DNA from: Sphingomonas alba
GTDB lineage: Bacteria; Pseudomonadota; Alphaproteobacteria; Sphingomonadales; Sphingomonadaceae
Assembly: GCF_023516555.1 (NCBI RefSeq)
Contig: NZ_JAMGBD010000001.1
Coordinates: 186,001 to 250,000, forward strand
Direction: 5' to 3'
Length of the DNA: 64,000 bases
Shown: piece after piece, positions 1-64,000 of the stretch
How the letters are laid out: every line of letters begins with the position of its first letter
Numbering within the stretch: the stretch's first letter is position 1
Made by a program: the position numbers and the translations under genes
The notes under the pieces: model-generated
Told to the model about the DNA's origin: nothing
The model's input: only the letters and a program-made list of their open reading frames with translations
Databases searched by the model: none

Positions 1-2
1 GC

Positions 3-1001
3 AAGACCAACATGTTGGCATTGAACGCCACCATCGAGGCCGCCCGCGCCGGTGACGCGGGCCGCAGCTTCGCGGTCGTCGCCGCCGAAGTGAAGAAGCT
101 GGCCCACGACACACGCTCGGCCACCAGCCAGATCGCCACCACCATCGGCGAGCTGACCCGGGAGGCCAGCGCCGTCACCACCGAGATCAAGACCGGCGTT
201 GATCGCAGCCGCGCCGCCCAGCTGGGCTTCGCGCAGATCAACGACACCGTGAAGGAAGTCAGCGAGATCGTCGGCATGGTTGATCGCCAGACCGAAGGCA
301 TCGCCCACTCGACCAGCATGATCCAAACCAGCGTCGACCGCGTGAAGGCCGGCCTGACCGCCTTCGCCGGCGATGCCCGCGACAATGGCGGCCAGCTGAT
401 CAAGGCCCAGAAGCGCCTCACGCACCTCGAGCTTCTGTCGAACACCATGCTCGACACGCTCGCCAATTCCGGCGCCGAGATCGACGACACGCCGTTCATC
501 TCCCTGGCTCAGGACGCGATGCGCGCCATCCAGCAGGCCGTCGAAGCCGGCATCGCTCGCGGCGAGATCGACGAGGACGCCGTCTTCGACCGCGACTATG
601 TCCAGATCGAGGGCACAAACCCGCCGCAGTACAACAACGGCTTCGCCGACTTCGCCGACGTGCATGTCCGCACCGTGCTCGACCGCTTCAAGGCGCGCGA
701 CGGCCGCATCATCGGCTCTGCGATCACCAACATGGACGGCTATCTCCCGACCCACTTGTCGGAACGCTGCCATACGCCTGGCCCGGATCCGGTGTGGAAC
801 GACGAACATTGCCGCAACCGTCGCATTTTCATGGACGAGACGACGCGCAACGCCTGCAACAGCGACAAGCCGGCGATGCTCGCGACCTACCGCATGGAGC
901 TCGGCGACAAATATATCCCGGTGAAAAACGTCTTCGTGCCGCTGTCATTCAACGGCCGCCGCTGGGGCAATTTCGAGCTAGCTTACCGGGACGATCGTTG
1001 A
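3..1001 (+). CDS. methyl-accepting chemotaxis protein, 3' part
   Basis: The 5' end lies outside the window; the frame is open from base 3 and ends at TGA 999-1001. The first visible residues ([16 protein letters not shown] and [12 protein letters not shown]) are the conserved hairpin tip of the MCP signalling domain, which contacts CheA and CheW. After the coiled-coil arm, about 190 further residues form a globular C-terminal domain with [15 protein letters not shown] and [12 protein letters not shown], which I read as a Cache/PAS-like sensor domain placed after the signalling domain. That arrangement is known in alphaproteobacterial receptors. The ligand cannot be told from the sequence. A perfect hairpin follows the stop. 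Confidence 0.9.
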
Positions 1002-1006
1002 GCGCA

Positions 1007-1025
1007 GCTAGTGCGGGGCACTAGC
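1007..1025. terminator. hairpin after the chemoreceptor gene
   Basis: A perfect 8-bp inverted repeat (GCTAGTGC, loop GGG, GCACTAGC) starts 6 bases after the receptor stop codon and lies 29 bases beyond the 3' end of the convergent MoxR gene. There is no T run on either strand, so it may be a weak bidirectional terminator or only an mRNA 3'-end stabiliser. Confidence 0.35.
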
Positions 1026-1053
1026 GAGCACAGCGATGCGAAGCCTGTAAGGG

Positions 1054-1896
1054 TCAGCCGTTCCGCCGCGCCATGAAGGCGAGGCGTTCGAATAGCATCA
1101 CATCCTGCTCGTTCTTGAGAAGCGCACCGTGCAGCGGCGGGATCGCCTTGGTCGGATCCCGGTTCTGCAGCACGTCCAGCGGCAGGTCTTCGTGCAGAAG
1201 CAGCTTCAGCCAATCGAGCAATTCGCTGGTCGAAGGCTTCTTCTTCAAGCCCGGCACATCCCGGACTTCATAGAAGATATCGAGCGCGCGGCTGACCAGG
1301 ATCTTCTGGATGCCGGGAAAGTGGACGTCGACGATTCGCTCCATCGTCTCGCGGTCCGGGAACGAGATGTAATGGAAGAAGCACCGGCGCAGGAACGCGT
1401 CGGGCAGTTCCTTCTCGTTGTTCGATGTGATGACGACCACCGGTCGCTCCGCTGCCCGGACCGTCTCGCCGGTCTCGTAGACGTGGAATTCCATGCGATC
1501 GAGCTCCTGGAGGAGGTCGTTCGGGAATTCGATGTCGGCCTTGTCGATCTCATCGATCAGCAGCACCGGAAGCTCGGGACTGGTGAAGGCGTCCCACAGC
1601 TTTCCGCGCTTGATGTAGTTGGCGATATCGTGGACCCGCTCATCGCCGAGCTGTCCGTCGCGAAGCCTAGCCACCGCATCATATTCATACAGGCCCTGGA
1701 TCGCGCGGGTCGTCGACTTGATGTGCCACTCAATCAGCGGCGCGCCGATCGCCCCGGCGATTTCATGGGCGAGAACCGTCTTGCCGGTGCCGGGTTCGCC
1801 TTTGACGAGCAGCGGCCGCCGCAACTTGACGGCGGCATTGACCGCGACCTTCAGGTCATCGGTGGCGACGTAATTGGAAGTGCCTTCGAAGCGCAT
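1054..1896 (-). CDS. MoxR-family AAA+ ATPase
   Basis: A 280-residue AAA+ ATPase. Walker A is GEPGTGKT near residue 37 and Walker B is LLIDEID near residue 112. A sensor-1 ITSNNEKELP segment and an arginine-finger region (LRRCFFHYISFPD) follow. Single-domain proteins of this shape belong to the MoxR branch, which acts as a chaperone that inserts metals or cofactors or assembles complexes, usually with a VWA-domain partner encoded next door. No VWA protein is visible here; the neighbour upstream is a conserved hypothetical. The client is unknown. Confidence 0.9.
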   Translation of the reverse strand: MRFEGTSNYVATDDLKVAVNAAVKLRRPLLVKGEPGTGKTVLAHEIAGAIGAPLIEWHIKSTTRAIQGLYEYDAVARLRDGQLGDERVHDIANYIKRGKLWDAFTSPELPVLLIDEIDKADIEFPNDLLQELDRMEFHVYETGETVRAAERPVVVITSNNEKELPDAFLRRCFFHYISFPDRETMERIVDVHFPGIQKILVSRALDIFYEVRDVPGLKKKPSTSELLDWLKLLLHEDLPLDVLQNRDPTKAIPPLHGALLKNEQDVMLFERLAFMARRNG

Positions 1897-1919
1897 GAGG
1901 CCGCACTAAGCGGCGATGG

Positions 1920-2588
1920 CTAGTCCTGTCGAGCCTCGGCACGCGCTTCGAGTAGGTCGAACAGGGCACGGTGCTGGAGCAGGAGCTGCTCGGAGCCGAA
2001 GGCCAATGCGCGCTCGGCGCCCGGAGTATCGGCGCCTGCCGTGATGGCCTGAGCGACCGATTCCTCATCGGGGAGAGTGCACGCCGGAATGTCGATGCCG
2101 GCGCGATTGGCGGCGCGGTCGAGCAGGCGGCGAAGCGAACGCCAGTCTTCAACGAGCGCAGTTGCGGCGCCCAGGGCGCAACCTTTGCGCTCGGAGGTCG
2201 CAAGGGTTTCCAGTGCGTGGCGTTGAGCAGCGATCGCCGATTCGGTTTGCGCCGAGCCGGCCGTCGAGGGTTGCGGGCCGACAGCGGCGGTCAGGCGGAC
2301 GAGATAGAGACGTTCCCGCTCGAACGATTCGGCAGCGTCCTTGACCCAATTGGCGGCACCGCCGGCGGTCCCCGACTGTACGACGAGGTCGGTCAGGCCC
2401 GGATGGCGGCCGTAGAGATGACAAAGGAGGTGAACGGCGTCGGCAAGGTCGCGCGCGGACGAAGGGCCCGATGCGGCGAGGAGCGAAGCCAGCTGCGGAT
2501 GGCGCGCGGTCCCAGCATTGGCGACGCGTGCAAACTGCGCCTCCACGACACCGGGCTGGTTGCGATCGACTGCCGCGTTTGCCGCCAT
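1920..2588 (-). CDS. conserved hypothetical protein, alanine-rich and helical
   Basis: A 222-residue soluble protein, rich in Ala and Leu and predicted largely helical, with no catalytic motif I recognise. I placed the start at the ATG at 2588 (MAANAAVDRN) because a GGGAGAG ribosome binding site precedes it by about 8 bases; the frame extends further upstream to 2729 without such support. It reads in the same direction as the MoxR gene, 23 bases away, so the two are probably co-transcribed. I think similar proteins (a DUF6975-like family) occur in sphingomonads, but I cannot check this. Confidence 0.65.
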   Translation of the reverse strand: MAANAAVDRNQPGVVEAQFARVANAGTARHPQLASLLAASGPSSARDLADAVHLLCHLYGRHPGLTDLVVQSGTAGGAANWVKDAAESFERERLYLVRLTAAVGPQPSTAGSAQTESAIAAQRHALETLATSERKGCALGAATALVEDWRSLRRLLDRAANRAGIDIPACTLPDEESVAQAITAGADTPGAERALAFGSEQLLLQHRALFDLLEARAEARQD

Positions 2589-2719
2589 TTTCTTCACTCT
2601 CCCTGCCACATGGCTGGACACTATCGACCGGCTTGTAATGGAAGGGCGTAAAGACACGGTTTCCGTCGCCTTCATGATTTGGTGAGCGAGGTTAAATTCT
2701 GCCTCGAAACGGGACGGAA

Positions 2720-3100
2720 TCAGCGCCATTCGACGCTGACAAAGCGATTGTCAGGTTTGGCCGAGGTTTTTTGAGCGGCATTGCGAATCTGGATCCGGCC
2801 GCGATCGATGCCGTTCTTGGCCAAAACGGATGCCACATTGGAAGCCCTGACCGCGCTGAGTCTCGTCTGTTCGTCAGGGTCGGCATGGCCGATGACGGTG
2901 GCGCGGGCCGACGGGCATGCCTCGAGGGTGGCGACGGCGAGGAGCACCTGCCCGACGGCGTCGAGGTCAAGTTGCGTCCTGCCCGGAGAGAATCGGACGA
3001 AGACTCCATCCTTGCAGGACTTCACCGGTTCGGCTGGCAGGGCGCAGGAGCTCAACAACATCGGCACGCCGGCAACAGCGAGAAGCCCCCCAATTCGCAT
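2720..3100 (-). CDS. small OmpA-like lipoprotein
   Basis: A 126-residue protein with a lipoprotein signal peptide: a hydrophobic stretch ending in the lipobox LSSC, with the lipidated Cys at about residue 19. The rest resembles a compact OmpA/MotB-type peptidoglycan-binding domain, with FSPGRTQLDLDA, VIGHADPDEQ and LSAVRASNVASVLAKNGI corresponding to the FxxG, GHTD and LSxxRAxxV segments. It probably anchors the outer membrane to peptidoglycan. The GHTD motif reads GHAD, so ligand binding may differ from the standard family. Confidence 0.75.
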   Translation of the reverse strand: MRIGGLLAVAGVPMLLSSCALPAEPVKSCKDGVFVRFSPGRTQLDLDAVGQVLLAVATLEACPSARATVIGHADPDEQTRLSAVRASNVASVLAKNGIDRGRIQIRNAAQKTSAKPDNRFVSVEWR

Positions 3101-3199
3101 TTCCCAGTCCTCGGCAGCACTGACAGAGCGGGACGCAACAAGGCAATTGTTTCAACCAGTGCAGCCGGAGAGGTCAAGCGGGTTAAATGATAAATTAAC

Positions 3200-3238
3200 A
3201 AGGAGGGCGGGGCGTCGCTGAGGAAGCTGCGACGCCCC
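3200..3238 (-). terminator. terminator-like hairpin downstream of the PspC gene
   Basis: A perfect 10-bp inverted repeat, GGGGCGTCGC (3209-3218) with GCGACGCCCC (3229-3238) and a 10-base loop. On the minus strand it follows the PspC-domain gene and is trailed by a pyrimidine-rich stretch containing short T runs, so a Rho-independent terminator is likely. Confidence 0.55.
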
Positions 3239-3258
3239 CGGGGGTGGAGGTTGAAGGC

Positions 3259-3567
3259 TTAAGCGGCGATCAATTCCGGTTCGCGATCCCCTGTGACATC
3301 CATCGCTTTGGCTTCGACCAAGTGAGTGGCGGCCGGCGCGGCCTTGCCGATGTCGGCGCGCTTGTCCGGGAAGGCGAAGCGGATGGCGGCGACGAGAATG
3401 CCGAGGCCCAGATAGGTGCCCATGACCAGTGCCGGGTTCCAGAACATCGGGATGCAGAAAGCGACCCTCAGCCAGTTCGGGTTGAACCCAAAGTCCTGGC
3501 CAATCGCCTCGCAGACGCCAAGGATGGTGTCGTTGCGGAGCATGAGGTTGGTCGTCTTGGCGGTCAT
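3259..3567 (-). CDS. PspC-domain envelope stress protein
   Basis: A 102-residue protein whose N-terminal half fits the PspC domain: LRNDTILGVCEAIGQDFGF, then NPNWLRVAF and a hydrophobic membrane segment (ALVMGTYLGLGILVAAIRFAF). PspC proteins sit in the inner membrane and take part in phage-shock or envelope-stress signalling. The start at 3567 (MTAKTTN) is chosen because AAGGA lies about 9 bases upstream; the frame runs further to 3624. No pspA or pspB gene is adjacent. Confidence 0.8.
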   Translation of the reverse strand: MTAKTTNLMLRNDTILGVCEAIGQDFGFNPNWLRVAFCIPMFWNPALVMGTYLGLGILVAAIRFAFPDKRADIGKAAPAATHLVEAKAMDVTGDREPELIAA

Positions 3568-3743
3568 CTGGTCAGGTCCTTCATTTGCCTTTGCGGAGCG
3601 GCGGTGCCGCCCGATGCAAATCAATAAGCAAGGGCCGTGCCAGATTAGTAAGTATTTGATTTACAAGACATTGCTGCGTCGCAGCGCATGGTGAAATTTG
3701 CCAATTCGTGCTTCAGGTTGGCGAAATCCGCCAAGCTTGAGGG

Positions 3744-4124
3744 TTAGAAGCCCGCGTAAGCCTGCCAGTCTTCGGCGCCCAGTTGGTCCTCGCGGCTCAC
3801 TCCATCCATGGCCACGGTGCGGCCGCGGCTCTGGAAGGTTGCGAGCTGGCGGTCGCTGAGCGGCGCATCGAAGACGATCCCGCAATTATGGCCGCGGACC
3901 CAGCGGACAATCCCGAAGATCTGGACGTCGGAAACCTTCAGCCAGACTTCCTGCCCGCGGTACATCGGCTCTGGCATGGTCATCTTGGCACCGGTGTTGG
4001 AGACGTCGAGCAGGGTCACGGGTCGCGAACAGTTCAGCGCCTGCAGCGAGGCCGACAGGCGCACGGCGCTGCGTCCGGCCTTGCGCTGACCGCCAGGAAC
4101 ATCGAGTCTTTTGCCGAATGCCAT
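3744..4124 (-). CDS. PilZ-domain protein
   Basis: A 126-residue single-domain protein. The PilZ fold is suggested by RLSASLQALNCSRPVTLLDV followed by SNTGAKM (the D/NxSxxG element) and VRWVRGHNCGIVFD. PilZ domains bind cyclic di-GMP through an RxxxR motif and a DxSxxG motif. Here the first motif is not clean (KAGRSAVR region) and the second reads DVSNTGAKM, so binding is plausible but unproven. The start is placed at 4124 (MAFGKRLDV). It may regulate motility or exopolysaccharide, given the chemoreceptor nearby. Confidence 0.75.
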   Translation of the reverse strand: MAFGKRLDVPGGQRKAGRSAVRLSASLQALNCSRPVTLLDVSNTGAKMTMPEPMYRGQEVWLKVSDVQIFGIVRWVRGHNCGIVFDAPLSDRQLATFQSRGRTVAMDGVSREDQLGAEDWQAYAGF

Positions 4125-4200
4125 GTTGCCCTTGGACCCGCGCTTCAAACCAACCCCCTCACATCCAGGGGTCTTTTGCCAAGAATGGGTTAAGGGCCGT

Positions 4201-6309
4201 TTATCCCGACTGGTTAACAGGGCGCGCTGCGACCTCGAAATCGTTCGCCGGTTCCCCATTCACCAAACGTCCGAATGCGTCGTCATATCCAGCTTCGATC
4301 GCCCGGGCGAAGCGCGGCGCGTCGAACAGGGGCGAGCTGTCAATTGTCGCCCTGAGCTTGCCGCGGATAGCGGCGAGTTGCTCGGGATTGCGCGCCAGGT
4401 TCAGGGCCATCGCTTCGTAATCCGTTTCGCTCGTCGTGATCAGTTCAGCCATCCCGGCGGCCGTGAGTATGATCGCCGCCACGCGTGCCGCGAAACCGTC
4501 TCCCAGCTTCGTTACCAGCGGTAGCCCCGCCGCCAGCGCATCGCTCGCCGTCGTGTGAGCATTGTACGCAAATGTGTCGAGGAACAGGTCGGCCAGTGCC
4601 TGACGGTCAAGATGGTCCGGAACCGACGCGGGCGGCGCGAAAACGAGGCGGTCGGCGGATACGCCGCGTCGCTCGGCCTGGACCCTAAGGTTACGCTCAA
4701 CGTCCGGCGTTGGTGCAAGGAGCCAAAGGACGCTGCCGTCGACGGCCTTCAGCAGCCGCATCCAGATGTCGAACTCTGGTGGTCCGATTTTGTAGCTGTT
4801 GTTGAAGCAACAGAAGACAAAGCCATCTTCCGGAAGCCCAGCCTCGGTGCGGGTTGGTACTTGCTTCGCAAGGCTGCGGCGGCCGTTGGGCTGGTAGCAA
4901 TCCGGCAGCAGAATGAGCTTTTCCGAATAGGCGTCCCGCCATTGGGGCGGGCAGACGATCGGGTCGGCGATCATGTAATCCATGAACGGCGCGCCGGTGG
5001 TGCCTGGATAGCCGAGAAAGGTCATCTGCAATGGCGCGGCGCGATGGGCAAAAATGCCGAGACGGGAGCCCTCTGTGTAGCCTTGCAGGTCGACGGCGAT
5101 GTCGATGCCGGCCTTGCGGGAGGCAGCGGCGATGGCCGCGTCCGACAGGGTGGAGACGTCGGTGAAGCGGTCGAATGCCGCCTCCAGCCGGCGCCGCATC
5201 GGATTGTCCTTCGGCGGCCCGTAAGAGAAGGCATGGAGTTCGAACCTGTCACGGTCATGGGCCTCGAACAGTCCGACGGCGAGCTGCATCACCGCATGCT
5301 CGGTATAGTCGAAAGAGAAATAGCCGATCTTGAGCCGCTCGGGCCGGGTCGTGGGCGCGGCAAGCGGTGGCGCGACCTTCGCGAAGGTCTGGGCAGCGAA
5401 ACGCCGGGAGCGCTCCAGGTGCCGCATCGGCGCATCTTCGAGGCCGAGGACTGCGAAGGGCGGGATGATGCCTCCCTCAACGCCGAGCCGGGGCAGCAGC
5501 TTCATGTCCGCCTCCAGCGCATCCCAATCACATTTGCGGGCCAGGAAATGCATACGCTGGGCCCGGGCGAGGGCATTGCCGGGATCGACCTCCAGCGCCC
5601 GGCTGAAGCTGGCGATGGCTTCGTCCCGGCGGCGCAGGCTGGCGAGGGCGACGCCGAGGTTGAGATGCGCCAGCGCAAAGCCGGGCCTCAAGGCGGTGGC
5701 CTGTTTCAGGCACTGCACTGCCTGTTCCATCTGGCCGAGAGTCACGAGCAAGGTACCAAGATTGTACCAGGCTTCGACGTATGTCGGCTGCAGCTCCACG
5801 GCCTTGCGGTGACAGGCGATGGCGTCGTCGTTGCGGCCCAGGTCGCGATAGGCGTTGCCAAGATTGCTGATCGCCTGTGCGGAGGCGGGATCCTGCTGCA
5901 TGGCGCGGTGGAAATCCGCCACCGCATCCTGCGCGCGGCGGAGGTCGAGCAAGGCGATGCCGCGATTATTGTAGCAATCGGGAAACGTCGGCTGCGCCTC
6001 CAGCGCCTGGTCGAACCAGCCCAGTGCCTCTTCCTGGCGGCCGCAGTTGCGGCAGACGAGGCCCATGTTGTGCAGCGCCTGCGAGTCCGCGGAATTAAGG
6101 CGCAGGGCCTCGCTCAGCGGCTGTTCGGCCTCGGCGAACTTGCCGAGATGGACCAGCGCCGCGCCCAGGTTGTTCTGCGCCGGCGCCAGGTCCGGGTCGA
6201 GCTCGACCGCGCGGCGAAAGCAGGCCGCCGCCTCCTCGAACTTGCCGGCACTGACCATGCCAAGGCCAATACCGTTCCAATCCACGGCTTTCGCCGACCG
6301 CTCGCTCAT
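4201..6309 (-). CDS. TPR protein with O-GlcNAc-transferase-like C-terminal domain
   Basis: A 702-residue protein with two parts. Residues 1 to about 300 are at least seven tetratricopeptide repeats, with repeated signatures such as AQNNLGAALVHLGKFAEAEQ and AWYNLGTLLVTLGQMEQAVQ. Residues about 330-690 match the GT41 (SPINDLY/OGT) domain: LKIGYFSFDYTEHAV, VDLQGYTEGSR, TFLGYPGTTGAPFMDYMIAD and FAYNAHTTASDALAAGLPLV. Enzymes of this family move a sugar from a nucleotide sugar to Ser/Thr on proteins. In bacteria the targets are often adhesins or flagellins; none is encoded nearby. The ATG start (MSERSAKAVDW) gives a complete first repeat. Confidence 0.9.
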   Translation of the reverse strand: MSERSAKAVDWNGIGLGMVSAGKFEEAAACFRRAVELDPDLAPAQNNLGAALVHLGKFAEAEQPLSEALRLNSADSQALHNMGLVCRNCGRQEEALGWFDQALEAQPTFPDCYNNRGIALLDLRRAQDAVADFHRAMQQDPASAQAISNLGNAYRDLGRNDDAIACHRKAVELQPTYVEAWYNLGTLLVTLGQMEQAVQCLKQATALRPGFALAHLNLGVALASLRRRDEAIASFSRALEVDPGNALARAQRMHFLARKCDWDALEADMKLLPRLGVEGGIIPPFAVLGLEDAPMRHLERSRRFAAQTFAKVAPPLAAPTTRPERLKIGYFSFDYTEHAVMQLAVGLFEAHDRDRFELHAFSYGPPKDNPMRRRLEAAFDRFTDVSTLSDAAIAAASRKAGIDIAVDLQGYTEGSRLGIFAHRAAPLQMTFLGYPGTTGAPFMDYMIADPIVCPPQWRDAYSEKLILLPDCYQPNGRRSLAKQVPTRTEAGLPEDGFVFCCFNNSYKIGPPEFDIWMRLLKAVDGSVLWLLAPTPDVERNLRVQAERRGVSADRLVFAPPASVPDHLDRQALADLFLDTFAYNAHTTASDALAAGLPLVTKLGDGFAARVAAIILTAAGMAELITTSETDYEAMALNLARNPEQLAAIRGKLRATIDSSPLFDAPRFARAIEAGYDDAFGRLVNGEPANDFEVAARPVNQSG

Positions 6310-6381
6310 GGGGCGAGCCTTAGCAGCGGTTATCGCCGCCGCTAGAGGCCAAAAGTCGCAAGAGCTGCAGCGAAATCGCCC

Positions 6382-6612
6382 TTAGGCCACCGGCTCCGCG
6401 GCGGCGGCAGCCTCGGCGGCTTTCGCCGCGTCGCTGGCCTTGGCGACTTCATGCGCGACCCGCATCTTCTCCGTGCGCTCGGCGCGCTCGGCCATCACCG
6501 TCCAGGCAGATTCGGCGCGCAGGCAGCGCTCACGGACGTTGGCGAGCGTCGCCTTGTCCGCATCGGCGCGGGCTTCGGCGGCGCGCTGGAGGTAGATGTC
6601 ACGGTCTTTCAT
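6382..6612 (-). CDS. small alanine-rich hypothetical protein
   Basis: A 76-residue charged, alanine-rich protein predicted to be a single long helix or coiled coil (RAAEARADADKATLANVRER region), ending in an Ala/Glu tail. There is no signal peptide. I recall similar short proteins in sphingomonads but know of no assigned function. It lies upstream of and co-directional with the GT41-like gene, 72 bases away. Confidence 0.65.
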   Translation of the reverse strand: MKDRDIYLQRAAEARADADKATLANVRERCLRAESAWTVMAERAERTEKMRVAHEVAKASDAAKAAEAAAAAEPVA

Positions 6613-6634
6613 TCAACATTCCTTCCCGCCGGGG

Positions 6635-6701
6635 CCGTCACGGGAGTGAATCCCGTGACGTCAGTCCTGACCGCTCGCGCGGCAGGCTGGCCGGCTTTCG
6701 C
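6635..6701. repeat. dispersed palindromic repeat, copy 1
   Basis: About 67 bases headed by a perfect palindrome, GTCACGGGA and TCCCGTGAC around the loop GTGAA, and ending in GGCCGGCTTTCGC. A second copy of about 64 bases is at 39957-40020, and the tail alone recurs near 10760-10776. No transposase is present. The stem differs between copies by a matched base-pair insertion. Confidence 0.7.
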
Positions 6702-6719
6702 GAGCTCTTCGCGCCGCGC

Positions 6720-6740
6720 CGCCGGCGTTTCACGCCGGCG
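6720..6740 (-). terminator. hairpin downstream of the cold-shock gene
   Basis: A perfect 8-bp GC-rich inverted repeat, CGCCGGCG, with a TTTCA loop, 17 bases beyond the cold-shock stop codon on the minus strand. No T run follows, so it is only a terminator-like structure. Confidence 0.35.
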
Positions 6741-6757
6741 TCGCTGCGCTCGGTTGC

Positions 6758-6967
6758 TTAGCTGGCGTCCTGAAGGTTGACGGCGCGAGCCTTGCCACGC
6801 TGGTCGGTCTCGACGTCGTAGGTGACCTTCTGGTTGTTGCTCAGCGTGCGGAGGCCCGCGCGCTCGACATCGGTAATGTGGACGAAGCTGTCGGTGCCGC
6901 CATCATCCGGCGAGATGAAGCCGTAGCCCTTGGTTTCGTTGAAGAATTTTACGGTGCCTGTCGGCAT
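6758..6967 (-). CDS. cold-shock domain protein
   Basis: A 69-residue single cold-shock domain. TGTVKFFNETKGYGFISPDDG carries the RNP1 motif (KGYGFI) and DSFVHITDVERAG the RNP2-like motif (FVHI). Proteins of this family bind single-stranded nucleic acid and melt RNA structure. The start at 6967 (MPTGTVKFF) fits the family and is preceded by AAAGGAAAA about 6 bases upstream; the frame runs six codons further. Cold-shock genes usually have a long regulated 5' untranslated region; the 215 bases upstream could hold one, but I see no clear cold box. Confidence 0.93.
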   Translation of the reverse strand: MPTGTVKFFNETKGYGFISPDDGGTDSFVHITDVERAGLRTLSNNQKVTYDVETDQRGKARAVNLQDAS

Positions 6968-7182
6968 GGGAGATTTTCCTTTCACTTGCGAGGACCGCCA
7001 ATCGGTCCCCGGGCGCTAGGAGTAGCGAAGCGAAGGAATGAGGAGCCGCAAAGCGCCTGTAGACCGTCAATTTGCGACTAGTAGCTGCATCCCATGTAGG
7101 GCGTCCGACCCGAAATAGCGAATCCGGGGCTTTTCTCCCGACCCGCCAATGCTGCTAAGCTCGGCGGAAAGGGGGCAGGGTC

Positions 7183-7935
7183 ATGGCGCTCAACTTGCGA
7201 CCGGCGCACGGATGGAGGGCATTTGCCGGCGAGGTCGGAGTGATCGTCCTCGGCGTCCTGATCGCTCTGGGTGCACAACAAGCGGCCGAAGCCTTGAACC
7301 AGCGGAGCGAGGCGGCGGAAACCCGGACCGCGCTCACCAACGAGATCGAGGAATCGCTCGGCACCCTGGAGCTGCGGCGTGCGGCCCAGCCGTGCATCGA
7401 CAAGCGCCTGAAGGAACTGCGCGGGCTCGTCGATGAATGGGGCCGCACCGGCAGCTACAAGACGCCGCGCTGGGTCAGCCAGGCGACCTGGTTCGCGATC
7501 GGGACCCAGCGTTTCGACGCCGCGGAATCCGCGGGGCGGCTCGCACTGCTGCCAGCGGAAGAGCAATATCGGCTGGGCTTCATTCACGGCGCGCTGGTCA
7601 ATTATCGGGCGGTCCAGGACCGGGAGAGCGAGGCCTGGGGAAGCCTGAGGATGCTGCAAAGCGGCGCCGACACATTGTCGCCGACCGATCGGACGGCGAT
7701 CCGGCAGGCGCTGCAGGAAGCCTCGACCCTCAATTACTTCATCAAGATCCGGGTGGGCCAGAGCCTGGAGCAGGCGGCCAAATATGGCTGGAAGCCCGAC
7801 ATGCGACGCGCGAAGGACACGATGAGGCTGGCATGGAAGGACGGCAAGTTCGTGCCGTCGGTCTGCCTTCCCATCGACACGCCGCCCGAGGTGGCGAACC
7901 GCCAGGCGAACCAGAGGTATGATCTGCCGGAATAA
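7183..7935 (+). CDS. membrane-anchored hypothetical protein (DUF6090-like N terminus)
   Basis: A 250-residue protein. Residues 12-32 (RAFAGEVGVIVLGVLIALGA) form one transmembrane segment that resembles the start of DUF6090-type proteins, in which a short amphipathic lead and one membrane span precede a helical periplasmic or cytoplasmic domain. The rest is helical (EIEESLGTLELRR and ALQEASTLNYFIKIR regions) with no catalytic motif. It stands alone, divergent from the cold-shock gene. The function is unknown. Confidence 0.75.
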   Translation: MALNLRPAHGWRAFAGEVGVIVLGVLIALGAQQAAEALNQRSEAAETRTALTNEIEESLGTLELRRAAQPCIDKRLKELRGLVDEWGRTGSYKTPRWVSQATWFAIGTQRFDAAESAGRLALLPAEEQYRLGFIHGALVNYRAVQDRESEAWGSLRMLQSGADTLSPTDRTAIRQALQEASTLNYFIKIRVGQSLEQAAKYGWKPDMRRAKDTMRLAWKDGKFVPSVCLPIDTPPEVANRQANQRYDLPE

Positions 7936-8412
7936 GCGAGCTGCCGAGTGCAGGGGAGGGATTGCATAGCAATCGCGAGGCAGCACGAAGAGACAGTGAG
8001 CCTCGGCCAGCCTGCCGCGAAGCGGACCGGACTGACGTCACGAAGTGAGCGGCAGCCATGCGCCAGCATGGCGAGAGCGAGCGGATGTGGCGGGGGCGTT
8101 GTTTCAGCGAAGTTCGCAGCCCGATGCGGCGCGAGGGTAACACCAAACCCTACCAAAACGGGGGGTTGTTACCTGCGTTACCTTTGCTGCTGCGGGCGAC
8201 ACGGTGACACCCCAAGCCTGTGAAAACGGGGGGTCGTCAACTTCGTCAACTTTGCCCCGTCGCGGGGCGGGTGGTTGAGGCCCGGATTCGACAATCTGAA
8301 AGAGCAAAGGGACGCTGGCACAGGGGACGCCCTGTAGGACAGCGAAATCGTGTGGTTGGGGCGGCGGGTCGGGGAATTGAGTGAGCTGTCGTCGTAATTC
8401 CCGTAATTTCTT
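7936..8412. other. intergenic region at the downstream edge of the ubiquitin-like island
   Basis: This 477-base stretch has no convincing gene. It holds a diverged tandem repeat (8136-8187 and 8203-8255) and, at 8393-8423, three spaced CGTAATT copies of which the last runs into the 3' end of the membrane-protein gene. Base composition falls from GC-rich to AT-richer at about 8380, which marks the left limit of the island. Confidence 0.6.
8136..8255. repeat. diverged tandem repeat, two units of 52-53 bases
   Basis: Unit 1 (8136-8187) starts GGTAACACC and unit 2 (8203-8255) starts GGTGACACC. Both contain AAAACGGGGGGT and end in CTTTGC or ACTTTGC. Inside each unit a short word is doubled: GTTACCTGCGTTACC in unit 1 and GTCAACTTCGTCAAC in unit 2. 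They look like two members of an intergenic repeat family rather than a recent duplication. Confidence 0.7.
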
Positions 8413-8772
8413 TCACCGTAATTGCGCTTTGGCATCCAACCAATCAATCATATGCATGAAGAAGTTGCGATTGCTATTGTCGATAAAAGTATTGAGCCTA
8501 GTCATTAAGACGACTGTGCCGATTACTACCGCTGCGTAATCCCACCCACTCAAATGCCGTGCCAAGAAAGCTACGGCAGCGAACACCACTAGATCCATTA
8601 CCTGGATCTGTCGGTGATCTCTTTTATAGTCGCGCTGGAGCGCTTCATAGACCCCTTGTCGATCCGCATACGCGAACAGATTCTTGTGCACGGCATCACT
8701 CCCTTCAAGGCTAGGGTACCTTACCGAAATAGTCCAATTATACTGTCGAGTGCCTTCCGAATACGTCGCCAT
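8413..8772 (-). CDS. two-span membrane protein, fourth gene of the ubiquitin-like operon
   Basis: A 119-residue protein with a polar N-terminal half (residues 1-57) and a hydrophobic hairpin: segment 1 about residues 58-74 (VMDLVVFAAVAFLARHL) and segment 2 about 77-93, with a short charged tail. I do not recognise a family. Its start overlaps the 3' end of the DUF6527 gene by 52 bases in another frame, which argues for co-expression with the conjugation genes. Its codons are AT-richer than the core genes, like its operon partners. It may be an effector, a membrane anchor or a target. No strong ribosome binding site precedes the ATG. Confidence 0.6.
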   Translation of the reverse strand: MATYSEGTRQYNWTISVRYPSLEGSDAVHKNLFAYADRQGVYEALQRDYKRDHRQIQVMDLVVFAAVAFLARHLSGWDYAAVVIGTVVLMTRLNTFIDNSNRNFFMHMIDWLDAKAQLR

Positions 8773-9179
8773 GCTGGCTGGAGAGAATCAATTGGATCGC
8801 TCTTCGCACTTCGGAATCTGCGCTCCTTCGCCGCGGCGTCTTGAACTTCCTCATTTGACCAAGTGCGGCTGGGAATGACCCGCCCATCCCTTATCCAATA
8901 GTGTGATCGACAGGGCAGATTCCAATTGCCTATCGAAGGATAGAGGGAAGGCCCTCGGCTCGATTCATCCAAGCTCCAATCGATGTTGCCGATTGGGGTG
9001 ATCACCCGTTCTCCGCAGCCGCAAGCGCACAAGTGCGCCGCAACCCTAAACCGCTCGCTGAAGTAGATAATGCCAGGTTCCAAAACCTTCGGCAGGCGTT
9101 CGACGCGTTCTAATTCCAGGCGGTCTAACACGGATATCTTATCGTGGAGCCGGTTTGGACCGTGAGCAGGCTCTGCCAT
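8721..9179 (-). CDS. DUF6527 family protein, ubiquitin-like-system accessory
   Basis: A 152-residue protein. Its core matches DUF6527 as I know it: LEPGIIYFSERFRVAAHLC (residues 33-51), CGCGERVITPIGNIDWSL (53-70) and SLYPSIGNWNLPCRSHYWI (78-96). His49, Cys51, Cys53 and Cys55 could bind metal; Ser82, Ser92 and His93 are other conserved-looking candidates. The family is found next to prokaryotic ubiquitin-like genes, and I recall it being called BubE and proposed to be a peptidase that removes the modifier; treat that as memory, not proof. The ATG at 9179 (MAEPAHGP) lies inside the E1 gene (55-base overlap), preceded by GGAGA about 11 bases upstream. Confidence 0.8.
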   Translation of the reverse strand: MAEPAHGPNRLHDKISVLDRLELERVERLPKVLEPGIIYFSERFRVAAHLCACGCGERVITPIGNIDWSLDESSRGPSLYPSIGNWNLPCRSHYWIRDGRVIPSRTWSNEEVQDAAAKERRFRSAKSDPIDSLQPAWRRIRKALDSIIGLFR

Positions 9180-10312
9180 GTTTGTGGCATCTCCGCGTAG
9201 TAACCAGCATATTTCTTGAACATCATCACCGCCGTCGCCGCATTTAGCGCATTCAGGTCTGCGGTCTGAATATTCGTATGATAGATATTCTCGGCCACCT
9301 CGTGCGCGGGGGTCGTGAATTCGGCTTCTATCATGGGGCGAGATTCGGGACGGCTCAATGTAGTCCGAACCATTCCAGTTAAGCCGGCGGCGCTGCGATC
9401 CAGACCCATTCCGGTGTCGATGAATGGAATGTCTTTCTCGAGCAGCAAAGTTGCGAGTTCTCTTCGGACCCCTTCTTTGTCCACACACACGAACACGAAC
9501 GTGAGTCCTTCCAGCAGCTCGGCATTCGCCGGACTCACAGCCACGTTGTGGTGTTCCACCCTCTTGTGAGATCGAAGATATCGATGCGCCAACAGTTCTG
9601 CCTTTGGCCGCCCTAAATCCTCTCGGATCGCGGGCCCTGGGCTGCGAAAGGTGTTGTGAACTTTCAAAATGTCAGGATCGAACACGACAATCTTATTTAC
9701 GGGAGACTTGCTTAGTAAGTCGACGATGAAGCTGCCAGTTCCACCAACCCCGATCACTCCGACTCTATGAGCCAAGAGATTTTCTCGTAAATCCATCACA
9801 GCAGCTCTGGCCGAGTGTTCATCATTAAAAACAAAAGGATTGTTGTCGTCCTCGACCGAAAGCACGTTTACAAACGGCTTAAGTTCGACATCAGGATATA
9901 GATGGCGGACAGGTGCAGTTATAGCGTCGAAGTGGTGTCGAAACTTCTCGTAGAAATCAACATAGTCCCGAGCTTGTCCATTTTCAGTTTTTTTGAATGA
10001 CCAGAACCAATCGGCATTCACATTGTCAAAAATTAGTCTGTTGTCGGGACCGCCACCAAGTACCAATTGAGTACCATCAATGTTACTCGGGGTCCCACCG
10101 GAGAAGAGGAACTGATGCAGAAACGGGGATTGCCCTGCCACGCCACCCGCTTCCTCCGAAATCGCGTCGATTAGGAGGCCATGTTGAACGGTCAGGTTGG
10201 CATCCAAAAAAGGTACGCGACCCACGATGAAGGCTCCGTGCCGATACAGCGTGAAACCTTCATCCAGGAGCCTTTGGAAGCTGTCGTTATGAGAAGGCGG
10301 TAAGAGAGACAT
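9125..10312 (-). CDS. E1-like ThiF-family adenylyltransferase
   Basis: A 395-residue protein. The ThiF/E1 domain spans about residues 165-380: Gly loop GVGGTGS at 188-194, Asp212 in VVFDPDILKVHN, Asn220, Arg223, Lys237, and FVCVDKEG with Asp278. These are the ATP and adenylation residues that activate the C terminus of a ubiquitin-like protein. Residues 1-150 are an extra domain (FIVGRVPFLDANL, HQFLFSGGTPSNIDG) like the N-terminal extensions of multiubiquitin-associated E1s (possibly DUF6791). The only cysteines are Cys276, beside the active-site Asp, and Cys395, the last residue; none sits in the usual catalytic-loop position. The start overlaps the upstream gene by 26 bases. Confidence 0.88.
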   Translation of the reverse strand: MSLLPPSHNDSFQRLLDEGFTLYRHGAFIVGRVPFLDANLTVQHGLLIDAISEEAGGVAGQSPFLHQFLFSGGTPSNIDGTQLVLGGGPDNRLIFDNVNADWFWSFKKTENGQARDYVDFYEKFRHHFDAITAPVRHLYPDVELKPFVNVLSVEDDNNPFVFNDEHSARAAVMDLRENLLAHRVGVIGVGGTGSFIVDLLSKSPVNKIVVFDPDILKVHNTFRSPGPAIREDLGRPKAELLAHRYLRSHKRVEHHNVAVSPANAELLEGLTFVFVCVDKEGVRRELATLLLEKDIPFIDTGMGLDRSAAGLTGMVRTTLSRPESRPMIEAEFTTPAHEVAENIYHTNIQTADLNALNAATAVMMFKKYAGYYAEMPQTWQSLLTVQTGSTIRYPC

Positions 10313-10532
10313 TGAAGATCATGCCCTTGTGGATCTCAACTTCACCCTTCTTGGGCAGATCTTTGTCCTCTCCGCTTTGCCCCGCTTGGTAGGTAACCTT
10401 ATAGCCGGCGTTCAAATCTGCTCCTTCACCAAAAGCGAGCTGGACGAGCCGATCAAACGTGATCTTTCCCTTGGGCTCGTTGTGGCTGTCGGTGTTGACA
10501 AATATCTCTACAAGATGTTCGTGGTCGTTCAT
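10287..10532 (-). CDS. ubiquitin-like protein, single multiubiquitin-family domain
   Basis: An 81-residue protein with one beta-grasp-like domain. VEIFVNTDSHNEPKGKITFD, LVQLAF, YKVTYQAG and GEVEIHKGMIFNVSLTAFS match the multiubiquitin domain as I know it (strand, LAF helix, VTY strand and a final KEGMIFNV strand). Family members often carry several copies; this has one. The C terminus is ...LTAFS, without Gly-Gly. It is the first gene of a four-gene overlapping operon and the likely modifier. GAGGAG lies 8 bases upstream of the ATG. Confidence 0.85.
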   Translation of the reverse strand: MNDHEHLVEIFVNTDSHNEPKGKITFDRLVQLAFGEGADLNAGYKVTYQAGQSGEDKDLPKKGEVEIHKGMIFNVSLTAFS

Positions 10533-10540
10533 CTCTTGTT

Positions 10541-10590
10541 CTCCTCACAAGATAAATGAGACACGTTTTGTTCCGCGTCAAGATCGCGTG
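10541..10590 (-). promoter_or_regulatory. candidate promoter and ribosome binding site of the ubiquitin-like operon
   Basis: On the minus strand a -35-like TTGACG occupies 10581-10576 and an AT-rich -10-like TTTATC follows with about 19 bases spacing. GAGGAG at 10546-10541 is a clear ribosome binding site. The -10 match is weak, so the promoter call is tentative. Confidence 0.35.
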
Positions 10591-10784
10591 ACTCAGACGT
10601 AAGAAGGGGCTGATTTTTTGAGACGTGCCTCGTCGCCCTCCATCAAGAGGCGTTCGGCACAGGCCCACTATAGCGTCTCAATTTCCGACGCGCGAGTATG
10701 CAAGAACGACTGTCACGCGAGTGAATTGTGGAGTCAGTCGAGTTCACCTTGCGCTGACCCGCCGGCCGGCTTTCGCGTCCCCGC

Positions 10785-10818
10785 CACACAAAGGAAAAGG
10801 GGGCCGCGAACGGCCCCC
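10785..10818 (-). terminator. Rho-independent terminator
   Basis: On the minus strand GGGGGCC and GGCCCCC flank a short loop (10799-10818) and are followed at once by TTTTCCTTT. It lies about 20 bases downstream of the hypothetical gene ending at 10839, so it terminates that gene and insulates the ubiquitin-like operon from it. Confidence 0.8.
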
Positions 10819-10838
10819 GATCCATCCTCGTTCCAGAG

Positions 10839-11129
10839 TCACTTGGAGGCCATGAAGGCCTTCTGGTTAAAGCCGTCCCCGAGCGTCACGCCCTTGGGAA
10901 GCTCGATCGACCTGGCGGCACTGGCGACGGCCTCCGACAGCGACTTGCGCAGATGCTCGTTGGCGAGGTGGCCGATGCCCTCGTTGATTATCGCGAGAAT
11001 ATCGAGGTCGTCGAACAGGCGGAATTTCGGATCGGGATCCGGTTTCTTCCAATGCACGATCTCGCGGTAACGCGGTAGGCACAGCTCCGTGCCGTTGTCC
11101 AACCTGACGGTGTATCCGGCGCATGACAT
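10839..11129 (-). CDS. hypothetical protein
   Basis: A 96-residue soluble protein: an N-terminal part with several short strands (YTVRLDNGTELCLPRYREIV) and a C-terminal helical part (HLANEHLRKSLSEAVASAAR). I do not recognise a family. I chose the ATG at 11129 because AAGGGACG sits just upstream; an ATG six codons further out lacks such a site. It is a single-gene unit with its own terminator. Confidence 0.6.
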   Translation of the reverse strand: MSCAGYTVRLDNGTELCLPRYREIVHWKKPDPDPKFRLFDDLDILAIINEGIGHLANEHLRKSLSEAVASAARSIELPKGVTLGDGFNQKAFMASK

Positions 11130-11479
11130 AGTGACGTCCCTTTCCATTGAAGGTCGTCCGAGGCGGTCGAAGCGGCGAATAAAAAAGCTCGCCTGAGCGC
11201 CTTTGGGCGACTCAACCGAGCGGGGGTCTATTTAATCTAAATTAAGGGACTGGGGAAGGGCGAGCAGTGGCCGAATCTCGCGCGGTGGGATAAGTCTCTG
11301 CCGGTCGGGAGTGATTCCATTCGGGCAACGCTCTTGTGGGCGCCCCTCGGCCGAAAGGCTGGCTCCCGGCACGCAGAATTCAGGTCGTCCGAATCTCGTT
11401 TTCAACAAGCGGGGTTCCCGCTTTCGCGGGAATGACGAAAGAAAGGTTCGCGGGAATGACGATCAGTGAGGCGGCAGCC
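11130..11479. other. intergenic region between a hypothetical gene and rpoD
   Basis: This 350-base gap has no convincing gene. It contains the palindrome TTCCCGCTTTCGCGGGAA (11415-11432), a second TTCGCGGGAATGACG (11447-11461), and the left arm of an inverted repeat that crosses the rpoD stop codon. The CGCGGGAATGAC word is a widespread dispersed repeat in proteobacteria. Confidence 0.55.
11415..11461. repeat. REP-like palindromic element
   Basis: A perfect palindrome of the form TTCCCGC-TT-TCGCGGGAA is followed after 14 bases by a partial direct copy, TTCGCGGGAATGACG. Elements with this core are common intergenic repeats in GC-rich proteobacteria. Confidence 0.6.
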
Positions 11480-11488
11480 TCACTGATC
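11461..11488 (-). terminator. 12-bp inverted repeat spanning the rpoD stop codon
   Basis: GATCAGTGAGGC (11461-11472) and GCCTCACTGATC (11477-11488) are perfect complements around a 4-base loop. The rpoD TGA lies inside the stem. No T run follows on the minus strand, so mRNA 3'-end protection is at least as likely as termination. Confidence 0.5.
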
Positions 11489-13516
11489 GAGAAAGGAGCG
11501 CATCTTCCGCGACCGCGACGGATGCTTCAGCTTCCGCAAAGCCTTTGCCTCGATCTGACGGATGCGTTCGCGGGTGACGCTGAACTGCTGGCCGACTTCT
11601 TCCAGCGTGTGATCGGTGTTCATGCCGATGCCGAAGCGCATGCGGAGCACGCGTTCTTCGCGTGGGGTTAGGCTCGCCAGCACGCGGGTGACGGTTTCCT
11701 TGAGGTTGGCCTGGATCGCCGCATCGACGGGGATGACGGCGTTCTTGTCCTCGATGAAATCGCCCAGGTGGCTGTCTTCCTCGTCGCCGATCGGCGTTTC
11801 GAGGCTGATCGGCTCCTTGGCGATCTTCATCACCTTGCGGACCTTCTCCAGCGGCATGGAGAGGCGCTCGGCCAGCTCTTCCGGCGTCGGCTCACGGCCG
11901 CATTCGTGGAGGAACTGGCGCGAGGTGCGGACCAACTTGTTGATCGTTTCGATCATGTGGACCGGGATACGGATGGTGCGTGCCTGGTCGGCGATCGAGC
12001 GGGTGATCGCCTGCCGGATCCACCAGGTGGCGTAGGTCGAGAATTTATAGCCGCGGCGGTACTCGAACTTGTCGACCGCCTTCATCAGGCCGATGTTGCC
12101 TTCCTGGATGAGGTCCAGGAACTGCAGGCCGCGGTTGGTGTATTTCTTGGCGATGGAGATGACGAGGCGGAGGTTCGCCTCGACCATTTCCTTCTTGGCG
12201 ATGCGGGCTTCGCGTTCGCCTTTCTGGATCTGGTTGACGATGCGGCGGAACTCGGCGAGCGCCATGCCGGTCGACTGGGCGATCTCGCTGATTTCGCCGC
12301 GGATGCGCTCGACCGTGTCGCCCTCGGCGTCGGCGAAGGCGGCCCACTTCTTGTCGGTGGCGGACGCGCGCTTCAGCCATTTGTCGTCGAGCTCATTGCC
12401 CATGTAGCTGTCGAGGAAGGCCTTGCGCGGCACGCGGTGACGCTCGGCGAGGCGGAGCATCTGGCCACCGAGCGCGGTCAGGCGGCGGTTGTAGCTGTAG
12501 AGCTGGTCGACGAGATATTCGATCTTCGACGCGTGGAACTGGACGCTCTCGACGAGGGCGGTCAGCTCTTCCGACAGCTTCTGGTACTTCTTCTCGTCGG
12601 CGGGGGCGAAGGCCTGTGCGTTGCCGAAGGCCTCGAGCCGGGCCTGCTGCACCTTGGAGAATTTCTTGTAGGTCGCCGTGATCTGCGCGAACCGCTCAAG
12701 CGCCAGCGGTTTCAGCTGCTCTTCCATCTGGGCGAGGGAGAGGGTGTTGTCCTCGTCCTCTTCCTCCGTGGGGCGCGGCGTGCGGCGTTCGGTGAGCTCG
12801 TCCTCCTCGTCCTCGGCGGCGGGCTCTTCCTCGACGTCTTCCTCTTCCTTGATGGTCGGGCCGGCGGTCTTCTCGCTGATTTCGCCGTCGCCTTCGCCGT
12901 CCTCATTCTCGGACTCGCTGATCTGCTCGGCCGTCGGGCCCTTGGAGACCATGGCGTCGAGGTCGAGGATCTCGCGGAGCTGCATGCTGCCTTCGTTCAG
13001 CATGTTCGACCATTCGATGATGGCGTTGAAGGTGATGGGGGATTCGCAGAGGCCCCAGATCATGGTGTCGCGGCCGGCCTCGATGCGCTTGGCGATGGCG
13101 ATCTCGCCTTCGCGGCTGAGCAGCTCCACCGCGCCCATCTCGCGCAGGTACATGCGGACCGGGTCGTCGGTGCGGTCGACGGCTTCCTTCTTGACCGCGG
13201 CGGCAGGGCGGGGGCCGCCATCGTCGAGGGGATCGACCTCGTCTTCCTGGGGTTCGTCCTCTTTCTCGTCCTCGTCGTCCGAATCCTCGGCGCTCTCGAC
13301 GATGTTGACGCCCATCTCGCTGATCGCGGACATGATGTCCTCGATCTGCTCGGACGACATCTGGTCCTGCGGCAGGGCTTCGTTGAGCTCGTCATAAGTG
13401 ATGACGCCGCGTTTCTTGGCACGGGCGATCAGCTTCTTGATCTGAGCATCGTTGAGGTCGATCAGCGGGGCATCGCCGCCTTCGGCCTCGATTTCGGGGG
13501 TTTCGTTTTTCGCCAT
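11480..13516 (-). CDS. rpoD: RNA polymerase primary sigma factor RpoD (sigma-70)
   Basis: A 678-residue sigma factor. Region 1.1 is followed by an acidic Glu/Asp-rich linker and a large non-conserved region. Region 1.2 contains [15 protein letters not shown], region 2 [19 protein letters not shown] and [17 protein letters not shown], and region 4.2 [20 protein letters not shown]. It directs core polymerase to housekeeping promoters. The start MAKNETPE at 13516 is preferred over an upstream in-frame codon because of family N termini and its closeness to dnaG (13 bases). It follows dnaG as in the classical macromolecular-synthesis operon. Confidence 0.98.
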
Positions 13517-13529
13517 ATTAATTCGCCGC

Positions 13530-15377
13530 TTACTCACTGCTGGCGAGGGACGCCAGCCTGTTATCCACATCACGGATCGCCGCACGCAAATGCGCCTGCT
13601 TGGCAAGCCGTTCTTCGGTGATTTCCGCCTTCAGTTCGTCCGTCGCCTGGTTGAAGGCGTTTTCCAATAATCCCTTGTCCACCAGCATCATCAAAACGCC
13701 TTCGAACTCGCGATATGCGCGCGCTGGATCGGCGTCCTTCTGGTTGAAAGAGAAGCTTGTGCGATCGGGACGCAGCAACTTCGCCGCCAAAGGCTGATGT
13801 TCGCTGTCCCTTAATGTGGTTTCCAGCAGGGCCGAATCAAGGCTGGGGTGTGAAAGCGCGAATTCGACCAGGAAGTCGCGGAGCGCCGCCAGCGGTTTGT
13901 CGGCGATGCGGAAGAGCGAGACCTGCTCGACATGGTCGTGCAGCACGCTCGGGTGGCGGATGCAGCCGGCGACCACCGCCGCCGCCATCGCCGGGGCGAC
14001 GCCGATCTGTGAAATGGCGCGGGCAGCTTGGCCGACCGGGGGGGTCGGGGGCGTAAACTTGCCCCGCTTCCACTCGCCGCGGCGGGTGAAGGCCTGGCCC
14101 TGCTGCTGGGTCTGCTGGCTGCGGAACTGGCTATCGAACCGGCCCAGCCATTCGTCGCGGTAGAGCTGGCGGACGTTGGGGTCGGCGATGGCCTGCGTGT
14201 GGTCGAGCAGCCGCTTGCGGAGGCCGGCACGGGCTTCTGGCGTGTCGAGCGGCGCGGCATCGACTTCGGCTCGCCACAGTCGATCGACGAGCGGCTCGGA
14301 GAGTTCGAGCAAGGCCTCGAATGCCGCCTTGCCGCCGGAGCGGACGACATCGTCGGGATCCTGGCCCGCGGGCAAGGCGACGAAACGCAGGGTACGGTCG
14401 GGGCTGAGGTGCGGAAGGGCGCGCAAGGCGGCTCGGACGGCGGCCTTCTGTCCGGCGGCATCGCCATCGAAGCAGCAGATCGGCGCCGGCTCCAGCCGCC
14501 ACAGCCGCTCCAGCTGGTGCTCGGTCAGTGCGGTGCCGAGCGGCGCGACGACTTCGCCGATGCCCGCCTGGTCGAGCGCGATGACGTCCATCTGCCCTTC
14601 GACGATGAGGACTCGGCCCGCCTTGCGGCTGGCGGGGCCGGCGAGGTCGAGGTTGAACAGGGTGCGGCCCTTGTCGAAGAGCGGCGTGTCCGGGCTGTTG
14701 AGATATTTGGGCTCGCCGTCGCCGAGGATGCGGGCGGAAAAGGCTACGACGCGGCCACGCGGGTCGCGGATCGGGAAGGTCAGGCGGCCGCGGAACCGGT
14801 CGTAAGGTTCCTTCTTGTCCTCATGCTGGATGAGGAGGCCGGCTTCGACCAGCTTGTCGTTGCCGAAGGTCTCCAGCGCCTTCTTCAGTTTGCCGCGCGA
14901 ATCCGGGGCGAGGCCGAAGCCGAACTTCTTCTTCGTCGCGTCCGAGATGCCGCGCTGCTTGAGATATTTGCGGGCGTCTCCCCCCTCGACCCCATCCAGC
15001 TGCTCGACGAACCAGCGCTGCGCGGCTTCCGTGACGTCGTAGAGACCGGCGGAGCGCTCGGCCTGCTCCTTTGCGCGCGGGTCCATGGCCGGGACTTCCA
15101 TGCCGGCCTTGCCCGCCAGTTCCTTGACGGCGTCCATGAAAGGTAGGCCCCGCGCGTCGGTTAGAAAGCGGATGGCGTCGCCATGCGCCCCGCAGCCGAA
15201 GCAGTGATAAAAGTGCTTCTCGTCATTGACGTAGAAGCTCGGTGTCTTCTCGTTGTGGAACGGGCAGCACGCCTTGAACTCGCGCCCCGCCTTGATGAGC
15301 TTCACCGACGGCGCAAGTATCGCGGACAGCAAGGTCCGCGAGCGCAATTCGTCCAGCCATTGCGGGGAAAGGGTCAC
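13530..15377 (-). CDS. dnaG: DNA primase DnaG
   Basis: A 615-residue primase that lays RNA primers for replication. The N-terminal CHC2 zinc finger is visible ([12 protein letters not shown] then [13 protein letters not shown]), then the catalytic core with the TOPRIM segment [20 protein letters not shown] and [10 protein letters not shown], and a C-terminal helicase-binding domain that is weakly conserved. The usual N terminus ([12 protein letters not shown]) points to a GTG start at 15377; a TTG at 15413 gives 12 extra residues and has no better ribosome binding site. It is followed at 13 bases by rpoD. Perfect DnaA boxes lie at its 3' end and upstream of it. Confidence 0.97.
13561..13569 (+). 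promoter_or_regulatory. perfect DnaA box inside the 3' end of dnaG
   Basis: TTATCCACA, the exact 9-base DnaA consensus, in the last codons of dnaG, about 45 bases upstream of the rpoD start. Confidence 0.4.
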
Positions 15378-15499
15378 ATCACCAGCGATAATGACTCGGG
15401 CCGGACTGCTCAACCGAGTCGGTAATTTTGCCCAACTACTAATAGGCGAAATTCCGGCAGTGGCCCCAACATGTTGAATCAGAAAGATTCATTCCATCC

Positions 15500-15508
15500 T
15501 GTGGATAA
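15500..15508 (-). promoter_or_regulatory. perfect DnaA box upstream of dnaG
   Basis: TGTGGATAA is the reverse complement of the exact DnaA consensus. It lies in the 215-base gap between dnaG and the divergent small membrane protein gene, where a dnaG promoter is expected. Confidence 0.45.
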
Positions 15509-15592
15509 GTGTTTTTGGGGTTAACCTGTTCCCGTTCCGTAACAAGGCGGCGCAAGATCGCTTCGACGGAATTCTTAGGGGAGGGGTTTCCT

Positions 15593-15964
15593 ATGTTGAA
15601 CATGGTCAGCGGGCTTGCCCGCACACTCTACATCATCGTCGCCATCGTTACGGGGTTCGTGGCCCTGCCGATGGTGGTTGTTCCGGTGTGGCTGGTCTTC
15701 CTGGGCCTGGTTGCCGGCATAACCTTGCCGCAGGACCGCTATGTTACCGCCGGTGTCACGGTCATCGCCTTGCCGATCCTCGGCGCGGCCATCGCCAATA
15801 TTCCGGCAATCGGCGCGCAGCTCGCCGCGATCTGCGGCAATTTGCAGCTCGGCATGGCCGGCGCCCTCTTCACCGCAATGGCGATCCGTCTTTATGGCCT
15901 GGCGGTCGAAGGCATCCCGGGCCTTGGAGCAATGATGCCGGGCGGCAAAAGAGCCACCGCATAA
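15593..15964 (+). CDS. small multi-span membrane protein
   Basis: A 123-residue hydrophobic protein with about four membrane segments (TLYIIVAIVTGFVALPMVVV, VWLVFLGLVAGITL, VTVIALPILGAAIANI and a final amphipathic segment). No family is recognised. The start at 15593 follows AGGGGAGGGG by about 6 bases. It is a single gene, divergent from dnaG, with a strong terminator behind it. Confidence 0.75.
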   Translation: MLNMVSGLARTLYIIVAIVTGFVALPMVVVPVWLVFLGLVAGITLPQDRYVTAGVTVIALPILGAAIANIPAIGAQLAAICGNLQLGMAGALFTAMAIRLYGLAVEGIPGLGAMMPGGKRATA

Positions 15965-15985
15965 GTTCCAGCATTCGGGAAATTG

Positions 15986-16018
15986 GGCTCCGCCGTCGCC
16001 GACGGCGGGGCCTTTTTT
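15986..16018 (+). terminator. Rho-independent terminator
   Basis: A GC-rich hairpin, CCGCCGTC-GCC-GACGGCGG with flanking GGC and GCC, runs directly into CCTTTTTTAT. It ends the membrane-protein transcript, and its T run touches the stop codon of the convergent YqeY gene. Confidence 0.85.
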
Positions 16019-16469
16019 ATGCCAAAGCGGCTTTGACCAAAGCGCTGGCGCGGGCGGGCTCAATGGCGCTGGCGTGGCGTTCTTTCACCAGAGCCATGAC
16101 TCGGCCCATGTCCCTCATCGAGGAGGCGCCGGTTTCGGCGATGATCGCCTGGATCGCGGCATTGGCTGCGGCCTCGTCCATCTGGGCCGGCAGGAAGCGC
16201 TCGATCACGGCGATCTCGGCCTCCTCGTTGGCGGCCAGCTCCTCGCGGTTGCCCTTGCGGTAGAGCTCGACCGATTCGCGGCGCTGCTTGATCATTTTTT
16301 GAAGCACCTCGGTGACGAGCAGATCGTCGTCCGGAGCCTTGTCGGACGTGCGCAGTTCGATGTCGCGGTTCTTGATCGCCGACTGGATCAGCCGGATCGT
16401 CGAGGTCCCCGCCTTGTCGCCGCCCTTCATCGCCGCGACAAGCGCAGCCTTGATGTCATCGCGAATCAT
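16017..16469 (-). CDS. GatB/YqeY domain protein
   Basis: A 150-residue protein of the YqeY family: IRDDIKAALVAAMKGGDKAG at the start, LLVTEVLQKMIKQRRESVELY, FLPAQMDEA, and GRVMALVKERH near the end. The fold is shared with the tail domain of GatB, which binds tRNA; free-standing YqeY proteins have no firmly assigned role. It lies near the dnaG-rpoD operon and is divergent from carA, 141 bases away. Confidence 0.92.
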   Translation of the reverse strand: MIRDDIKAALVAAMKGGDKAGTSTIRLIQSAIKNRDIELRTSDKAPDDDLLVTEVLQKMIKQRRESVELYRKGNREELAANEEAEIAVIERFLPAQMDEAAANAAIQAIIAETGASSMRDMGRVMALVKERHASAIEPARASALVKAALA

Positions 16470-16610
16470 CGCCCGATGTTCTCCATCCGCCGGAAAAAGC
16501 CAGATGTAGCGATGGTTTTGCGCGATTTACAGCGGTTGACCTGACAGGCCCAAACGCTCAAAGGCTGTGGCTTAGCAACATCGCCGAAAACCAACCTCAA
16601 GGAGCCTGTC

Positions 16611-17804
16611 TTGGCCGATCCTGCCGCTACGCCTGCGCAAGTCCCCGAGGGGGCAACAGGTGTTGTGGTTTTCGCGGACGGCAGGCTGGCCTGGGGTCAG
16701 GGTTTCGGGGCCGAGGGCGAAGCGGTCGGGGAGCTGTGCTTCAACACCGCCATGACCGGCTACCAGGAGGTCATGACCGACCCGAGCTATGCCCGGCAAG
16801 TTGTCGCCTTCACATTTCCCCACATCGGCAATGTCGGCGCGAATGCCGAGGACGTCGAAGCGCATGATCCGCATGCGCTCGGCTGCCTCGTCCGCGAAGC
16901 GGTGACGGGCCCGTCGAGCTTCCGCGCGGAAGTGGATTTCCCGACATGGATGCGGGACAATGGCCGCATCGGCATCGCCGGGCTGGATACGCGGGCGCTG
17001 ACGCGCCTCGTCCGCAAGGAAGGGCCGCCGACCATCGTTATCGCCCACCGCGCCGACGGCCAGTTCGACATCGCGGCGCTGCAGAAGATGGCGGAGGATT
17101 GGCCGGGCCTTGAAGGCATGGATCTGGCCAAGGACGTCAGCCGAGAGCAGCTCGAGGAATGGAGCGGCGGCAAGTGGGAGCTTGGCGCCGGTTATCGCAT
17201 CGGCGGCGACGATCCCGACCGGCCGCATGTCGTCGCCATCGACTATGGCGCCAAGCGCAACATCTTCCGTAACCTGGTCGAGGCCGGTGCGAAGGTGACG
17301 ATCCTGCCCGCCACCGCCGGGTTCGACGAGGTCATGGCGCACGAACCCGACGGCTTCTTCCTGTCGAACGGCCCGGGCGATCCGGCGGCAACCGGCGAAT
17401 ATGCGGTACCCGTCATCCAGCAGATGCTGGAGACGAAGAAGCCGCTCTTCGGCATTTGCCTTGGCCACCAGATGCTGGCGCTCGCCGTCGGCGGCAAGAC
17501 GAGCAAGATGTTCCAGGGCCATCGCGGCGCCAACCATCCGGTGAAACGGCTCGCGGACGGCGCCGTCGAGATCACCAGCATGAACCACGGGTTCGCCGTC
17601 GAGCGCACCGGCCTGCCCGACAATGTCCGCGAGACCCATGTCAGCCTGTTCGACGGCTCCAACTGCGGAATTGAACTGACTGACCGCCCCGCCTTCAGCG
17701 TCCAATACCATCCCGAGGCCAGCCCCGGCCCGCAGGACAGCTTCTATCTGTTCGAGCGGTTCGTGGCCCGGATGAAGGAGGAGGCACGATGCGCAAACGA
17801 CTGA
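16611..17804 (+). CDS. carA: carbamoyl-phosphate synthase small subunit (glutaminase)
   Basis: A 397-residue protein that hydrolyses glutamine and passes ammonia to CarB for arginine and pyrimidine synthesis. The N-terminal CPSase domain shows FNTAMTGYQEVMTDPSYA. The class I amidotransferase domain has the nucleophile Cys283 in FGICLGHQMLALAVGG and the His-Glu pair in FSVQYHPEASPGP. The start is TTG at 16611, supported by AAGGAG 7 bases upstream. The last 16 bases overlap the next gene, so carA heads a coupled string ending in carB. Confidence 0.98.
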   Translation: MADPAATPAQVPEGATGVVVFADGRLAWGQGFGAEGEAVGELCFNTAMTGYQEVMTDPSYARQVVAFTFPHIGNVGANAEDVEAHDPHALGCLVREAVTGPSSFRAEVDFPTWMRDNGRIGIAGLDTRALTRLVRKEGPPTIVIAHRADGQFDIAALQKMAEDWPGLEGMDLAKDVSREQLEEWSGGKWELGAGYRIGGDDPDRPHVVAIDYGAKRNIFRNLVEAGAKVTILPATAGFDEVMAHEPDGFFLSNGPGDPAATGEYAVPVIQQMLETKKPLFGICLGHQMLALAVGGKTSKMFQGHRGANHPVKRLADGAVEITSMNHGFAVERTGLPDNVRETHVSLFDGSNCGIELTDRPAFSVQYHPEASPGPQDSFYLFERFVARMKEEARCAND

Positions 17805-18247
17805 ATGCCCTTGCCGCTTTGACGCTCATCACATCGCCCGCTGGCTCTCAGGAAATCGTCAAGGTGAAGGCAAGCGAGGCCAATGTCGCGCGGCCTGACG
17901 ACATCTTCAGCCTGCCCGCCGGGCAATGGTATGTCGCCAAGGCCGTGACGCAGGGCACGGAGGCCTGCACGATTGAAGCCTGCGAGGCCGGTTTCAACAC
18001 CGGCGACCTAGTGATCAGCGTCGAGCACGCCAACGAATATACCCGCGTCATTGCCGGTTTCCGCGGTTGCGAGGCGGTGGCGTTCCAGGAAGCGCAGACC
18101 GGCATCAAGCCGAGCTCGTCGCAGCGCGGCGAAGTGTCCCACTTGCTAAAAAAGGTGGTCAAGGCCGCCGAGAAGTCGTGCGGTGTCAAGGCGCCCTCGG
18201 TGCCCAAGCTGGACGTGAAATCGCTCTATCCGGCGAAAAGCGGATGA
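17789..18247 (+). CDS. exported hypothetical protein between carA and carB
   Basis: A 152-residue protein with an N-terminal signal peptide ([20 protein letters not shown]). The mature part has five cysteines ([20 protein letters not shown]), which suggests disulfides in the periplasm. No family is recognised. The start lies inside the end of carA and the stop overlaps the next start by 4 bases, so expression is tied to carbamoyl-phosphate synthase. There is no sign of a role in that enzyme. Confidence 0.75.
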
Positions 18248-18516
18248 GGGGAGGGCGCCCGATCCAGATCGGTGTCGGCGCCCTGATGCTTTCCGGCTGC
18301 GTTACGGCCCGGATGCACAGCCCGGAAGAATTGAATGTGGTGGCGAATGCATGCGGGCTGGCGCTTGGGCAGGTCGCGCAGGACGAAGAGGAAAAGAGAC
18401 TGCTGTTCGTGATGCAGGACAAACCGACGCCGCCGCAACGTGCCTGCGTCCACCATTGGGCGCGCCGCAACCATTTGAATGCCGTCTTCATCGAGGGCGT
18501 GGAGTTCACTCAATAA
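18244..18516 (+). CDS. small lipoprotein between carA and carB
   Basis: A 90-residue protein with a short lipoprotein signal: [13 protein letters not shown] places the lipid-bearing Cys near residue 19. The rest is helical with two more cysteines ([15 protein letters not shown]). The ATG overlaps the previous stop (ATGA), and its TAA shares one base with the carB ATG (TAATG), so it is a translational link from the gene before to carB. Function is unknown. Confidence 0.7.
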
Positions 18517-21500
18517 TGCCCAAGCGTACCGACATTTCCTCGATCCTCATTATCGGCGCCGGCCCGATCGTCATCGGCCAGGCGGCGGAGTTCGACTATT
18601 CGGGATCGCAGGCCGTGAAGGCCCTGAAAGAAGAGGGCTATCGCGTCATCGTCGTCAATTCGAACCCGGCGACAATCATGACCGATCCCGAGCTCGCCGA
18701 CGCCACCTATGTCGAGCCGATCACCCCGGCGGTCGTCGCCAAAATCATCGAGTTGGAGAAGCCGGACGCGCTGTTGCCGACCATGGGCGGGCAGACCGGC
18801 CTCAATACCGCGATGGCGCTGCACAATGATGGCACGCTGGAACGGCTGGGCGTCAAGCTGATCGGCGCCAATGCCGAGGCGATCGAAAAAGCGGAAGACC
18901 GTCAGAAATTCCGCGACGCCATGGACCGCATCGGCCTCGAAAGCCCGAAATCGGCGGTTGTGCATAGCGTCGAAGAGGCCATTGCCGTGCTCGATACGGT
19001 CGGCCTGCCCGCCGTCATCAGGCCCAGCTACACGCTGGGCGGAACCGGCGGCGGCATCGCCTACAACCGCGAGGAATATGAAAGGATCGTCCGCACCGGC
19101 CTGGAAGCCAGCCCGACGACCGAGGTGTTGATCGACGAGAGCCTGGTCGGCTGGAAAGAATTCGAGATGGAGGTGGTCCGCGACAAGGCGGACAATGCCA
19201 TCATCATCTGCTCCATCGAGAATATCGACCCGATGGGAGTCCACACCGGCGACAGCATCACCGTCGCCCCGGCGCTGACCCTCACCGACAAGGAATATCA
19301 GCGCATGCGTTCGGCCTCGATCGCCGTGCTGCGCGAGATCGGCGTCGAGACCGGCGGATCCAACGTCCAGTTCGCCATCCAGCCGACGACGGGCCGCATG
19401 GTCGTCATTGAGATGAACCCGCGCGTGTCGCGCTCTTCGGCGCTGGCGTCCAAGGCGACCGGCTTTCCGATTGCCAAGGTCGCAGCCAAGCTTGCGGTCG
19501 GCTACACGCTCGACGAGATTGCCAACGACATCACCGGCGGCGCGACCCCGGCGAGTTTCGAGCCGACCATCGACTATATCGTCACCAAAATTCCGCGCTT
19601 CGCCTTCGAGAAGTTCCGCGGCCATGAAGGCACGCTGACGACGGCGATGAAGTCGGTTGGCGAGGTGATGGCGATCGGCCGCAACTTTGCCGAGAGCCTG
19701 CAAAAGGCGCTGCGCGGGCTGGAGGTTGGCCTTTGCGGTCTCGACCGCGTGCAGAGCTTGATGAACGTCGATCCGAGCGAGATCGAGAATGCGCTGAGTA
19801 CGCCGACGCCGGACCGGTTGCTGGTCGCGGCCGAGGCGCTGCGGCAGGGCTTCACCATCGAGCGGATCCAGCAGCTGGCGGGCTTCGACCCCTGGTTCCT
19901 GGGGCGGTTGGCGGAAATCGTCGCCGCCGAGGAGCGGCTGCGGGACGAGGGCCTGCCGCGCGACGCCGCCGGCATGCGCCGCCTGAAGGCGATGGGCTTT
20001 TCCGACGCACGCCTGTCGCAGCTGGCGCTCAGGGCGGCCAATGTCGATCGCGAGATGAGCGAAGCGGCGGCGCGGGGTTCGGGCATCGTCCACGACGCGC
20101 TGCGCGGACTGACGGGTGGGGTTACGGAGGAGGAGGTGCGGACGCACCGGCTCCGCCTGGGTGTCCGGCCCGTGTTCAAGCGGATCGACAGCTGCGCGGC
20201 GGAGTTCGATGCAGCAACGCCTTACCTCTACTCAACCTATGAAGCGCCCTTGTTCGGCGAGCCCGAGGACGAGGCGGATATTTCCGACCGTCGCAAGGTG
20301 GTTATCCTCGGCGGCGGGCCGAACCGGATCGGCCAGGGGATCGAGTTCGACTATTGCTGCTGCCACGCCGCATTCGCGCTGCGCGATGCGGGGTTCGAGA
20401 CCATCATGGTCAATTGCAACCCGGAGACGGTTTCGACCGACCCGGACACGAGCGACCGCCTGTATTTCGAGCCGTTGACGCATGAGGACGTCCTCGAAAT
20501 CGTCAGCCGTGAGGCCGAAAAGGGTGAATTGGCGGGTGTCATCGTCCAGCTTGGCGGGCAGACCCCGCTGAAGCTGGCCGAAGGGCTACAGGCGGCGGGC
20601 GTACCGATCCTCGGGACATCGCCGGACAGCATCGACCTTGCAGAAGACCGCGAGCGGTTCGCGCGGTTGGTCACCAAGCTCGGCCTGCTGCAGCCGTCCA
20701 ATGGCATCGCGCGGAGCCGCGACGAGGCGCTGACCGTTGCCGACCGCATTGGCTACCCGGTGCTGATCCGCCCGTCCTACGTGCTTGGGGGCAGGGCGAT
20801 GGAGGTCGTCGACGGGCCCGCCCAGCTCGACAATTACATCGCGAACGCTGTGGCGGTGTCAGGAACCTCTCCCGTGCTGATCGACCGCTATTTGCGCGAT
20901 GCGGTCGAGGTCGATGTCGACGCGATCTGCGACGGCTCGGATGTCGCGGTTGCGGGCATCCTCCAGCATATCGAGGAAGCGGGGGTGCATTCGGGCGACA
21001 GCGCCTGCTCGATCCCCCCCTATAGCCTGCCCGCCGACATCATCGCCGAAATCGAACGCCAGACGGAGGCGCTGGCACTGGCGCTGAAGGTCAAGGGCCT
21101 GATGAACATCCAGTTCGCGGTGAAGGACGGCAAGGTTTACCTCATCGAGGTCAATCCGCGCGCCAGCCGTACCGTGCCGTTCGTTGCCAAGTCGATCGGT
21201 CGGCCCATCGCCAAGATCGCAGCCCGCGTGATGGCCGGCGAGAAACTGTCGGCCTTCGACCCCATTTCCCGCGACATTCGGCATATCGCCGTCAAGGAAT
21301 CGGTCTTCCCGTTTGCACGCTTCCCTGGCACCGATCCTGTCTTGGGACCGGAAATGAAGAGTACCGGAGAAGTTATGGGAATTTCAGGCGATTTCGATAT
21401 TGCCTTCGCCAAATCGCAACTCGGTGGCGGCATCGAGTTGCCCGATGGCGGCACGGCCTTCGTCTCGGTCAAGGACAGCGACAAGGGCAATATCCTGCCG

Positions 21501-21854
21501 GCGGCACAGCTTCTCGTGAAGCTTGGCTTCAAGATCATCGCGACTGGCGGCACGGCGAGCTTCCTCGAAGAGCAGGGCCTGCCGGTCGAGCGCGTCAACA
21601 AGGTGGCACAGGGACGCCCCCATATCGTCGACAAGCTGACCGACGGCCAGGTGCAATTGGTCTTCAACACGACCGAGGGCTGGCAGTCGCTGAAGGACAG
21701 TTTTTCGATCCGGGCGACGGCACTTAATCGCAAGGTGCCCTATTTCACGACGGCGGCGGCCAGTTTGGCGGCAGTCAGGTCAATCGGGGCGCTGAGGGGG
21801 CACGAGCTTGAAGTTCGGTCGCTCCAATCCTATTATTCCGCCGCCGAGCGATAG
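18516..21854 (+). CDS. carB: carbamoyl-phosphate synthase large subunit
   Basis: A 1112-residue enzyme that makes carbamoyl phosphate from ammonia, bicarbonate and two ATP. It is a tandem of two ATP-grasp halves: the first begins [20 protein letters not shown] and holds [13 protein letters not shown], the second begins [20 protein letters not shown] and holds [15 protein letters not shown]-terminal MGS-like regulatory domain (residues about 980-1110, [15 protein letters not shown]) is present, where UMP and ornithine act in the family. The ATG at 18516 overlaps the lipoprotein stop. Confidence 0.98.
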
Positions 21855-21936
21855 AATTTCCAGCCATTCCGGACCGCATCAGCGCCGCACTTGAGACGGC
21901 GCCGGGACGAGGCTTTGAGTTGAAGGGATTGATAAG

Positions 21937-22413
21937 ATGGCGAGCGAAAAGGTGCCGATGCTGGCCGAGGGCCACCGCCACCTCAACGATGAGCTGCGGC
22001 GCCTCAAGGTCGAGGAACGCCCCGCCATCATCGAGGCGATCGAAGAGGCGCGCGCGCATGGCGATCTCAGCGAGAATGCCGAATATCATGCCGCCAAGGA
22101 GCGCCAGGGCCAGATCGAGGCGACCATCGCCGACCTCGAGGACCGTCTCAGCCGCGCCATGGTCATCGATCCGACGACGCTTTCGGGCGACAAGATCGTG
22201 TTCGGCGCGACGGTGACGTTGCTCGACGAGGACGACAAGAAGGTGAAGTACCAGCTGGTCGGCCAGACCGAGGCGGATGCCCGCGTCGGCCGCATCAGCT
22301 ACAACTCGCCGCTCGGCCGCGCCCTTATCGGCCGCGAGAAGGGCGACGAGGTTGAGGTGACCACCCCGTCCGGCGACAAATATTACGAAGTGGCCAAGAT
22401 CGAGTTCGTCTGA
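21937..22413 (+). CDS. greA: transcription elongation factor GreA
   Basis: A 158-residue protein of standard length. The N-terminal coiled coil ([20 protein letters not shown] then [19 protein letters not shown]) carries the acidic tip residues that reach the polymerase active site and stimulate RNA cleavage. The C-terminal FKBP-like domain ([36 protein letters not shown]) binds polymerase. It lies 82 bases after carB and directly before a rhomboid gene. Confidence 0.97.
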
Positions 22414-22421
22414 GCCCGGTT

Positions 22422-23045
22422 GTGAAGGGGCGGCTGACCGCGACCTGGGCGCTGGCGGCGGTCACTGCCGTCGCGTTCATCCTCATTCTGCTGAGCGGGC
22501 AGGCCGAACAGGCCTATCTGCAGCTCGGTTTCATTCCGCTGCGGCTGCATCTGGCCGCTCCCGGCGCATGGTTGCCGGTCTGGCTAACGCCGCTGACTGC
22601 GACCCTTGTCCATGGCGGTGTACTACATTTGGCGACCAACATGCTGCTCCTCGTCTGGTGCGGGCGCGAAGTTGAGCGTGTGCTTGGGCCGGCCTCGGTG
22701 GTCACCCTCTATCTGGTGGGCGCCTATCTCGCAGCTGCAGGCCAATATGTGCTCGACCCGACGTCGGAGCTCCCGATGGTCGGCGCCAGCGGGGCGATCA
22801 GTGCGCTGGTCGGCGCCTTCGCACTGAGCTTTAGCCGGCCGAAGCCGCTGGTCCGTAATTTCCGCATCAACCGGGCGCTCAACACCCTTTGGATCCTGGT
22901 CGCCTGGGTCGTGCTGCAGTGGATGACCGGCCTCTTGATGGGCATGTCGGGCATCGGCGTCGCCACCGGCGCTCACGTCGGCGGATTCATCGCCGGCGTG
23001 CTGCTCCAGAAACCGCTGCTGCTCTGGCGCTACCGCAAAGCGTAG
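22422..23045 (+). CDS. rhomboid-family intramembrane serine protease
   Basis: A 207-residue protein with six or so hydrophobic segments. The nucleophile is the Ser in MVGASGAISALVGAF (GxSG motif) and the paired His is in GVATGAHVGGFIAGVLL. HGGVLHLATNMLLL and the GREVERVLG loop are also typical. Rhomboids cut other membrane proteins within the bilayer. The start is GTG at 22422, 8 bases after the greA stop, so it is likely co-transcribed with greA. The substrate is unknown. Confidence 0.92.
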   Translation: MKGRLTATWALAAVTAVAFILILLSGQAEQAYLQLGFIPLRLHLAAPGAWLPVWLTPLTATLVHGGVLHLATNMLLLVWCGREVERVLGPASVVTLYLVGAYLAAAGQYVLDPTSELPMVGASGAISALVGAFALSFSRPKPLVRNFRINRALNTLWILVAWVVLQWMTGLLMGMSGIGVATGAHVGGFIAGVLLQKPLLLWRYRKA

Positions 23046-23288
23046 CTAGGCGTTTGCCTTGGGTCGGTTGATGCCATCGGCGTCGGGCTCGAGCAGCCGG
23101 TGTAGGTGGACGACGACATATTTCATCTCGGCATCGTCGACCGTGCGCTGGGCTGCGGCGCGCCAGGCTTCCTCCGCCGCCGCGTAGCTGTCGTAGAGAC
23201 CGACGAGGTCCATTTTGTTCAGGTCGACGAATTCCAGGCCCTGCGGATCCTTGACCCGCCCGCCGAATACCAAATGAAGCTTGCTCAT
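23046..23288 (-). CDS. DUF4170 domain protein
   Basis: An 80-residue small protein. KLHLVFGGRVKDPQGLEFVD, MDLVGLYDSYAAAEEAWR and YVVVHLHRLL fit DUF4170, a family restricted mostly to alphaproteobacteria with no known function. The start at 23288 gives the family N terminus MSKLHLVFGG. It converges on the rhomboid gene. Confidence 0.85.
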   Translation of the reverse strand: MSKLHLVFGGRVKDPQGLEFVDLNKMDLVGLYDSYAAAEEAWRAAAQRTVDDAEMKYVVVHLHRLLEPDADGINRPKANA

Positions 23289-23337
23289 GGCCGGCTCGCT
23301 AGCAGCAAATGCGACCGGTGCGAACCGGCCAAAACCC

Positions 23338-23736
23338 TCAGTTCTCAGTGCCACGAATGCTGGCGACCGCCGCCTCGGCGGAAGCCTTGAACGCATCCCC
23401 CGCACCTTCGACGATCGAGCGCAGGGCGTCGGTGCCCTTGTCGCGGGTCAGACCCAGTTCGTCGAGCCGCGCCTGGCCGGCGTCCTTCGCTGCTTCCACG
23501 GCATCGCTGGCGCGGTCCTTGATGCGATCCGCAACCGGGCCAAGCAATTCGCGTTCCTTGCGCGAGGCCGGGATGAGGGCAGCCAGCACCGCGCCCGCCG
23601 CCAAGCCGCCCGCCAACGCCAGCAGCGGCGAATCCTCGATCCCGCCCGCAGCCTTGCGACGGGCGCTGTCATAAGCCTCGATCGCTCGGGTGCGCGACGT
23701 CTGGTTTCCCGAACTGCCGGTCTGCTTCGTAACCAT
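23338..23736 (-). CDS. hypothetical membrane-associated protein
   Basis: A 132-residue protein. Residues 36-56 (DSPLLALAGGLAAGAVLAAL) form a Gly/Ala-rich hydrophobic segment; the remainder is a charged helical region (RIKDRASDAVEAAKDAGQAR) resembling ElaB/YqjD-type stress proteins. It is the last of four co-directional genes for small membrane-associated helical proteins (23.3-25.0 kb). Function is unknown. Confidence 0.7.
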   Translation of the reverse strand: MVTKQTGSSGNQTSRTRAIEAYDSARRKAAGGIEDSPLLALAGGLAAGAVLAALIPASRKERELLGPVADRIKDRASDAVEAAKDAGQARLDELGLTRDKGTDALRSIVEGAGDAFKASAEAAVASIRGTEN

Positions 23737-23754
23737 TACTCGTCCTCCAATATT

Positions 23755-24120
23755 CTACTTCGCCGTTGCCGGCTTTCTCGGCGCTCGCGGTTTGGCGGCA
23801 GGTTTTGCCGGCGCCTTGGCCGAGGGTTTCTTCTTTGACGTCATGGCGTCAGTCAGCTTGCCGAACAGGTCCATGATCGGCTCGCGGGCGATAAACAAAG
23901 CGAGTGCAGCAACCGCCCCGCTGGCGGCATATGGCCGCTTGCGGACCGCATCGACGGCGTCCTCGGCCAGATCGGCGCCCTTTTCCTTGGCGCTTTCCCA
24001 GGCGTCGCGCGTGAGCTTGCCCGGTTGCAGCCGCTGCTGAAGCACCTTTGCGGTGCCAAGCATTTCGGCTTTCGACCGCTCGACCTCGATCCGAGCCGCT
24101 TCGACCTTGGGGTCCGTCAT
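23755..24120 (-). CDS. DUF3618 protein
   Basis: A 121-residue protein. MTDPKVEAARIEVERSKAEM and LGTAKVLQQRLQPGKLTRDAWE match DUF3618, whose members are helical with one membrane segment (here PYAASGAVAALALFIA). A Lys/Pro/Ala-rich tail (KAPAKPAAKPRAPRKPATAK) follows, of the kind that can bind nucleic acid or peptidoglycan. The start at 24120 overlaps the stop of the holin-like gene by 4 bases. Confidence 0.8.
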   Translation of the reverse strand: MTDPKVEAARIEVERSKAEMLGTAKVLQQRLQPGKLTRDAWESAKEKGADLAEDAVDAVRKRPYAASGAVAALALFIAREPIMDLFGKLTDAMTSKKKPSAKAPAKPAAKPRAPRKPATAK

Positions 24121-24464
24121 TTGACCCCCTGCAGGCGCTTCACAGCCAGCCAAGCCAATAGCCCGGCAGCGCCGCCAGCCAGCAATACGCCGACCACCCC
24201 ACCACCGACGATCCCGATGAAGGGCTCAAGCCCCAGAGCCACCGTGATCGCCAGCACGGTCACCGCCGCCTGGGCGAACAGCAAAGCGCCGAACAGGAAG
24301 ACCGCCGGGAGCTTGAACTCGGCGAGCTTGGCCAGGGCCTGTGCTTTCGCCAGCTCGACCTCGGCCTTGGCATAGGCCTTGCCCTGTTCGACGAGGTCGG
24401 AAACGACCTCGCCGATCGACTGCTCGTCGTCAGGTTCCTGCGATGGATCGCCGCGCTTCAGCAT
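24117..24464 (-). CDS. phage-holin-superfamily (type III-like) membrane protein
   Basis: A 115-residue protein. After an acidic N terminus, SIGEVVSDLVEQGKAYAKAE is typical of the putative actinobacterial holin-X/phage holin 3_6 family, followed by two membrane segments (FLFGALLFAQAAVTVLAITV and VGGGVVGVLLAGGAAGLLAW). Despite the name, chromosomal copies are not phage lysis genes; they appear beside DUF3618 and DUF883-like genes. The ATG at 24464 overlaps the upstream TGA. Confidence 0.8.
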   Translation of the reverse strand: MLKRGDPSQEPDDEQSIGEVVSDLVEQGKAYAKAEVELAKAQALAKLAEFKLPAVFLFGALLFAQAAVTVLAITVALGLEPFIGIVGGGVVGVLLAGGAAGLLAWLAVKRLQGVK

Positions 24465-24967
24465 CAATCCTCGCCGTCGCGGTTGCGGCCGCGAGCATCG
24501 TCGAGGCCGCTCTTCACCAGCCGTGCAAGCGCGAAGCCGACGATCGCTGCACCGGCGAGCGCAATGCCCGGGCTCTTGCGGACGAAGTTGCGGGTGTCCT
24601 CGATCAATTCGTCCGGGTTCTTGGACGCGAGGCTGTTGGCGACATCGTCGATCGCCGTCGCCGCCTTGCGGGCATAGTCGCCATATTCCTCGCCGAGGCG
24701 CTCATCGAGCCCGGCGGCGGTGTCGCCGACCAGCTTGGAAACGTTGGCGAGCGCCTCGCTCGACCTTTCCAGTCCCTGGCCAACCAGTCCGCGGGTCTTG
24801 TCGGCGGCCTGGCCGGCGAGCTTGCCGCGGCCGTCGCGCACTTTCTCCAGCATCCGGTCACGCGTCGTTGGTTCGCGCACGATCAGCGCCTCCTCATTCT
24901 CGTTTTTCACTGCGGCCCCTGAAATCACGGTATCGGTGCCCTCGGGTAGTTCTTTGGGATCGGCCAT
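24464..24967 (-). CDS. hypothetical protein with C-terminal membrane anchor (ElaB/DUF883-like)
   Basis: A 167-residue helical protein. A long charged region (LEKVRDGRGKLAGQAADKTR onward) precedes a C-terminal hydrophobic segment (SPGIALAGAAIVGFALARLV). This is the layout of ribosome- or envelope-associated stress proteins of the ElaB/YqjD group, though the similarity is of layout, not of clear motif. It is first in a four-gene operon with the holin-like and DUF3618 genes. Confidence 0.7.
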   Translation of the reverse strand: MADPKELPEGTDTVISGAAVKNENEEALIVREPTTRDRMLEKVRDGRGKLAGQAADKTRGLVGQGLERSSEALANVSKLVGDTAAGLDERLGEEYGDYARKAATAIDDVANSLASKNPDELIEDTRNFVRKSPGIALAGAAIVGFALARLVKSGLDDARGRNRDGED

Positions 24968-25085
24968 ACGTCCTCCTTGCTCTCACCCCCGATGAACCCC
25001 GAATGCCGCGCCACGTTCCTGCGGTCTGGCCGGAAAGTTGCGCGGTTCGGCCCGCGCCGATAGAGCGCGTGCCTCACCTCAATAA

Positions 25086-26384
<1,299 letters not shown>

Positions 26385-26393
26385 GGCGGTTCA

Positions 26394-26409
26394 TCACATC
26401 GCGATGTGA
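26394..26409. repeat. 16-bp perfect palindrome between eno and the ftsB-like gene
   Basis: TCACATCGCGATGTGA is its own reverse complement and is followed by ATCGATGTGA, which repeats its right half. It could be a protein-binding site or a short hairpin at the eno 3' end; there is no T run. Confidence 0.4.
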
Positions 26410-26509
26410 ATCGATGTGACGCCGGAATTTGCCCGATCCACAACTTTCTCCGGCAAATCATTCTTTTTGCTTGCCTTCATGGCGGCTTCGTGATTCTCCT
26501 GTCTGTGCC

Positions 26510-26821
26510 ATGGGGGGACGCAAACAAAGCCTCAGTTTGATCCGGCGCTCGGTATTTCCGGCGTTGGCGCTTGTCGTGGTCGGGACATTTGCAGGCCATG
26601 CGGTCGCGGGGCCCAACGGATTGCTGGCCTGGGGCGGCTATCATCACGACCTGCAGAAGCGCCAGGTCGAACTCGCGAGCCTCATTGAGCAGCGCGACCA
26701 GCTTCGCCATCGTTCGGCCCTGCTGAACCCGAAGAAGGCCGATCCCGATCTTGCCGACGAGATGGTCCGCAAGGACCTCGGCCTCGTCCGCTCCGACGAA
26801 GTCATTCTTCCGCTTAACTAG
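26510..26821 (+). CDS. FtsB/DivIC-like septum formation initiator
   Basis: A 103-residue protein: a short cytoplasmic N terminus, one membrane span (SVFPALALVVVGTFAGHAVA) and a periplasmic coiled coil (HHDLQKRQVELASLIEQRDQ) ending in ADEMVRKDLGLVRSDEVIL. This is the FtsB/DivIC layout, and EMVRKDLGLVRSDE matches the family's ExARxxLGxVxxxE motif. It takes part in division with FtsL and FtsQ. The position between eno and pdhA is usual in alphaproteobacteria. The start at 26510 lacks a good ribosome binding site. Confidence 0.85.
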   Translation: MGGRKQSLSLIRRSVFPALALVVVGTFAGHAVAGPNGLLAWGGYHHDLQKRQVELASLIEQRDQLRHRSALLNPKKADPDLADEMVRKDLGLVRSDEVILPLN

Positions 26822-26896
26822 GGCTTTGTCCGGTTGCCGCTTGGCGCCAGCAATCCTATAGGCGCGCCAACAACAGATAAGACATCGGAGAGGCCT

Positions 26897-27952
26897 GTGG
26901 CGCGAACCGCCAAGAAAGCCGCCGCCAAGACCGCGGCGCAGCTCAAATCTAACCGTGAGCGCCCGGCAGAGCCAAGCCGCTACAAGGCGACGAAGGACGA
27001 GCTTCTCGACTTCTACAAGCAGATGCTGCTCATCCGCCGCTTCGAGGAGCGCGCGGGCCAGCTCTACGGCCTCGGCCTGATCGGCGGTTTCTGCCACCTC
27101 TACATCGGGCAGGAGGCGGTCGCCGTCGGCCTGCAGTCGGCGATGAAGGTCGGTCGCGACAGCGTCATCACCGGTTATCGCGATCACGGCCATATGCTGG
27201 CCTATGGCATTGACCCCAAGGTCATCATGGCCGAACTGACGGGGCGCGCCGCCGGCATTTCCAAGGGCAAGGGCGGATCGATGCACATGTTCAGTGTCGA
27301 TCATGGCTTCTACGGCGGCCACGGCATCGTCGGTGCACAGGTGGCGCTCGGCACCGGTCTGGCCTTCAAACATCAATATGCCGGTGATGCCGGCACCTGT
27401 CTCGCCTATTTCGGCGACGGCGCGGCCAACCAGGGGCAGGTCTACGAGAGCTTCAACATGGCGAAGCTGTGGGACTTGCCGGTCATCTACGCGATCGAGA
27501 ACAACCGCTACGCCATGGGCACGGCGGTCGAGCGCTCCGCATCCGAGCCGGAATTCTACAAGCGTGGCGAGAGCTTCCGCATCCCGGGCATACAGGTCGA
27601 CGGCATGGACGTACTGGCGGTGCGCGGGGCGGCCGAGGAAGCCATGGCCTGGACCCAGGCAGGGAAGGGCCCGATCATCCTCGAACTTCTGACCTATCGC
27701 TATCGCGGTCATTCCATGTCCGACCCGGCCAAGTATCGGACGAAGGAAGAGGTGCAGGATTATCGCGAGCACCACGACCCAATCGACCATGCCGCCAGCG
27801 AGCTCGAAAAGCTCGGCGTCAAGGAAGATGAATTGAAGGCAATCGACAAGCAAATCAAGGAGATCGTCGTCGAAGCTGCGAAGTTCAGTGAAGAAGCGCC
27901 AGAGCCCGCGCCAAGCGAACTCTATACCGACGTGCTGGTGGAGACCTACTGA
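26897..27952 (+). CDS. pdhA: pyruvate dehydrogenase E1 component, alpha subunit
   Basis: A 351-residue protein that with PdhB decarboxylates pyruvate using thiamine diphosphate. [36 protein letters not shown] and the ThDP motif [20 protein letters not shown] (GDG...N) are present, along with the [15 protein letters not shown] phosphorylation-loop region. The start is GTG at 26897, preceded by CGGAGAGG; the frame extends 21 codons further upstream without support. The stop overlaps the pdhB start by one base. Confidence 0.96.
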
Positions 27953-29367
27953 TGGCGATCGAGCTGAAGATGCCGGCCCTGTCGCCGACCATGGAAGAGG
28001 GCACGCTGGCCAAGTGGCTGGTGAAAGAGGGCGACGAGGTGAAGTCCGGCGACATCCTCGCCGAGATCGAAACCGACAAGGCGACGATGGAGTTCGAGGC
28101 GGTCGACGAAGGCACGATCTCGAAGATCCTGGTCCCTGAAGGGACTGACGGAGTGAAGGTCGGTGCGCCGATCGCGCTGCTGGCTGGCGATGGGGAAAGC
28201 GCCGAGCCTGCGCCCAAGGCCGACGAGCCGAAATCCTCCGCTCCCGAGCCGAAGGCCGCCGCGCCTGTACCGGCGCCGGAGAGCGGCGCAGCGCCGACGC
28301 CGCACCAGATGGAAACGGCGGCCCGCGACCTGGTCGCCGATGTCGCGAAGACCCACGATGCGCCGGAAGTGCCTGACGGCACGCCGCTGACCAGCGTCAC
28401 CGTTCGCGAGGCCCTCCGCGACGCCATGGCCGAGGAAATGAGGCTGGACGACCGCGTCTTCGTCATGGGCGAGGAAGTCGCGCAGTATCAGGGCGCCTAT
28501 AAGGTGACGCAGGGCCTGCTCGACGAGTTCGGGCCGAAGCGCGTCGTGGATACGCCGATCACCGAATATGGCTTTGCCGGTTTGGGGTCGGGCGCGGCGA
28601 TGGGTGGTTTGAAGCCCATCATCGAGTTCATGACCTTCAACTTCGCCATGCAGGCGATCGACCACATCATCAATTCGGCAGCCAAGACCAATTACATGTC
28701 GGGCGGCCAGATGCGCTGCCCGATCGTCTTCCGCGGCCCGAACGGCGCCGCTGCCCGCGTCGGCGCCCAACACAGCCAGAATTACGGTCCCTGGTACGCG
28801 AGCGTACCCGGCCTGATCGTCATCGCGCCCTACAGCGCGGCCGATGCCAAGGGTCTGCTGAAGGCGGCGATCCGTAGCGAAGATCCGGTTGTATTCCTCG
28901 AGAACGAGCTGCTTTACGGTCAGCATTTCGACGTGCCCGACATGGATGACTACGTCCTGCCGATCGGCAAGGCGCGGATCGTGCGCCCGGGTACTGACGT
29001 CACGCTGGTGACCTATTCGATCGGCGTCGGCGTCGCGCTGGAAGCCGCGCAGGAACTGATGGCTGAAGGCATCAATGCCGAAGTCATCGACCTTCGCACC
29101 TTGCGCCCGCTCGACAAGGCGACGGTACTGGAGAGCCTGAAGCGGACGAACCGCATGGTCGTGGTCGAGGAAGGCTGGCCGACCTGCTCCATCGCCAGCG
29201 AAATCATCGCCATCGCCATGACCGAAGGCTTCGACGACCTCGACGCGCCCGTCCTGCGCGTGAACAACGTCGACGTGCCGCTGCCTTATGCCGCGAACCT
29301 CGAGAAGCTGGCGCTGATCAAGGCGGCGGACGTGGTCAAGGCGGCCAAGGAAGTCTGCTATCGCTGA
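27952..29367 (+). CDS. pdhB: pyruvate dehydrogenase E1 component, beta subunit, with lipoyl domain
   Basis: A 471-residue protein. Residues 1-80 are a biotinyl/lipoyl domain, with the lipoylated Lys43 in [12 protein letters not shown], followed by an Ala/Pro-rich linker (about 85-120). The transketolase-like beta subunit begins near residue 145 ([20 protein letters not shown]) and runs to the end. An N-terminal lipoyl domain on E1-beta is a feature of alphaproteobacterial complexes. Overlap ATGA-type with pdhA shows coupling. Confidence 0.96.
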
Positions 29368-29965
29368 CCCGACCGACCGCGGTCTTGTCCGGCTCTACTG
29401 GCCGGTCGATTTGCGGGGGGCTTTCGACGCGTTGTTCGCGATCGATGATGCCATGGGCGACGTCGTCGCGAAGGCGACCGAACCGGCTTTGGCGGCGATC
29501 AAGCTCGCCTGGTGGCGGGAGCGGCTCGAAGAGCTGGATGCCGGGAAGGTGCCCGCCGAGCCGCGATTGCAGGCGGCCGCAGTTGAGTTGCTGACCCGGA
29601 GCATCGCCGGAGCATCCCTGGCAGAGCTGGAGGATGGCTGGGCGGCGCTGCTGGATGCCGACCCCGACCCCGAACGAGTCGCCAGTCGCGGGGCCAAATT
29701 GTTCGACATGGCCTCGAGCTTGGTCGGCGTCGTCGATCCAATGACCGGAATGGCGGGCCGCCTCTACGTTCTCGCGCGCCTGGGTCATCGACCGAAAGTG
29801 CCGCTGGAGCTGGCGGGGCACCGGTTCCCCAAGCCATTGCGCCCATTGACCGGCCTCGCAGCATTGGCAGCGAGAGATGCGATGCGCACCAGCCCCGAGC
29901 CAGAGGGAACGCCGGGCCGGGCGCTGGCCCTCCTTCGCCATCGCCTGACCGGCCGCATCGGCTGA
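29360..29965 (+). CDS. squalene/phytoene-synthase-like protein, start uncertain
   Basis: The frame encodes [20 protein letters not shown], then [10 protein letters not shown] and [14 protein letters not shown], which match the start of squalene/phytoene-synthase-like proteins (NDUFAF6 type). The conserved part begins upstream of the first in-frame ATG, GTG or TTG, which is TTG at 29411 and has no ribosome binding site. An ATC at 29360 has AAGGA 8 bases upstream and would give IADPTDRGL. So either a rare ATC start is used or the TTG start truncates the domain. The DXXXD substrate motifs are not preserved (ELDAG), so catalytic activity is doubtful. Confidence 0.65.
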
Positions 29966-30030
29966 TTGCAATTCCGCGCGTACCGCAATAGCGTCCGCCG
30001 CGCCGGATCGCCCTCTTCGGGAGGTGCCCC

Positions 30031-30462
30031 GTGGCGCGTACCTTGGCTGCAATCGTTTCCGGACTCTTCCTCATCATTGGCGCGGTACTTCTCTGGCAAG
30101 GCAGGCCAGAGAAGGCAGAAGCGGTCACGCTGCCTCCACCCCCTCAGGCCGATCAAAGTCGTGCACCGCTCGTCAGTGCGCCGGAAGCCACCCCGAAGTC
30201 CCGCGAGGAAAGGCGTTTCTCCCGCGCCGACAAGGACAAGAACGGCAAGATCAGCGCCGAGGAGCTCTATGGACCGCGCCGCAAGGCGTTCGCCAAGCTC
30301 GACACCAACGGCAACGGCAGCCTCAGCTTCGAGGAGTGGGCGGCGAAGACGATCGACAAGTTCGAAGGCGCGGACAAGGACAAGTCGGGCTGGCTGACGG
30401 CCGCGGAATACGCCACGACCGCCCCGCCGCCGCCCAAGAAGAAACCGCGTTGCGGCTGTTAG
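30031..30462 (+). CDS. EF-hand calcium-binding protein
   Basis: A 143-residue protein with an N-terminal membrane anchor or signal ([20 protein letters not shown]), a Pro-rich linker and three EF-hand loops: [24 protein letters not shown] and [12 protein letters not shown], each with Asp/Asn at positions 1, 3 and 5 and Glu at 12. The end is a short CGC tail. It probably binds calcium in the periplasm. The start is GTG at 30031. Its end overlaps the convergent trmFO end by 4 bases. Confidence 0.88.
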
Positions 30463-31790
30463 GCGGGCTCTAGCTCCGCTGACGTCAGCCATTCGCCGAG
30501 GGCCACCCGCGCCCGCTCAGTGTAGAGTTTCTTGCGGTCGGCTTTCTTGGTTTTTGGGCCGGTAAGCGGCGGCATCAGCCCGAAATTGACGTTCATCGGC
30601 TGATAGGTCTCGGCATCGGCGCCACCCGTGATGTGGTTGAGCAGCGCGCCCAGCGCCGTCTCGACCGGCGGCGGGGGTAGGGTATGGCCTTCGCGCTCGG
30701 CAGCGGCGAAGCGGGCGGCGAGAATGCCGACCGCGGCGCTCTCGACATAACCCTCGCAGCCCGTGATCTGCCCGGCAAAACGGATGTTCGGCTTCGATTT
30801 CAGCCGCAGCTGCCCGTCGAGCAGTTCCGGCGAGCGGATGAAGCTGTTGCGGTGAATCCCGCCGAGCCGCGCGAACTCGGCATTTTCGAGGCCCGGGATG
30901 GTGCGGAAGATGCGGACCTGCTCGCCATGCTTCAGCTTGGTCTGGAAACCGACCATGTTCCACAAGGTGCCGAGCGCATTGTCCTGGCGCAGCTGGACGC
31001 AGGCATAGGGCCAACGGCCCGTCTTCGGATCGTCGAGCCCAACACCCTTCATCGGGCCATAGCGCAGTGTCTCAACGCCGCGCGCCGCCATCACTTCGAT
31101 CGGCATGCAGCCTTCAAAGTAGGGCGTGTCCTTCTCCCACTCCTTGAACTCGGTCTTCTCGCCCGCGTTCAGCGCGGCGACGAAGGCGTCATACTGCTCC
31201 TTGGTCATCGGGCAGTTGATATAGTCCTTGCCGCCCTTGTCCCACCGCGCGGCCATCCAGCAGACCGACATGTCGATGCTGTCGCGGTGGACGATGGGCG
31301 CAATGGCATCGAAGAAGGCGAGGGCGTCGCTGCCGGTTTCCTTCGCGATCGCCTCCGCCAGAGCCGAGCCCGTCAGCGGGCCGGTGGCGATGATCGTCGG
31401 GTGATCCGGCAGGACGTCGATGCGCTCGCGGACGACCGTGATGTTGGGATGGCCCCCGATGGCCGCCGTAACCTCGGCGGCAAAAGCTTCGCGGTCCACC
31501 GCCAGCGCCGAGCCCGCCGGCACCTTGTGCTTGTCGGCCGCGCGCATGATCAGCGAGCCCAGCGCGCGCATCTCCTGGTGCAGCAGGCCGACGGCGTTGT
31601 TTTCGGCATCGTCGGAGCGGAAGCTGTTCGAGCAAACCATTTCGGCCAGCCGGTCGGTCTCGTGTGCCGGGGTCATGTCGCCGCCGCCGCGCATTTCCGA
31701 AAGGCGGACCTTTACGCCGGCCTCGGCGAGCTGCCAGGCGGCCTCCGAACCGGCGAGCCCGCCACCGACAATCTGTATCCCAAAGGCCAT
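30459..31790 (-). CDS. trmFO: tRNA uridine-54 C5-methyltransferase TrmFO (folate/FAD dependent)
   Basis: A 443-residue flavoprotein that makes ribothymidine at position 54 of tRNA with methylene-tetrahydrofolate. The dinucleotide fold is [20 protein letters not shown] at the start. [48 protein letters not shown] and [19 protein letters not shown] are family hallmarks. I chose the ATG at 31790 ([10 protein letters not shown]) by comparison with family N termini; in-frame ATG 31808 and TTG 31826 are alternatives. Confidence 0.95.
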
Positions 31791-31868
31791 GTGCGCGCGA
31801 ATAGACATTGGATGCCGCGCGAGCAAACCGCTGAACGAGCGCCTGGCACCACCAAATAGGGGACGACG

Positions 31869-32765
31869 ATGAAATCACGAATGATGTTGGGCCTGCTGGC
31901 GAGCATGCTGGCTGCTGCGCCGGTTTCGGCCGCTCCCCCGCCGCCTGAGGTGCAATCTCTAGGTAACGGCCTGTCGGTCCTCATCGGTTCGAGCTGCAAC
32001 GTGTTGATACTGCCCGGTGACACCGGAGTGCTGATCGTCGACGACCAGCGTCGCTCGACTTTCGATGAAACCATGGCCGGCATACGCTCGGTTTCGGACC
32101 TGCCCGTGCGCTATGTGGTTGATACGCACTGGCACCTGGACCATTCGGGCGGGAACGGCTCGTTCACAAAGGCCGGGGCGGTCATCGTCGCCCAGCGCAA
32201 TGTTCTCGTTCGTCGGTCAGCAGAGCAATATATGGCGCCTTACAAGCAGCATATTCCGGCGGACCCCCAGGAGTCCCGGCCCGTGATCATCTTCGATGAC
32301 AGCCTGGACTTGCGGCTCGGAGCGGAAACGGTCGAACTTCGCCATGTCGCCATCGCCCACACGGACGGCGACACGCTCGTCCATTTCCGGAATGCGAACG
32401 TGGTTGCGATGGGTGACGTCTTCTTCAACCACATCTTCCCCTTCATCGACCGCAGCAGCGGGGGCAGCATCCAAGGCATGATCAAGGGCGTCGAGACGGC
32501 CTTGGCAATGACCGACGAGAAGAGCCGCATCGTACCCGCTCACGGGCCTGTTGCGACCCGTGCCGAGCTCAGCGCCTATCACGACATGCTGCTGGACGTG
32601 GCGCGCCAGGTGCAGACCGCGAAACGCAAAGGCCGGACCCTGGAGCAAGTCGTCGCTTCGCATCCCGCCGCCGCATATCGCGAGGGCATGGAAGGCGAGG
32701 AAGACAGGTTCGTCGAAGCAATCTATGACAGCTTCGGCCATGCGGATCTTCACCATCGGATATGA
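31869..32765 (+). CDS. metallo-beta-lactamase-fold hydrolase, exported
   Basis: A 298-residue protein with a signal peptide (residues 1-21, [17 protein letters not shown]). The zinc motif HxHxDH is [12 protein letters not shown] (His87, His89, Asp91, His92); further ligands are in [10 protein letters not shown] (with VAMGDVFF) and PAHGPV. The pattern (second half, [15 protein letters not shown]) resembles the quinoprotein-relay/SoxH or cyclase-like subgroup rather than a proven beta-lactamase. The substrate is unknown. The end overlaps the next gene by 26 bases. Confidence 0.88.
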
Positions 32766-33171
32766 AGGCGCGACGATGGGCGAATTCCTGTCGGCGCTGC
32801 AGAACGCCAAGGTCGAGCGGATCATCGACGTTCGCGCTGTGCCGAATTCGCGCCGCCCGGGATTTTCCAAGACGCCACTGAAAAATGCTCTGGCGGAGGT
32901 GGGGATCGACTACGTCCACCTGCGCGCACTCGGCACTCCGGCCGCCGGGCGCGAGGCGGCGAGGGCAGGGCGCAAGGCCGAGCTGGAGGAAATCTACGCC
33001 GGGCAGCTGGAAACGCCGCAGGCGATGGCCGAGGGCGCCCAGATGCTCGACCTCGCGGCAGAGAAACCAAGCGCCTTGCTCTGTTACGAGCGTGATCCCG
33101 CATGCTGCCACCGCACCCTGCTGTGGCAGGCGCTGGCCGAGGACGCGGAGATCATCGACCTCTACGCCTAG
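32740..33171 (+). CDS. DUF488 domain protein
   Basis: A 143-residue protein. [20 protein letters not shown] at the start, IDVRAVPNSRRPGFSKTPL and LLCYERDPACCHRTLLWQAL are the family's conserved segments (GYEG, DVR, CxE..CHR). The conserved Cys-Glu-Cys-His set suggests metal binding or a nucleic-acid role, but the function is not established. The ATG at 32740 lies inside the end of the hydrolase gene. Confidence 0.9.
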   Translation: MRIFTIGYEGATMGEFLSALQNAKVERIIDVRAVPNSRRPGFSKTPLKNALAEVGIDYVHLRALGTPAAGREAARAGRKAELEEIYAGQLETPQAMAEGAQMLDLAAEKPSALLCYERDPACCHRTLLWQALAEDAEIIDLYA

Positions 33172-33623
33172 GCGGGCGGAGAGCCTTCGCCGATCAACAG
33201 ATCTTCAATGTCCGGGATCGGGCGATCGGTCATTTCCTTGTTGAAGGTCGCGACGACCCGCCGTTCGACTTCCTTGTGCAATTCCTTTCGGAGCACGCCC
33301 AACGCCTTCGGCGGCGCGACGATCGCCAGCGCGTCAAAATCGTTACGCAAGGCGCGGTCCTTCAGCTTGACGGCGGCATCCTTCACCCAGCGGTCTTGCT
33401 CCTGCTGGTGGAAGTCGGTCTCCCCCAGCGCCGGGCGGCCCCATCCAAAGCTTTGTTTGGAAGAGCCCGCGGCATCGGTCTTGATCTCGTGATCCTTCCG
33501 ATCCGCCCGCTCATCATGAGCTTCGGTGCGCAGGTCGATCTGGTTCTCGTCGCCATGATTGCGAAGGAACAACGACTTGCGGCCGTCGGTAACGAAGACA
33601 AGGGCTTGGTTGGGAAGCGGCAT
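33168..33623 (-). CDS. host attachment family protein
   Basis: A 151-residue protein. NQALVFVTDGRKSLFLRNHG, AGSSKQSFGWGRPALGETDF, DRWVKDAAVKLKDRAL, LAIVAPPKALGVLRKELHKE and VVATFNKEMTDRPIPDIEDL fit the host attachment protein family first described in Agrobacterium plant attachment; the fold is related to the release-factor eRF1-like (baeRF) group. The start at 33623 has GGAGG directly upstream. Its stop overlaps the convergent DUF488 stop. Confidence 0.85.
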   Translation of the reverse strand: MPLPNQALVFVTDGRKSLFLRNHGDENQIDLRTEAHDERADRKDHEIKTDAAGSSKQSFGWGRPALGETDFHQQEQDRWVKDAAVKLKDRALRNDFDALAIVAPPKALGVLRKELHKEVERRVVATFNKEMTDRPIPDIEDLLIGEGSPPA

Positions 33624-33724
33624 AGGTCCTCCAATTACTGGTCCATAAGCCAACGAGCGTTTCCGCTGCCCCGTTCCTTACTCCTCGCGCCCTGAATCGA
33701 CGAACGGTTTGTTGCGTCCGTCCG

Positions 33725-36538
33725 TCACTCGATTTCGGGGTCGGCGGGCTTGTCGAGTTCCTGCTCGCCCGTCGCCGCGCCGGTATCCGGAGCGAGTTCG
33801 TCGCCGCCCTCGATCTCGATCTCCTCTTCCTCGCTCTCGTCGATCTTGGCGACGCTGACCACATGCTCGTTGTCGGCGACGCGGAAGATCGTCACCCCCT
33901 GTGTGTTGCGGCCCATGATGCGAATGTCGGCGACGGTCGTGCGGATGATCTTCGCCTGGTCGGTGACCAGCATCAATTGCTCGCCGGGCTTCACCGGGAA
34001 GCTGGCAACCACGCCGCCATTGCGTTCGGAGGTGTCGATGTTGGTAATGCCCTGGCCGCCGCGATTGGTGCGGCGATATTCGTAGGTTGAGCTCCTTTTG
34101 CCATAGCCGTTCTCGGTAATGGTGAGCAGGAACTGTTCTTTTTCCGCCAGCTCGGCGTAACGGTCCTCCGGCAGCGTGGAGTCGACGTCCTTCTCGCGCC
34201 AGGCCGGGCACTTCAGATAGGCCTCGCGCTCTTCCTGCGAGGTGCCGATGCGGCGCAGGATCGACATGGAGATGACTTCGTCGCCGTCCTTGAGCCGGAT
34301 GCCGCGGACGCCAGTCGACGAGCGGCTCTGGAATTCGCGGACGTCAGTAGACTTGAAGCGGATAGCCTTGCCCTGGCGGGTGGCGAGAAGGACGTCGTCA
34401 TCCTCGGTCAGTAATTCTACGCCAATCATCCGATCTGTGGGGTCGCCGTCGCCTTCAGCCTCGTCTTCGCTCTCGCTCACGCCGAACTTCATCGCGATCT
34501 TGCCGGCGGTGGGGATGTTGGTGAAGGCCGCCATGCTGTTGCGCCGCACGGTGCCATGGGCGGTGGCGAACATGATGTGCAGGCCGCCCCAGGTCTCTTC
34601 ATCTTCCGGCAGCGGCAGGACGGTCGAAATCGTCTCGCCCTCGCTCAAGGGCAGGAGATTGATCATTGGCCGACCCTTGGCATTCGGTCCGCCCTCGGGA
34701 AGGCGCCAGACCTTCATGCGATAGACGCGGCCGAGGTTGGAGAAGAACAGCACCGGATTGTGCGTCGAGGTGACGAACAGCTCTGTGACGGCATCCTCGT
34801 CCTTCGTGGACATGCCCGAGCGGCCCTTGCCACCGCGCTTCTGCTCGCGGAACAAGGCTAGCGGGGTGCGTTTGATGTAGCCGGTGAGGGTCACGGTCAC
34901 GACCATGTCCTCGCGCTCGATCAGGTCCTCATCTTCGATGCCGTCGGCGGCAGCGCCGATTTCGGTCACTCGCGGCGTTGAGAAGTCGGCATCGACCTCG
35001 TCGAACTCCTCACGCATCACTTCATAGAGGCGCACGCGATTACCAAGGATTTCAAGCAATTCACCGATGTTCTTGGCAAGGCCTTCGAGCTCGTTACCGA
35101 TCTCGTCGCGGCCGAGCGCCGTCAGGCGATGGAGGCGAAGCTCTAGGATTGCTTTCACCTGCGCTTCGGACAGGCGGTAGGCCGCGCCGGCCTTTTGCGG
35201 TTCGACGGCCTCGACCAGCTGGATGTAGGGGCGGATTTGCTCGCCCGGCCATTCGCGGGCCAGCAGCTTCTCGCGGGCCTCGGCGGGACTGGACGATCCG
35301 CGGATCAACTTCACGACCTCGTCGAGATTGGTGACCGCCACGACCAGGCCCAGCAAGATGTGGGCGCGCTCGCGGGCCTTCAAAAGCTCGAACTTGGTGC
35401 GGCGGGTGATGACCTCTTCGCGGAACTTGACAAAGCTCTCGATGATATCTCGCAGCGTCAGCGTTTCCGGCCGTCCGCCGCGGATGGCGAGCATGTTGGC
35501 AGAGAATGACCCCTGCGCTGGCGTGTGCCGCCAGAGCTGGTTCAGCACGACCTCCGGAGTGGCATCGCGCTTCAGGTCGATGACGATGCGGACGCCTTCG
35601 CGGTTGGATTCGTCGCGGATGTCGGAAATGCCCTCGACGCGCTTGTCCTTGGCGGCTTCGGCGATCTTCTCGACCAGCGCGTTCTTGCCCTGCTGGTAAG
35701 GGATTTCGGTCAGGACGATCGAGCGGCGGTCGTTGCGGCCTTCCTCGACGTGATGGCGCGATCGGAGCAGGATCGAGCCGCGGCCAGTCGTGTAGGCGCT
35801 GCGGAGACCCGTCTGACCGAGGATGATGGCTCCGGTCGGGAAGTCGGGGCCTTTCACATGCTCCATCAGGCCTTCGGTGGTGATCGCCGGATCGTCGAGG
35901 AAGGCGCGGCATGCGGCCAGCACTTCGCCGAGGTTATGCGGCGGGATGTTGGTTGCCATGCCGACGGCGATGCCGCCGGCGCCGTTGACAAGCAGGTTCG
36001 GGAAGCGGGCAGGAAGGACCTGCGGTTCGCTCTCCGACGCGTCGTAATTCGGCTGGAAGTTGACGGTGTCCTTGTCGATGTCGCCGAGCAGGAAGTTGGC
36101 GACCTTGGCGAGGCGGGCTTCCGTGTAACGCATGGCCGCGGGCGGATCCGGGTCCATAGAGCCGAAATTGCCCTGGCCGTCGATCAACGGCACGCGCATC
36201 GACCAGCTCTGGGTCATCCGGGCGAGGGCGTCGTAAATCGCGCTGTCGCCGTGCGGGTGATACTTACCCATGACGTCACCGACGATGCGGCTCGATTTGC
36301 GGTAAGGCCGTCCGGCGACATAACCGGCTTCCTGGCAGGCATGGAGAATGCGGCGGTGAACGGGCTTCAGGCCGTCGCGCACGTCCGGCAGCGCGCGGCT
36401 GACGATGACGCTCATCGCATAGTCGAGGTATGAGGTCTTCATCTCATCGACGATGGAGATGGGGGCGATGTCGCTTCCGCCGGACGGCGGTTGTTGATCG
36501 TCAGTCGGACGGTCGTCGACGGGGGGCGTCGTGGCCAA
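33725..36538 (-). CDS. gyrA: DNA gyrase subunit A
   Basis: A 937-residue type II topoisomerase subunit that with GyrB introduces negative supercoils. The catalytic Tyr138 is in [10 protein letters not shown]. The quinolone-resistance region reads [13 protein letters not shown], with Ser99 and Asp103 at the positions equal to E. coli Ser83 and Asp87, so the susceptible residues are present. The C-terminal beta-pinwheel holds the GyrA box-like [10 protein letters not shown]. An acidic tail extends it beyond E. coli length. The start is TTG at 36538 with AGGAA 8 bases upstream. Confidence 0.98.
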
Positions 36539-36634
36539 GGTTGTTCCTGCTCTTTTGGTGACAATTGGACGCGCGGGATCGGCTGACCGCCCCCGCGAAT
36601 CCGGCCTAGCCGATTGCAGGACGGAGCGCCACCC

Positions 36635-36658
36635 CGCGTGCGTGCACGCGCGTGCGCG
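36635..36658. promoter_or_regulatory. 24-bp alternating purine-pyrimidine tract upstream of gyrA
   Basis: Every base from 36635 to 36658 alternates pyrimidine and purine, mostly CG and TG steps (CGCGTGCGTG, then CACGCGCGTGCGCG). Such tracts can turn to Z-DNA under negative supercoiling. It lies about 97 bases upstream of the gyrA start and 144 bases upstream of the divergent TPR gene. Confidence 0.5.
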
Positions 36659-36801
36659 AGAGTTTTAAGCTAAGTCATTGGTTCAATTGGGGTTAAGGCG
36701 ACTTTATCCAATATCGTTGGCACTCGCGCACAACGGGTCTATGCCCCGCGCGCATTCCTTAGCATTGCATGAGAAGCCCTTTGGGGCGGGAGAGGAAAGA
36801 G

Positions 36802-38112
36802 ATGAGGATTTCCACCTACGCACTGGCGAGCGCGCTCGCTGCTTTGACCCTGGCTGCCCCTGCAACGGCACAGCGAGTGGAGCAGAGCAAGAATACGCAG
36901 ACCTCGATCCGCGGCCAGTCTGGCGGCGCCGCCAGCAAGAGCGAGGAGAAAGCCGAGGAGCAGCAAAGCGCCGACAAGCTCAGCACCGGCCGCAAGCTGG
37001 ACATCTCCAAGAAGGCGCGGCCCGCGATCATTGAGTTGCAGAACGCCGTCATTGCCAATGACACGGCGAACATCCCGGCGAAGCTCGCCGCGGCCCAGGC
37101 TGTCGCCCAATCCGCCGATGACAAGTACGCGATCGCCATCAATCAGATCAAAGCTGCCACCAACGCCAATGATTTAGCGGGCATGAAGGCCGGGATCGAC
37201 GCGCTGAAGGCGTCAAGTGGCGCCGAACCGGCTGATCTGGCTTCGCGCTACAACAATCTCGGCAAGCGTTACTACGATGCCAAGCAACTGGATCCGGCTG
37301 TTGCCGCATTCGAATCGACGCTGGCGGTGGACGCCAACAATTCGGACGCGCTAAAAATGCTCGCCAGTGTCCGCAACGACCAAGGCCGGCCCGCCGATGC
37401 CGCGTCGCTGATGGGCAAGAGCCTGGCCGCCATGAAGGCGGCAGGCCACAAGCCGAGCGAGAACGACTACAAATTCGCGGCGAAGGTGGCATTTGCCTCC
37501 AAGTCGCCAGCGTCTGACGACATTACGCGTGGCCTGCTGACCGACTATCCGACACAGGGCAACTGGCGGACGGTGCTGGGGATCTACCGCGATGCCAACC
37601 GCCTGCAGGGCGATTCCAAGGTGGACGTCCTGCGCCTGGCCAGTGCCGCCAATGCGCTGCAGGGCGACGGCGACTATTTCGCTTACGTCAATGAGTTGGT
37701 GATGCTCGGATATCTCAACGAAGCCAAGACGGTCGTCGACCAGGCCAGTGCTGCCAAGGCGATCGACCCCAACAAGCAGGTGTTCAAGCAGTTTGCGGCC
37801 AAGCTCGCGACGGCGCCTTCGCGTGCGACGATCGACTCGGTCGCCAAGACAGCACTTGCCGGCCCGCCCCAGAAGGCGATGGATGCCGGAAACGCCCTCT
37901 ACGGCGTTGGCGCCTATGCCGAGGCGGCTCCCTACTACAAGGCGGTTGCGGCCAAGGGGGGCGCCGCGGCAAACGAGGCCAACCTTCGCCTGGGCATGGC
38001 GCTCGCGCGTTCGGGCGACAAGGTCGGCGCGGCGGCGGCGCTGAATGCCGTTACGGGGTCGCAAGCCGGCATCGCCAAGTTCTGGCTAATCTGGCTGAAC
38101 TCACAAGGGTAA
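36802..38112 (+). CDS. exported TPR protein
   Basis: A 436-residue protein with a signal peptide (residues 1-23, YALASALAALTLAAPATA) and a Gln/Lys/Ser-rich N-terminal region, then helical repeats. At least one clear tetratricopeptide repeat is seen (SRYNNLGKRYYDAKQLDPAV, AFESTLAVDANNSDALKML) and weaker ones after. It probably acts in the periplasm as a scaffold. The ATG at 36802 follows GGGAGAGGAAAGAG. It has its own terminator. Confidence 0.8.
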   Translation: MRISTYALASALAALTLAAPATAQRVEQSKNTQTSIRGQSGGAASKSEEKAEEQQSADKLSTGRKLDISKKARPAIIELQNAVIANDTANIPAKLAAAQAVAQSADDKYAIAINQIKAATNANDLAGMKAGIDALKASSGAEPADLASRYNNLGKRYYDAKQLDPAVAAFESTLAVDANNSDALKMLASVRNDQGRPADAASLMGKSLAAMKAAGHKPSENDYKFAAKVAFASKSPASDDITRGLLTDYPTQGNWRTVLGIYRDANRLQGDSKVDVLRLASAANALQGDGDYFAYVNELVMLGYLNEAKTVVDQASAAKAIDPNKQVFKQFAAKLATAPSRATIDSVAKTALAGPPQKAMDAGNALYGVGAYAEAAPYYKAVAAKGGAAANEANLRLGMALARSGDKVGAAAALNAVTGSQAGIAKFWLIWLNSQG

Positions 38113-38137
38113 GTAGTTGTAATTCTGAAATATCATC

Positions 38138-38170
38138 AGGGCGTCGGAGCATTTCCGGCGCCCTTTCTTT
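38138..38170 (+). terminator. Rho-independent terminator after the TPR gene
   Basis: AGGGCGTCGGA and TTCCGGCGCCCT pair (one G-T) around a GCAT-type loop and run into TTCTTT. It ends the exported TPR transcript just before the histidine-kinase-like gene. Confidence 0.75.
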
Positions 38171-38182
38171 GAAACCGCTGCT

Positions 38183-39850
38183 GTGTCCCAAAGCAGGACG
38201 GTTAACGCTCGGGCGCTATCGCGCGCGTGGGGTCTGGATACAGGCTCAGCCAAATTTCTGGCGGGAGTAGTTCCACTAGTGCGTTTCGACGATCGCTTGG
38301 CCACGGTGCTAGCGCAGCCGGTGGAATCCGCGCGCGACCGCGCGATCCGGTGGCGGCAGCTCGTCGACCTCGTCGCCCGATCCGGCGGCGATGGCGATCC
38401 TTTTGTCCTGGGCAAGGCTATCGATGCCATCCGCGAGGACGGCCCTGAAGTCGGGGAACAGGTCCGGGCGGCGACGGCGCGCGCGATCGCTGGCAAGCCG
38501 GTCCCGCTCGGACTGCTAGAGGTATTTGCCGGCGACAGGCTGGCGATTGCGGCACCCCTGTTGGCCGCGGCCCAGCTGGATCCGGCCAGCGTCCAGGCTC
38601 TTCACTCCGTGGCGTCCGACGAGGTGAAGCCTTTCCTGGCATCTTTGGCGCCGCCCCTCGCTGACACGGCGCCCACAACACTGCGCCCCCAAGCGGAAAC
38701 GCCTGCTGAACCTGCTCATCAGCCGGCAAAGGCCGAACCGGTGCCCTCCATCAGCGATGTGGTGGCGAGGATCGAGCGGTTGCGCTCGAGCCGCGAACGT
38801 GGCGAGCGGCCCCCTGCCGCCGTCGCCGGTCCGCCGATGTCGTCACCCTCGCTATTCCGGTGGGAATGCGGACCGAGCGGCGAGATCGACTGGGTGGAAG
38901 GCGCACCGCGCGGAGCCATGGTAGGCCGATCGATTGCCGCTGCCGATATCGAAGAGGGGGTCGACGATTGCGTTGAGCGAGCGTTCGAAGTTCGTGCGCC
39001 GTTTCGCGATTGCGTATTGGAGCTTGGCGACGAGGGGCCGCTGGCTGGCCATTGGATCATCAGCGGTGTGCCGGCTTTCAATCCGAGCGATGGGAGGTTC
39101 ATCGGATATCGCGGCGTCGCCCGGCGCGACGAGGTTGAGGAAGAAGGACCCGTCGAGGCTGCCGCCAAGGCCGCGACCGTGGGGCCGGTCGACCATGATT
39201 CCCTGCGCGAAATGATCCACGAAATCAAAACGCCCCTGAATGCCATCATCGGCTTCGCGGAAATCATCGATGGCCAGTATTTCGGGCCAGCCCACAGCCG
39301 TTACCGCGAACGTGCCGCAGAGATTGTCGCAAATGCCCGCTCGTTGCTCGAGGCGGCGGAAGACCTGGACTTCGCGGCCCGGCTGCAGTCGGCCCGGGCA
39401 AGGCCAGGCGAAGGCACGGAAATGAGTGCATTCCTGCCGGCATTTGCAGAGACGCTGCAGGCGCGGGCGGCCCGTCATGGCGTGGCCATCGACATGAACG
39501 CGGCGTTGGGCCTCGGGCGCAGCGCCCTGGACCCTGAGTTGATGGAGCGGCTCCTGCGTCGATTTACCGATGCGGTGCTGAGCGCCACGGCGAGTGGGGA
39601 GCAATTGAAGCTGAATGTCAGGCCGGCCGGCAAGGCTTTGGCCTTCGACATCACCCGGCCGGGCGCGACAATGATGGCGGGCAAAGAGGAGCTGCTCGAC
39701 CCGGAGTTCACGATTGGCGATGCCGACCGGGCGCTGCTCGGCCTCGGCTTCTCGCTGCGACTGGTGAACGGCCTTGTTGGAATTGCCGGCGGCTCACTGG
39801 AGATCGGCGAGAGCCAGTTCACGCTCAGCGTGCCGCTGGCGAAAGCCTGA
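38183..39850 (+). CDS. degenerate sensor histidine kinase
   Basis: A 555-residue soluble protein. The N-terminal 200 residues are helical with an alanine/proline linker; residues about 220-315 look like a PAS domain (GHWIISGVPAFNPSDGRFIG then YRGVARRDE). The HisKA dimerisation helix is intact with His346 in MIHEIKTPLNAIIGFAEII. The ATPase part is poor: I see no N-box Asn, no DxGxG motif, and only a weak GLGFSLRLVNGL glycine element. It may therefore lack kinase activity and act as a scaffold or phosphatase, as DivL does. The start is GTG at 38183 with no clear ribosome binding site. Confidence 0.75.
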   Translation: MSQSRTVNARALSRAWGLDTGSAKFLAGVVPLVRFDDRLATVLAQPVESARDRAIRWRQLVDLVARSGGDGDPFVLGKAIDAIREDGPEVGEQVRAATARAIAGKPVPLGLLEVFAGDRLAIAAPLLAAAQLDPASVQALHSVASDEVKPFLASLAPPLADTAPTTLRPQAETPAEPAHQPAKAEPVPSISDVVARIERLRSSRERGERPPAAVAGPPMSSPSLFRWECGPSGEIDWVEGAPRGAMVGRSIAAADIEEGVDDCVERAFEVRAPFRDCVLELGDEGPLAGHWIISGVPAFNPSDGRFIGYRGVARRDEVEEEGPVEAAAKAATVGPVDHDSLREMIHEIKTPLNAIIGFAEIIDGQYFGPAHSRYRERAAEIVANARSLLEAAEDLDFAARLQSARARPGEGTEMSAFLPAFAETLQARAARHGVAIDMNAALGLGRSALDPELMERLLRRFTDAVLSATASGEQLKLNVRPAGKALAFDITRPGATMMAGKEELLDPEFTIGDADRALLGLGFSLRLVNGLVGIAGGSLEIGESQFTLSVPLAKA

Positions 39851-39865
39851 TTGGCCGGACGGGAT

Positions 39866-39940
39866 TGGTGGGCCCGGCAGGACTCGAACCTACAACCAAG
39901 CCGTTATGAGCGGCCAGCTCTACCATTGAGCTACAGGCCC
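39866..39940 (-). tRNA. tRNA with CAU anticodon, probably tRNA-Ile2
   Basis: A 75-nt cloverleaf on the minus strand with a 7-bp acceptor stem (GGGCCTG with CGGGCCC), D arm GCTC/GAGC, anticodon stem GGCCG/CGGCT, loop CTCATAA, T stem GTAGG/CCTGC and an encoded CCA. CAU could mean Met or Ile. The acceptor and variable-loop pattern (TGGTT) is nearer to tRNA-Ile(CAU), read as Ile after lysidine modification, than to elongator Met. Confidence 0.85.
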
Positions 39941-39956
39941 CACCAACCTGGCCAAG

Positions 39957-40020
39957 CCGTCACGGAGTAAATCCGTGACGTCGATCGACACCGCATCGCG
40001 GGTCGTCGGCCGGCTTTCGC
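39957..40020. repeat. dispersed palindromic repeat, copy 2
   Basis: It begins with the palindrome GTCACGGA and TCCGTGAC around GTAAA and ends in GGCCGGCTTTCGC, aligning along its length with 6635-6701. It lies between two tRNA genes. Confidence 0.7.
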
Positions 40021-40028
40021 CTTTTCTG

Positions 40029-40066
40029 GCGCAAGCATTGGATTGTTCCAATCCATGCGCTTGCGC
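40029..40066. repeat. imperfect hairpin between two tRNA genes
   Basis: GCGCAAGC-ATTGGATTG and CAATCCAT-GCGCTTGCGC pair around TTC with two small bulges. It follows the dispersed repeat directly and may be part of the same element. There is no T run. Confidence 0.5.
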
Positions 40067-40079
40067 TTCGGGCTCAAGC

Positions 40080-40158
<79 letters not shown>

Positions 40159-40197
40159 ACGACGGCGCCTCTAACAGCGCCCGCCGGGGGCGCAAAC

Positions 40198-40461
40198 TCA
40201 ATTCGAGTTGGCCGTCTTGTTATTGTCGGCTTTGTTCGTGTCGACGTTGACGTCCACGTCGACATTCTTGACCTTGTCGGCCGCGTCGCTGGCGCTGTTC
40301 GAGATTGCGGCGCCAGCATCCTTCGCGCCATTGACGACATCGGCGGCGGCATTCTCGGCGACATCCTGGTTGTACTGGACCGTCAACTGGTTGTTGCCCT
40401 TGTCCTCGGTCACCTGGCAGGCGCCGAGCGCAACAATCGGAAGCAAATAGAGCATGCGCAT
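40198..40461 (-). CDS. small lipoprotein
   Basis: An 87-residue protein with a lipoprotein signal, MRMLYLLPIVALGACQ, Cys at residue 15. The mature part is acidic and Asn/Ala/Asp-rich (AAISNSASDAADKVKN, VDVDVNVDTNK), with a repetitive Val-Asp pattern and probably disordered. It is co-directional with the M28 peptidase gene, 23 bases beyond it. Function is unknown. Confidence 0.75.
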   Translation of the reverse strand: MRMLYLLPIVALGACQVTEDKGNNQLTVQYNQDVAENAAADVVNGAKDAGAAISNSASDAADKVKNVDVDVNVDTNKADNNKTANSN

Positions 40462-40484
40462 GGAAATTCTCCCTTTCGGAGAGC

Positions 40485-41885
40485 CTAACGCCGCTTGCCC
40501 CGCGATGGTTTCGGTACCGGTTCAATACCACCGGACAGGACGGCTAAAGTCGCCGTCCAGGCAGCAACATTCTGTCGCAGCTGGGCGGGATCGATCTTGT
40601 CGAGAGTATCGTTCGACGTGTGGTGCAGGTCGAAATAGCGCGTGCCGTCCTGACTGAGCCCAATGGCCGGCTGCCCGTCCTCGATCATCGGTCCGATGTC
40701 GCTGCCGTCGGCTGCGTCGAACTTGCCGGTGACGACGCCGAGAGGCGCCAGGGCCGCGCCGATCATCCGCGCCTCGTCCTTGCGGGCATCGCCGAGTTTG
40801 CTGTCTACCTTGTAAATCTTGTCGGCGCCGAAGTCGCTTTCCAGCATCGCGTAATGGGGCAGCTTGCCATAGCGCTTGCGATAATCCTCACCGCCGAACA
40901 GGCCGATCTCTTCCGACCCAAACCAAACGATCCGGATTGTGCGGAGGGGTTGGCCGGCGTCCATGATTCGCTTGGCGGCAGCGGTCGCGATCGCGACACC
41001 GCTGGCGTCGTCGATGGCGCCGGTGCCCATGTCCCAGCTGTCCAGATGCCCTCCGACGAGGATCGGCGGCAGCGACGGGTCGCGACCGGGAACCTCGGCG
41101 ATTACGTTTCCTGAAGTGCCCTCGAACGGGGTGCTTTCGAGCACCAAGCGCATCGACACTGGCTTGCCGCGCTTCAGGATGCGCACGAGTTGCTCCGCGT
41201 CGGGAACGCTGAGCGCGCCGGCGGGAATGGCCTTGGCGCCATTGGCGAAGGACATCACGCCGGTATGTGGCGTGCGATTATGGTCGGTGCCGATCGACCG
41301 TATCACGAGACCTACGGCGCCTTTTAAGCTGGCGACGGTCGGCCCCTGGCGACGTGGGGCGCCGAACTGGCCGTAGCCGGAGCCGTCCTGATTTGCAGGC
41401 ATGTGGTGGTCGATAAAAACGATCTTGCCGCGCACCGCCGAATCCGGCGCCAGACGCAAAGCATCGACGCTGTCGAACCCGACGACATCGGCGGTGATGC
41501 CGGTCGGGCCGGTTGAGGCGCTGTTGCCGAGCGCATTGACCACGAGTTTCTGAGGGAAGGGCGCCAGAATCTCCGCGGACTCCAGGCCTCGCACCTGGTT
41601 CTGGACCGGAAATTCCTCAACGCGAACATTGGCGAACCCCAATTGCCTGAGCTTGGCGGCAGCCCAGACGCGAGCGCGCGCCTCAGCCTCGGTACCGGCC
41701 TTGCGCTGGCCGACCTCGGTGGTCAGGCCTTCGGTGATGTCCCAGGCGTAATCGTCGTTCAGCGCGGCATCGCGGAGCGCGACGACCTTCGGATCGACCG
41801 CGATCGGTGGCGGCGGGGCATTTTGGGCGAGGAGGGGAAGGGGAGCGGCGGCAGCGAACAGGAACGCAACGACGAGCTTTTTCAT
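40485..41885 (-). CDS. M28-family zinc metallopeptidase, exported
   Basis: A 466-residue protein with a signal peptide (residues 1-20). A PA domain interrupts the first half (KIVFIDHHMPANQD to AVGLVIRS). The dizinc site of M28 aminopeptidases is visible: His280 in LVGGHLDSWD, Asp292 in GAIDDASGVA, Glu325/326 in FGSEEIGLFGG, Asp351 in ESDFGADK, and a His in DLHHTSNDT near the end. It likely trims peptides in the periplasm. ATG 41885 is taken over a GTG three codons upstream. Confidence 0.93.
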   Translation of the reverse strand: MKKLVVAFLFAAAAPLPLLAQNAPPPPIAVDPKVVALRDAALNDDYAWDITEGLTTEVGQRKAGTEAEARARVWAAAKLRQLGFANVRVEEFPVQNQVRGLESAEILAPFPQKLVVNALGNSASTGPTGITADVVGFDSVDALRLAPDSAVRGKIVFIDHHMPANQDGSGYGQFGAPRRQGPTVASLKGAVGLVIRSIGTDHNRTPHTGVMSFANGAKAIPAGALSVPDAEQLVRILKRGKPVSMRLVLESTPFEGTSGNVIAEVPGRDPSLPPILVGGHLDSWDMGTGAIDDASGVAIATAAAKRIMDAGQPLRTIRIVWFGSEEIGLFGGEDYRKRYGKLPHYAMLESDFGADKIYKVDSKLGDARKDEARMIGAALAPLGVVTGKFDAADGSDIGPMIEDGQPAIGLSQDGTRYFDLHHTSNDTLDKIDPAQLRQNVAAWTATLAVLSGGIEPVPKPSRGKRR

Positions 41886-41939
41886 GGGCACCACCTAACC
41901 GTCAGTTTGGCGCCTGTCATCGGTCAGTTCGACGAACAG

Positions 41940-43010
41940 TCAAAACAGCCGCATTTGTGCGCCCTCGGGCGGCGTGAACAGGTCGCGGCGAAGCGGGAAT
42001 CTGGTCTGTCTCAGGCCGTAACGCTTAACCGCCTTTTCAAAACGGGTGCGCAGCAGGTCGGCCCAAGGGCCCTGGCCGCGCATCCTGGAGAAGAAATTGG
42101 GATCATTGTCGCGGCCGCCGCGGAGCGATTGGATCGTCGCCATGACTTTGGCGGCACGGTCCGGAAAATGCTCGTCCAGCCAAGCCCGGAAGAGCGGTGC
42201 GACCTCGTGCGGCAGGCGCACGGGCAAATAGAAGGCGCCGGCCGCCTTCGCTTCGACGGCAGCCTCCACGATATGCTCAAGTTCATGGTCGGTGATCTGC
42301 GGGACCACCGGCGCAATGGCGACATGACAGGGCACGCCGGCCTCATTGAGCAGCCGGATCGCTTCGATCCTTTTGCGGCCTGAGGGCGCGCGCGGCTCCA
42401 TCGTCCGGGATATCTTTGGGTCGAGCGAAGTCACCGAAATGGCGACCGAGGCGATGCCAAGCTTCGCCGCTGGGACAAGCAGGTCCAGCTCGCGAAGGAC
42501 ACGGTTCGATTTGGTGGTGATCGTGAAGGGGTGGCGCGTTTCCAGCAGCACCTCGATCACCGACCGCGTCACCTGCCAGGTCTCCTCGATCGGCTGATAG
42601 GGATCGGTGTTCGTTCCCATGGCGATCGGCGCGCATTCATAGCCGGGTCGTGATAAGGCACTGTGCAGGAGCTTGGCGGCGTCCGGCTTGACGAAAAGCC
42701 GACTCTCGAAATCCACGCCCGGCGACAGGTCATGATAGGCGTGGGTCGGTCGCGCGAAGCAGTAGATGCAGCCATGCTCGCAGCCGCGATAGGCGTTGAT
42801 CGAGCGATCGAAGCCAATGTCCGGTGAGCTGTTACGCGTCAGGATGGACTTGGGCTTTTCGATAGTGACGGAGGTTCGCCGCGAGGAAACGCCGTCCAGA
42901 GCCTCGACCTGGTCTAGCCAATCACCTTCCGCCATCCGCTCTTGAAGGTTGAAGCGAGTCGGCGTTGCATTGCGCGTCGCCCCGCGCCCGTGGATCGACT
43001 CGACCGGCAT
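41940..43010 (-). CDS. PA0069-family radical SAM protein
   Basis: A 356-residue protein. The radical SAM cluster motif CxxxCxxC is CEHGCIYCFARP near residue 77, preceded by NAYRG and followed by MGTNTDPYQPIEE and TTKSNRVLRELDLL, which place it in the spore-photoproduct-lyase-related PA0069 group. The substrate is not known. It is a single gene, divergent from nothing close; the next gene in the same direction is a short membrane peptide. Confidence 0.9.
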   Translation of the reverse strand: MPVESIHGRGATRNATPTRFNLQERMAEGDWLDQVEALDGVSSRRTSVTIEKPKSILTRNSSPDIGFDRSINAYRGCEHGCIYCFARPTHAYHDLSPGVDFESRLFVKPDAAKLLHSALSRPGYECAPIAMGTNTDPYQPIEETWQVTRSVIEVLLETRHPFTITTKSNRVLRELDLLVPAAKLGIASVAISVTSLDPKISRTMEPRAPSGRKRIEAIRLLNEAGVPCHVAIAPVVPQITDHELEHIVEAAVEAKAAGAFYLPVRLPHEVAPLFRAWLDEHFPDRAAKVMATIQSLRGGRDNDPNFFSRMRGQGPWADLLRTRFEKAVKRYGLRQTRFPLRRDLFTPPEGAQMRLF

Positions 43011-43065
43011 GAGCGCATGATGCGCTCACGACAAGAACAAAACAAGAACGATTAGCGTGCTTGGT

Positions 43066-43125
43066 CTAAAATAAGATGACCAGAAGGATGATTAGAAGGA
43101 TCAGTCCGCCAATGCCAATATACAT
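43066..43125 (-). CDS. 19-residue membrane microprotein
   Basis: On the minus strand ATG at 43125 opens a 19-codon frame, MYIGIGGLILLIILLVILF, ending in TAG at 43066. A strong GGAGG sits 5 bases upstream. Nearly all residues are hydrophobic, enough for one membrane span. The gap between the radical SAM and lytic transglycosylase genes contains nothing else. No homologue is known to me, and codon count is too small for statistics, so this rests on the ribosome binding site and the composition. Confidence 0.5.
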   Translation of the reverse strand: MYIGIGGLILLIILLVILF

Positions 43126-43203
43126 CACAGCCTCCTCAACCCCGTTCGGATCACGAACCCGCGGTGATGGCGAGCGTTCCGTCCGTTTCGGAGACGTAAG
43201 GCT

Positions 43204-44949
43204 CTAGCGCGCCTTGGTTGGGAAGGTGGGCCACTGGTGCTCGGCCATCGCCTTCAGGCTCGGCTGCTGCGTTCCCTCTAGCTCCTGATAGACCCACAGG
43301 TTCCGCATGATCGCAGGGACGTAGTAACGCGTTTCCCAATAGGGCAGGCTCTCGATCCACAGCAGGGGGTCGCCCTTGGCGTTGATATAGTTCCAACGAG
43401 CGACCGGCAGAGGCCCCGCATTGTAAGCGGCAATGACCTTGAGGAGCTGACCCTGCGTTTCCGGCTTGGAGCGCATGAGCTCGATGAAGCTTTGGCCAAA
43501 CTCCAGGTTCGTTGGCGGATGGGTCAGATCGCCAACAGCCGTTCCGCGGGAGCGGGCGAAATCGCCTGCGGTGCCGGGGCGGACCTGCATCAAGCCGACG
43601 GCGCCGGCCGGACTGACCGCGCCGCGGCGGAAGTCGCTTTCCTGCCGGGTGTGCGCATAGGCGAGCGCAGGATCGATCCGCCAGCCGGTGGCGGGCTGCC
43701 AGCGGGGCAGCGGAAAGCGAGCCTCTCCAGGCACGCGCGTCCCTGCCGGGCCGTTATGGGCGAGGAAATATTGGACGCCCGAGAAGTCGATCCGTTGTGC
43801 CAGCGCGATCAAGGCGAGGTGATCCGAAGTCGGGCCTATGGCGGCCTGATGGCGGATCATGTCCTCGGCCAAACGATATTCGCCGATCTCGGCCAGCTTC
43901 AGGGCTCGGCGCACATTTGGCAGGCTCTCGACGCGTCCGGGGGCCGGTAATTGCCCACCAAGGCCCTTGTCCATGCCAAGCGTCTCGCGGGCCAGGAGGC
44001 CGTAGAAACTCTCTGGTGAGCGCGAAGCGGCGCGGAGCAGCGGCTCCACGGCCTGCGGCCTGCGGCAGGCCTGCTCGGAACGCGCGGCCCAATAGGCACC
44101 GGCGGCTGCCAGCTCCGTCTCGGCGCGGCCATAAGCGACCGAGCGGAAATGCCGTGAGGCGGCTTCGCAATCGTTCATCCGCCAGGAGGCGAGACCGGCG
44201 ATCCAATTCGCCTGGGTCACCCAATCGCCCGCGCCATCGCTGGCGGTTTCGGCGATTCGGCGGGCGTCGGCGTCGCGGCCCACGACGTAGTAGATCCAGG
44301 CGACGCGTTGCGCGGCCTCGGCGCGCCCTTCCGGCGTCAGGGTCGGCAGCGCTTGCTGGTACAGGGCTTCGGCCTCGTCAGGAGAATCGGTCTTCACCAG
44401 CGGATCGAGCGCCAGCCGCAAGGCATCGGCCGCCGGATCTCCTTGGACCGGCTGGGAACGATGTCGGCGAGGGGCGCTGGCCAGCGGTACCATGCGGCGC
44501 TCGGCGGGGACCGTGGGCAATAAAGTGATGTCGGCGCCGCGAGTCTGCGCGAGGCGCAAAAGTTGGGCGGATTTGGGCAGTTCGGGTGCCTCGGTAACCA
44601 ACGCGATCAGCGAAGGCAGGTCGACCTTGGGCGAATTTGCAGCTGTGTAAAGTTCGGCCTTGGCGACCGCCTTCAGGCCGTCATCGGGAAGCGTGGCAAT
44701 GCCGGCCTGGGCGCCGGGCCAATCGCCATTGCGGATTGCAGCGAACACCCCCCGCCAATCCTTCGGGACGACGACAGGCTTGATGACGGGCGTTGCGGGC
44801 TGGGCGGGCACTGTGACGGGTGCGGCGTCTGGTTCCGGCGGGGCGGTATCTTCGGTTTCCGGCGGGAGGGGCGACAGAGGATCGTCCTGGCCAAGAGCGG
44901 GGGATGCGATCGCCGCGAGCAAGAGTGCGGCCGCAGTCAAACGGATCAA
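43204..44949 (-). CDS. soluble lytic murein transglycosylase
   Basis: A 581-residue exported protein (signal peptide residues 1-20). A Pro-rich stretch and a long helical superhelix precede the catalytic SLT domain at the C terminus. The catalytic Glu437 is in HTRQESDFRRGAVSPAGAVG followed by LMQVRPGTA, and NLEFGQSFIELM and AAYNAGPLPVARW complete the lysozyme-like site. It cleaves peptidoglycan to anhydro-muropeptides. Its start overlaps the stop of the glycosylase gene by 4 bases. Confidence 0.95.
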   Translation of the reverse strand: MIRLTAAALLLAAIASPALGQDDPLSPLPPETEDTAPPEPDAAPVTVPAQPATPVIKPVVVPKDWRGVFAAIRNGDWPGAQAGIATLPDDGLKAVAKAELYTAANSPKVDLPSLIALVTEAPELPKSAQLLRLAQTRGADITLLPTVPAERRMVPLASAPRRHRSQPVQGDPAADALRLALDPLVKTDSPDEAEALYQQALPTLTPEGRAEAAQRVAWIYYVVGRDADARRIAETASDGAGDWVTQANWIAGLASWRMNDCEAASRHFRSVAYGRAETELAAAGAYWAARSEQACRRPQAVEPLLRAASRSPESFYGLLARETLGMDKGLGGQLPAPGRVESLPNVRRALKLAEIGEYRLAEDMIRHQAAIGPTSDHLALIALAQRIDFSGVQYFLAHNGPAGTRVPGEARFPLPRWQPATGWRIDPALAYAHTRQESDFRRGAVSPAGAVGLMQVRPGTAGDFARSRGTAVGDLTHPPTNLEFGQSFIELMRSKPETQGQLLKVIAAYNAGPLPVARWNYINAKGDPLLWIESLPYWETRYYVPAIMRNLWVYQELEGTQQPSLKAMAEHQWPTFPTKAR

Positions 44950-45650
44950 ACGTCATCCTCCATCAACAACAGCAAATCGGCCCATGCTTTCGATTTATGG
45001 TTCGGTTGTTGCAAGAGCATGCGCGGGTGGAAGGTGGCGATCGTGCGAACGCCGTCCACCTTGTGTGCCCGGCCCCGGGCAGAGACCATTTTCTCACCCA
45101 ACAGGGCACGGCAAGGGCCGTCGCCGAACAAGAGCAAGTGCTTGGGCCTGGCGAGGGCGATGTGTTTGCGGGCGAGCTCACCGCAAGCCGCGAGGTCGGT
45201 TTCGCTCACTCGGCCTGTCGCGGACGCAAAGCAGGAGAGGGACGCGCTATAAGCGTCTTCGGGCTCGATACCGATCGCCCTCAACATCTTGATCGTCAGC
45301 GTCCAGGCCTCGCCTCCGATCGGTTGGCCGCTGGCCAAGTCCTCCAGTGCCGGCGCGTCGCTGAGCAGCATGACCGCCGCGTTTTCCGGTCCGTGCGGGA
45401 GAATGCGATTCGCGCTTGCCGCCGCGAGCGGCGCCTGGAGGCTGCTGGACAGCCAATTGCGCAGGTCGCCAAGCGTTTCGTGACTCGGCTCGGCGACATT
45501 AGCTGTTCGCGCTGGCTCTGTCGTCGGCGTCTCGGCCGGTTTCAGCCAGTCGCGCGCCTCTTCCTGCACGGCGACATCGACTCCGGCCTCAACCCACCAT
45601 TCCAGCAGGCCGGCCAGCTCGCGCGCCGTGAAATCCCTCTCCCCGTCCAT
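44946..45650 (-). CDS. uracil-DNA-glycosylase superfamily protein, degenerate motifs
   Basis: A 234-residue protein. The N-terminal LAGLLEWWVEAGVDVAVQEE and the C-terminal GVRTIATFHPRMLLQ (HPxxLL in the family) match the UDG proteins found in this order in sphingomonads. The usual motif A (GEAPG) reads LLSDAPALED, and the four Fe-S cysteines of family 4 are not evident, so uracil excision is not assured. The start at 45650 (MDGERDFTAREL) has GGTAGGGC upstream. It overlaps the transglycosylase start, divergent from the ETF oxidoreductase. Confidence 0.72.
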   Translation of the reverse strand: MDGERDFTARELAGLLEWWVEAGVDVAVQEEARDWLKPAETPTTEPARTANVAEPSHETLGDLRNWLSSSLQAPLAAASANRILPHGPENAAVMLLSDAPALEDLASGQPIGGEAWTLTIKMLRAIGIEPEDAYSASLSCFASATGRVSETDLAACGELARKHIALARPKHLLLFGDGPCRALLGEKMVSARGRAHKVDGVRTIATFHPRMLLQQPNHKSKAWADLLLLMEDDV

Positions 45651-45745
45651 TGCCCTACCTTCGTCGAAGGTTGACGGAGCGGTCAAGGAATTGGCACTGC
45701 TGTCACCGGTGAAACGCTCCGCGGGAGCGACAGAAGGGCCGGCTG

Positions 45746-47392
45746 ATGAGCGACCGCGAGTCCATGGAATATGATGTCGTGGTTGTCGGCGCGGGGCCAG
45801 CCGGGCTGGCGACGGCCATCCGACTGAAGCAATTGGCCGCCGAGAAGGGCAGCGATGTTTCCGTCTGCATCCTCGAAAAGGGCAGCGAGGTTGGCGCGCA
45901 TATCCTTTCGGGCGCCGTTATTGACCCGAAGGGGCTGACCGAGCTCATCCCGGACTGGAAGGACAAGGGCGCGCCGGTCGGCGTCGCCGTGAGCGACAAC
46001 CAGCACTGGTTCCTGTCCGCCCACCGCAAATGGTCTTTGCCGCATTGGGCGATGCCGCCGTTCCTGTCGAACGAAGGCAATTACACGTGCAGCCTCGGCA
46101 ACCTGACGCGCTGGCTCGCAAGCCAGGCGGAGGAATTGGGTGTCGAAATTTTCCCCGGCTTCCCGGCGGCCGAGATTCTCTACAACGACGATGGCTCAGT
46201 GAAGGGCGTCGCAACCGGGGACATGGGCATTGCCCGCGATGGCACGCATCGCGGCGATTACCAGCCGGGCATGGAACTGCACGCCAAATATACCGTCTTC
46301 GGCGAGGGCGCGCGCGGACATTTGACCAAGCGGCTCACCGAGCTGTTCAATCTTCGCAAGGATTCCGGGCCCCAGGTTTACGGGCTTGGTATCAAGGAAT
46401 TGTGGGACGTTCCTGCCGAGCAGCACGAGCCCGGTAAGGTCGTTCATACTCAGGGTTGGCCGCTTGACGACGCCTGGGGTGGGGGGTTTCTCTACCACCA
46501 GGAGAATGGCCAGGTCGCCTTGGGCTTCGTCGTCGCGCTCGACTACAAGAACCCCTACCTGTCTCCGTTTGAGGAATTCCAGCGCTGGAAGACCCATCCC
46601 TCGATCCGGGCGGAGGTCGAGGGCGGCAAGCGTGTCTCTTACGGCGCCCGCGCTATTAACGAGGGCGGCTGGCAGTCCATCCCCAAGCTGGCATTCCCGG
46701 GCGGCGTGCTGGTCGGTTGCGCAGCCGGGTTCGTTAACGTGCCGCGTATCAAGGGCAGCCACACTGCGATCAAGTCGGGCATGCTGGCAGCCGAAGCGCT
46801 CTACCAAGCGATCGGCGGCGGGCGTCGCAATGACGTAGTCGAGAGCTATGAACCTGCGTTGCGCTCAAGCTGGATCGCCAAGGAGCTAAAGTCGGTCCGC
46901 AACGCACAGCCAGCGGTCGCGAAGTGGGGATCGACCGTCGGCACAGTCTATGCGGGCATCGACATGTGGATGAATTTCTTCCGCATTGGCTTGCCTTGGA
47001 CTCTGAAGCACCATGCCGACCATACGAGCATCCGTCGCAAGGATCAGACTGCGCCGATTGTCTATCCCAAGGCCGACGGCGTCCTGACGTTCGACCGGCT
47101 CTCGTCGGTGTTCATTTCGAACACCAATCACGAGGAAGACCAGCCGGTTCATCTGACGCTCAAGGACGCACAGGTACCGATCAGCGTGAACCTCGCGCTC
47201 TACGACGCGCCCGAGCAGCGTTATTGCCCGGCAGGCGTCTATGAGATTGTCGAGGAAAGCGGAGCGCCGCGCCTTCAAATCAACGCCCAGAATTGCGTCC
47301 ATTGTAAAACCTGCGACATCAAGGACCCCACCCAGAACATCAACTGGGTGACACCGGAAGGCGGAGGAGGCCCCAATTACCCGAACATGTAG
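45746..47392 (+). CDS. electron transfer flavoprotein-ubiquinone oxidoreductase
   Basis: A 548-residue membrane-bound flavoprotein that takes electrons from ETF (fatty-acid and amino-acid oxidation) to ubiquinone. The FAD site is VVVGAGPAGLATAIRLKQLA at residue 11. The C-terminal 4Fe-4S cluster is shown by CPAGVYEIVEE and NAQNCVHCKTCDIKDPTQNI (CxxCxxC plus a distant Cys). GCAAGFVNVPRIKGSHTAIK is also typical. It precedes a TPR gene by one base. Confidence 0.96.
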   Translation: MSDRESMEYDVVVVGAGPAGLATAIRLKQLAAEKGSDVSVCILEKGSEVGAHILSGAVIDPKGLTELIPDWKDKGAPVGVAVSDNQHWFLSAHRKWSLPHWAMPPFLSNEGNYTCSLGNLTRWLASQAEELGVEIFPGFPAAEILYNDDGSVKGVATGDMGIARDGTHRGDYQPGMELHAKYTVFGEGARGHLTKRLTELFNLRKDSGPQVYGLGIKELWDVPAEQHEPGKVVHTQGWPLDDAWGGGFLYHQENGQVALGFVVALDYKNPYLSPFEEFQRWKTHPSIRAEVEGGKRVSYGARAINEGGWQSIPKLAFPGGVLVGCAAGFVNVPRIKGSHTAIKSGMLAAEALYQAIGGGRRNDVVESYEPALRSSWIAKELKSVRNAQPAVAKWGSTVGTVYAGIDMWMNFFRIGLPWTLKHHADHTSIRRKDQTAPIVYPKADGVLTFDRLSSVFISNTNHEEDQPVHLTLKDAQVPISVNLALYDAPEQRYCPAGVYEIVEESGAPRLQINAQNCVHCKTCDIKDPTQNINWVTPEGGGGPNYPNM

Positions 47393-47393
47393 G

Positions 47394-49040
47394 ATGAAGG
47401 CCGCCCTGCTCGCTGGCTTTGCCGCGTTTTCCGCGCCGGTTTCGGCCTCTGTTCCGGGATCCAGCGCCGACCAGCTTTCCACCTATGTGACCGCGCGAGC
47501 GGCCGATGCGCTCGGAGATCCGGCAAAGGCGGCCGTCCTATACGCCAACTTATCACGCGAACGCCCTGACGACATGAGCATCCGGCGCCGAGCGGTCATC
47601 GGCGCGATCGCCGCTGGCGATACGAAATTGGCGCTGGACCTGTCGCGCGGCATGCCGATTGCCAACACGCCGCTCGACCTTCGCATGCTGATGGTCGCGA
47701 ACGAGCTACGCGCGGGGCACAACAAGGAAGCGATCGACATCCTGCGCACCAAACAGGGTCTGATCGACTCCAGTTTCCTGGCGCCCTTTGTCGAGGCCTG
47801 GGCGCTGGCCGAAAAGCGCAACGCAAAGGCAATCGACGCACTGGCACCGGTCCAGGAAGGAAGCGCGCTTGCTTCCCAGCTGAATGAACAGAAGGCGCTC
47901 ATCCTGCTGAAGCTGAAGCGACCTGCGGAGGCCCTGCCTTTGGCTCAATCGGCGCTCGAATCCGCCGGCGGCAGGGCAGATCGATTGCGCCTGGCATTTG
48001 CCGACGGTTTCCTTGCTGCTGGCGATCGCAACAATGCGCTGTCGATGTTGCCGGACGAAAGCCCCGCCTTGACCGAAGGGCGCGCTCGGATCGCAGCGGG
48101 CGAATCGACGGGCCTTGCCATCGACAATGCCCAGAAAGGCTTTGGCGAATTGATGATCGGCCTGTCGCTGGCGCTCGGTCGAATGCAGGACAAGGGCTTG
48201 CCAATCGCCTTCGCGCAGGTCGCGCGTTACGCCAACCCTTCGAACAGCGCCGGCGCGATCCTCTTGGCGCTACTGCTTGAGGACGACGACCGCCCCACGG
48301 ACGCGCTCGATATCCTCTACAAGATTCCGCCGGGCGATCCCTTCGCCAACCAGGCGGAAGACGCCGAAATCCGCATGCTGATCGATTCCAACCGGCAACA
48401 GGAGGCGTTGCGACGGGCGCAGGAGATCATCGCATCCAATCCGGGCCCCGATGCCTATGCGCGCCTTGGTGTCGTCCATATCGAGATGAAGAATTATGCA
48501 GCCGCGGCGGACGCGTACGGCCGGGCGCTTCAGCTCTCGGCCAATGCACCCAGTTCAGACGAGCCGTGGACGCTCCGCCTCTATCGAGCCAGCGCACTCG
48601 AAGATGCCGGGCGTTGGGAAGAGGCAAAGTCGGAGCTGGCGCTGGCGCTCAAGGACAAGCCGGACAACCCGCTGCTTCTCAACTTCCTCGGTTACGGCAA
48701 GCTGGAGCGGGGCGAGGACATGGAGGCGGCGGAGGCCATGGTGCGCAAGGCCAGCGCGCTTCGTCCGGACGACGCGTCGATCACGGATTCGCTCGGCTGG
48801 GCGGAGTTCAAGCGCGGCAAGGTGTCGGAGGCGATTGCGACGCTGCAGCGCGCCGCTGAAGCCGACCCCGGCCAGGCGGAGATCCAGGAGCATCTGGGTG
48901 ACGCCCTTTATTCCGCAGGCCGCCGATACGAGGCGAGCTTCGCCTGGCGAGCGGCGATGGCCAATGCCGAGGACGAGGACAAGAGCAGGCTTCAATCCAA
49001 GATCGATTTCGGCGTCGCCACGACGACGGCGGCGCATTGA
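47394..49040 (+). CDS. exported TPR-repeat protein
   Basis: A 548-residue protein with a signal peptide (residues 1-19). Helical repeats fill the rest; clear tetratricopeptide motifs occur from about residue 360 on (ARLGVVHIEMKNYAAAADAY, LLLNFLGYGKLERGEDMEAA, SLGWAEFKRGKVSEAIATL, HLGDALYSAGRRYEASFAW). It may help assemble an envelope complex. It starts one base after the ETF-oxidoreductase stop, and its stop overlaps the ispE start. Confidence 0.88.
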   Translation: MKAALLAGFAAFSAPVSASVPGSSADQLSTYVTARAADALGDPAKAAVLYANLSRERPDDMSIRRRAVIGAIAAGDTKLALDLSRGMPIANTPLDLRMLMVANELRAGHNKEAIDILRTKQGLIDSSFLAPFVEAWALAEKRNAKAIDALAPVQEGSALASQLNEQKALILLKLKRPAEALPLAQSALESAGGRADRLRLAFADGFLAAGDRNNALSMLPDESPALTEGRARIAAGESTGLAIDNAQKGFGELMIGLSLALGRMQDKGLPIAFAQVARYANPSNSAGAILLALLLEDDDRPTDALDILYKIPPGDPFANQAEDAEIRMLIDSNRQQEALRRAQEIIASNPGPDAYARLGVVHIEMKNYAAAADAYGRALQLSANAPSSDEPWTLRLYRASALEDAGRWEEAKSELALALKDKPDNPLLLNFLGYGKLERGEDMEAAEAMVRKASALRPDDASITDSLGWAEFKRGKVSEAIATLQRAAEADPGQAEIQEHLGDALYSAGRRYEASFAWRAAMANAEDEDKSRLQSKIDFGVATTTAAH

Positions 49041-49843
49041 TCTACAGCGAGCCGGCGCCGGCCAAGCTCAACCTCGCTCTGCACGTTCGCGGAAAACTCC
49101 CGGATGGTCGGCACCGTCTGGAGACGGTCTTCGCATTCTGCACTGACGGCGACCTGGTTGCGGCGGAAGAGGCCGATGGGCTTTCGCTGTCGAGCTCCGG
49201 GCCTTTCGCTCCGGGACTTTCGACAGGGGAAGATAATCTGGTTCTTCGAGCTGCCGCGCTGCTTCAGAAGGCTGCCGGTACAGATCAGGGCGCCACCCTG
49301 TCGCTGCAAAAGAACTTGCCGGTGGCCTCAGGCATCGGTGGCGGATCTGCCGATGCGGCCGCCGCGCTGCGACTGCTCACGAGGCTGTGGAAGATCGATC
49401 CGGCACATGCCGCCGCCGTTGCGCCCGAACTCGGTAGCGACGTACCGGCTTGCCTGCTGAGCATGAGTGCCCGTGGCGTGGGGGCGGGGGACGAGCTTGA
49501 GCTCTTAAATGATCCAGGGGTTTCCGGAACGGCGGTTCTGCTGGTCAATCCACTGGCGCCGCTCTCGACTGGAGAGGTCTTCGCGCATTGGGACGGAGAG
49601 GATCGCGGTCCGCTCGATGATTGGCGCGAAGGCCGCAACGATCTGGAGAGCCCTGCGGTAGGCCTTGTTTCTGAGATTGGCGAAGTGTTGAGTTGGCTGA
49701 AAGCGCGGCCCGGCGCCGCTTTCGTTCGGATGTCGGGCTCCGGCGCGACGTGCTTTGCCTTTTTTGATGACGAGAGCACGCGCGATGAGGCCGCACGCGC
49801 GGTGCCGGAGAGTTGGTGGCATCTGGCGACCTACTTGCGCTAG
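49037..49843 (+). CDS. ispE: 4-diphosphocytidyl-2-C-methyl-D-erythritol kinase
   Basis: A 268-residue GHMP kinase of the non-mevalonate isoprenoid pathway. AKLNLALHV at the start, the ATP loop LPVASGIGGGSADAAAALRL, LGSDVPACLL and MSGSGATCFAFFDD near the end are all present. The start is TTG at 49037, overlapping the TGA of the TPR gene by 3 bases, so translation is coupled. It is followed after 10 bases by the NAD(P)HX repair gene. Confidence 0.95.
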   Translation: MIYSEPAPAKLNLALHVRGKLPDGRHRLETVFAFCTDGDLVAAEEADGLSLSSSGPFAPGLSTGEDNLVLRAAALLQKAAGTDQGATLSLQKNLPVASGIGGGSADAAAALRLLTRLWKIDPAHAAAVAPELGSDVPACLLSMSARGVGAGDELELLNDPGVSGTAVLLVNPLAPLSTGEVFAHWDGEDRGPLDDWREGRNDLESPAVGLVSEIGEVLSWLKARPGAAFVRMSGSGATCFAFFDDESTRDEAARAVPESWWHLATYLR

Positions 49844-49853
49844 GGGATCGGCC

Positions 49854-51212
49854 ATGACCGGCCGACCGATCCTGACTGCTGAAGCCATGCGCACCGCCGA
49901 AAAGGCCGCGATCGATTCGGGCACGAGCGTCGAAACGCTGATGGAGCGGGCAGGGGCCGCGCTGGCGGAAGCCGTCTTGCGCTTTGCCGGCAATCGCCCG
50001 GTGCTGGTGGTTTGCGGGCCGGGCAACAATGGCGGCGACGGCTATGTTGCCGCCCGGCATTTACAGGCGCGCGGGGTACCAGTCCGGGTGGCCGCGCTCT
50101 CCGAGCCAGCCACCGATGCCGCAAGATGGGCGCGAAAAGGGTGGGACGGTCCAACCGGCGAATTCAAAGGAGCCGAGCCCGCGGCGGTCCTGGTCGACTG
50201 CCTGTTCGGAACGGGACTGAAGCGAGGATTGGACGAGAGCGTCGCTGGGCAGCTGCGCGACCTGGCAGGCCGTTCGCAGATTCGGGTGGCTTGTGACCTG
50301 CCGAGCGGGGTCGATGCGGACAGCGGCGCGCTCTTGTCGGCGATTCCTGACTTCGATCTCACAGTCGCGTTCGGCGCATTGAAGCCCGCTCACCGACTGA
50401 TGCCCGCAATGGCGCACATGGGCCGGGTTGTATCCGCCGATATCGGGATCGACGCAGTTGGCGACTGGCACGAAATCGGCGTGCCAACCTTGCCCGCGCT
50501 CGCAGCCGATGCCCACAAATATAGCCGCGGCCTTGTCCACGCATTGGCCGGAGAGATGCCCGGCGCCATTGCTTTGGCGGCCAATGCGGCTGCGCGTGCG
50601 GGTGCGGGTTACGTGCGCGTCAGCACTTCGCGCAGCATCGACAATTTGCCCGCGGCGATCGTCCAGACGGACACTGCCACGCTCAACGATCCCCGCATCG
50701 GCTGCGTGCTCGTCGGTCCTGGCATGGGCGATATTCCGCAGGTCCTGACGCTCGCGCTGACGTCGAAAGCGCCGATCGTGATCGATGCCGATGCGCTGGG
50801 GCAGATCGGAGAACCGGAACGCCTGCGCGGACAGGATGCGATCGTTACCCCGCACGAAGGCGAGTTCGTGCGCCTCTTCGGCGAAATTGTCGGCAGCAAG
50901 CCCGAGCGGGCAGCGGCCGCGGCAAAGCAGTCCGGGGCGGTCGTCGTCTACAAGGGGCCGGATACGTTGGTGGCCGCACCGGATGGGCGCCTCGGCTTTG
51001 CGCCGCCCGCACCGGCCTGGCTCGCGAGCGCTGGGACCGGTGACGTGCTGGCGGGAATGATTGCCGGGCTTCGGGCTCAGGCGATGGACGGCTTCGAGGC
51101 TGCCTGCGCGGCCGTATGGCTGCATGGCCGAGCGGCCGAGATTGCCGGCCCGGCTATGATCGCAGACGAACTGATCGAGGCATTGCCGCATGCACTCGTT
51201 CTTTGCCGGTGA
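49854..51212 (+). CDS. nnr: bifunctional NAD(P)HX epimerase / ADP-dependent dehydratase
   Basis: A 452-residue fusion of two repair enzymes for hydrated nicotinamide cofactors. Residues about 1-205 are the epimerase (YjeF_N: VVCGPGNNGGDGYVAARHL, VACDLPSGVDADSG). Residues about 215-450 are the dehydratase (carbohydrate-kinase fold: VLVGPGMGD, IVIDADAL, TPHEGEFVRLFG, SAGTGDVLAGMIAGLRAQ). It regenerates NADH and NADPH from damaged forms. The ATG at 49854 was chosen for MTGRPILTAEAMR. Its stop overlaps the next start. Confidence 0.95.
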   Translation: MTGRPILTAEAMRTAEKAAIDSGTSVETLMERAGAALAEAVLRFAGNRPVLVVCGPGNNGGDGYVAARHLQARGVPVRVAALSEPATDAARWARKGWDGPTGEFKGAEPAAVLVDCLFGTGLKRGLDESVAGQLRDLAGRSQIRVACDLPSGVDADSGALLSAIPDFDLTVAFGALKPAHRLMPAMAHMGRVVSADIGIDAVGDWHEIGVPTLPALAADAHKYSRGLVHALAGEMPGAIALAANAAARAGAGYVRVSTSRSIDNLPAAIVQTDTATLNDPRIGCVLVGPGMGDIPQVLTLALTSKAPIVIDADALGQIGEPERLRGQDAIVTPHEGEFVRLFGEIVGSKPERAAAAAKQSGAVVVYKGPDTLVAAPDGRLGFAPPAPAWLASAGTGDVLAGMIAGLRAQAMDGFEAACAAVWLHGRAAEIAGPAMIADELIEALPHALVLCR

Positions 51213-52393
51213 GCGAACCGATCGTCCGCATTGCCGCTAGGGGTGACGGAGTCACCGACAGCGGCCGCTATGCGGCACTGGCAGCGCCGGGTGATATGTT
51301 GTTGGCAGATGGCACGGTCGAGCCAGGTCCGAACCATCAGCAGCCACCGTGCCGTCATTTTCCAGAATGTGGCGGCTGCCAGCTGCAACACGTCGCGGAC
51401 GATGCCTACCGCGACTATCTGAAGGACCGCGTTGCCGGCGCGCTGACCCAGCATGGGCTGGCGACCGAGATCCGCGATCCGCACCTGTCGCCGCCGAATA
51501 GCCGCCGGCGGGCAACGCTGCGAGCGCTAAGGGCGGGGAAGAGTCTCGTCATCGGCTTCAACGCGGAACGGTCCAACCGCATCGTCGACATGCGGGAATG
51601 CCATATTCTTCGGCCTGAATTGTTCGAACTAATCGATCCACTGCGCCACTTGCTTGCGACTTTGTTACCGCTGCGCCGGACCGGCGAGGTGCATTTGACG
51701 CTAGCGGATCAGGGGGTCGATGTCGCACTCAAGGGCGTCGAGGCCGAAGGCTATGAGGCAGCCGAGGCCTTGACGGCCTTTGGTGACGCGAACGGCCTCG
51801 CCAGGCTGAGCCTGGATGAAGGCCACGGACCCGAAGTTCGATACGAGCCAGAACCCGCCACGATCACTCTTTCGGGCATGGCAGTGGCTTTGCCGATCGG
51901 CGCGTTCCTGCAGGCGACTGGAGACGGCGAAGCCGCGCTTGTGGAAGGGGTTCGCGAAGCTTGCGGCGGCGCCAGCCGCATCGCGGATCTCTTCGGGGGC
52001 CTGGGCACCTTCGCTTTTGCTCTTGGCGGCGAAATCGTTGCGGCCGAAGCAGCCCGCGACGCTGTGCTGGCCCTTCAATCCGCAGCGAGGCGAGCTGGGC
52101 GCCCGATCACGGCCGATCACCGCGACCTCTACCGCCGGCCTTACGACGTGAAGGAATTGGCAGGATTCGATGCCGTGGTTCTCGATCCCCCGCGCGCCGG
52201 TGCCGAGGAGCAGGTGAAACAGCTAGCGGCCTCGGCGGTGCCCCGCATCGCCTATGTCAGCTGCAATCCGGCAACATTCGCTCGCGATGCGGCCATCCTC
52301 GCTGCTGGCGATTACAAGCTCGATTGGGTGCGGCCAGTCGGGCAGTTCCGCTGGTCGACGCACATCGAATTGGCGGCCAGCTTCAGTCGCTAG
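51209..52393 (+). CDS. RlmD/RumA-type 23S rRNA m5U methyltransferase
   Basis: A 394-residue SAM-dependent RNA methyltransferase. The N-terminal Fe-S cysteines are CRHFPECGGCQLQHV (Cys48, Cys54, Cys57) and MRECHIL. The SAM site is RIADLFGGLGTFAFALG and VLDPPRAGAEE, and the nucleophile is in YVSCNPATFARD. I do not see an N-terminal TRAM domain, so it is a short form. The target uridine cannot be assigned by sequence alone. The start is GTG at 51209, overlapping the repair-gene stop. Confidence 0.9.
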   Translation: MSEPIVRIAARGDGVTDSGRYAALAAPGDMLLADGTVEPGPNHQQPPCRHFPECGGCQLQHVADDAYRDYLKDRVAGALTQHGLATEIRDPHLSPPNSRRRATLRALRAGKSLVIGFNAERSNRIVDMRECHILRPELFELIDPLRHLLATLLPLRRTGEVHLTLADQGVDVALKGVEAEGYEAAEALTAFGDANGLARLSLDEGHGPEVRYEPEPATITLSGMAVALPIGAFLQATGDGEAALVEGVREACGGASRIADLFGGLGTFAFALGGEIVAAEAARDAVLALQSAARRAGRPITADHRDLYRRPYDVKELAGFDAVVLDPPRAGAEEQVKQLAASAVPRIAYVSCNPATFARDAAILAAGDYKLDWVRPVGQFRWSTHIELAASFSR

Positions 52394-52854
52394 TGCATCA
52401 TCCAATGCCAGCCGAGGCAGTCGTGCAGGATGCGCGCACCGGCATGCACTGTCAGGCCGAGCAAACAAAGTGTTGCCAACCCGAAAATCGGTAACCGGAT
52501 GGCGACGACGTTCACCGTGCATTGCACGAGGCTGTGGAGGATCCGGAAGCCAACATAGCCCCAGGCCAGCCAATAGTTGATGCCGCCACCGAAACCCATC
52601 AGCGCCAGCGTGATCGCAATGGCGTAGAAGATGGTCGGCTGTTCCATCAAATGGTTGTAATTGTGGGACTTCCACTGCGCCTTGGGATCGGCCCGGCCTT
52701 CAAGGTCGACGCCGCGCGAGCCAGGGGGAACCTTGTCGACCTTTACCCCGAGCCGTTTGAATTCGGAAAATCGGCTGACAAACATCCAGAGCATGACGAG
52801 CAGCGTCCACGCCACAAGCGCGACGACTGGCACTAGGATTGGGCTGTATTCCAT
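52390..52854 (-). CDS. MAPEG-family membrane protein
   Basis: A 154-residue protein with about four hydrophobic segments: ILVPVVALVAWTLLVMLWMF, TIFYAIAITLALMGFGG, YVGFRILHSLVQ and LATLCLLGLTVHAG. The spaced segment HNYNHLMEQPTIFYAI is the MAPEG signature (NxxExxPxF variant), shared with microsomal glutathione transferases. Its activity here is unknown. It converges on the methyltransferase gene (4-base overlap). Confidence 0.85.
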   Translation of the reverse strand: MEYSPILVPVVALVAWTLLVMLWMFVSRFSEFKRLGVKVDKVPPGSRGVDLEGRADPKAQWKSHNYNHLMEQPTIFYAIAITLALMGFGGGINYWLAWGYVGFRILHSLVQCTVNVVAIRLPIFGLATLCLLGLTVHAGARILHDCLGWHWMMH

Positions 52855-52861
52855 GAACTGG

Positions 52862-52884
52862 CTCCCCCCGAAGATCAGGGGGAG
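52862..52884 (-). terminator. hairpin downstream of the deoxyhypusine-synthase-like gene
   Basis: CTCCCCC and GGGGGAG pair around a 9-base loop, beyond the stop at 52913 on the minus strand. No T run follows. Confidence 0.35.
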
Positions 52885-52912
52885 ACTGCGTCAGAACGTT
52901 GCGGGCCGCAAC

Positions 52913-53998
52913 CTATTCGAACAGCTTGGCGAAGGCGCGCTTGGCGCGGGTCTTCCAATGGCCGCGATGATAGGCGTCGCTGGCGATCAGCGGCAGGACC
53001 GAGGTCGCCTCCGCGAACACCATCTGCTCCAGCGCGGTCGAGACCTTGCCCCAGCTCGCCGCTTCCTGAAGCGTCGATGACGAGCAGGCGCCGTCGCGGA
53101 CGTCGGCGACGGTGATCTGCACGGCGTACTTGTGGACTTCGACATCGTCATGGCCGAGGATTTCGGCGCAGACCACCGTGTCCTGGGTGAAGTTCTTCGG
53201 AACGCCGCCGCCGATCATCAACAGGCCCGTCGTGCCCGCCTTGATCTTGATGTCCGTCAGTTCGCGGAAGTCGGCGATGGCGTCGAGCACCATGTAGTGG
53301 CCGCCGCGCTTCATGGCATCGACCTGGTGCTTCACTAAGCCGAAGCCCGCCGAGGAATCGACGAACGCCGGGCAGAAGATCGGCACGTCATGCTCATAGG
53401 CGGCCTGGACGAGGCTGTTCGCCTTCTTGGCGTTGCCGTCGGCGAGCCACTTGCCCATTTCCTTGATGAACTCACGGCTCGAATAGGGCCGCGGCTCAAG
53501 GCTGTCGGCGATCTTGCCGATGGTGTGGTCGCAGTCCTGCAGCGCTACTTCGTCGATGTAGGTATCGTAGATGCGATCGATGTAGAGCGAGCGCAGGGTG
53601 TCGTCGTCGGGGATTTCGAGCGCCTGATAATGCTTGTGACCGAGCGCTTCGAAGAAATCCATGTCGACGATGGTGGCGCCGGTGGCGACGATGGCGTCGA
53701 CCATGTTGGACTTCACCAGCTGGGTGTAGAGGTCCATGCAGCCGCCGGCCGAGGTCGAGCCGGCGATGACGAGAATGACCGAGCATTCGGGGTCCGACAG
53801 CATCTGGTTGTAGAGGTCCGCGGCGCGCGCGGTGTCGCGGCTCGTGAAGCTCATCTTGCCCATGGCCTCGACGATCGGCCTCGCGTCGAACGAGGTGATG
53901 TCGATATGTTCGACCTGCTTGGACAGCAGCTCCGCCTTGCGGGTGTCGTTGACCAGGGTCTCGGTGTCCTGGACCTTGTTCAGCGTGTCGGTGGTCAT
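52913..53998 (-). CDS. deoxyhypusine synthase-like polyamine enzyme
   Basis: A 361-residue member of the deoxyhypusine synthase family. The NAD site shows STSAGGCMDLYTQLVKSNMV and VPIFCPAFVDSSAGFGLV, and the catalytic Lys318 is in QEAASWGKVSTAL. Bacteria lack the eIF5A substrate, so such homologues act on free polyamines, for example as homospermidine synthase or guanidino-polyamine synthase. The neighbour decarboxylase supports a polyamine role. The start is MTTDTLN at 53998; a repeat-rich gap of 124 bases follows to the decarboxylase. Confidence 0.92.
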   Translation of the reverse strand: MTTDTLNKVQDTETLVNDTRKAELLSKQVEHIDITSFDARPIVEAMGKMSFTSRDTARAADLYNQMLSDPECSVILVIAGSTSAGGCMDLYTQLVKSNMVDAIVATGATIVDMDFFEALGHKHYQALEIPDDDTLRSLYIDRIYDTYIDEVALQDCDHTIGKIADSLEPRPYSSREFIKEMGKWLADGNAKKANSLVQAAYEHDVPIFCPAFVDSSAGFGLVKHQVDAMKRGGHYMVLDAIADFRELTDIKIKAGTTGLLMIGGGVPKNFTQDTVVCAEILGHDDVEVHKYAVQITVADVRDGACSSSTLQEAASWGKVSTALEQMVFAEATSVLPLIASDAYHRGHWKTRAKRAFAKLFE

Positions 53999-54016
53999 TT
54001 CAAAACTCCAATCATC

Positions 54017-54116
54017 CCCCTCCCGCGTGCGGGAGGGGCTAGGGGAGGGAATGTAGTTTCGGTCGCCAATAGGAGGGGCAGGCCCTCCCCTCAATCCCTT
54101 CCCGCAGGCGGGAGGG
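54017..54116. repeat. compound palindromic repeat between two polyamine genes
   Basis: Two GC-rich hairpins, CCCCTCCCGC-GT-GCGGGAGGGG (54017-54038) and CCCTTCCCGC-AG-GCGGGAGGGG (54095-54116), flank a stretch with GGGGAGGGAATG and its mirror-like CCCTCCCCTCAATCCC. The element is of a common REP-like kind and could modulate read-through from the decarboxylase gene. Confidence 0.65.
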
Positions 54117-54122
54117 GAGGCA

Positions 54123-55310
54123 CTACAGCTTTACGACGTTGGAACGCGCCGCTTCCCGGCTTTCCCCGCCATAGAGCGACGCCATGGGCTCGTCGTCGAC
54201 AATGACCCGGTCTTCGACCCCAAAGCCATTGAACCCGGTGCGCATGGCACAGCCATAGGCGCCCAGCATGCCGACTTCGATGTAATCGCCGGGCTGGACG
54301 TCGGCGGGCAGCTCGAAGGGGCCCGCCATATGGTCGAGGTCGTCGCAGGTCGGGCCGTAGAAGCTGAACCCCATCGGCTTGGTGTCCGACTCCGGCTCGC
54401 GGAGAAGCTTCACCGGATAACGCCAGCCGATGTGCGCCGCATCGAACAGCGCACCATAGGCGCCGTCGTTGATGTAAAGCTCGGCCCCGCGGCGCTTCTC
54501 GACGCGAACGAGAACGCTTGCATATTCGGCACACAGGGCGCGGCCCGGCTCACACCAAAGCTCCGCCGAATAGGAGATCGGCAGGGCTTCGAAGGTGTTG
54601 TGAATGACCTCGAAATAGGTCTCGAGTGGCGGAGGCTCCATGCCGGGATAGGTCGATGGGAATCCGCCACCGACGTCGACGATGTCGACGGTGACCGCCG
54701 CATCGACGATCGATTCGCGAACGCGCTCCATCGCATCGGCATAAGCCGCCGGGCTCATCGCCTGGCTGCCGACGTGGAAGCAGATGCCGAGCGCGTCTGA
54801 TGCCTGGCGGGCAGCCTGGAGCAGGGCCTTCACTTCCATCGGCTCGGCACCGAACTTGGCGGCGAGGCTCAGCTTGGAATGGTCGGAGCTGACGCGCAGC
54901 CGCACAAGCAGGTTGAGGTCGGTCGCTTCCTTGGTGGCGCGCACGATCTTCTCGAGCTCGTCGAGCGTGTCGAGGCTGAAGGTCTTCACGCCGTGCGTGA
55001 AATAGGCCTCGGCAATCGCTTCTTCAGCCTTGACCGGGTGCATGAAGCAGAGCGTCGCTTCCGGAAGCGTGTTCGCGACCAGCCGGACTTCGCCCAGCGA
55101 GGCGACGTCGTAGTGGGTGACGCCCGATTCCCACAGGATCTGCAGCAGTTCCGGCGAGGGATTGGCCTTCACGGCATAGAGCGACTTGCCCGGAAACTTC
55201 TCCACGAAGAAGCGGGCGGCGCGCCGTGCAGCGTGCGGACGAAGAAGCGTGACCGGTTCGACCGGTCGAAGGGCGGCAGCTAGCCCCAGCGCGCTATGAT
55301 GCTTGTGCAA
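54123..55310 (-). CDS. ornithine decarboxylase-like (type III, PLP-dependent)
   Basis: A 395-residue alanine-racemase-fold decarboxylase. PLP Lys48 is in SLYAVKANPSPELL; the phosphate-binding and active-site segments FHVGSQAMSP, DVGGGFPSTYPG, CEPGRALCAEY and GPTCDDLDHM are present, the last carrying the ornithine-specific Cys. It most likely makes putrescine for the deoxyhypusine-synthase-like enzyme. The start is TTG at 55310 with GGAGGT upstream. Confidence 0.92.
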   Translation of the reverse strand: MHKHHSALGLAAALRPVEPVTLLRPHAARRAARFFVEKFPGKSLYAVKANPSPELLQILWESGVTHYDVASLGEVRLVANTLPEATLCFMHPVKAEEAIAEAYFTHGVKTFSLDTLDELEKIVRATKEATDLNLLVRLRVSSDHSKLSLAAKFGAEPMEVKALLQAARQASDALGICFHVGSQAMSPAAYADAMERVRESIVDAAVTVDIVDVGGGFPSTYPGMEPPPLETYFEVIHNTFEALPISYSAELWCEPGRALCAEYASVLVRVEKRRGAELYINDGAYGALFDAAHIGWRYPVKLLREPESDTKPMGFSFYGPTCDDLDHMAGPFELPADVQPGDYIEVGMLGAYGCAMRTGFNGFGVEDRVIVDDEPMASLYGGESREAARSNVVKL

Positions 55311-55507
55311 CTCAAGGGACCTCCAACAGGTATTGTTCGACAGTTAAGCTGCCTTGCGGTTGGAAGTCCCATGGGGCAGCGGGGCGCGATATATGTGTGG
55401 GGGTCCCCGCTGTAAAGAATTTTTGGGGTCACTGACGCAGTTCCGGAGCAATTTGTCGCCATGCAGCAACGCTTTGGCGAAAGCATAGGATAATCAAGGA
55501 GTTGCCC

Positions 55508-56461
55508 TTGTCCGCCATTGTCACTCGCGAAGATGTTGTCGCCGCCGCCGCCCGTATCGATGAAGACGTCGAGCATACGCCGCTGATCGCGTCGCACATC
55601 GATGGGGTGCGAATCTGGCTAAAATGCGAGTGCCTTCAGACCGGAGGGGCCTTTAAGTTGCGGGGGGCGACCAATCGGCTGATGCAGCTGACGCCGGACG
55701 AGCGGAAAGCGGGGGTGGTGGCCTTTTCGTCGGGCAATCACGCGCAAGGGGTGGCTATCGCCGCCAAACGGCTTGGCATTCCGGCAACCATCGTCATGCC
55801 AGCCGATGCACCGGCAATCAAAATCGACAGCACGCGGAGCCATGGGGCGGAAATCGTCTTCTACGACCGTCGCGCCGAGAGCCGCGAAGAGATTTCCGCG
55901 AGGCTGGCCGCCGAGAAAGGCGCCGTCGTCGTTCCCAGTTTCGACGATCCGAGTATCGTTGCTGGACAGGGGACGGCGGGACTTGAAGTCATGAAGCAGC
56001 TGGAGGAACTCGGAGAAGCACCGCCACCGGCTATCGCCATTCCGGTAGGTGGCGGCGGGCTAGCGTCTGGAATCGCCCTGGCGTGCCCGGATGCCGATAT
56101 TATCGGGGCCGAACCCGATGGCTGGGATGACATGCGTCGATCGCTTCAGGGTGGTGAGATTGTTCCAGTCGCCAAGGACGCGCCGCCAACCCTGTGCGAT
56201 GCACTACAGACCCCGCGCGTTTCCCCGATTACCTTTGGCATCCTTCAGGCGCGGAAGGCCCAAGTGATCCCAGTGTCCGAGGACGAGGTCGCCAATGCGG
56301 TCAAATGGGCCTGGCAGCATCATGAACTTATCGTCGAGCCCGGTGGGGCGGCGGCGCTTGCAGCCGTGCTGTCCGGCAAAGCACCGGCCCGCGAGGGCAT
56401 GGTGATCATATTGTCAGGCGGGAATATTGACCCTGAGCTGCACGAGCGCCTGGTAAACTAA
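55508..56461 (+). CDS. threonine/serine dehydratase
   Basis: A 317-residue PLP enzyme. Lys50 in TGGAFKLRGATNR binds the cofactor; SSGNHAQGVAIAAKRLGIPA and the phosphate loop PVGGGGLASGIAL are typical. It deaminates threonine or serine, or racemises serine; the close family members cannot be separated by eye. I chose TTG at 55508 because AAGGAG is 6 bases upstream; another TTG lies two codons earlier. It is divergent from the decarboxylase. Confidence 0.92.
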   Translation: MSAIVTREDVVAAAARIDEDVEHTPLIASHIDGVRIWLKCECLQTGGAFKLRGATNRLMQLTPDERKAGVVAFSSGNHAQGVAIAAKRLGIPATIVMPADAPAIKIDSTRSHGAEIVFYDRRAESREEISARLAAEKGAVVVPSFDDPSIVAGQGTAGLEVMKQLEELGEAPPPAIAIPVGGGGLASGIALACPDADIIGAEPDGWDDMRRSLQGGEIVPVAKDAPPTLCDALQTPRVSPITFGILQARKAQVIPVSEDEVANAVKWAWQHHELIVEPGGAAALAAVLSGKAPAREGMVIILSGGNIDPELHERLVN

Positions 56462-56709
56462 GCGACGGCGGTCCGATATTCGCCTGGCTCGACATGGGCC
56501 GGGCTGGAGCGTTCTACGGCCTGGGTGAGCTCTTCGAGCTCAGCCGCGAGGGTCTGGAGTTCAGCCGCAAGCGCTTTCGGGTCGGTTTCGGCAATGCCGG
56601 CCGAGGCGTCGAGCAGGGTTTCGAGCATCATGGCGATGCACGGCAGGATCGTTTCCTCGATCCGCTCGAATGCCTCTTCGAGGCGAGCCTGCTGCTGGTC
56701 GGCGTTCAT
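56458..56709 (-). CDS. small helical hypothetical protein
   Basis: An 83-residue acidic protein predicted to be two helices (QQARLEEAFERIEETILPCI and ALAAELQTLAAELEELTQAV), perhaps a coiled coil. It converges on the dehydratase gene with a 4-base stop overlap. No family is recognised. Confidence 0.6.
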   Translation of the reverse strand: MNADQQQARLEEAFERIEETILPCIAMMLETLLDASAGIAETDPKALAAELQTLAAELEELTQAVERSSPAHVEPGEYRTAVA

Positions 56710-56761
56710 GGAAAACGATAGTTGCTCAAACCAGGTTAAGTTTGAGTGAAAGCTTTACGGA

Positions 56762-56929
56762 ATGGGAACGATTTCCTCTGTCGCGCCCGCGATCGCCATG
56801 CTCGCAGCGATATTGCTGGTGCTTGGCGGTATTCGGATGATCCGCCGCGGCGAAAACCGCAAGCAGGGTTGGCTGATGATCGTTGCTGCAGCGGTGGTCG
56901 TCGGAAACGTTCTGATTCTGACGCTCTAG
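56762..56929 (+). CDS. 55-residue membrane microprotein
   Basis: ATG at 56762 opens a 55-codon frame ending at TAG 56927-56929. The product has two hydrophobic segments (AIAMLAAILLVLGGIRM and LMIVAAAVVVGNVLILTL) with a basic loop (RRGENRKQG) between them, as in a small hairpin membrane protein. The stop shares the CTAG palindrome with the stop of the convergent hydrolase gene. The ribosome binding site is weak. I recognise no family. Confidence 0.6.
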   Translation: MGTISSVAPAIAMLAAILLVLGGIRMIRRGENRKQGWLMIVAAAVVVGNVLILTL

Positions 56930-57576
56930 CGCTTGAGATCCTTCTCGAGGCGCATGTCGAGATAATCATCGACGCTCTTCATCATCAGGTCGAGCTCGTT
57001 GGCGAAGAAGTGGTTCGCGCCCGGGATCGTGTCGTGATGAATGGTGATGTGCCGCTGGGTCCGCAGCTTGTCGACGAGCTTTTGGACAGCGCTTGGAGTG
57101 ACGACCTCGTCTGCCTCGCCCTGGATGATGATGCCCGACGAGGGGCAGGGTGCCAGAAAGCTGAAATCATACATGTTGGCAGGCGGGGCGATCGAGATGA
57201 AGCCCTTGATCTCCGGGCGACGCATCAGAAGCTGCATGCCGATCCAGGCGCCGAAGCTGACGCCTGCGACCCAGGTCGTCTGCGCTTCAGGATGGATCTG
57301 CTGCACCCAGTCCAGGGCCGAAGCGGCATCGGACAGTTCGCCAATGCCATTGTCGAACGTGCCCTGACTCTTGCCGACGCCACGGAAGTTGAAGCGCAGG
57401 GTCGCGAAACCGCGGTTGACGAACGTCTTGTAGAGCAGCTGGACGATCTTATTGTTCATCGTCCCGCCCGCCTGCGGGTGTGAGTGCAGGATCAGGGCGA
57501 CAGGCGCCCGCGCCGGTGCCGGATGAAAACGGCCTTCGAGACGGCCTTCGGGACCGGGAAAAATGACTTCAGGCAT
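56926..57576 (-). CDS. alpha/beta hydrolase (DUF/CocE-like short form)
   Basis: A 216-residue hydrolase. The oxyanion segment HSHPQAGGTMNNKIV, LRFNFRGVGKSQGTFDNGIG, the nucleophile Ser in WVAGVSFGAWIGMQLL (GxSxG), an Asp in GEADEVVTP and the His in PGANHFFANEL form a full catalytic set. It belongs to the group with the PF12146/YpfH-like layout often annotated simply as alpha/beta hydrolase. Its substrate is unknown. The start is ATG at 57576. Confidence 0.9.
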   Translation of the reverse strand: MPEVIFPGPEGRLEGRFHPAPARAPVALILHSHPQAGGTMNNKIVQLLYKTFVNRGFATLRFNFRGVGKSQGTFDNGIGELSDAASALDWVQQIHPEAQTTWVAGVSFGAWIGMQLLMRRPEIKGFISIAPPANMYDFSFLAPCPSSGIIIQGEADEVVTPSAVQKLVDKLRTQRHITIHHDTIPGANHFFANELDLMMKSVDDYLDMRLEKDLKR

Positions 57577-57667
57577 GCTGGCTCGCGAATGGAGGGTGGG
57601 CGGAAACTGGCTGCGGCGTATATAGGCCCGAAGCAGACAATCGCAATTGGCAGATGAGCGCCGAAAA

Positions 57668-58738
57668 ATGACCCAACGCATCTATTTCGACCATGCGGCG
57701 ACGACGCCTGTCCTTCCTGAGGCGAGGGAGGCGATGGCGCTGGCGCTGGACGTATGGGCCAATCCGTCTTCGCCGCACGGCGAGGGACGGGACTCGCGCA
57801 AGGCGCTGGAGGAGGCGCGGCAGACGCTCGCTGAAGTGCTCGATTGGCGTCATGACGTCATTTTTACGAGCGGAGCCAGCGAGGCCGTCAGCATCGCTGG
57901 CAGGCGGGCGGCCGTGCCCGGCCGGGCCTATGGAGCGACGGAGCATGATATCGTTCCCGCATCGATGGGTGAGCGCGCGAAAGTGCTGCCTGTCGATGGC
58001 AACGGTCTTGTTGACATGGAGGCGCTGGGCGAAGTGCTGTCGGGCGAGCCAGCGCTGGTTGCCATCCAGCAGGCCAATAACGAGACCGGTGTCATCCAGC
58101 CGATGGATGCAATCGCGAGCAGGGTGCGCGAAGCCGGTTCGCTCCTCCTGGCCGACTGCGCCCAGTCGGCTGGCAAGATGCCGCTACCCGATGCTGACTT
58201 CATCGCCATCTCGGCACACAAGTTCGGCGGACCGCCGGGGACCGGCGCCTTACTGGTCAAGGACCTGGCGACGCTGGAGGCGAGCGGTGGCCAGGAGAAA
58301 GGGTACCGCCGCGGGACTCAGAACCTGCCCGGTGCAATGGGAATGGCTGCGGCGCTGCAATCCAGGGCTTTCGAGCATGCCATGCCGCGCCTCGTGGAGT
58401 TGCGGCGGCGGCTCGACGATGGCGTCAAGGCAGCAGGCGGGGTGGTGATCGCCGAGGATGCCGAGCGGATCGCCAATATCGGCGCGATCGCGATGCCCGG
58501 CGGACAGAGCAGTGGATTGTTAGTTCAGTTCGATCTTGCCGGCTTCGCGGTATCGATGGGGAGCGCTTGCGGTAGCGGTTCGATGAAAGAAAGCCGTGTT
58601 TTGAAGGCGATGCATGTCAATCCTGAGATCGCTTCTGGCTTTTTGAGGATCAGCTTCGGGCCCTCGACCAGCGAGGCGGATGTCGATGCGTTTTTGGCCG
58701 AATGGCAACGGATCGTGTCCCGCCAGAAAGCGGCATGA
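57668..58738 (+). CDS. cysteine desulfurase-like protein 1
   Basis: A 356-residue class V aminotransferase of the NifS/IscS type. IYFDHAATTPVLPEAREAM at the start, TSGASEAVSIA, the PLP Lys in ISAHKFGGPPGTG, and the active-site Cys in MGSACGSGSMKESRVL are present. It moves sulfur from cysteine to acceptor proteins. The ATG at 57668 follows the in-frame TTG at 57647. It is the first of three overlapping genes with a second desulfurase and a ferredoxin. Confidence 0.92.
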   Translation: MTQRIYFDHAATTPVLPEAREAMALALDVWANPSSPHGEGRDSRKALEEARQTLAEVLDWRHDVIFTSGASEAVSIAGRRAAVPGRAYGATEHDIVPASMGERAKVLPVDGNGLVDMEALGEVLSGEPALVAIQQANNETGVIQPMDAIASRVREAGSLLLADCAQSAGKMPLPDADFIAISAHKFGGPPGTGALLVKDLATLEASGGQEKGYRRGTQNLPGAMGMAAALQSRAFEHAMPRLVELRRRLDDGVKAAGGVVIAEDAERIANIGAIAMPGGQSSGLLVQFDLAGFAVSMGSACGSGSMKESRVLKAMHVNPEIASGFLRISFGPSTSEADVDAFLAEWQRIVSRQKAA

Positions 58739-59844
58739 TCTACCTCGATTACCAGGCGACGACTCCGGTGGCGTCGGAAGTCGCCGAGGCGATGCGGCCA
58801 TGGATCGAGGAGAAATTCGCCAATCCCCATTCGCCGTCGCGCTGGGGACGGGAGGCCGCCGCGGCGATCGAGGTGGCCAGAAACCAGGTCGGCGCGCATT
58901 TTCCGGCGGGTACGGTGGTTTTCACGTCGGGAGCGACGGAAGCGCTCAATTGGGCGTTGAAGGGCACGTTCGAACTGTCCGATCGACGCAAGCTGGTGAC
59001 CGTGGCGACGGAGCATGCAGCGGTGCTCGACACGGCGGAATGGCTGCAAGGCGAGGGCGTCGATCTGATCGTGCTCCCGGTCGGGAGTGACGGCCTGGTC
59101 GATCTCGATCAGGCGAATGACGTCATCGACGAGAAGACGGCGCTGGTCGCGGCGATGCTGGTCAACAACGAAATGGGCGCTATTCAGCCGATCGCCGAGA
59201 TCGCCAGGCTGGTGCACGCCAAGGGCGCGCTGATGCTCTGCGACGCGGTCCAGGGCTTCGGGCGCATGGCTTTGCCGGAGGGGCCGGACCTGTTCGCTGT
59301 TTCGAGCCACAAGATCCACGGCCCCAAGGGCGTTGGTGCCCTCTGGATTCGCGACGGCGTGACGCCACCGGCTCCGCTCCTGCATGGAGGCGGGCAGGAG
59401 CAGGGACTGCGCTCGGGCACCTTGTCCCCCGCACTCTGCGTCGGCTTTGGCGCGGCCGCGAAACTGGCGTCAGAGCGTCAGAATGCGGACCAAGCGCATA
59501 TCTCGCGCCTGTGGGACCGGGCGATGGAAGTCTTTGGACCGGGCTGGAGCGTCAACGGCTCGCTCACCCAGCGTTACAAGGGGAATCTCAACATTCGCCG
59601 GGATGGATTGGATGGCGCGCGGCTCATTGGCGAGCTGAGGGACATCGCCTTTTCGCTGGGCAGCGCCTGCGCCAGCGGATCGGGGCGTCCTAGCCACGTC
59701 CTACGGGCATTGGGCCTCAGCGATCGTGAAGCCAGGAGCAGCATTCGTCTCGGTTTCGGCCGCTATACATCGGAAGACGAATTGCTGGACGCCTGCCGGC
59801 GGATCGATGCAGCTGCCCGGGCCCAGGAAAGTTTCGCGGCGTGA
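58735..59844 (+). CDS. cysteine desulfurase-like protein 2
   Basis: A 369-residue paralogue of the previous gene. MIYLDYQATTPVASEVAEAM, TSGATEALNWALKG, the PLP Lys in SSHKIHGPKGVGAL, and SLGSACASGSGRPSHVLRAL with the active-site Cys are present. The ATG overlaps the previous stop (ATGA). Two desulfurases side by side suggest distinct acceptors or a heteromeric enzyme. Confidence 0.93.
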   Translation: MIYLDYQATTPVASEVAEAMRPWIEEKFANPHSPSRWGREAAAAIEVARNQVGAHFPAGTVVFTSGATEALNWALKGTFELSDRRKLVTVATEHAAVLDTAEWLQGEGVDLIVLPVGSDGLVDLDQANDVIDEKTALVAAMLVNNEMGAIQPIAEIARLVHAKGALMLCDAVQGFGRMALPEGPDLFAVSSHKIHGPKGVGALWIRDGVTPPAPLLHGGGQEQGLRSGTLSPALCVGFGAAAKLASERQNADQAHISRLWDRAMEVFGPGWSVNGSLTQRYKGNLNIRRDGLDGARLIGELRDIAFSLGSACASGSGRPSHVLRALGLSDREARSSIRLGFGRYTSEDELLDACRRIDAAARAQESFAA

Positions 59845-60176
59845 CCAAGGTTCGTTTCCTGAAGGTCGATGGCGAACTGGACGCCGAGGTCGAAGCGCCA
59901 GCTGGAGCAGTGCTGCTGGATGTTGCCCAACAGGCCGGGCAGCCGCTGGAGGGCGCGTGCGAGGGACAGATGGCCTGTTCGACCTGCCACATAATTGTCG
60001 ATCCCAAGGATTTCGAGCGCCTGCCGCCGGCGAGCGAAGAGGAGGACGATTTGCTCGACCTTGCGTGGGGCGTCATGCGGACGTCGCGGCTGGCCTGTCA
60101 GATCACGCTCACCGACGAGTTGGATGTGCTGACGGTGAAGATGCCTGGCGGGTTTCACAACTGGCAGGGGCGCTAG
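59841..60176 (+). CDS. [2Fe-2S] ferredoxin, adrenodoxin type
   Basis: A 111-residue ferredoxin with cysteines 40, 46 and 49 in GACEGQMACSTCH and Cys86 in SRLACQITLT, the spacing of ISC-type/adrenodoxin ferredoxins. It probably supplies electrons for Fe-S cluster assembly with the two desulfurases before it. The start is GTG at 59841, overlapping the desulfurase stop. Confidence 0.93.
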   Translation: MTKVRFLKVDGELDAEVEAPAGAVLLDVAQQAGQPLEGACEGQMACSTCHIIVDPKDFERLPPASEEEDDLLDLAWGVMRTSRLACQITLTDELDVLTVKMPGGFHNWQGR

Positions 60177-60916
60177 TTCCCTTCAGGGAGTGGCAGTCCA
60201 ACGCGCTGGTCGCGGCCATCGTCGTCGGGGAATTTGCGGAGCTTTTTCCCTTTGGGCCGCGTCGGCAGGAGAGGCTCGAGGTCCTGTATCGCGAGCCTGC
60301 CCGCATGCTTGCTGTCGAGCAGCTGGAACCGTTGGGCCGCGGCGCGACGGAATTCTTCTAGCGTGATGCTCCGGTTGAAATCGGCATCGGCGCCGGCGAC
60401 GGGTTCGGGGATGTTGAGCAGCCCGTACCTTGCGGCTCCCTGCAGCCCGTACAATTGGTAGCCGTCAATGCCATTGTCTTCCGGGCCCCAGGCGCCCGGC
60501 CTGTGACTACGGCGGTGCCTCGACGGCTCAGGCGCCTTCGCCTCCGCTGGCTTCGCTTCCGCCAGCTCCTGGCGGGAGCGCTTCCACTTTGAATCGACCT
60601 GAACTTCGGTCGTGACCTCAGTCTCGTAGACGTTGATTTCCTCCGGATCGATCTGGCCGTCGTGATTGTCGTCGAGCGTGCGGAAGAAGCGGTCCGCATC
60701 CGCCTGCATTTCATCGAGCGTCAAAATGCCGTCGGCGTTACGGTCTGCCTGATGAAACCAGCGCGCGAACGGGTCGTCGTTGGTATCCGTGGCGCGGAAC
60801 GGTTCGCCCATCGGGCTGATGAACGGCGCCCAGGGGCGGCCGACGACCATGATCGGCGCCTCGACCTTGGGCTGGTCCGCCAAGGCGAGGGCGGCAACAA
60901 TCATCAGAAAGGGCAT
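60173..60916 (-). CDS. EF-hand calcium-binding protein
   Basis: A 247-residue exported protein (short signal, MPFLMIVAALALA). Four EF-hand-like loops are seen: DRNADGILTLDE, DDNHDGQIDPEE, DADFNRSITLEE and DSKHAGRLAIQD, the last weak. A Lys/Ala/Glu-rich region lies between the pairs. It probably binds calcium in the periplasm. Its stop overlaps the convergent ferredoxin stop by 4 bases. Confidence 0.85.
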   Translation of the reverse strand: MPFLMIVAALALADQPKVEAPIMVVGRPWAPFISPMGEPFRATDTNDDPFARWFHQADRNADGILTLDEMQADADRFFRTLDDNHDGQIDPEEINVYETEVTTEVQVDSKWKRSRQELAEAKPAEAKAPEPSRHRRSHRPGAWGPEDNGIDGYQLYGLQGAARYGLLNIPEPVAGADADFNRSITLEEFRRAAAQRFQLLDSKHAGRLAIQDLEPLLPTRPKGKKLRKFPDDDGRDQRVGLPLPEGN

Positions 60917-61013
60917 TCACGGCCTCCCGCTTGGCCCGCCCGCATCATCCAGCCTGCGTGAACGGTCAATGAAGAAGCGCGCTTGCCAGCGTGGCGAACC
61001 TTCCCCATATGCG

Positions 61014-61110
61014 CCCCCGGAAGTCGGCGGACGGCGCTGTCGCCAACCTGGTCAGATCCGGAAGGAAGCAGCCACAACGATTTCGTGCCGGGTCGTCGGC
61101 TTCCACCTTC
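61014..61110 (+). ncRNA. ffs: signal recognition particle RNA (4.5S, small bacterial type)
   Basis: The diagnostic tip GGTCAGATCCGGAAGGAAGCAGCC spans 61050-61073, and the arms around it pair: GGAAG at 61019-61023 with CTTCC at 61100-61104, and inner GC segments as well. The RNA binds Ffh and targets nascent membrane proteins. The exact ends are approximate. It sits 55 bases upstream of dnaX, a location seen in other bacteria. Confidence 0.85.
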
Positions 61111-61164
61111 CCAGACCGTCAAAGCGCCTTCGCAAGTGGCGCGCCCGCGCCTACACAGGTGACG

Positions 61165-62808
61165 ATGTCCGATTCACCCGAACCGTCCGAAGAACCCGGC
61201 CTCGGCCTGGACCTGCCTGAAGTGCCTCAGAAGCCCATTTCCGCTTCCCCCTATCGCGTGCTCGCCCGCAAATATCGGCCGCGCGATTTCTCCGAGCTGA
61301 TCGGGCAGGATGCGATGGTCCAGACCATCGGCAATGCCATCGAACGCGGCCGGATTGCCCATGCCTTCCTGCTGACCGGCGTTCGCGGTGTCGGCAAGAC
61401 GTCGACGGCTCGGCTCATCGCCAAGGCGCTCAACTGCATCGGCCCGGATGGAAAGGGCGGCCCCACCATTAATCCCTGCGGCGTCTGCGAGCCGTGCGTC
61501 GCCATTGCCGAGGGCCGGCATATCGACGTGGTCGAGATGGACGCTGCGTCCCACACCGGCGTTGATGACGTACGCGAGATCATCGAGGCGGTCCGTTATG
61601 CGTCCGTGTCGGCGCGCTTCAAGATCTATATCATCGACGAAGTCCACATGCTTTCCAAGAATGCTTTCAACGCTTTGTTGAAGACACTTGAGGAGCCGCC
61701 TGAACATGTAAAATTCCTGTTCGCGACGACAGAAGTCGACAAGGTGCCGGTGACGGTCCTGTCGCGCTGCCAACGCTTCGACCTGCGCCGCATTCCCTCG
61801 GACAAATTGGCGGCGCATTTTGCGCGAGTGGCAGAGGCCGAGCAGGTCGACGTCGAGCCGGAAGCATTGAACGTCATTGCCCGCGCCGCCGAGGGCTCGG
61901 CGCGTGACGGGCTGTCGCTGCTCGACCAGGCGATTGCCCATGGCGAGGGGCATGTGACGGCCGCCGAGGTGCGGACGATGCTGGGGTTGGCCGACCGGGG
62001 GCGGATTCGCCGCCTGCTTGAGAGCATCCTGAGTGGCGACGCAGCGGCGATGCTGGCGCAGCTGGATGAGGCGCACGACCTCGGCATCGATCCGACCTCT
62101 TTGATCCGCGGCCTCATGGATTCGCTGCACACCGTGACTCGCGCCAAAGCGGGGGCGAGCCGGGACGCGTTGCAATCCGAAGAGGAACGGGACGCCGCCG
62201 CTCAATGGGCTTCCAGCCTTAACTGGGCCGGCATCCACCGGCTTTGGCAGATGCTGCTGAAGGGCCTGAACGACGTCGGCCAGGCGCCGGACCCGCAGGA
62301 AGCGGCCACCATGGCGCTGCTGCGGCTCATCCATGCCGCGGATTTGCCCGACCCGGCCTCGCTGGTCGCGAAGCTGTCGGGAAGCGACGCTGGAGCGGCC
62401 GCCGCAGCACCGGCGGCGGCACCGGCCAAGCCTGCAGGCCCGCGCAGCTACCGCGAATTGATTGACGCGCTGCACGGGGCCGGCAAGCGCATCCTTTCGC
62501 AGGAGCTGCACGACCAGGTAGGCCTGGTGAGTTTTTCCGAGGGCGAGCTGGTGCTGAAGCCGCTTCGCCCGCTCGGCGCGGACTGGACCCGCGACCTTGC
62601 CGCCGCGTTAAAAGACGTCACGGGCACCAAGTGGATCGTCAGCTTCACCGACCAGGGCGGCGAGCCCTCGCTGCAACAGCAGGAGCAGATCGCCGAGGAG
62701 ACAATGCGCTCCGCCGTGCTTGACGAACCCAATGTCCGTGCGGTCTTGGAGAGCTTCCCCGAAGCGAGCCTCGACTCGTTCGGCCCCGCCCAAGCAACGA
62801 GAGACTGA
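61165..62808 (+). CDS. dnaX: DNA polymerase III subunits gamma and tau
   Basis: A 547-residue clamp-loader ATPase. Walker A is LTGVRGVGKTSTARLIAKAL, the zinc finger follows (CGVCEPCVAIAEG with an upstream Cys), Walker B is IIDEVHMLS, and SRCQRFDLRRIPSDKL is sensor-like. The C-terminal third (about 380-547, Ala/Pro-rich then a folded end) corresponds to the tau-specific domains that hold polymerase and helicase. The start at 61165 has AGGTGA upstream. It is shorter than E. coli tau. It may make gamma by frameshifting, but I see no slippery A-run. Confidence 0.96.
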   Translation: MSDSPEPSEEPGLGLDLPEVPQKPISASPYRVLARKYRPRDFSELIGQDAMVQTIGNAIERGRIAHAFLLTGVRGVGKTSTARLIAKALNCIGPDGKGGPTINPCGVCEPCVAIAEGRHIDVVEMDAASHTGVDDVREIIEAVRYASVSARFKIYIIDEVHMLSKNAFNALLKTLEEPPEHVKFLFATTEVDKVPVTVLSRCQRFDLRRIPSDKLAAHFARVAEAEQVDVEPEALNVIARAAEGSARDGLSLLDQAIAHGEGHVTAAEVRTMLGLADRGRIRRLLESILSGDAAAMLAQLDEAHDLGIDPTSLIRGLMDSLHTVTRAKAGASRDALQSEEERDAAAQWASSLNWAGIHRLWQMLLKGLNDVGQAPDPQEAATMALLRLIHAADLPDPASLVAKLSGSDAGAAAAAPAAAPAKPAGPRSYRELIDALHGAGKRILSQELHDQVGLVSFSEGELVLKPLRPLGADWTRDLAAALKDVTGTKWIVSFTDQGGEPSLQQQEQIAEETMRSAVLDEPNVRAVLESFPEASLDSFGPAQATRD

Positions 62809-62810
62809 CC

Positions 62811-63140
62811 ATGCCCGACCTCGACCTCGATAAGATCATGCAGATGGCGCAGAATGCGCAGGCCGAGTTGCAGAAGGCCCAGGACAATCTCGACAATGTC
62901 GAGGTGGAAGGCGCGAGCGGCGGGGGGCTTGTCAAAATCCAGGCCTCGGCAAAGGGCCGCATCATCGCCGTGAACATCGACGAGAGCCTGATGCAGCCGA
63001 GCGAGAAGAGCATGCTGGAAGACCTGATCGCTGCGGCGTTGAACGATGCCCGCGCCAAAGCCGACCAGGCGGCCGCCGCGGAAATGGAGAAGATGAGTTC
63101 CGGCCTGCCGCTGCCACCGGGATTCAAATTACCCTTCTAA
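62811..63140 (+). CDS. YbaB/EbfC nucleoid-associated protein
   Basis: A 109-residue protein of standard length: LDKIMQMAQNAQAELQKAQD at the start, VKIQASAKGRIIAVNIDESL in the centre, and LEDLIAAALNDARAKADQAA after. YbaB proteins bind DNA as dimers. It follows dnaX after 2 bases, the usual dnaX-ybaB order. Confidence 0.95.
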   Translation: MPDLDLDKIMQMAQNAQAELQKAQDNLDNVEVEGASGGGLVKIQASAKGRIIAVNIDESLMQPSEKSMLEDLIAAALNDARAKADQAAAAEMEKMSSGLPLPPGFKLPF

Positions 63141-63265
63141 GCCTGTCGCGCTTTCGCAAACGGCGGTCGTTCGCCCATAAAAATGTAGCGCTTGCCTGCC
63201 CCTAATTCCGCCGCCACATTGGTCGATACGCGGCCGGAGGGGACTGAACGGTGCGACTGGGGCAA

Positions 63266-64000
63266 ATGCAGGACTGGCCACTGCGCGTCATGCGCCTGGT
63301 CGATCATGCCGAGCGCGAGCACGGCAATCAGGAAATTGTCGGCGCGACGGGCGAGGAAATCGTTCGGACGACCTGGGGGCAGGTCGCCCGCGACGGTCGC
63401 CGCATGGCCCAGGGCCTGGAGCGCATGGGGCTGAAGCCCGGCGACCGCATCGCCACGCTGGCCATGAACAGCATCCGGCACCTGACGTCATGGTACGGCG
63501 CGATCGGCATGGGCGGCGTGCTCCACACCATCAACCCGCGCCTGTTTGACGAGCAGCTCGCTTACATCGGCAACCATGCCGAGGACCGGGTGCTCCTCTA
63601 TGACAAGGCATTCAAGCCGATCGTCGAACGCCTGAAGCCGGAGTGGAAGACCATCGAGCAGTACATCTGCTTCGAGGAGGACTTCGACAGCTGGGTGGCG
63701 AGCGAGGATGGCGATTATCGCTGGGTCGAAGGCGACGAGCGCGACCCCTGCGGCCTCTGCTACACCAGCGGGACGACCGGCAATCCCAAGGGCGTGCTCT
63801 ACGAGCATCGTTCGACCATGCTTCACACCTATGCCGAGGTGTCGCCCGACTGCTTCGATTTGTCGGCGCAGGCGGTGGTGCTGCCGATCGTGCCGATGTT
63901 CCACGCCAATGCCTGGGGCATTCCGTGGGCGGCGCCCATGACGGGCTGCAAGCTGGTGCTGAGCTCCGATTATCGCCCAGCACAGATGTGCAATCTGTTC
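63266..64000 (+). CDS. acyl-CoA ligase (medium/long chain), 5' part
   Basis: The frame is open from ATG 63266 to the window edge, 245 codons visible. The N terminus MQDWPLRVMRLVDHAEREHG is typical of fatty-acyl-CoA ligases, and the ATP motif YTSGTTGNPKGVLYEH is complete, followed by LPIVPMFHANAWGIP. The enzyme activates carboxylic acids with CoA through an acyl-adenylate; chain length cannot be told. The 3' half is missing. An in-frame GTG lies five codons earlier. Confidence 0.93.
   Translation, partial: MQDWPLRVMRLVDHAEREHGNQEIVGATGEEIVRTTWGQVARDGRRMAQGLERMGLKPGDRIATLAMNSIRHLTSWYGAIGMGGVLHTINPRLFDEQLAYIGNHAEDRVLLYDKAFKPIVERLKPEWKTIEQYICFEEDFDSWVASEDGDYRWVEGDERDPCGLCYTSGTTGNPKGVLYEHRSTMLHTYAEVSPDCFDLSAQAVVLPIVPMFHANAWGIPWAAPMTGCKLVLSSDYRPAQMCNLF

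What the first reader, a model, noticed from the sequence alone, without database searches (positions are those of the whole stretch)
6635..6701. Dispersed palindromic repeat with a compensatory stem change
Copy 1 (6635-6701) and copy 2 (39957-40020) align along their length. The head palindrome is longer by one G on the left arm and one C on the right arm in copy 1 (GTCACGGGA/TCCCGTGAC against GTCACGGA/TCCGTGAC), so the extra pair is matched on both sides. The shared tail GGCCGGCTTTCGC appears alone near 10760. Stem maintenance in two copies suggests a structured element (REP-like or small RNA-like).
Basis: seen in the sequence. Interest (0 to 1): 0.5.

Follow-up and report, generated by a model that had tools for sequence, protein, structure and literature searches.

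The report
Structured repeat right after gene ends
The two palindromes are fragments of a roughly 125-base, three-stem repeat that sits directly after the last codon of many genes in this bacterial family, probably folds in the RNA copy, and matched no family in the RNA library searched.

Summary
The window holds three good copies (6634-6759 minus, 7938-8053 plus, 39956-40075 minus); the "tail alone" at 10760 belongs to a decayed fourth. A covariance model finds 29 copies in this genome and copies in 56 of 61 genomes of the genus. Changes on both sides that keep pairing occur in 30 of 38 pairs (own genome) and 35 of 38 (other genomes).

The striking property is position. About half or more of the copies start within a few bases of the stop codon of an upstream gene, in that gene's orientation; profiled hosts (groEL, lepA, ychF, purH, ctaD, ahcY, rpmG) are complete. 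One window copy follows a tRNA gene. At ychF, two close relatives lack it. No Rfam family matched, the RAYT-type transposase domain is absent here (3 of 61 in the genus), and U-tracts rarely follow.

I read it as a dispersed 3'-end RNA element, REP-like in placement but different in build, acting on mRNA 3'-end stability and/or ribosome release. Function is inferred; the test for RNA over DNA is fragile.

The parts
6634..6759 (-). Copy 1, whole element (model positions 1-124), directly after a cold-shock-domain gene
   Evidence: CM R1, 115.3 bits, E 1.1e-22; folds with z -4.71. In the training set of R1, so it matches by construction.
6637..6659 (-).
   Evidence: helix 6
6660..6691 (-). Copy 1, hairpin B (GTCAGTCC..GGCTGGC on the plus strand) with a variable tip
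   Evidence: helix 5
6704..6757 (-).
   Evidence: alignment; helices 1-4
6758..6760 (-). Stop codon (TAA) of the cold-shock-domain ORF, overlapping the first two model positions
   Evidence: L034, +2; ORF read at window 6761-7015 minus, Pfam PF00313 E 1.4e-20
7933..7935 (+). Stop codon (TAA) of the 258-codon ORF upstream of copy 3, two bases before the element; no Pfam match for this ORF
7938..8053 (+). Copy 3 with an enlarged hairpin A; by eye it runs on to about 8092
   Evidence: CM R1 76.3 bits, E 1.7e-14; not in the training set; sequence; fold z only -1.59, 12 of 200 shuffles as good
39956..40075 (-). Copy 2, whole element, between two tRNA genes of the same strand
   Evidence: CM R1 89.4 bits, E 3e-17; z -5.96. 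In the training set of R1.
40082..40158 (-). tRNA-Pro (TGG), ending 6 bases before copy 2
39866..39940 (-). tRNA-Met (CAT), beginning 15 bases after copy 2
10709..10786 (-).
   Evidence: CM 18.2 bits, E 0.027; local score 39 to copy 1 against null maximum 29; fold z -0.04

Best explanation
It is a dispersed, ~124-nt, three-stem element carried directly behind the 3' ends of genes in Sphingomonadaceae and read in the gene's direction. Shown: copies, covarying structure, position and orientation, presence/absence between close relatives. Inferred: it is transcribed as the first part of the 3' UTR (or of a tRNA precursor) and works as folded RNA. The most likely job is to block 3'-to-5' decay of the upstream transcript and/or to meet the ribosome as it terminates, as REP sequences within 15 nt of a stop codon are reported to do in E. 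coli. It is dispensable at any one gene and is gained or lost, by a route that does not depend on a RAYT transposase.
For: 29 copies in the own genome at E < 1e-6; 56 of 61 genus genomes, 0-35 copies each. Covariation: 30 of 38 pairs, 222 double-change cells against 65 shuffled, own genome; 35 of 38, 909 against 264, other genomes; 31 of 38, 195 against 56, in a set mostly behind lepA. Position: a sense ORF stop within -6..+4 nt of the element start in 15 of 21 own copies with a qualifying ORF (29 copies) and 52 of 95 in other genomes (105 copies with enough flank); opposite-side control 0 of 16 and 8 of 73. Host genes are native: profile matches run to or nearly to the model end for PurH 510/510, LepA 594/595, L33 56/56, YchF 368/368, GroEL 546/546, CtaD 504/504 (C-terminal pieces of at most 300 aa, so several score under the whole-protein cut-off). 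Wobble: sense-strand G-U 94 against A-C 43. Terminator-like sites 50-70 nt beyond the element at groEL, ahcY and ctaD would place it inside the 3' UTR. E. coli REP within 15 nt of a stop codon lowers translation (PMC12306157, passages, citing Liang 2015).
Against: No transcript, stability or expression data. The wobble excess is not robust: in the antisense-fitted alignment the totals are equal (112 to 102), and the excess returns (96 sense G-U to 55) only if one pair column is left out after the fact. That column is C-A in sense, a register-shifted pair the sense model lacks, and it could be a true G-U pair on the antisense strand. Hairpin A shows no skew (13 to 11). Transcription-linked C-to-T mutation could give the same skew. 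The copy after tRNA-Pro has no stop codon, so a purely translational role cannot cover all copies. Many species lack it at the same gene: at ychF 5 of 30 fetched loci have it, at lepA 10 of 30. Elements at the same gene in different species are no more alike than random pairs (lepA median 0.778, random 0.788). Terminator-like sites downstream are overall no commoner than on the other strand.
Confidence: 0.55

Rival explanations
1. A non-autonomous mobile DNA element (MITE- or REP-like) that inserts at gene 3' ends. The stems are needed as single-stranded DNA or cruciform by an unidentified enzyme, and the RNA structure is a by-product.
For: Copy number 0-35 within one genus. Between ychF and, by eye, the same convergent neighbour two close relatives (G014, 96% identical over 150 aa; G371, 95%) lack it, while G000 and G296 have it in place. 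Tail-to-tail and head-to-tail pairs occur. A decayed copy exists. The strand test is fragile.
Against: No Y1 transposase in the own genome and only 3 of 61 in the genus; other transposase families were not searched. No long terminal inverted repeat: the ends share only GCC/GGC. Strong sense orientation and near-zero distance to genes are unusual for plain insertion. Covariation is kept in a mostly lepA set that spans genera.
Confidence: 0.3
2. An intrinsic transcription terminator family.
For: It lies at gene 3' ends and ends in a strong hairpin. At lepA of G160 the last hairpin is followed by CTTTTT (L202).
Against: TTTT within 12 nt after the element in only 4 of 139 copies (background 33 of 2740). 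Terminator-like sites within 200 nt downstream 17 of 136, against 22 of 136 on the other strand. None found at 6300-8400, where shuffles give 1.8.
Confidence: 0.07
3. A source of 3'-UTR-derived small RNAs that act in trans; dispersal reflects a shared processing signal.
For: Modular stems with conserved linkers (GCCGGCC, GAGAGA-NGGC) and variable tips.
Against: No expression data; tips vary and I saw no shared seed, without a systematic search; no Rfam match.
Confidence: 0.06
4. Chance similarity or ordinary GC-rich palindromes.
For: None found.
Against: E-values to 5e-23 in the own genome, 0 of 24 genomes of other families in the order, and the shuffle and slide controls. Model hits in the 16 training copies are by construction; the other genomes were not in training.
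Confidence: 0.01

Closest known systems
REP / BIME sequences (GTAG- and CGTC-tagged superfamilies; PMC3733652, passages and one section read)
   Same: Dispersed palindromic extragenic repeats. In Pseudomonas entomophila and S. wittichii most repeats between convergent genes lie under 20 bp from both gene ends. GTAG REP ends often supply a TAG stop codon.
   Different: REPs are described as 20-40 bp tagged palindromes, often tied to transposase genes. This element is ~124 nt, directional, has three stem-loops, no unpaired GTAG/CGTC tag and no Y1 transposase in the genome.
E. coli REP acting on translation (Liang et al. 2015, seen only as cited in PMC12306157, passages)
   Same: Placed within 15 nt after a stop codon; proposed effect on ribosome release and mRNA stability.
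   Different: Functional analogy only; nothing here was tested experimentally, and one copy follows a tRNA gene.
MITEs and larger intergenic repeats such as enterobacterial RU-1/2/3 (127, 168, 103 bp; abstract of PMC2759123 in search listing); ERIC and BOX recalled
   Same: Size class, intergenic dispersal.
   Different: No long terminal inverted repeats seen; sense position behind genes; different taxa.

Membership tests
RAYT-associated REP | Short (20-40 bp) palindrome with an unpaired GTAG or CGTC tag | tested here: not met
   Unit of 124 model positions with 38 pairs; the CGTC letters are paired with GACG and change with their partners
RAYT-associated REP | Y1/RAYT transposase in the genome | tested here: not met
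   PF01797: 0 matches in the own genome, control genomes ring in 5 of 14; 3 of 61 in the genus
RAYT-associated REP | Dispersed, extragenic, near gene 3' ends | tested here: met
   29 own copies; stop-codon distances
MITE | Terminal inverted repeats of ten or more base pairs | tested here: not met
   By eye on the alignment and consensus structure: the stems are local; the two ends share only GCC/GGC
MITE | Target-site duplication at filled sites against an empty site | tested here: inconclusive
   ychF filled and empty sites compared by eye; no clear duplication, one locus only
Intrinsic terminator | Stem directly followed by a U-tract | tested here: not met
   TTTT within 12 nt in 4 of 139
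Known Rfam family | Match at or above a family's gathering score | tested here: not met
   Window: only 2 tRNAs and SRP RNA. Eight loci at E up to 1: one weak cspA thermoregulator hit outside the element, below gathering. Other copies were not scanned.
Integron attC site | GTTRRRY and RYYYAAC core sites (motifs recalled) | tested here: not met
   Both motifs in 2 of 139 copies, sense strand with 20 nt flanks
3'-UTR RNA element | Present in the mature or precursor transcript | not testable with these tools
   No transcript data held

The most novel reading that the evidence does not exclude
A mobile 3' UTR: a non-coding element that spreads by homing to the 3' ends of transcribed genes, tRNA genes included, in the sense direction and almost exactly at the last codon, through a transcript-linked route (such as reverse transcription or an R-loop) and not through a RAYT-type transposase, and is then kept as an RNA that changes the output of the gene it tags.
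Probability: 0.13. Interest if true: 0.8.

Novelty: new variant of a known kind. Interest (0 to 1): 0.52.

Why it matters
Dispersed palindromic repeats are common, but most are short and symmetric, so their strand and job are hard to read. This one is long, directional and strongly covarying, and it often starts almost exactly where the gene ends. That gives a natural set of filled and empty sites behind the same housekeeping genes (lepA, ychF) in close relatives, on which the question 'do such repeats act as RNA on the upstream gene?' can be tested directly. If it is mobile, the way it finds gene ends without a RAYT would need explaining.

Tried and rejected
RAYT-driven REP: rejected. Rfam family: none. 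Intrinsic terminator: rejected as a general role. Integron attC: rejected. Element supplies the stop codon itself: not general. TRA lies at -1..+2 in 29 of 30 copies whose gene stops at +2, but in only 9 of 59 copies whose gene stops elsewhere within 12 nt, and in 10 of 30 copies without an ORF stop nearby. Preference for ends of transcription units (convergent neighbours): crude gene calls gave 12 convergent, 13 co-directional and 4 none in the own genome, and 42/51/8 in other genomes; inconclusive. Vertical descent by sequence identity: inconclusive, because identity ignores gaps. Rows dropped: L028 (one of 17 blastn places, 38 bits) looked like coding sequence and was not used; L009, L010 and L011 were left out of the training alignment because of their long hairpin A, and the model found all three later. 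Papers: searches gave no paper in the listings shown whose title or abstract start describes this element; the library holds only open-licence papers, the lists were capped, and eight searches do not prove absence.

Full report
What is there. A blastn of copy 1 in the window's own genome (2.5 Mb, 3 contigs) gave 12 places at E <= 0.001, and a longer copy gave 17 at E <= 0.01. Read on the opposite strand, the copies share a ~124-nt layout: GCC-NCC-GAGCG, hairpin C with a variable tip, GCG-NGAGAGA-NGGCG, GCCGGCC-AGCC, hairpin B with a variable tip, GGACTGAC, then hairpin A (GTCACG..TTYAC..CGTGAC), GGC.

Structure. RNAalifold on 16 own-genome copies gave 38 pairs, 28 with changes on both sides. 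A model R1 from those 16 rows finds 29 copies in the own genome at E < 1e-6; five further matches have E 0.2-0.85 and are not counted. Of the 29, 16 are the training rows, three more came from the same blastn lists and ten are new. They keep 94.2% of cells paired (shuffles 73.5%), with 30 of 38 pairs doubly changed. In 88 loci from other genomes the model finds 110 matches (107 distinct rows), 94.6% paired, 35 of 38 pairs doubly changed, 909 such cells against 264 in shuffles; partners slid by 1-3 columns give 28-35% paired. These loci were brought in by the same model or by a pattern for hairpin A, and the alignment is fitted to the structure, so paired percentages lean upward; I do not think the number of double changes is explained by that. 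A few loci appear to be the same record under two names (for example L062 and L118, L065 and L099, L116 and L125).

Where it occurs. 34 of 37 genus genomes and 0 of 24 genomes of other families of the order match at E <= 0.001. In a wider draw that includes those 37, 56 of 61 genus genomes match, with 0 to 35 copies. Family-wide, 58 of 298 genomes and 25 of 96 genera match, a lower bound because only 11 candidates per genome were scored. An exact pattern for hairpin A hits 33 stretches of named records; 31 are labelled Sphingomonas, Sphingomicrobium, Sphingosinicella or Sphingomonadales, one 'Alphaproteobacteria bacterium', one a Hyphomicrobium MAG. Sphingomonas caseinilytica, one of these, is filed under Sphingomonadaceae. 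The genome's own name is not known to me.

Position. With ORFs of at least 120 codons ending between -200 and +130 of the element start, the longest such ORF ends within -6..+4 nt in 15 of 21 own copies (29 copies; 8 had no such ORF) and 52 of 95 copies in other genomes (105 of 110 had 500 nt upstream; 10 of these had none). The same count from the element's other end gives 0 of 16 (29 copies) and 8 of 73 (102 copies). With 200 codons: 14 of 17 and 44 of 76, against 0 of 7 and 4 of 43. So a sizeable minority is not placed this way. The ORFs are mechanical, without gene calling. Named host genes are complete: profile matches reach or nearly reach the model end for PurH, LepA, ribosomal protein L33, YchF, GroEL, CtaD, PepO-like and 3-hydroxybutyrate dehydrogenase; AhcY is matched to 416/416 with eight further residues (only C-terminal pieces were given, and several score below the whole-protein cut-off). 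The window copy follows a cold-shock-domain protein. Copy 2 lies between tRNA-Pro and tRNA-Met, 6 and 15 bases away, so the rule is 'after the gene', not strictly 'after a stop codon'. Tail-to-tail copies sit, by eye, behind two convergent genes in G369, and such pairs occur in G005, G007 and G031.

Same gene in other species. Copies follow lepA in several genera. Of 30 lepA loci fetched from the genus, own genome included (53 genomes had a match), 10 have the element at the lepA stop and 2 more behind a lepA 3'-end relic. Of 60 family lepA ends fetched (117 genomes had a match), 8 match at E < 0.001 and one more (L162) looks homologous by eye; in two of the 8 (L177, L185) the match starts about 35 nt after the stop. 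Some of the 60 were chosen because the model had already hit them, so 8 of 60 is not a rate. A set of 24 matches from lepA-bearing loci keeps 92.8% paired with 31 of 38 pairs doubly changed; two follow lepA relics and one (L226, minus strand) is not at a lepA stop. At ychF, 5 of 30 fetched loci, own included, carry it (58 genomes had a match). G014 (96% identical over 150 aa) and G371 (95%) have no element between ychF and what looks, by eye, like the same convergent gene, whereas G000 and G296 do. So the element is gained or lost while ychF stays intact.

RNA or DNA. If the sense RNA is what matters, G-U pairs should exceed A-C mismatches on that strand. Other genomes: 94 to 43; own genome: 26 to 13 (p = 0.05). 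A control model built on reverse complements gives equal totals (112 to 102, read on the antisense strand). One pair column contributes 57 to 6 there; it is a register-shifted C-A (sense) pair that R1 lacks, as checked on the 16 training rows. Without it the count is 55 to 96, which again favours the sense strand (p = 0.001). I left that column out after seeing it, and on the antisense strand it could be a true G-U pair, so this is weak support. Hairpin A alone shows no skew (13 to 11).

Not a terminator, not RAYT. TTTT follows within 12 nt in 4 of 139 copies (background 33 of 2740), and terminator-like sites downstream are no commoner than on the other strand (17 against 22 of 136); at groEL, ahcY and ctaD such a site lies 50-70 nt beyond the element. 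Pfam PF01797 has no match in this genome while 5 of 14 control genomes ring, and 3 of 61 genus genomes have one. Other transposase families were not searched.

How it most likely works. Shown: a folded, directional unit often directly behind genes, kept in structure and varying in presence between species. Inferred: it is transcribed, folds as the ribosome clears the stop codon, blocks 3' exonucleases and possibly slows release, as reported for E. coli REP within 15 nt of a stop codon (PMC12306157, passages). Most convergent-site REPs of S. wittichii also lie under 20 bp from gene ends (PMC3733652, section 15), so the placement has a precedent; the three-stem directional build and the lack of a RAYT do not in what I read. 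How copies arise is unknown.

Noticed in passing
lepA 3' ends in G361, G022, G369, G374, G023, G014, G358, G004; also G090, G086, G126, G088, G136, G134; ychF in G011: Partial copies of the last ~26-145 codons of lepA lie from about 45 nt to about 5 kb downstream of the intact gene, as if integrations had repeatedly replaced and displaced the gene's 3' end. In G369 and G361 the structured element follows the displaced relic, not the present lepA stop.
   Followed up: partly
own genome, e.g. C1:1656016, C1:791484, C2:244547, C2:418006: A second dispersed repeat, TGTCCGCTTTCGACCC and variants: 53 places with up to 2 mismatches against 3 for the reversed pattern. These four lie 3-11 nt after copies of the element.
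   Followed up: partly
L037, just after the element behind rpmG: GGGTTCCCGCTTTCGCGGGAATGACG resembles a CGTC-type REP (recalled consensus), so ordinary REPs may coexist with this element.
   Followed up: no
L052 (C2:608020-608129 minus); L046 (C2:614524-614668 minus): The upstream frame reads into the element: a 530-codon frame ends 93 nt inside it in L052, and a 505-codon frame ends 19 nt inside it in L046.
   Followed up: no
window 7938-8092; L009-L011; L241: Hairpin A is sometimes much enlarged (nested hairpins) instead of the 5-nt TTYAN loop; several lepA copies have a different loop class, CAGG-CCGC-CCTG.
   Followed up: no
L081, L061, L071, L142: Two elements in direct tandem (L081) or tail to tail (L061, L071, L142), 4-18 nt apart.
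   Followed up: partly
L114 (JAICLG010000214.1): One strong copy (108.4 bits) lies in a MAG contig labelled Hyphomicrobium, outside Sphingomonadales; misbinning or transfer.
   Followed up: no
window 61016-61110 plus: Bacterial small SRP RNA (Rfam RF00169, 63.9 bits).
   Followed up: no
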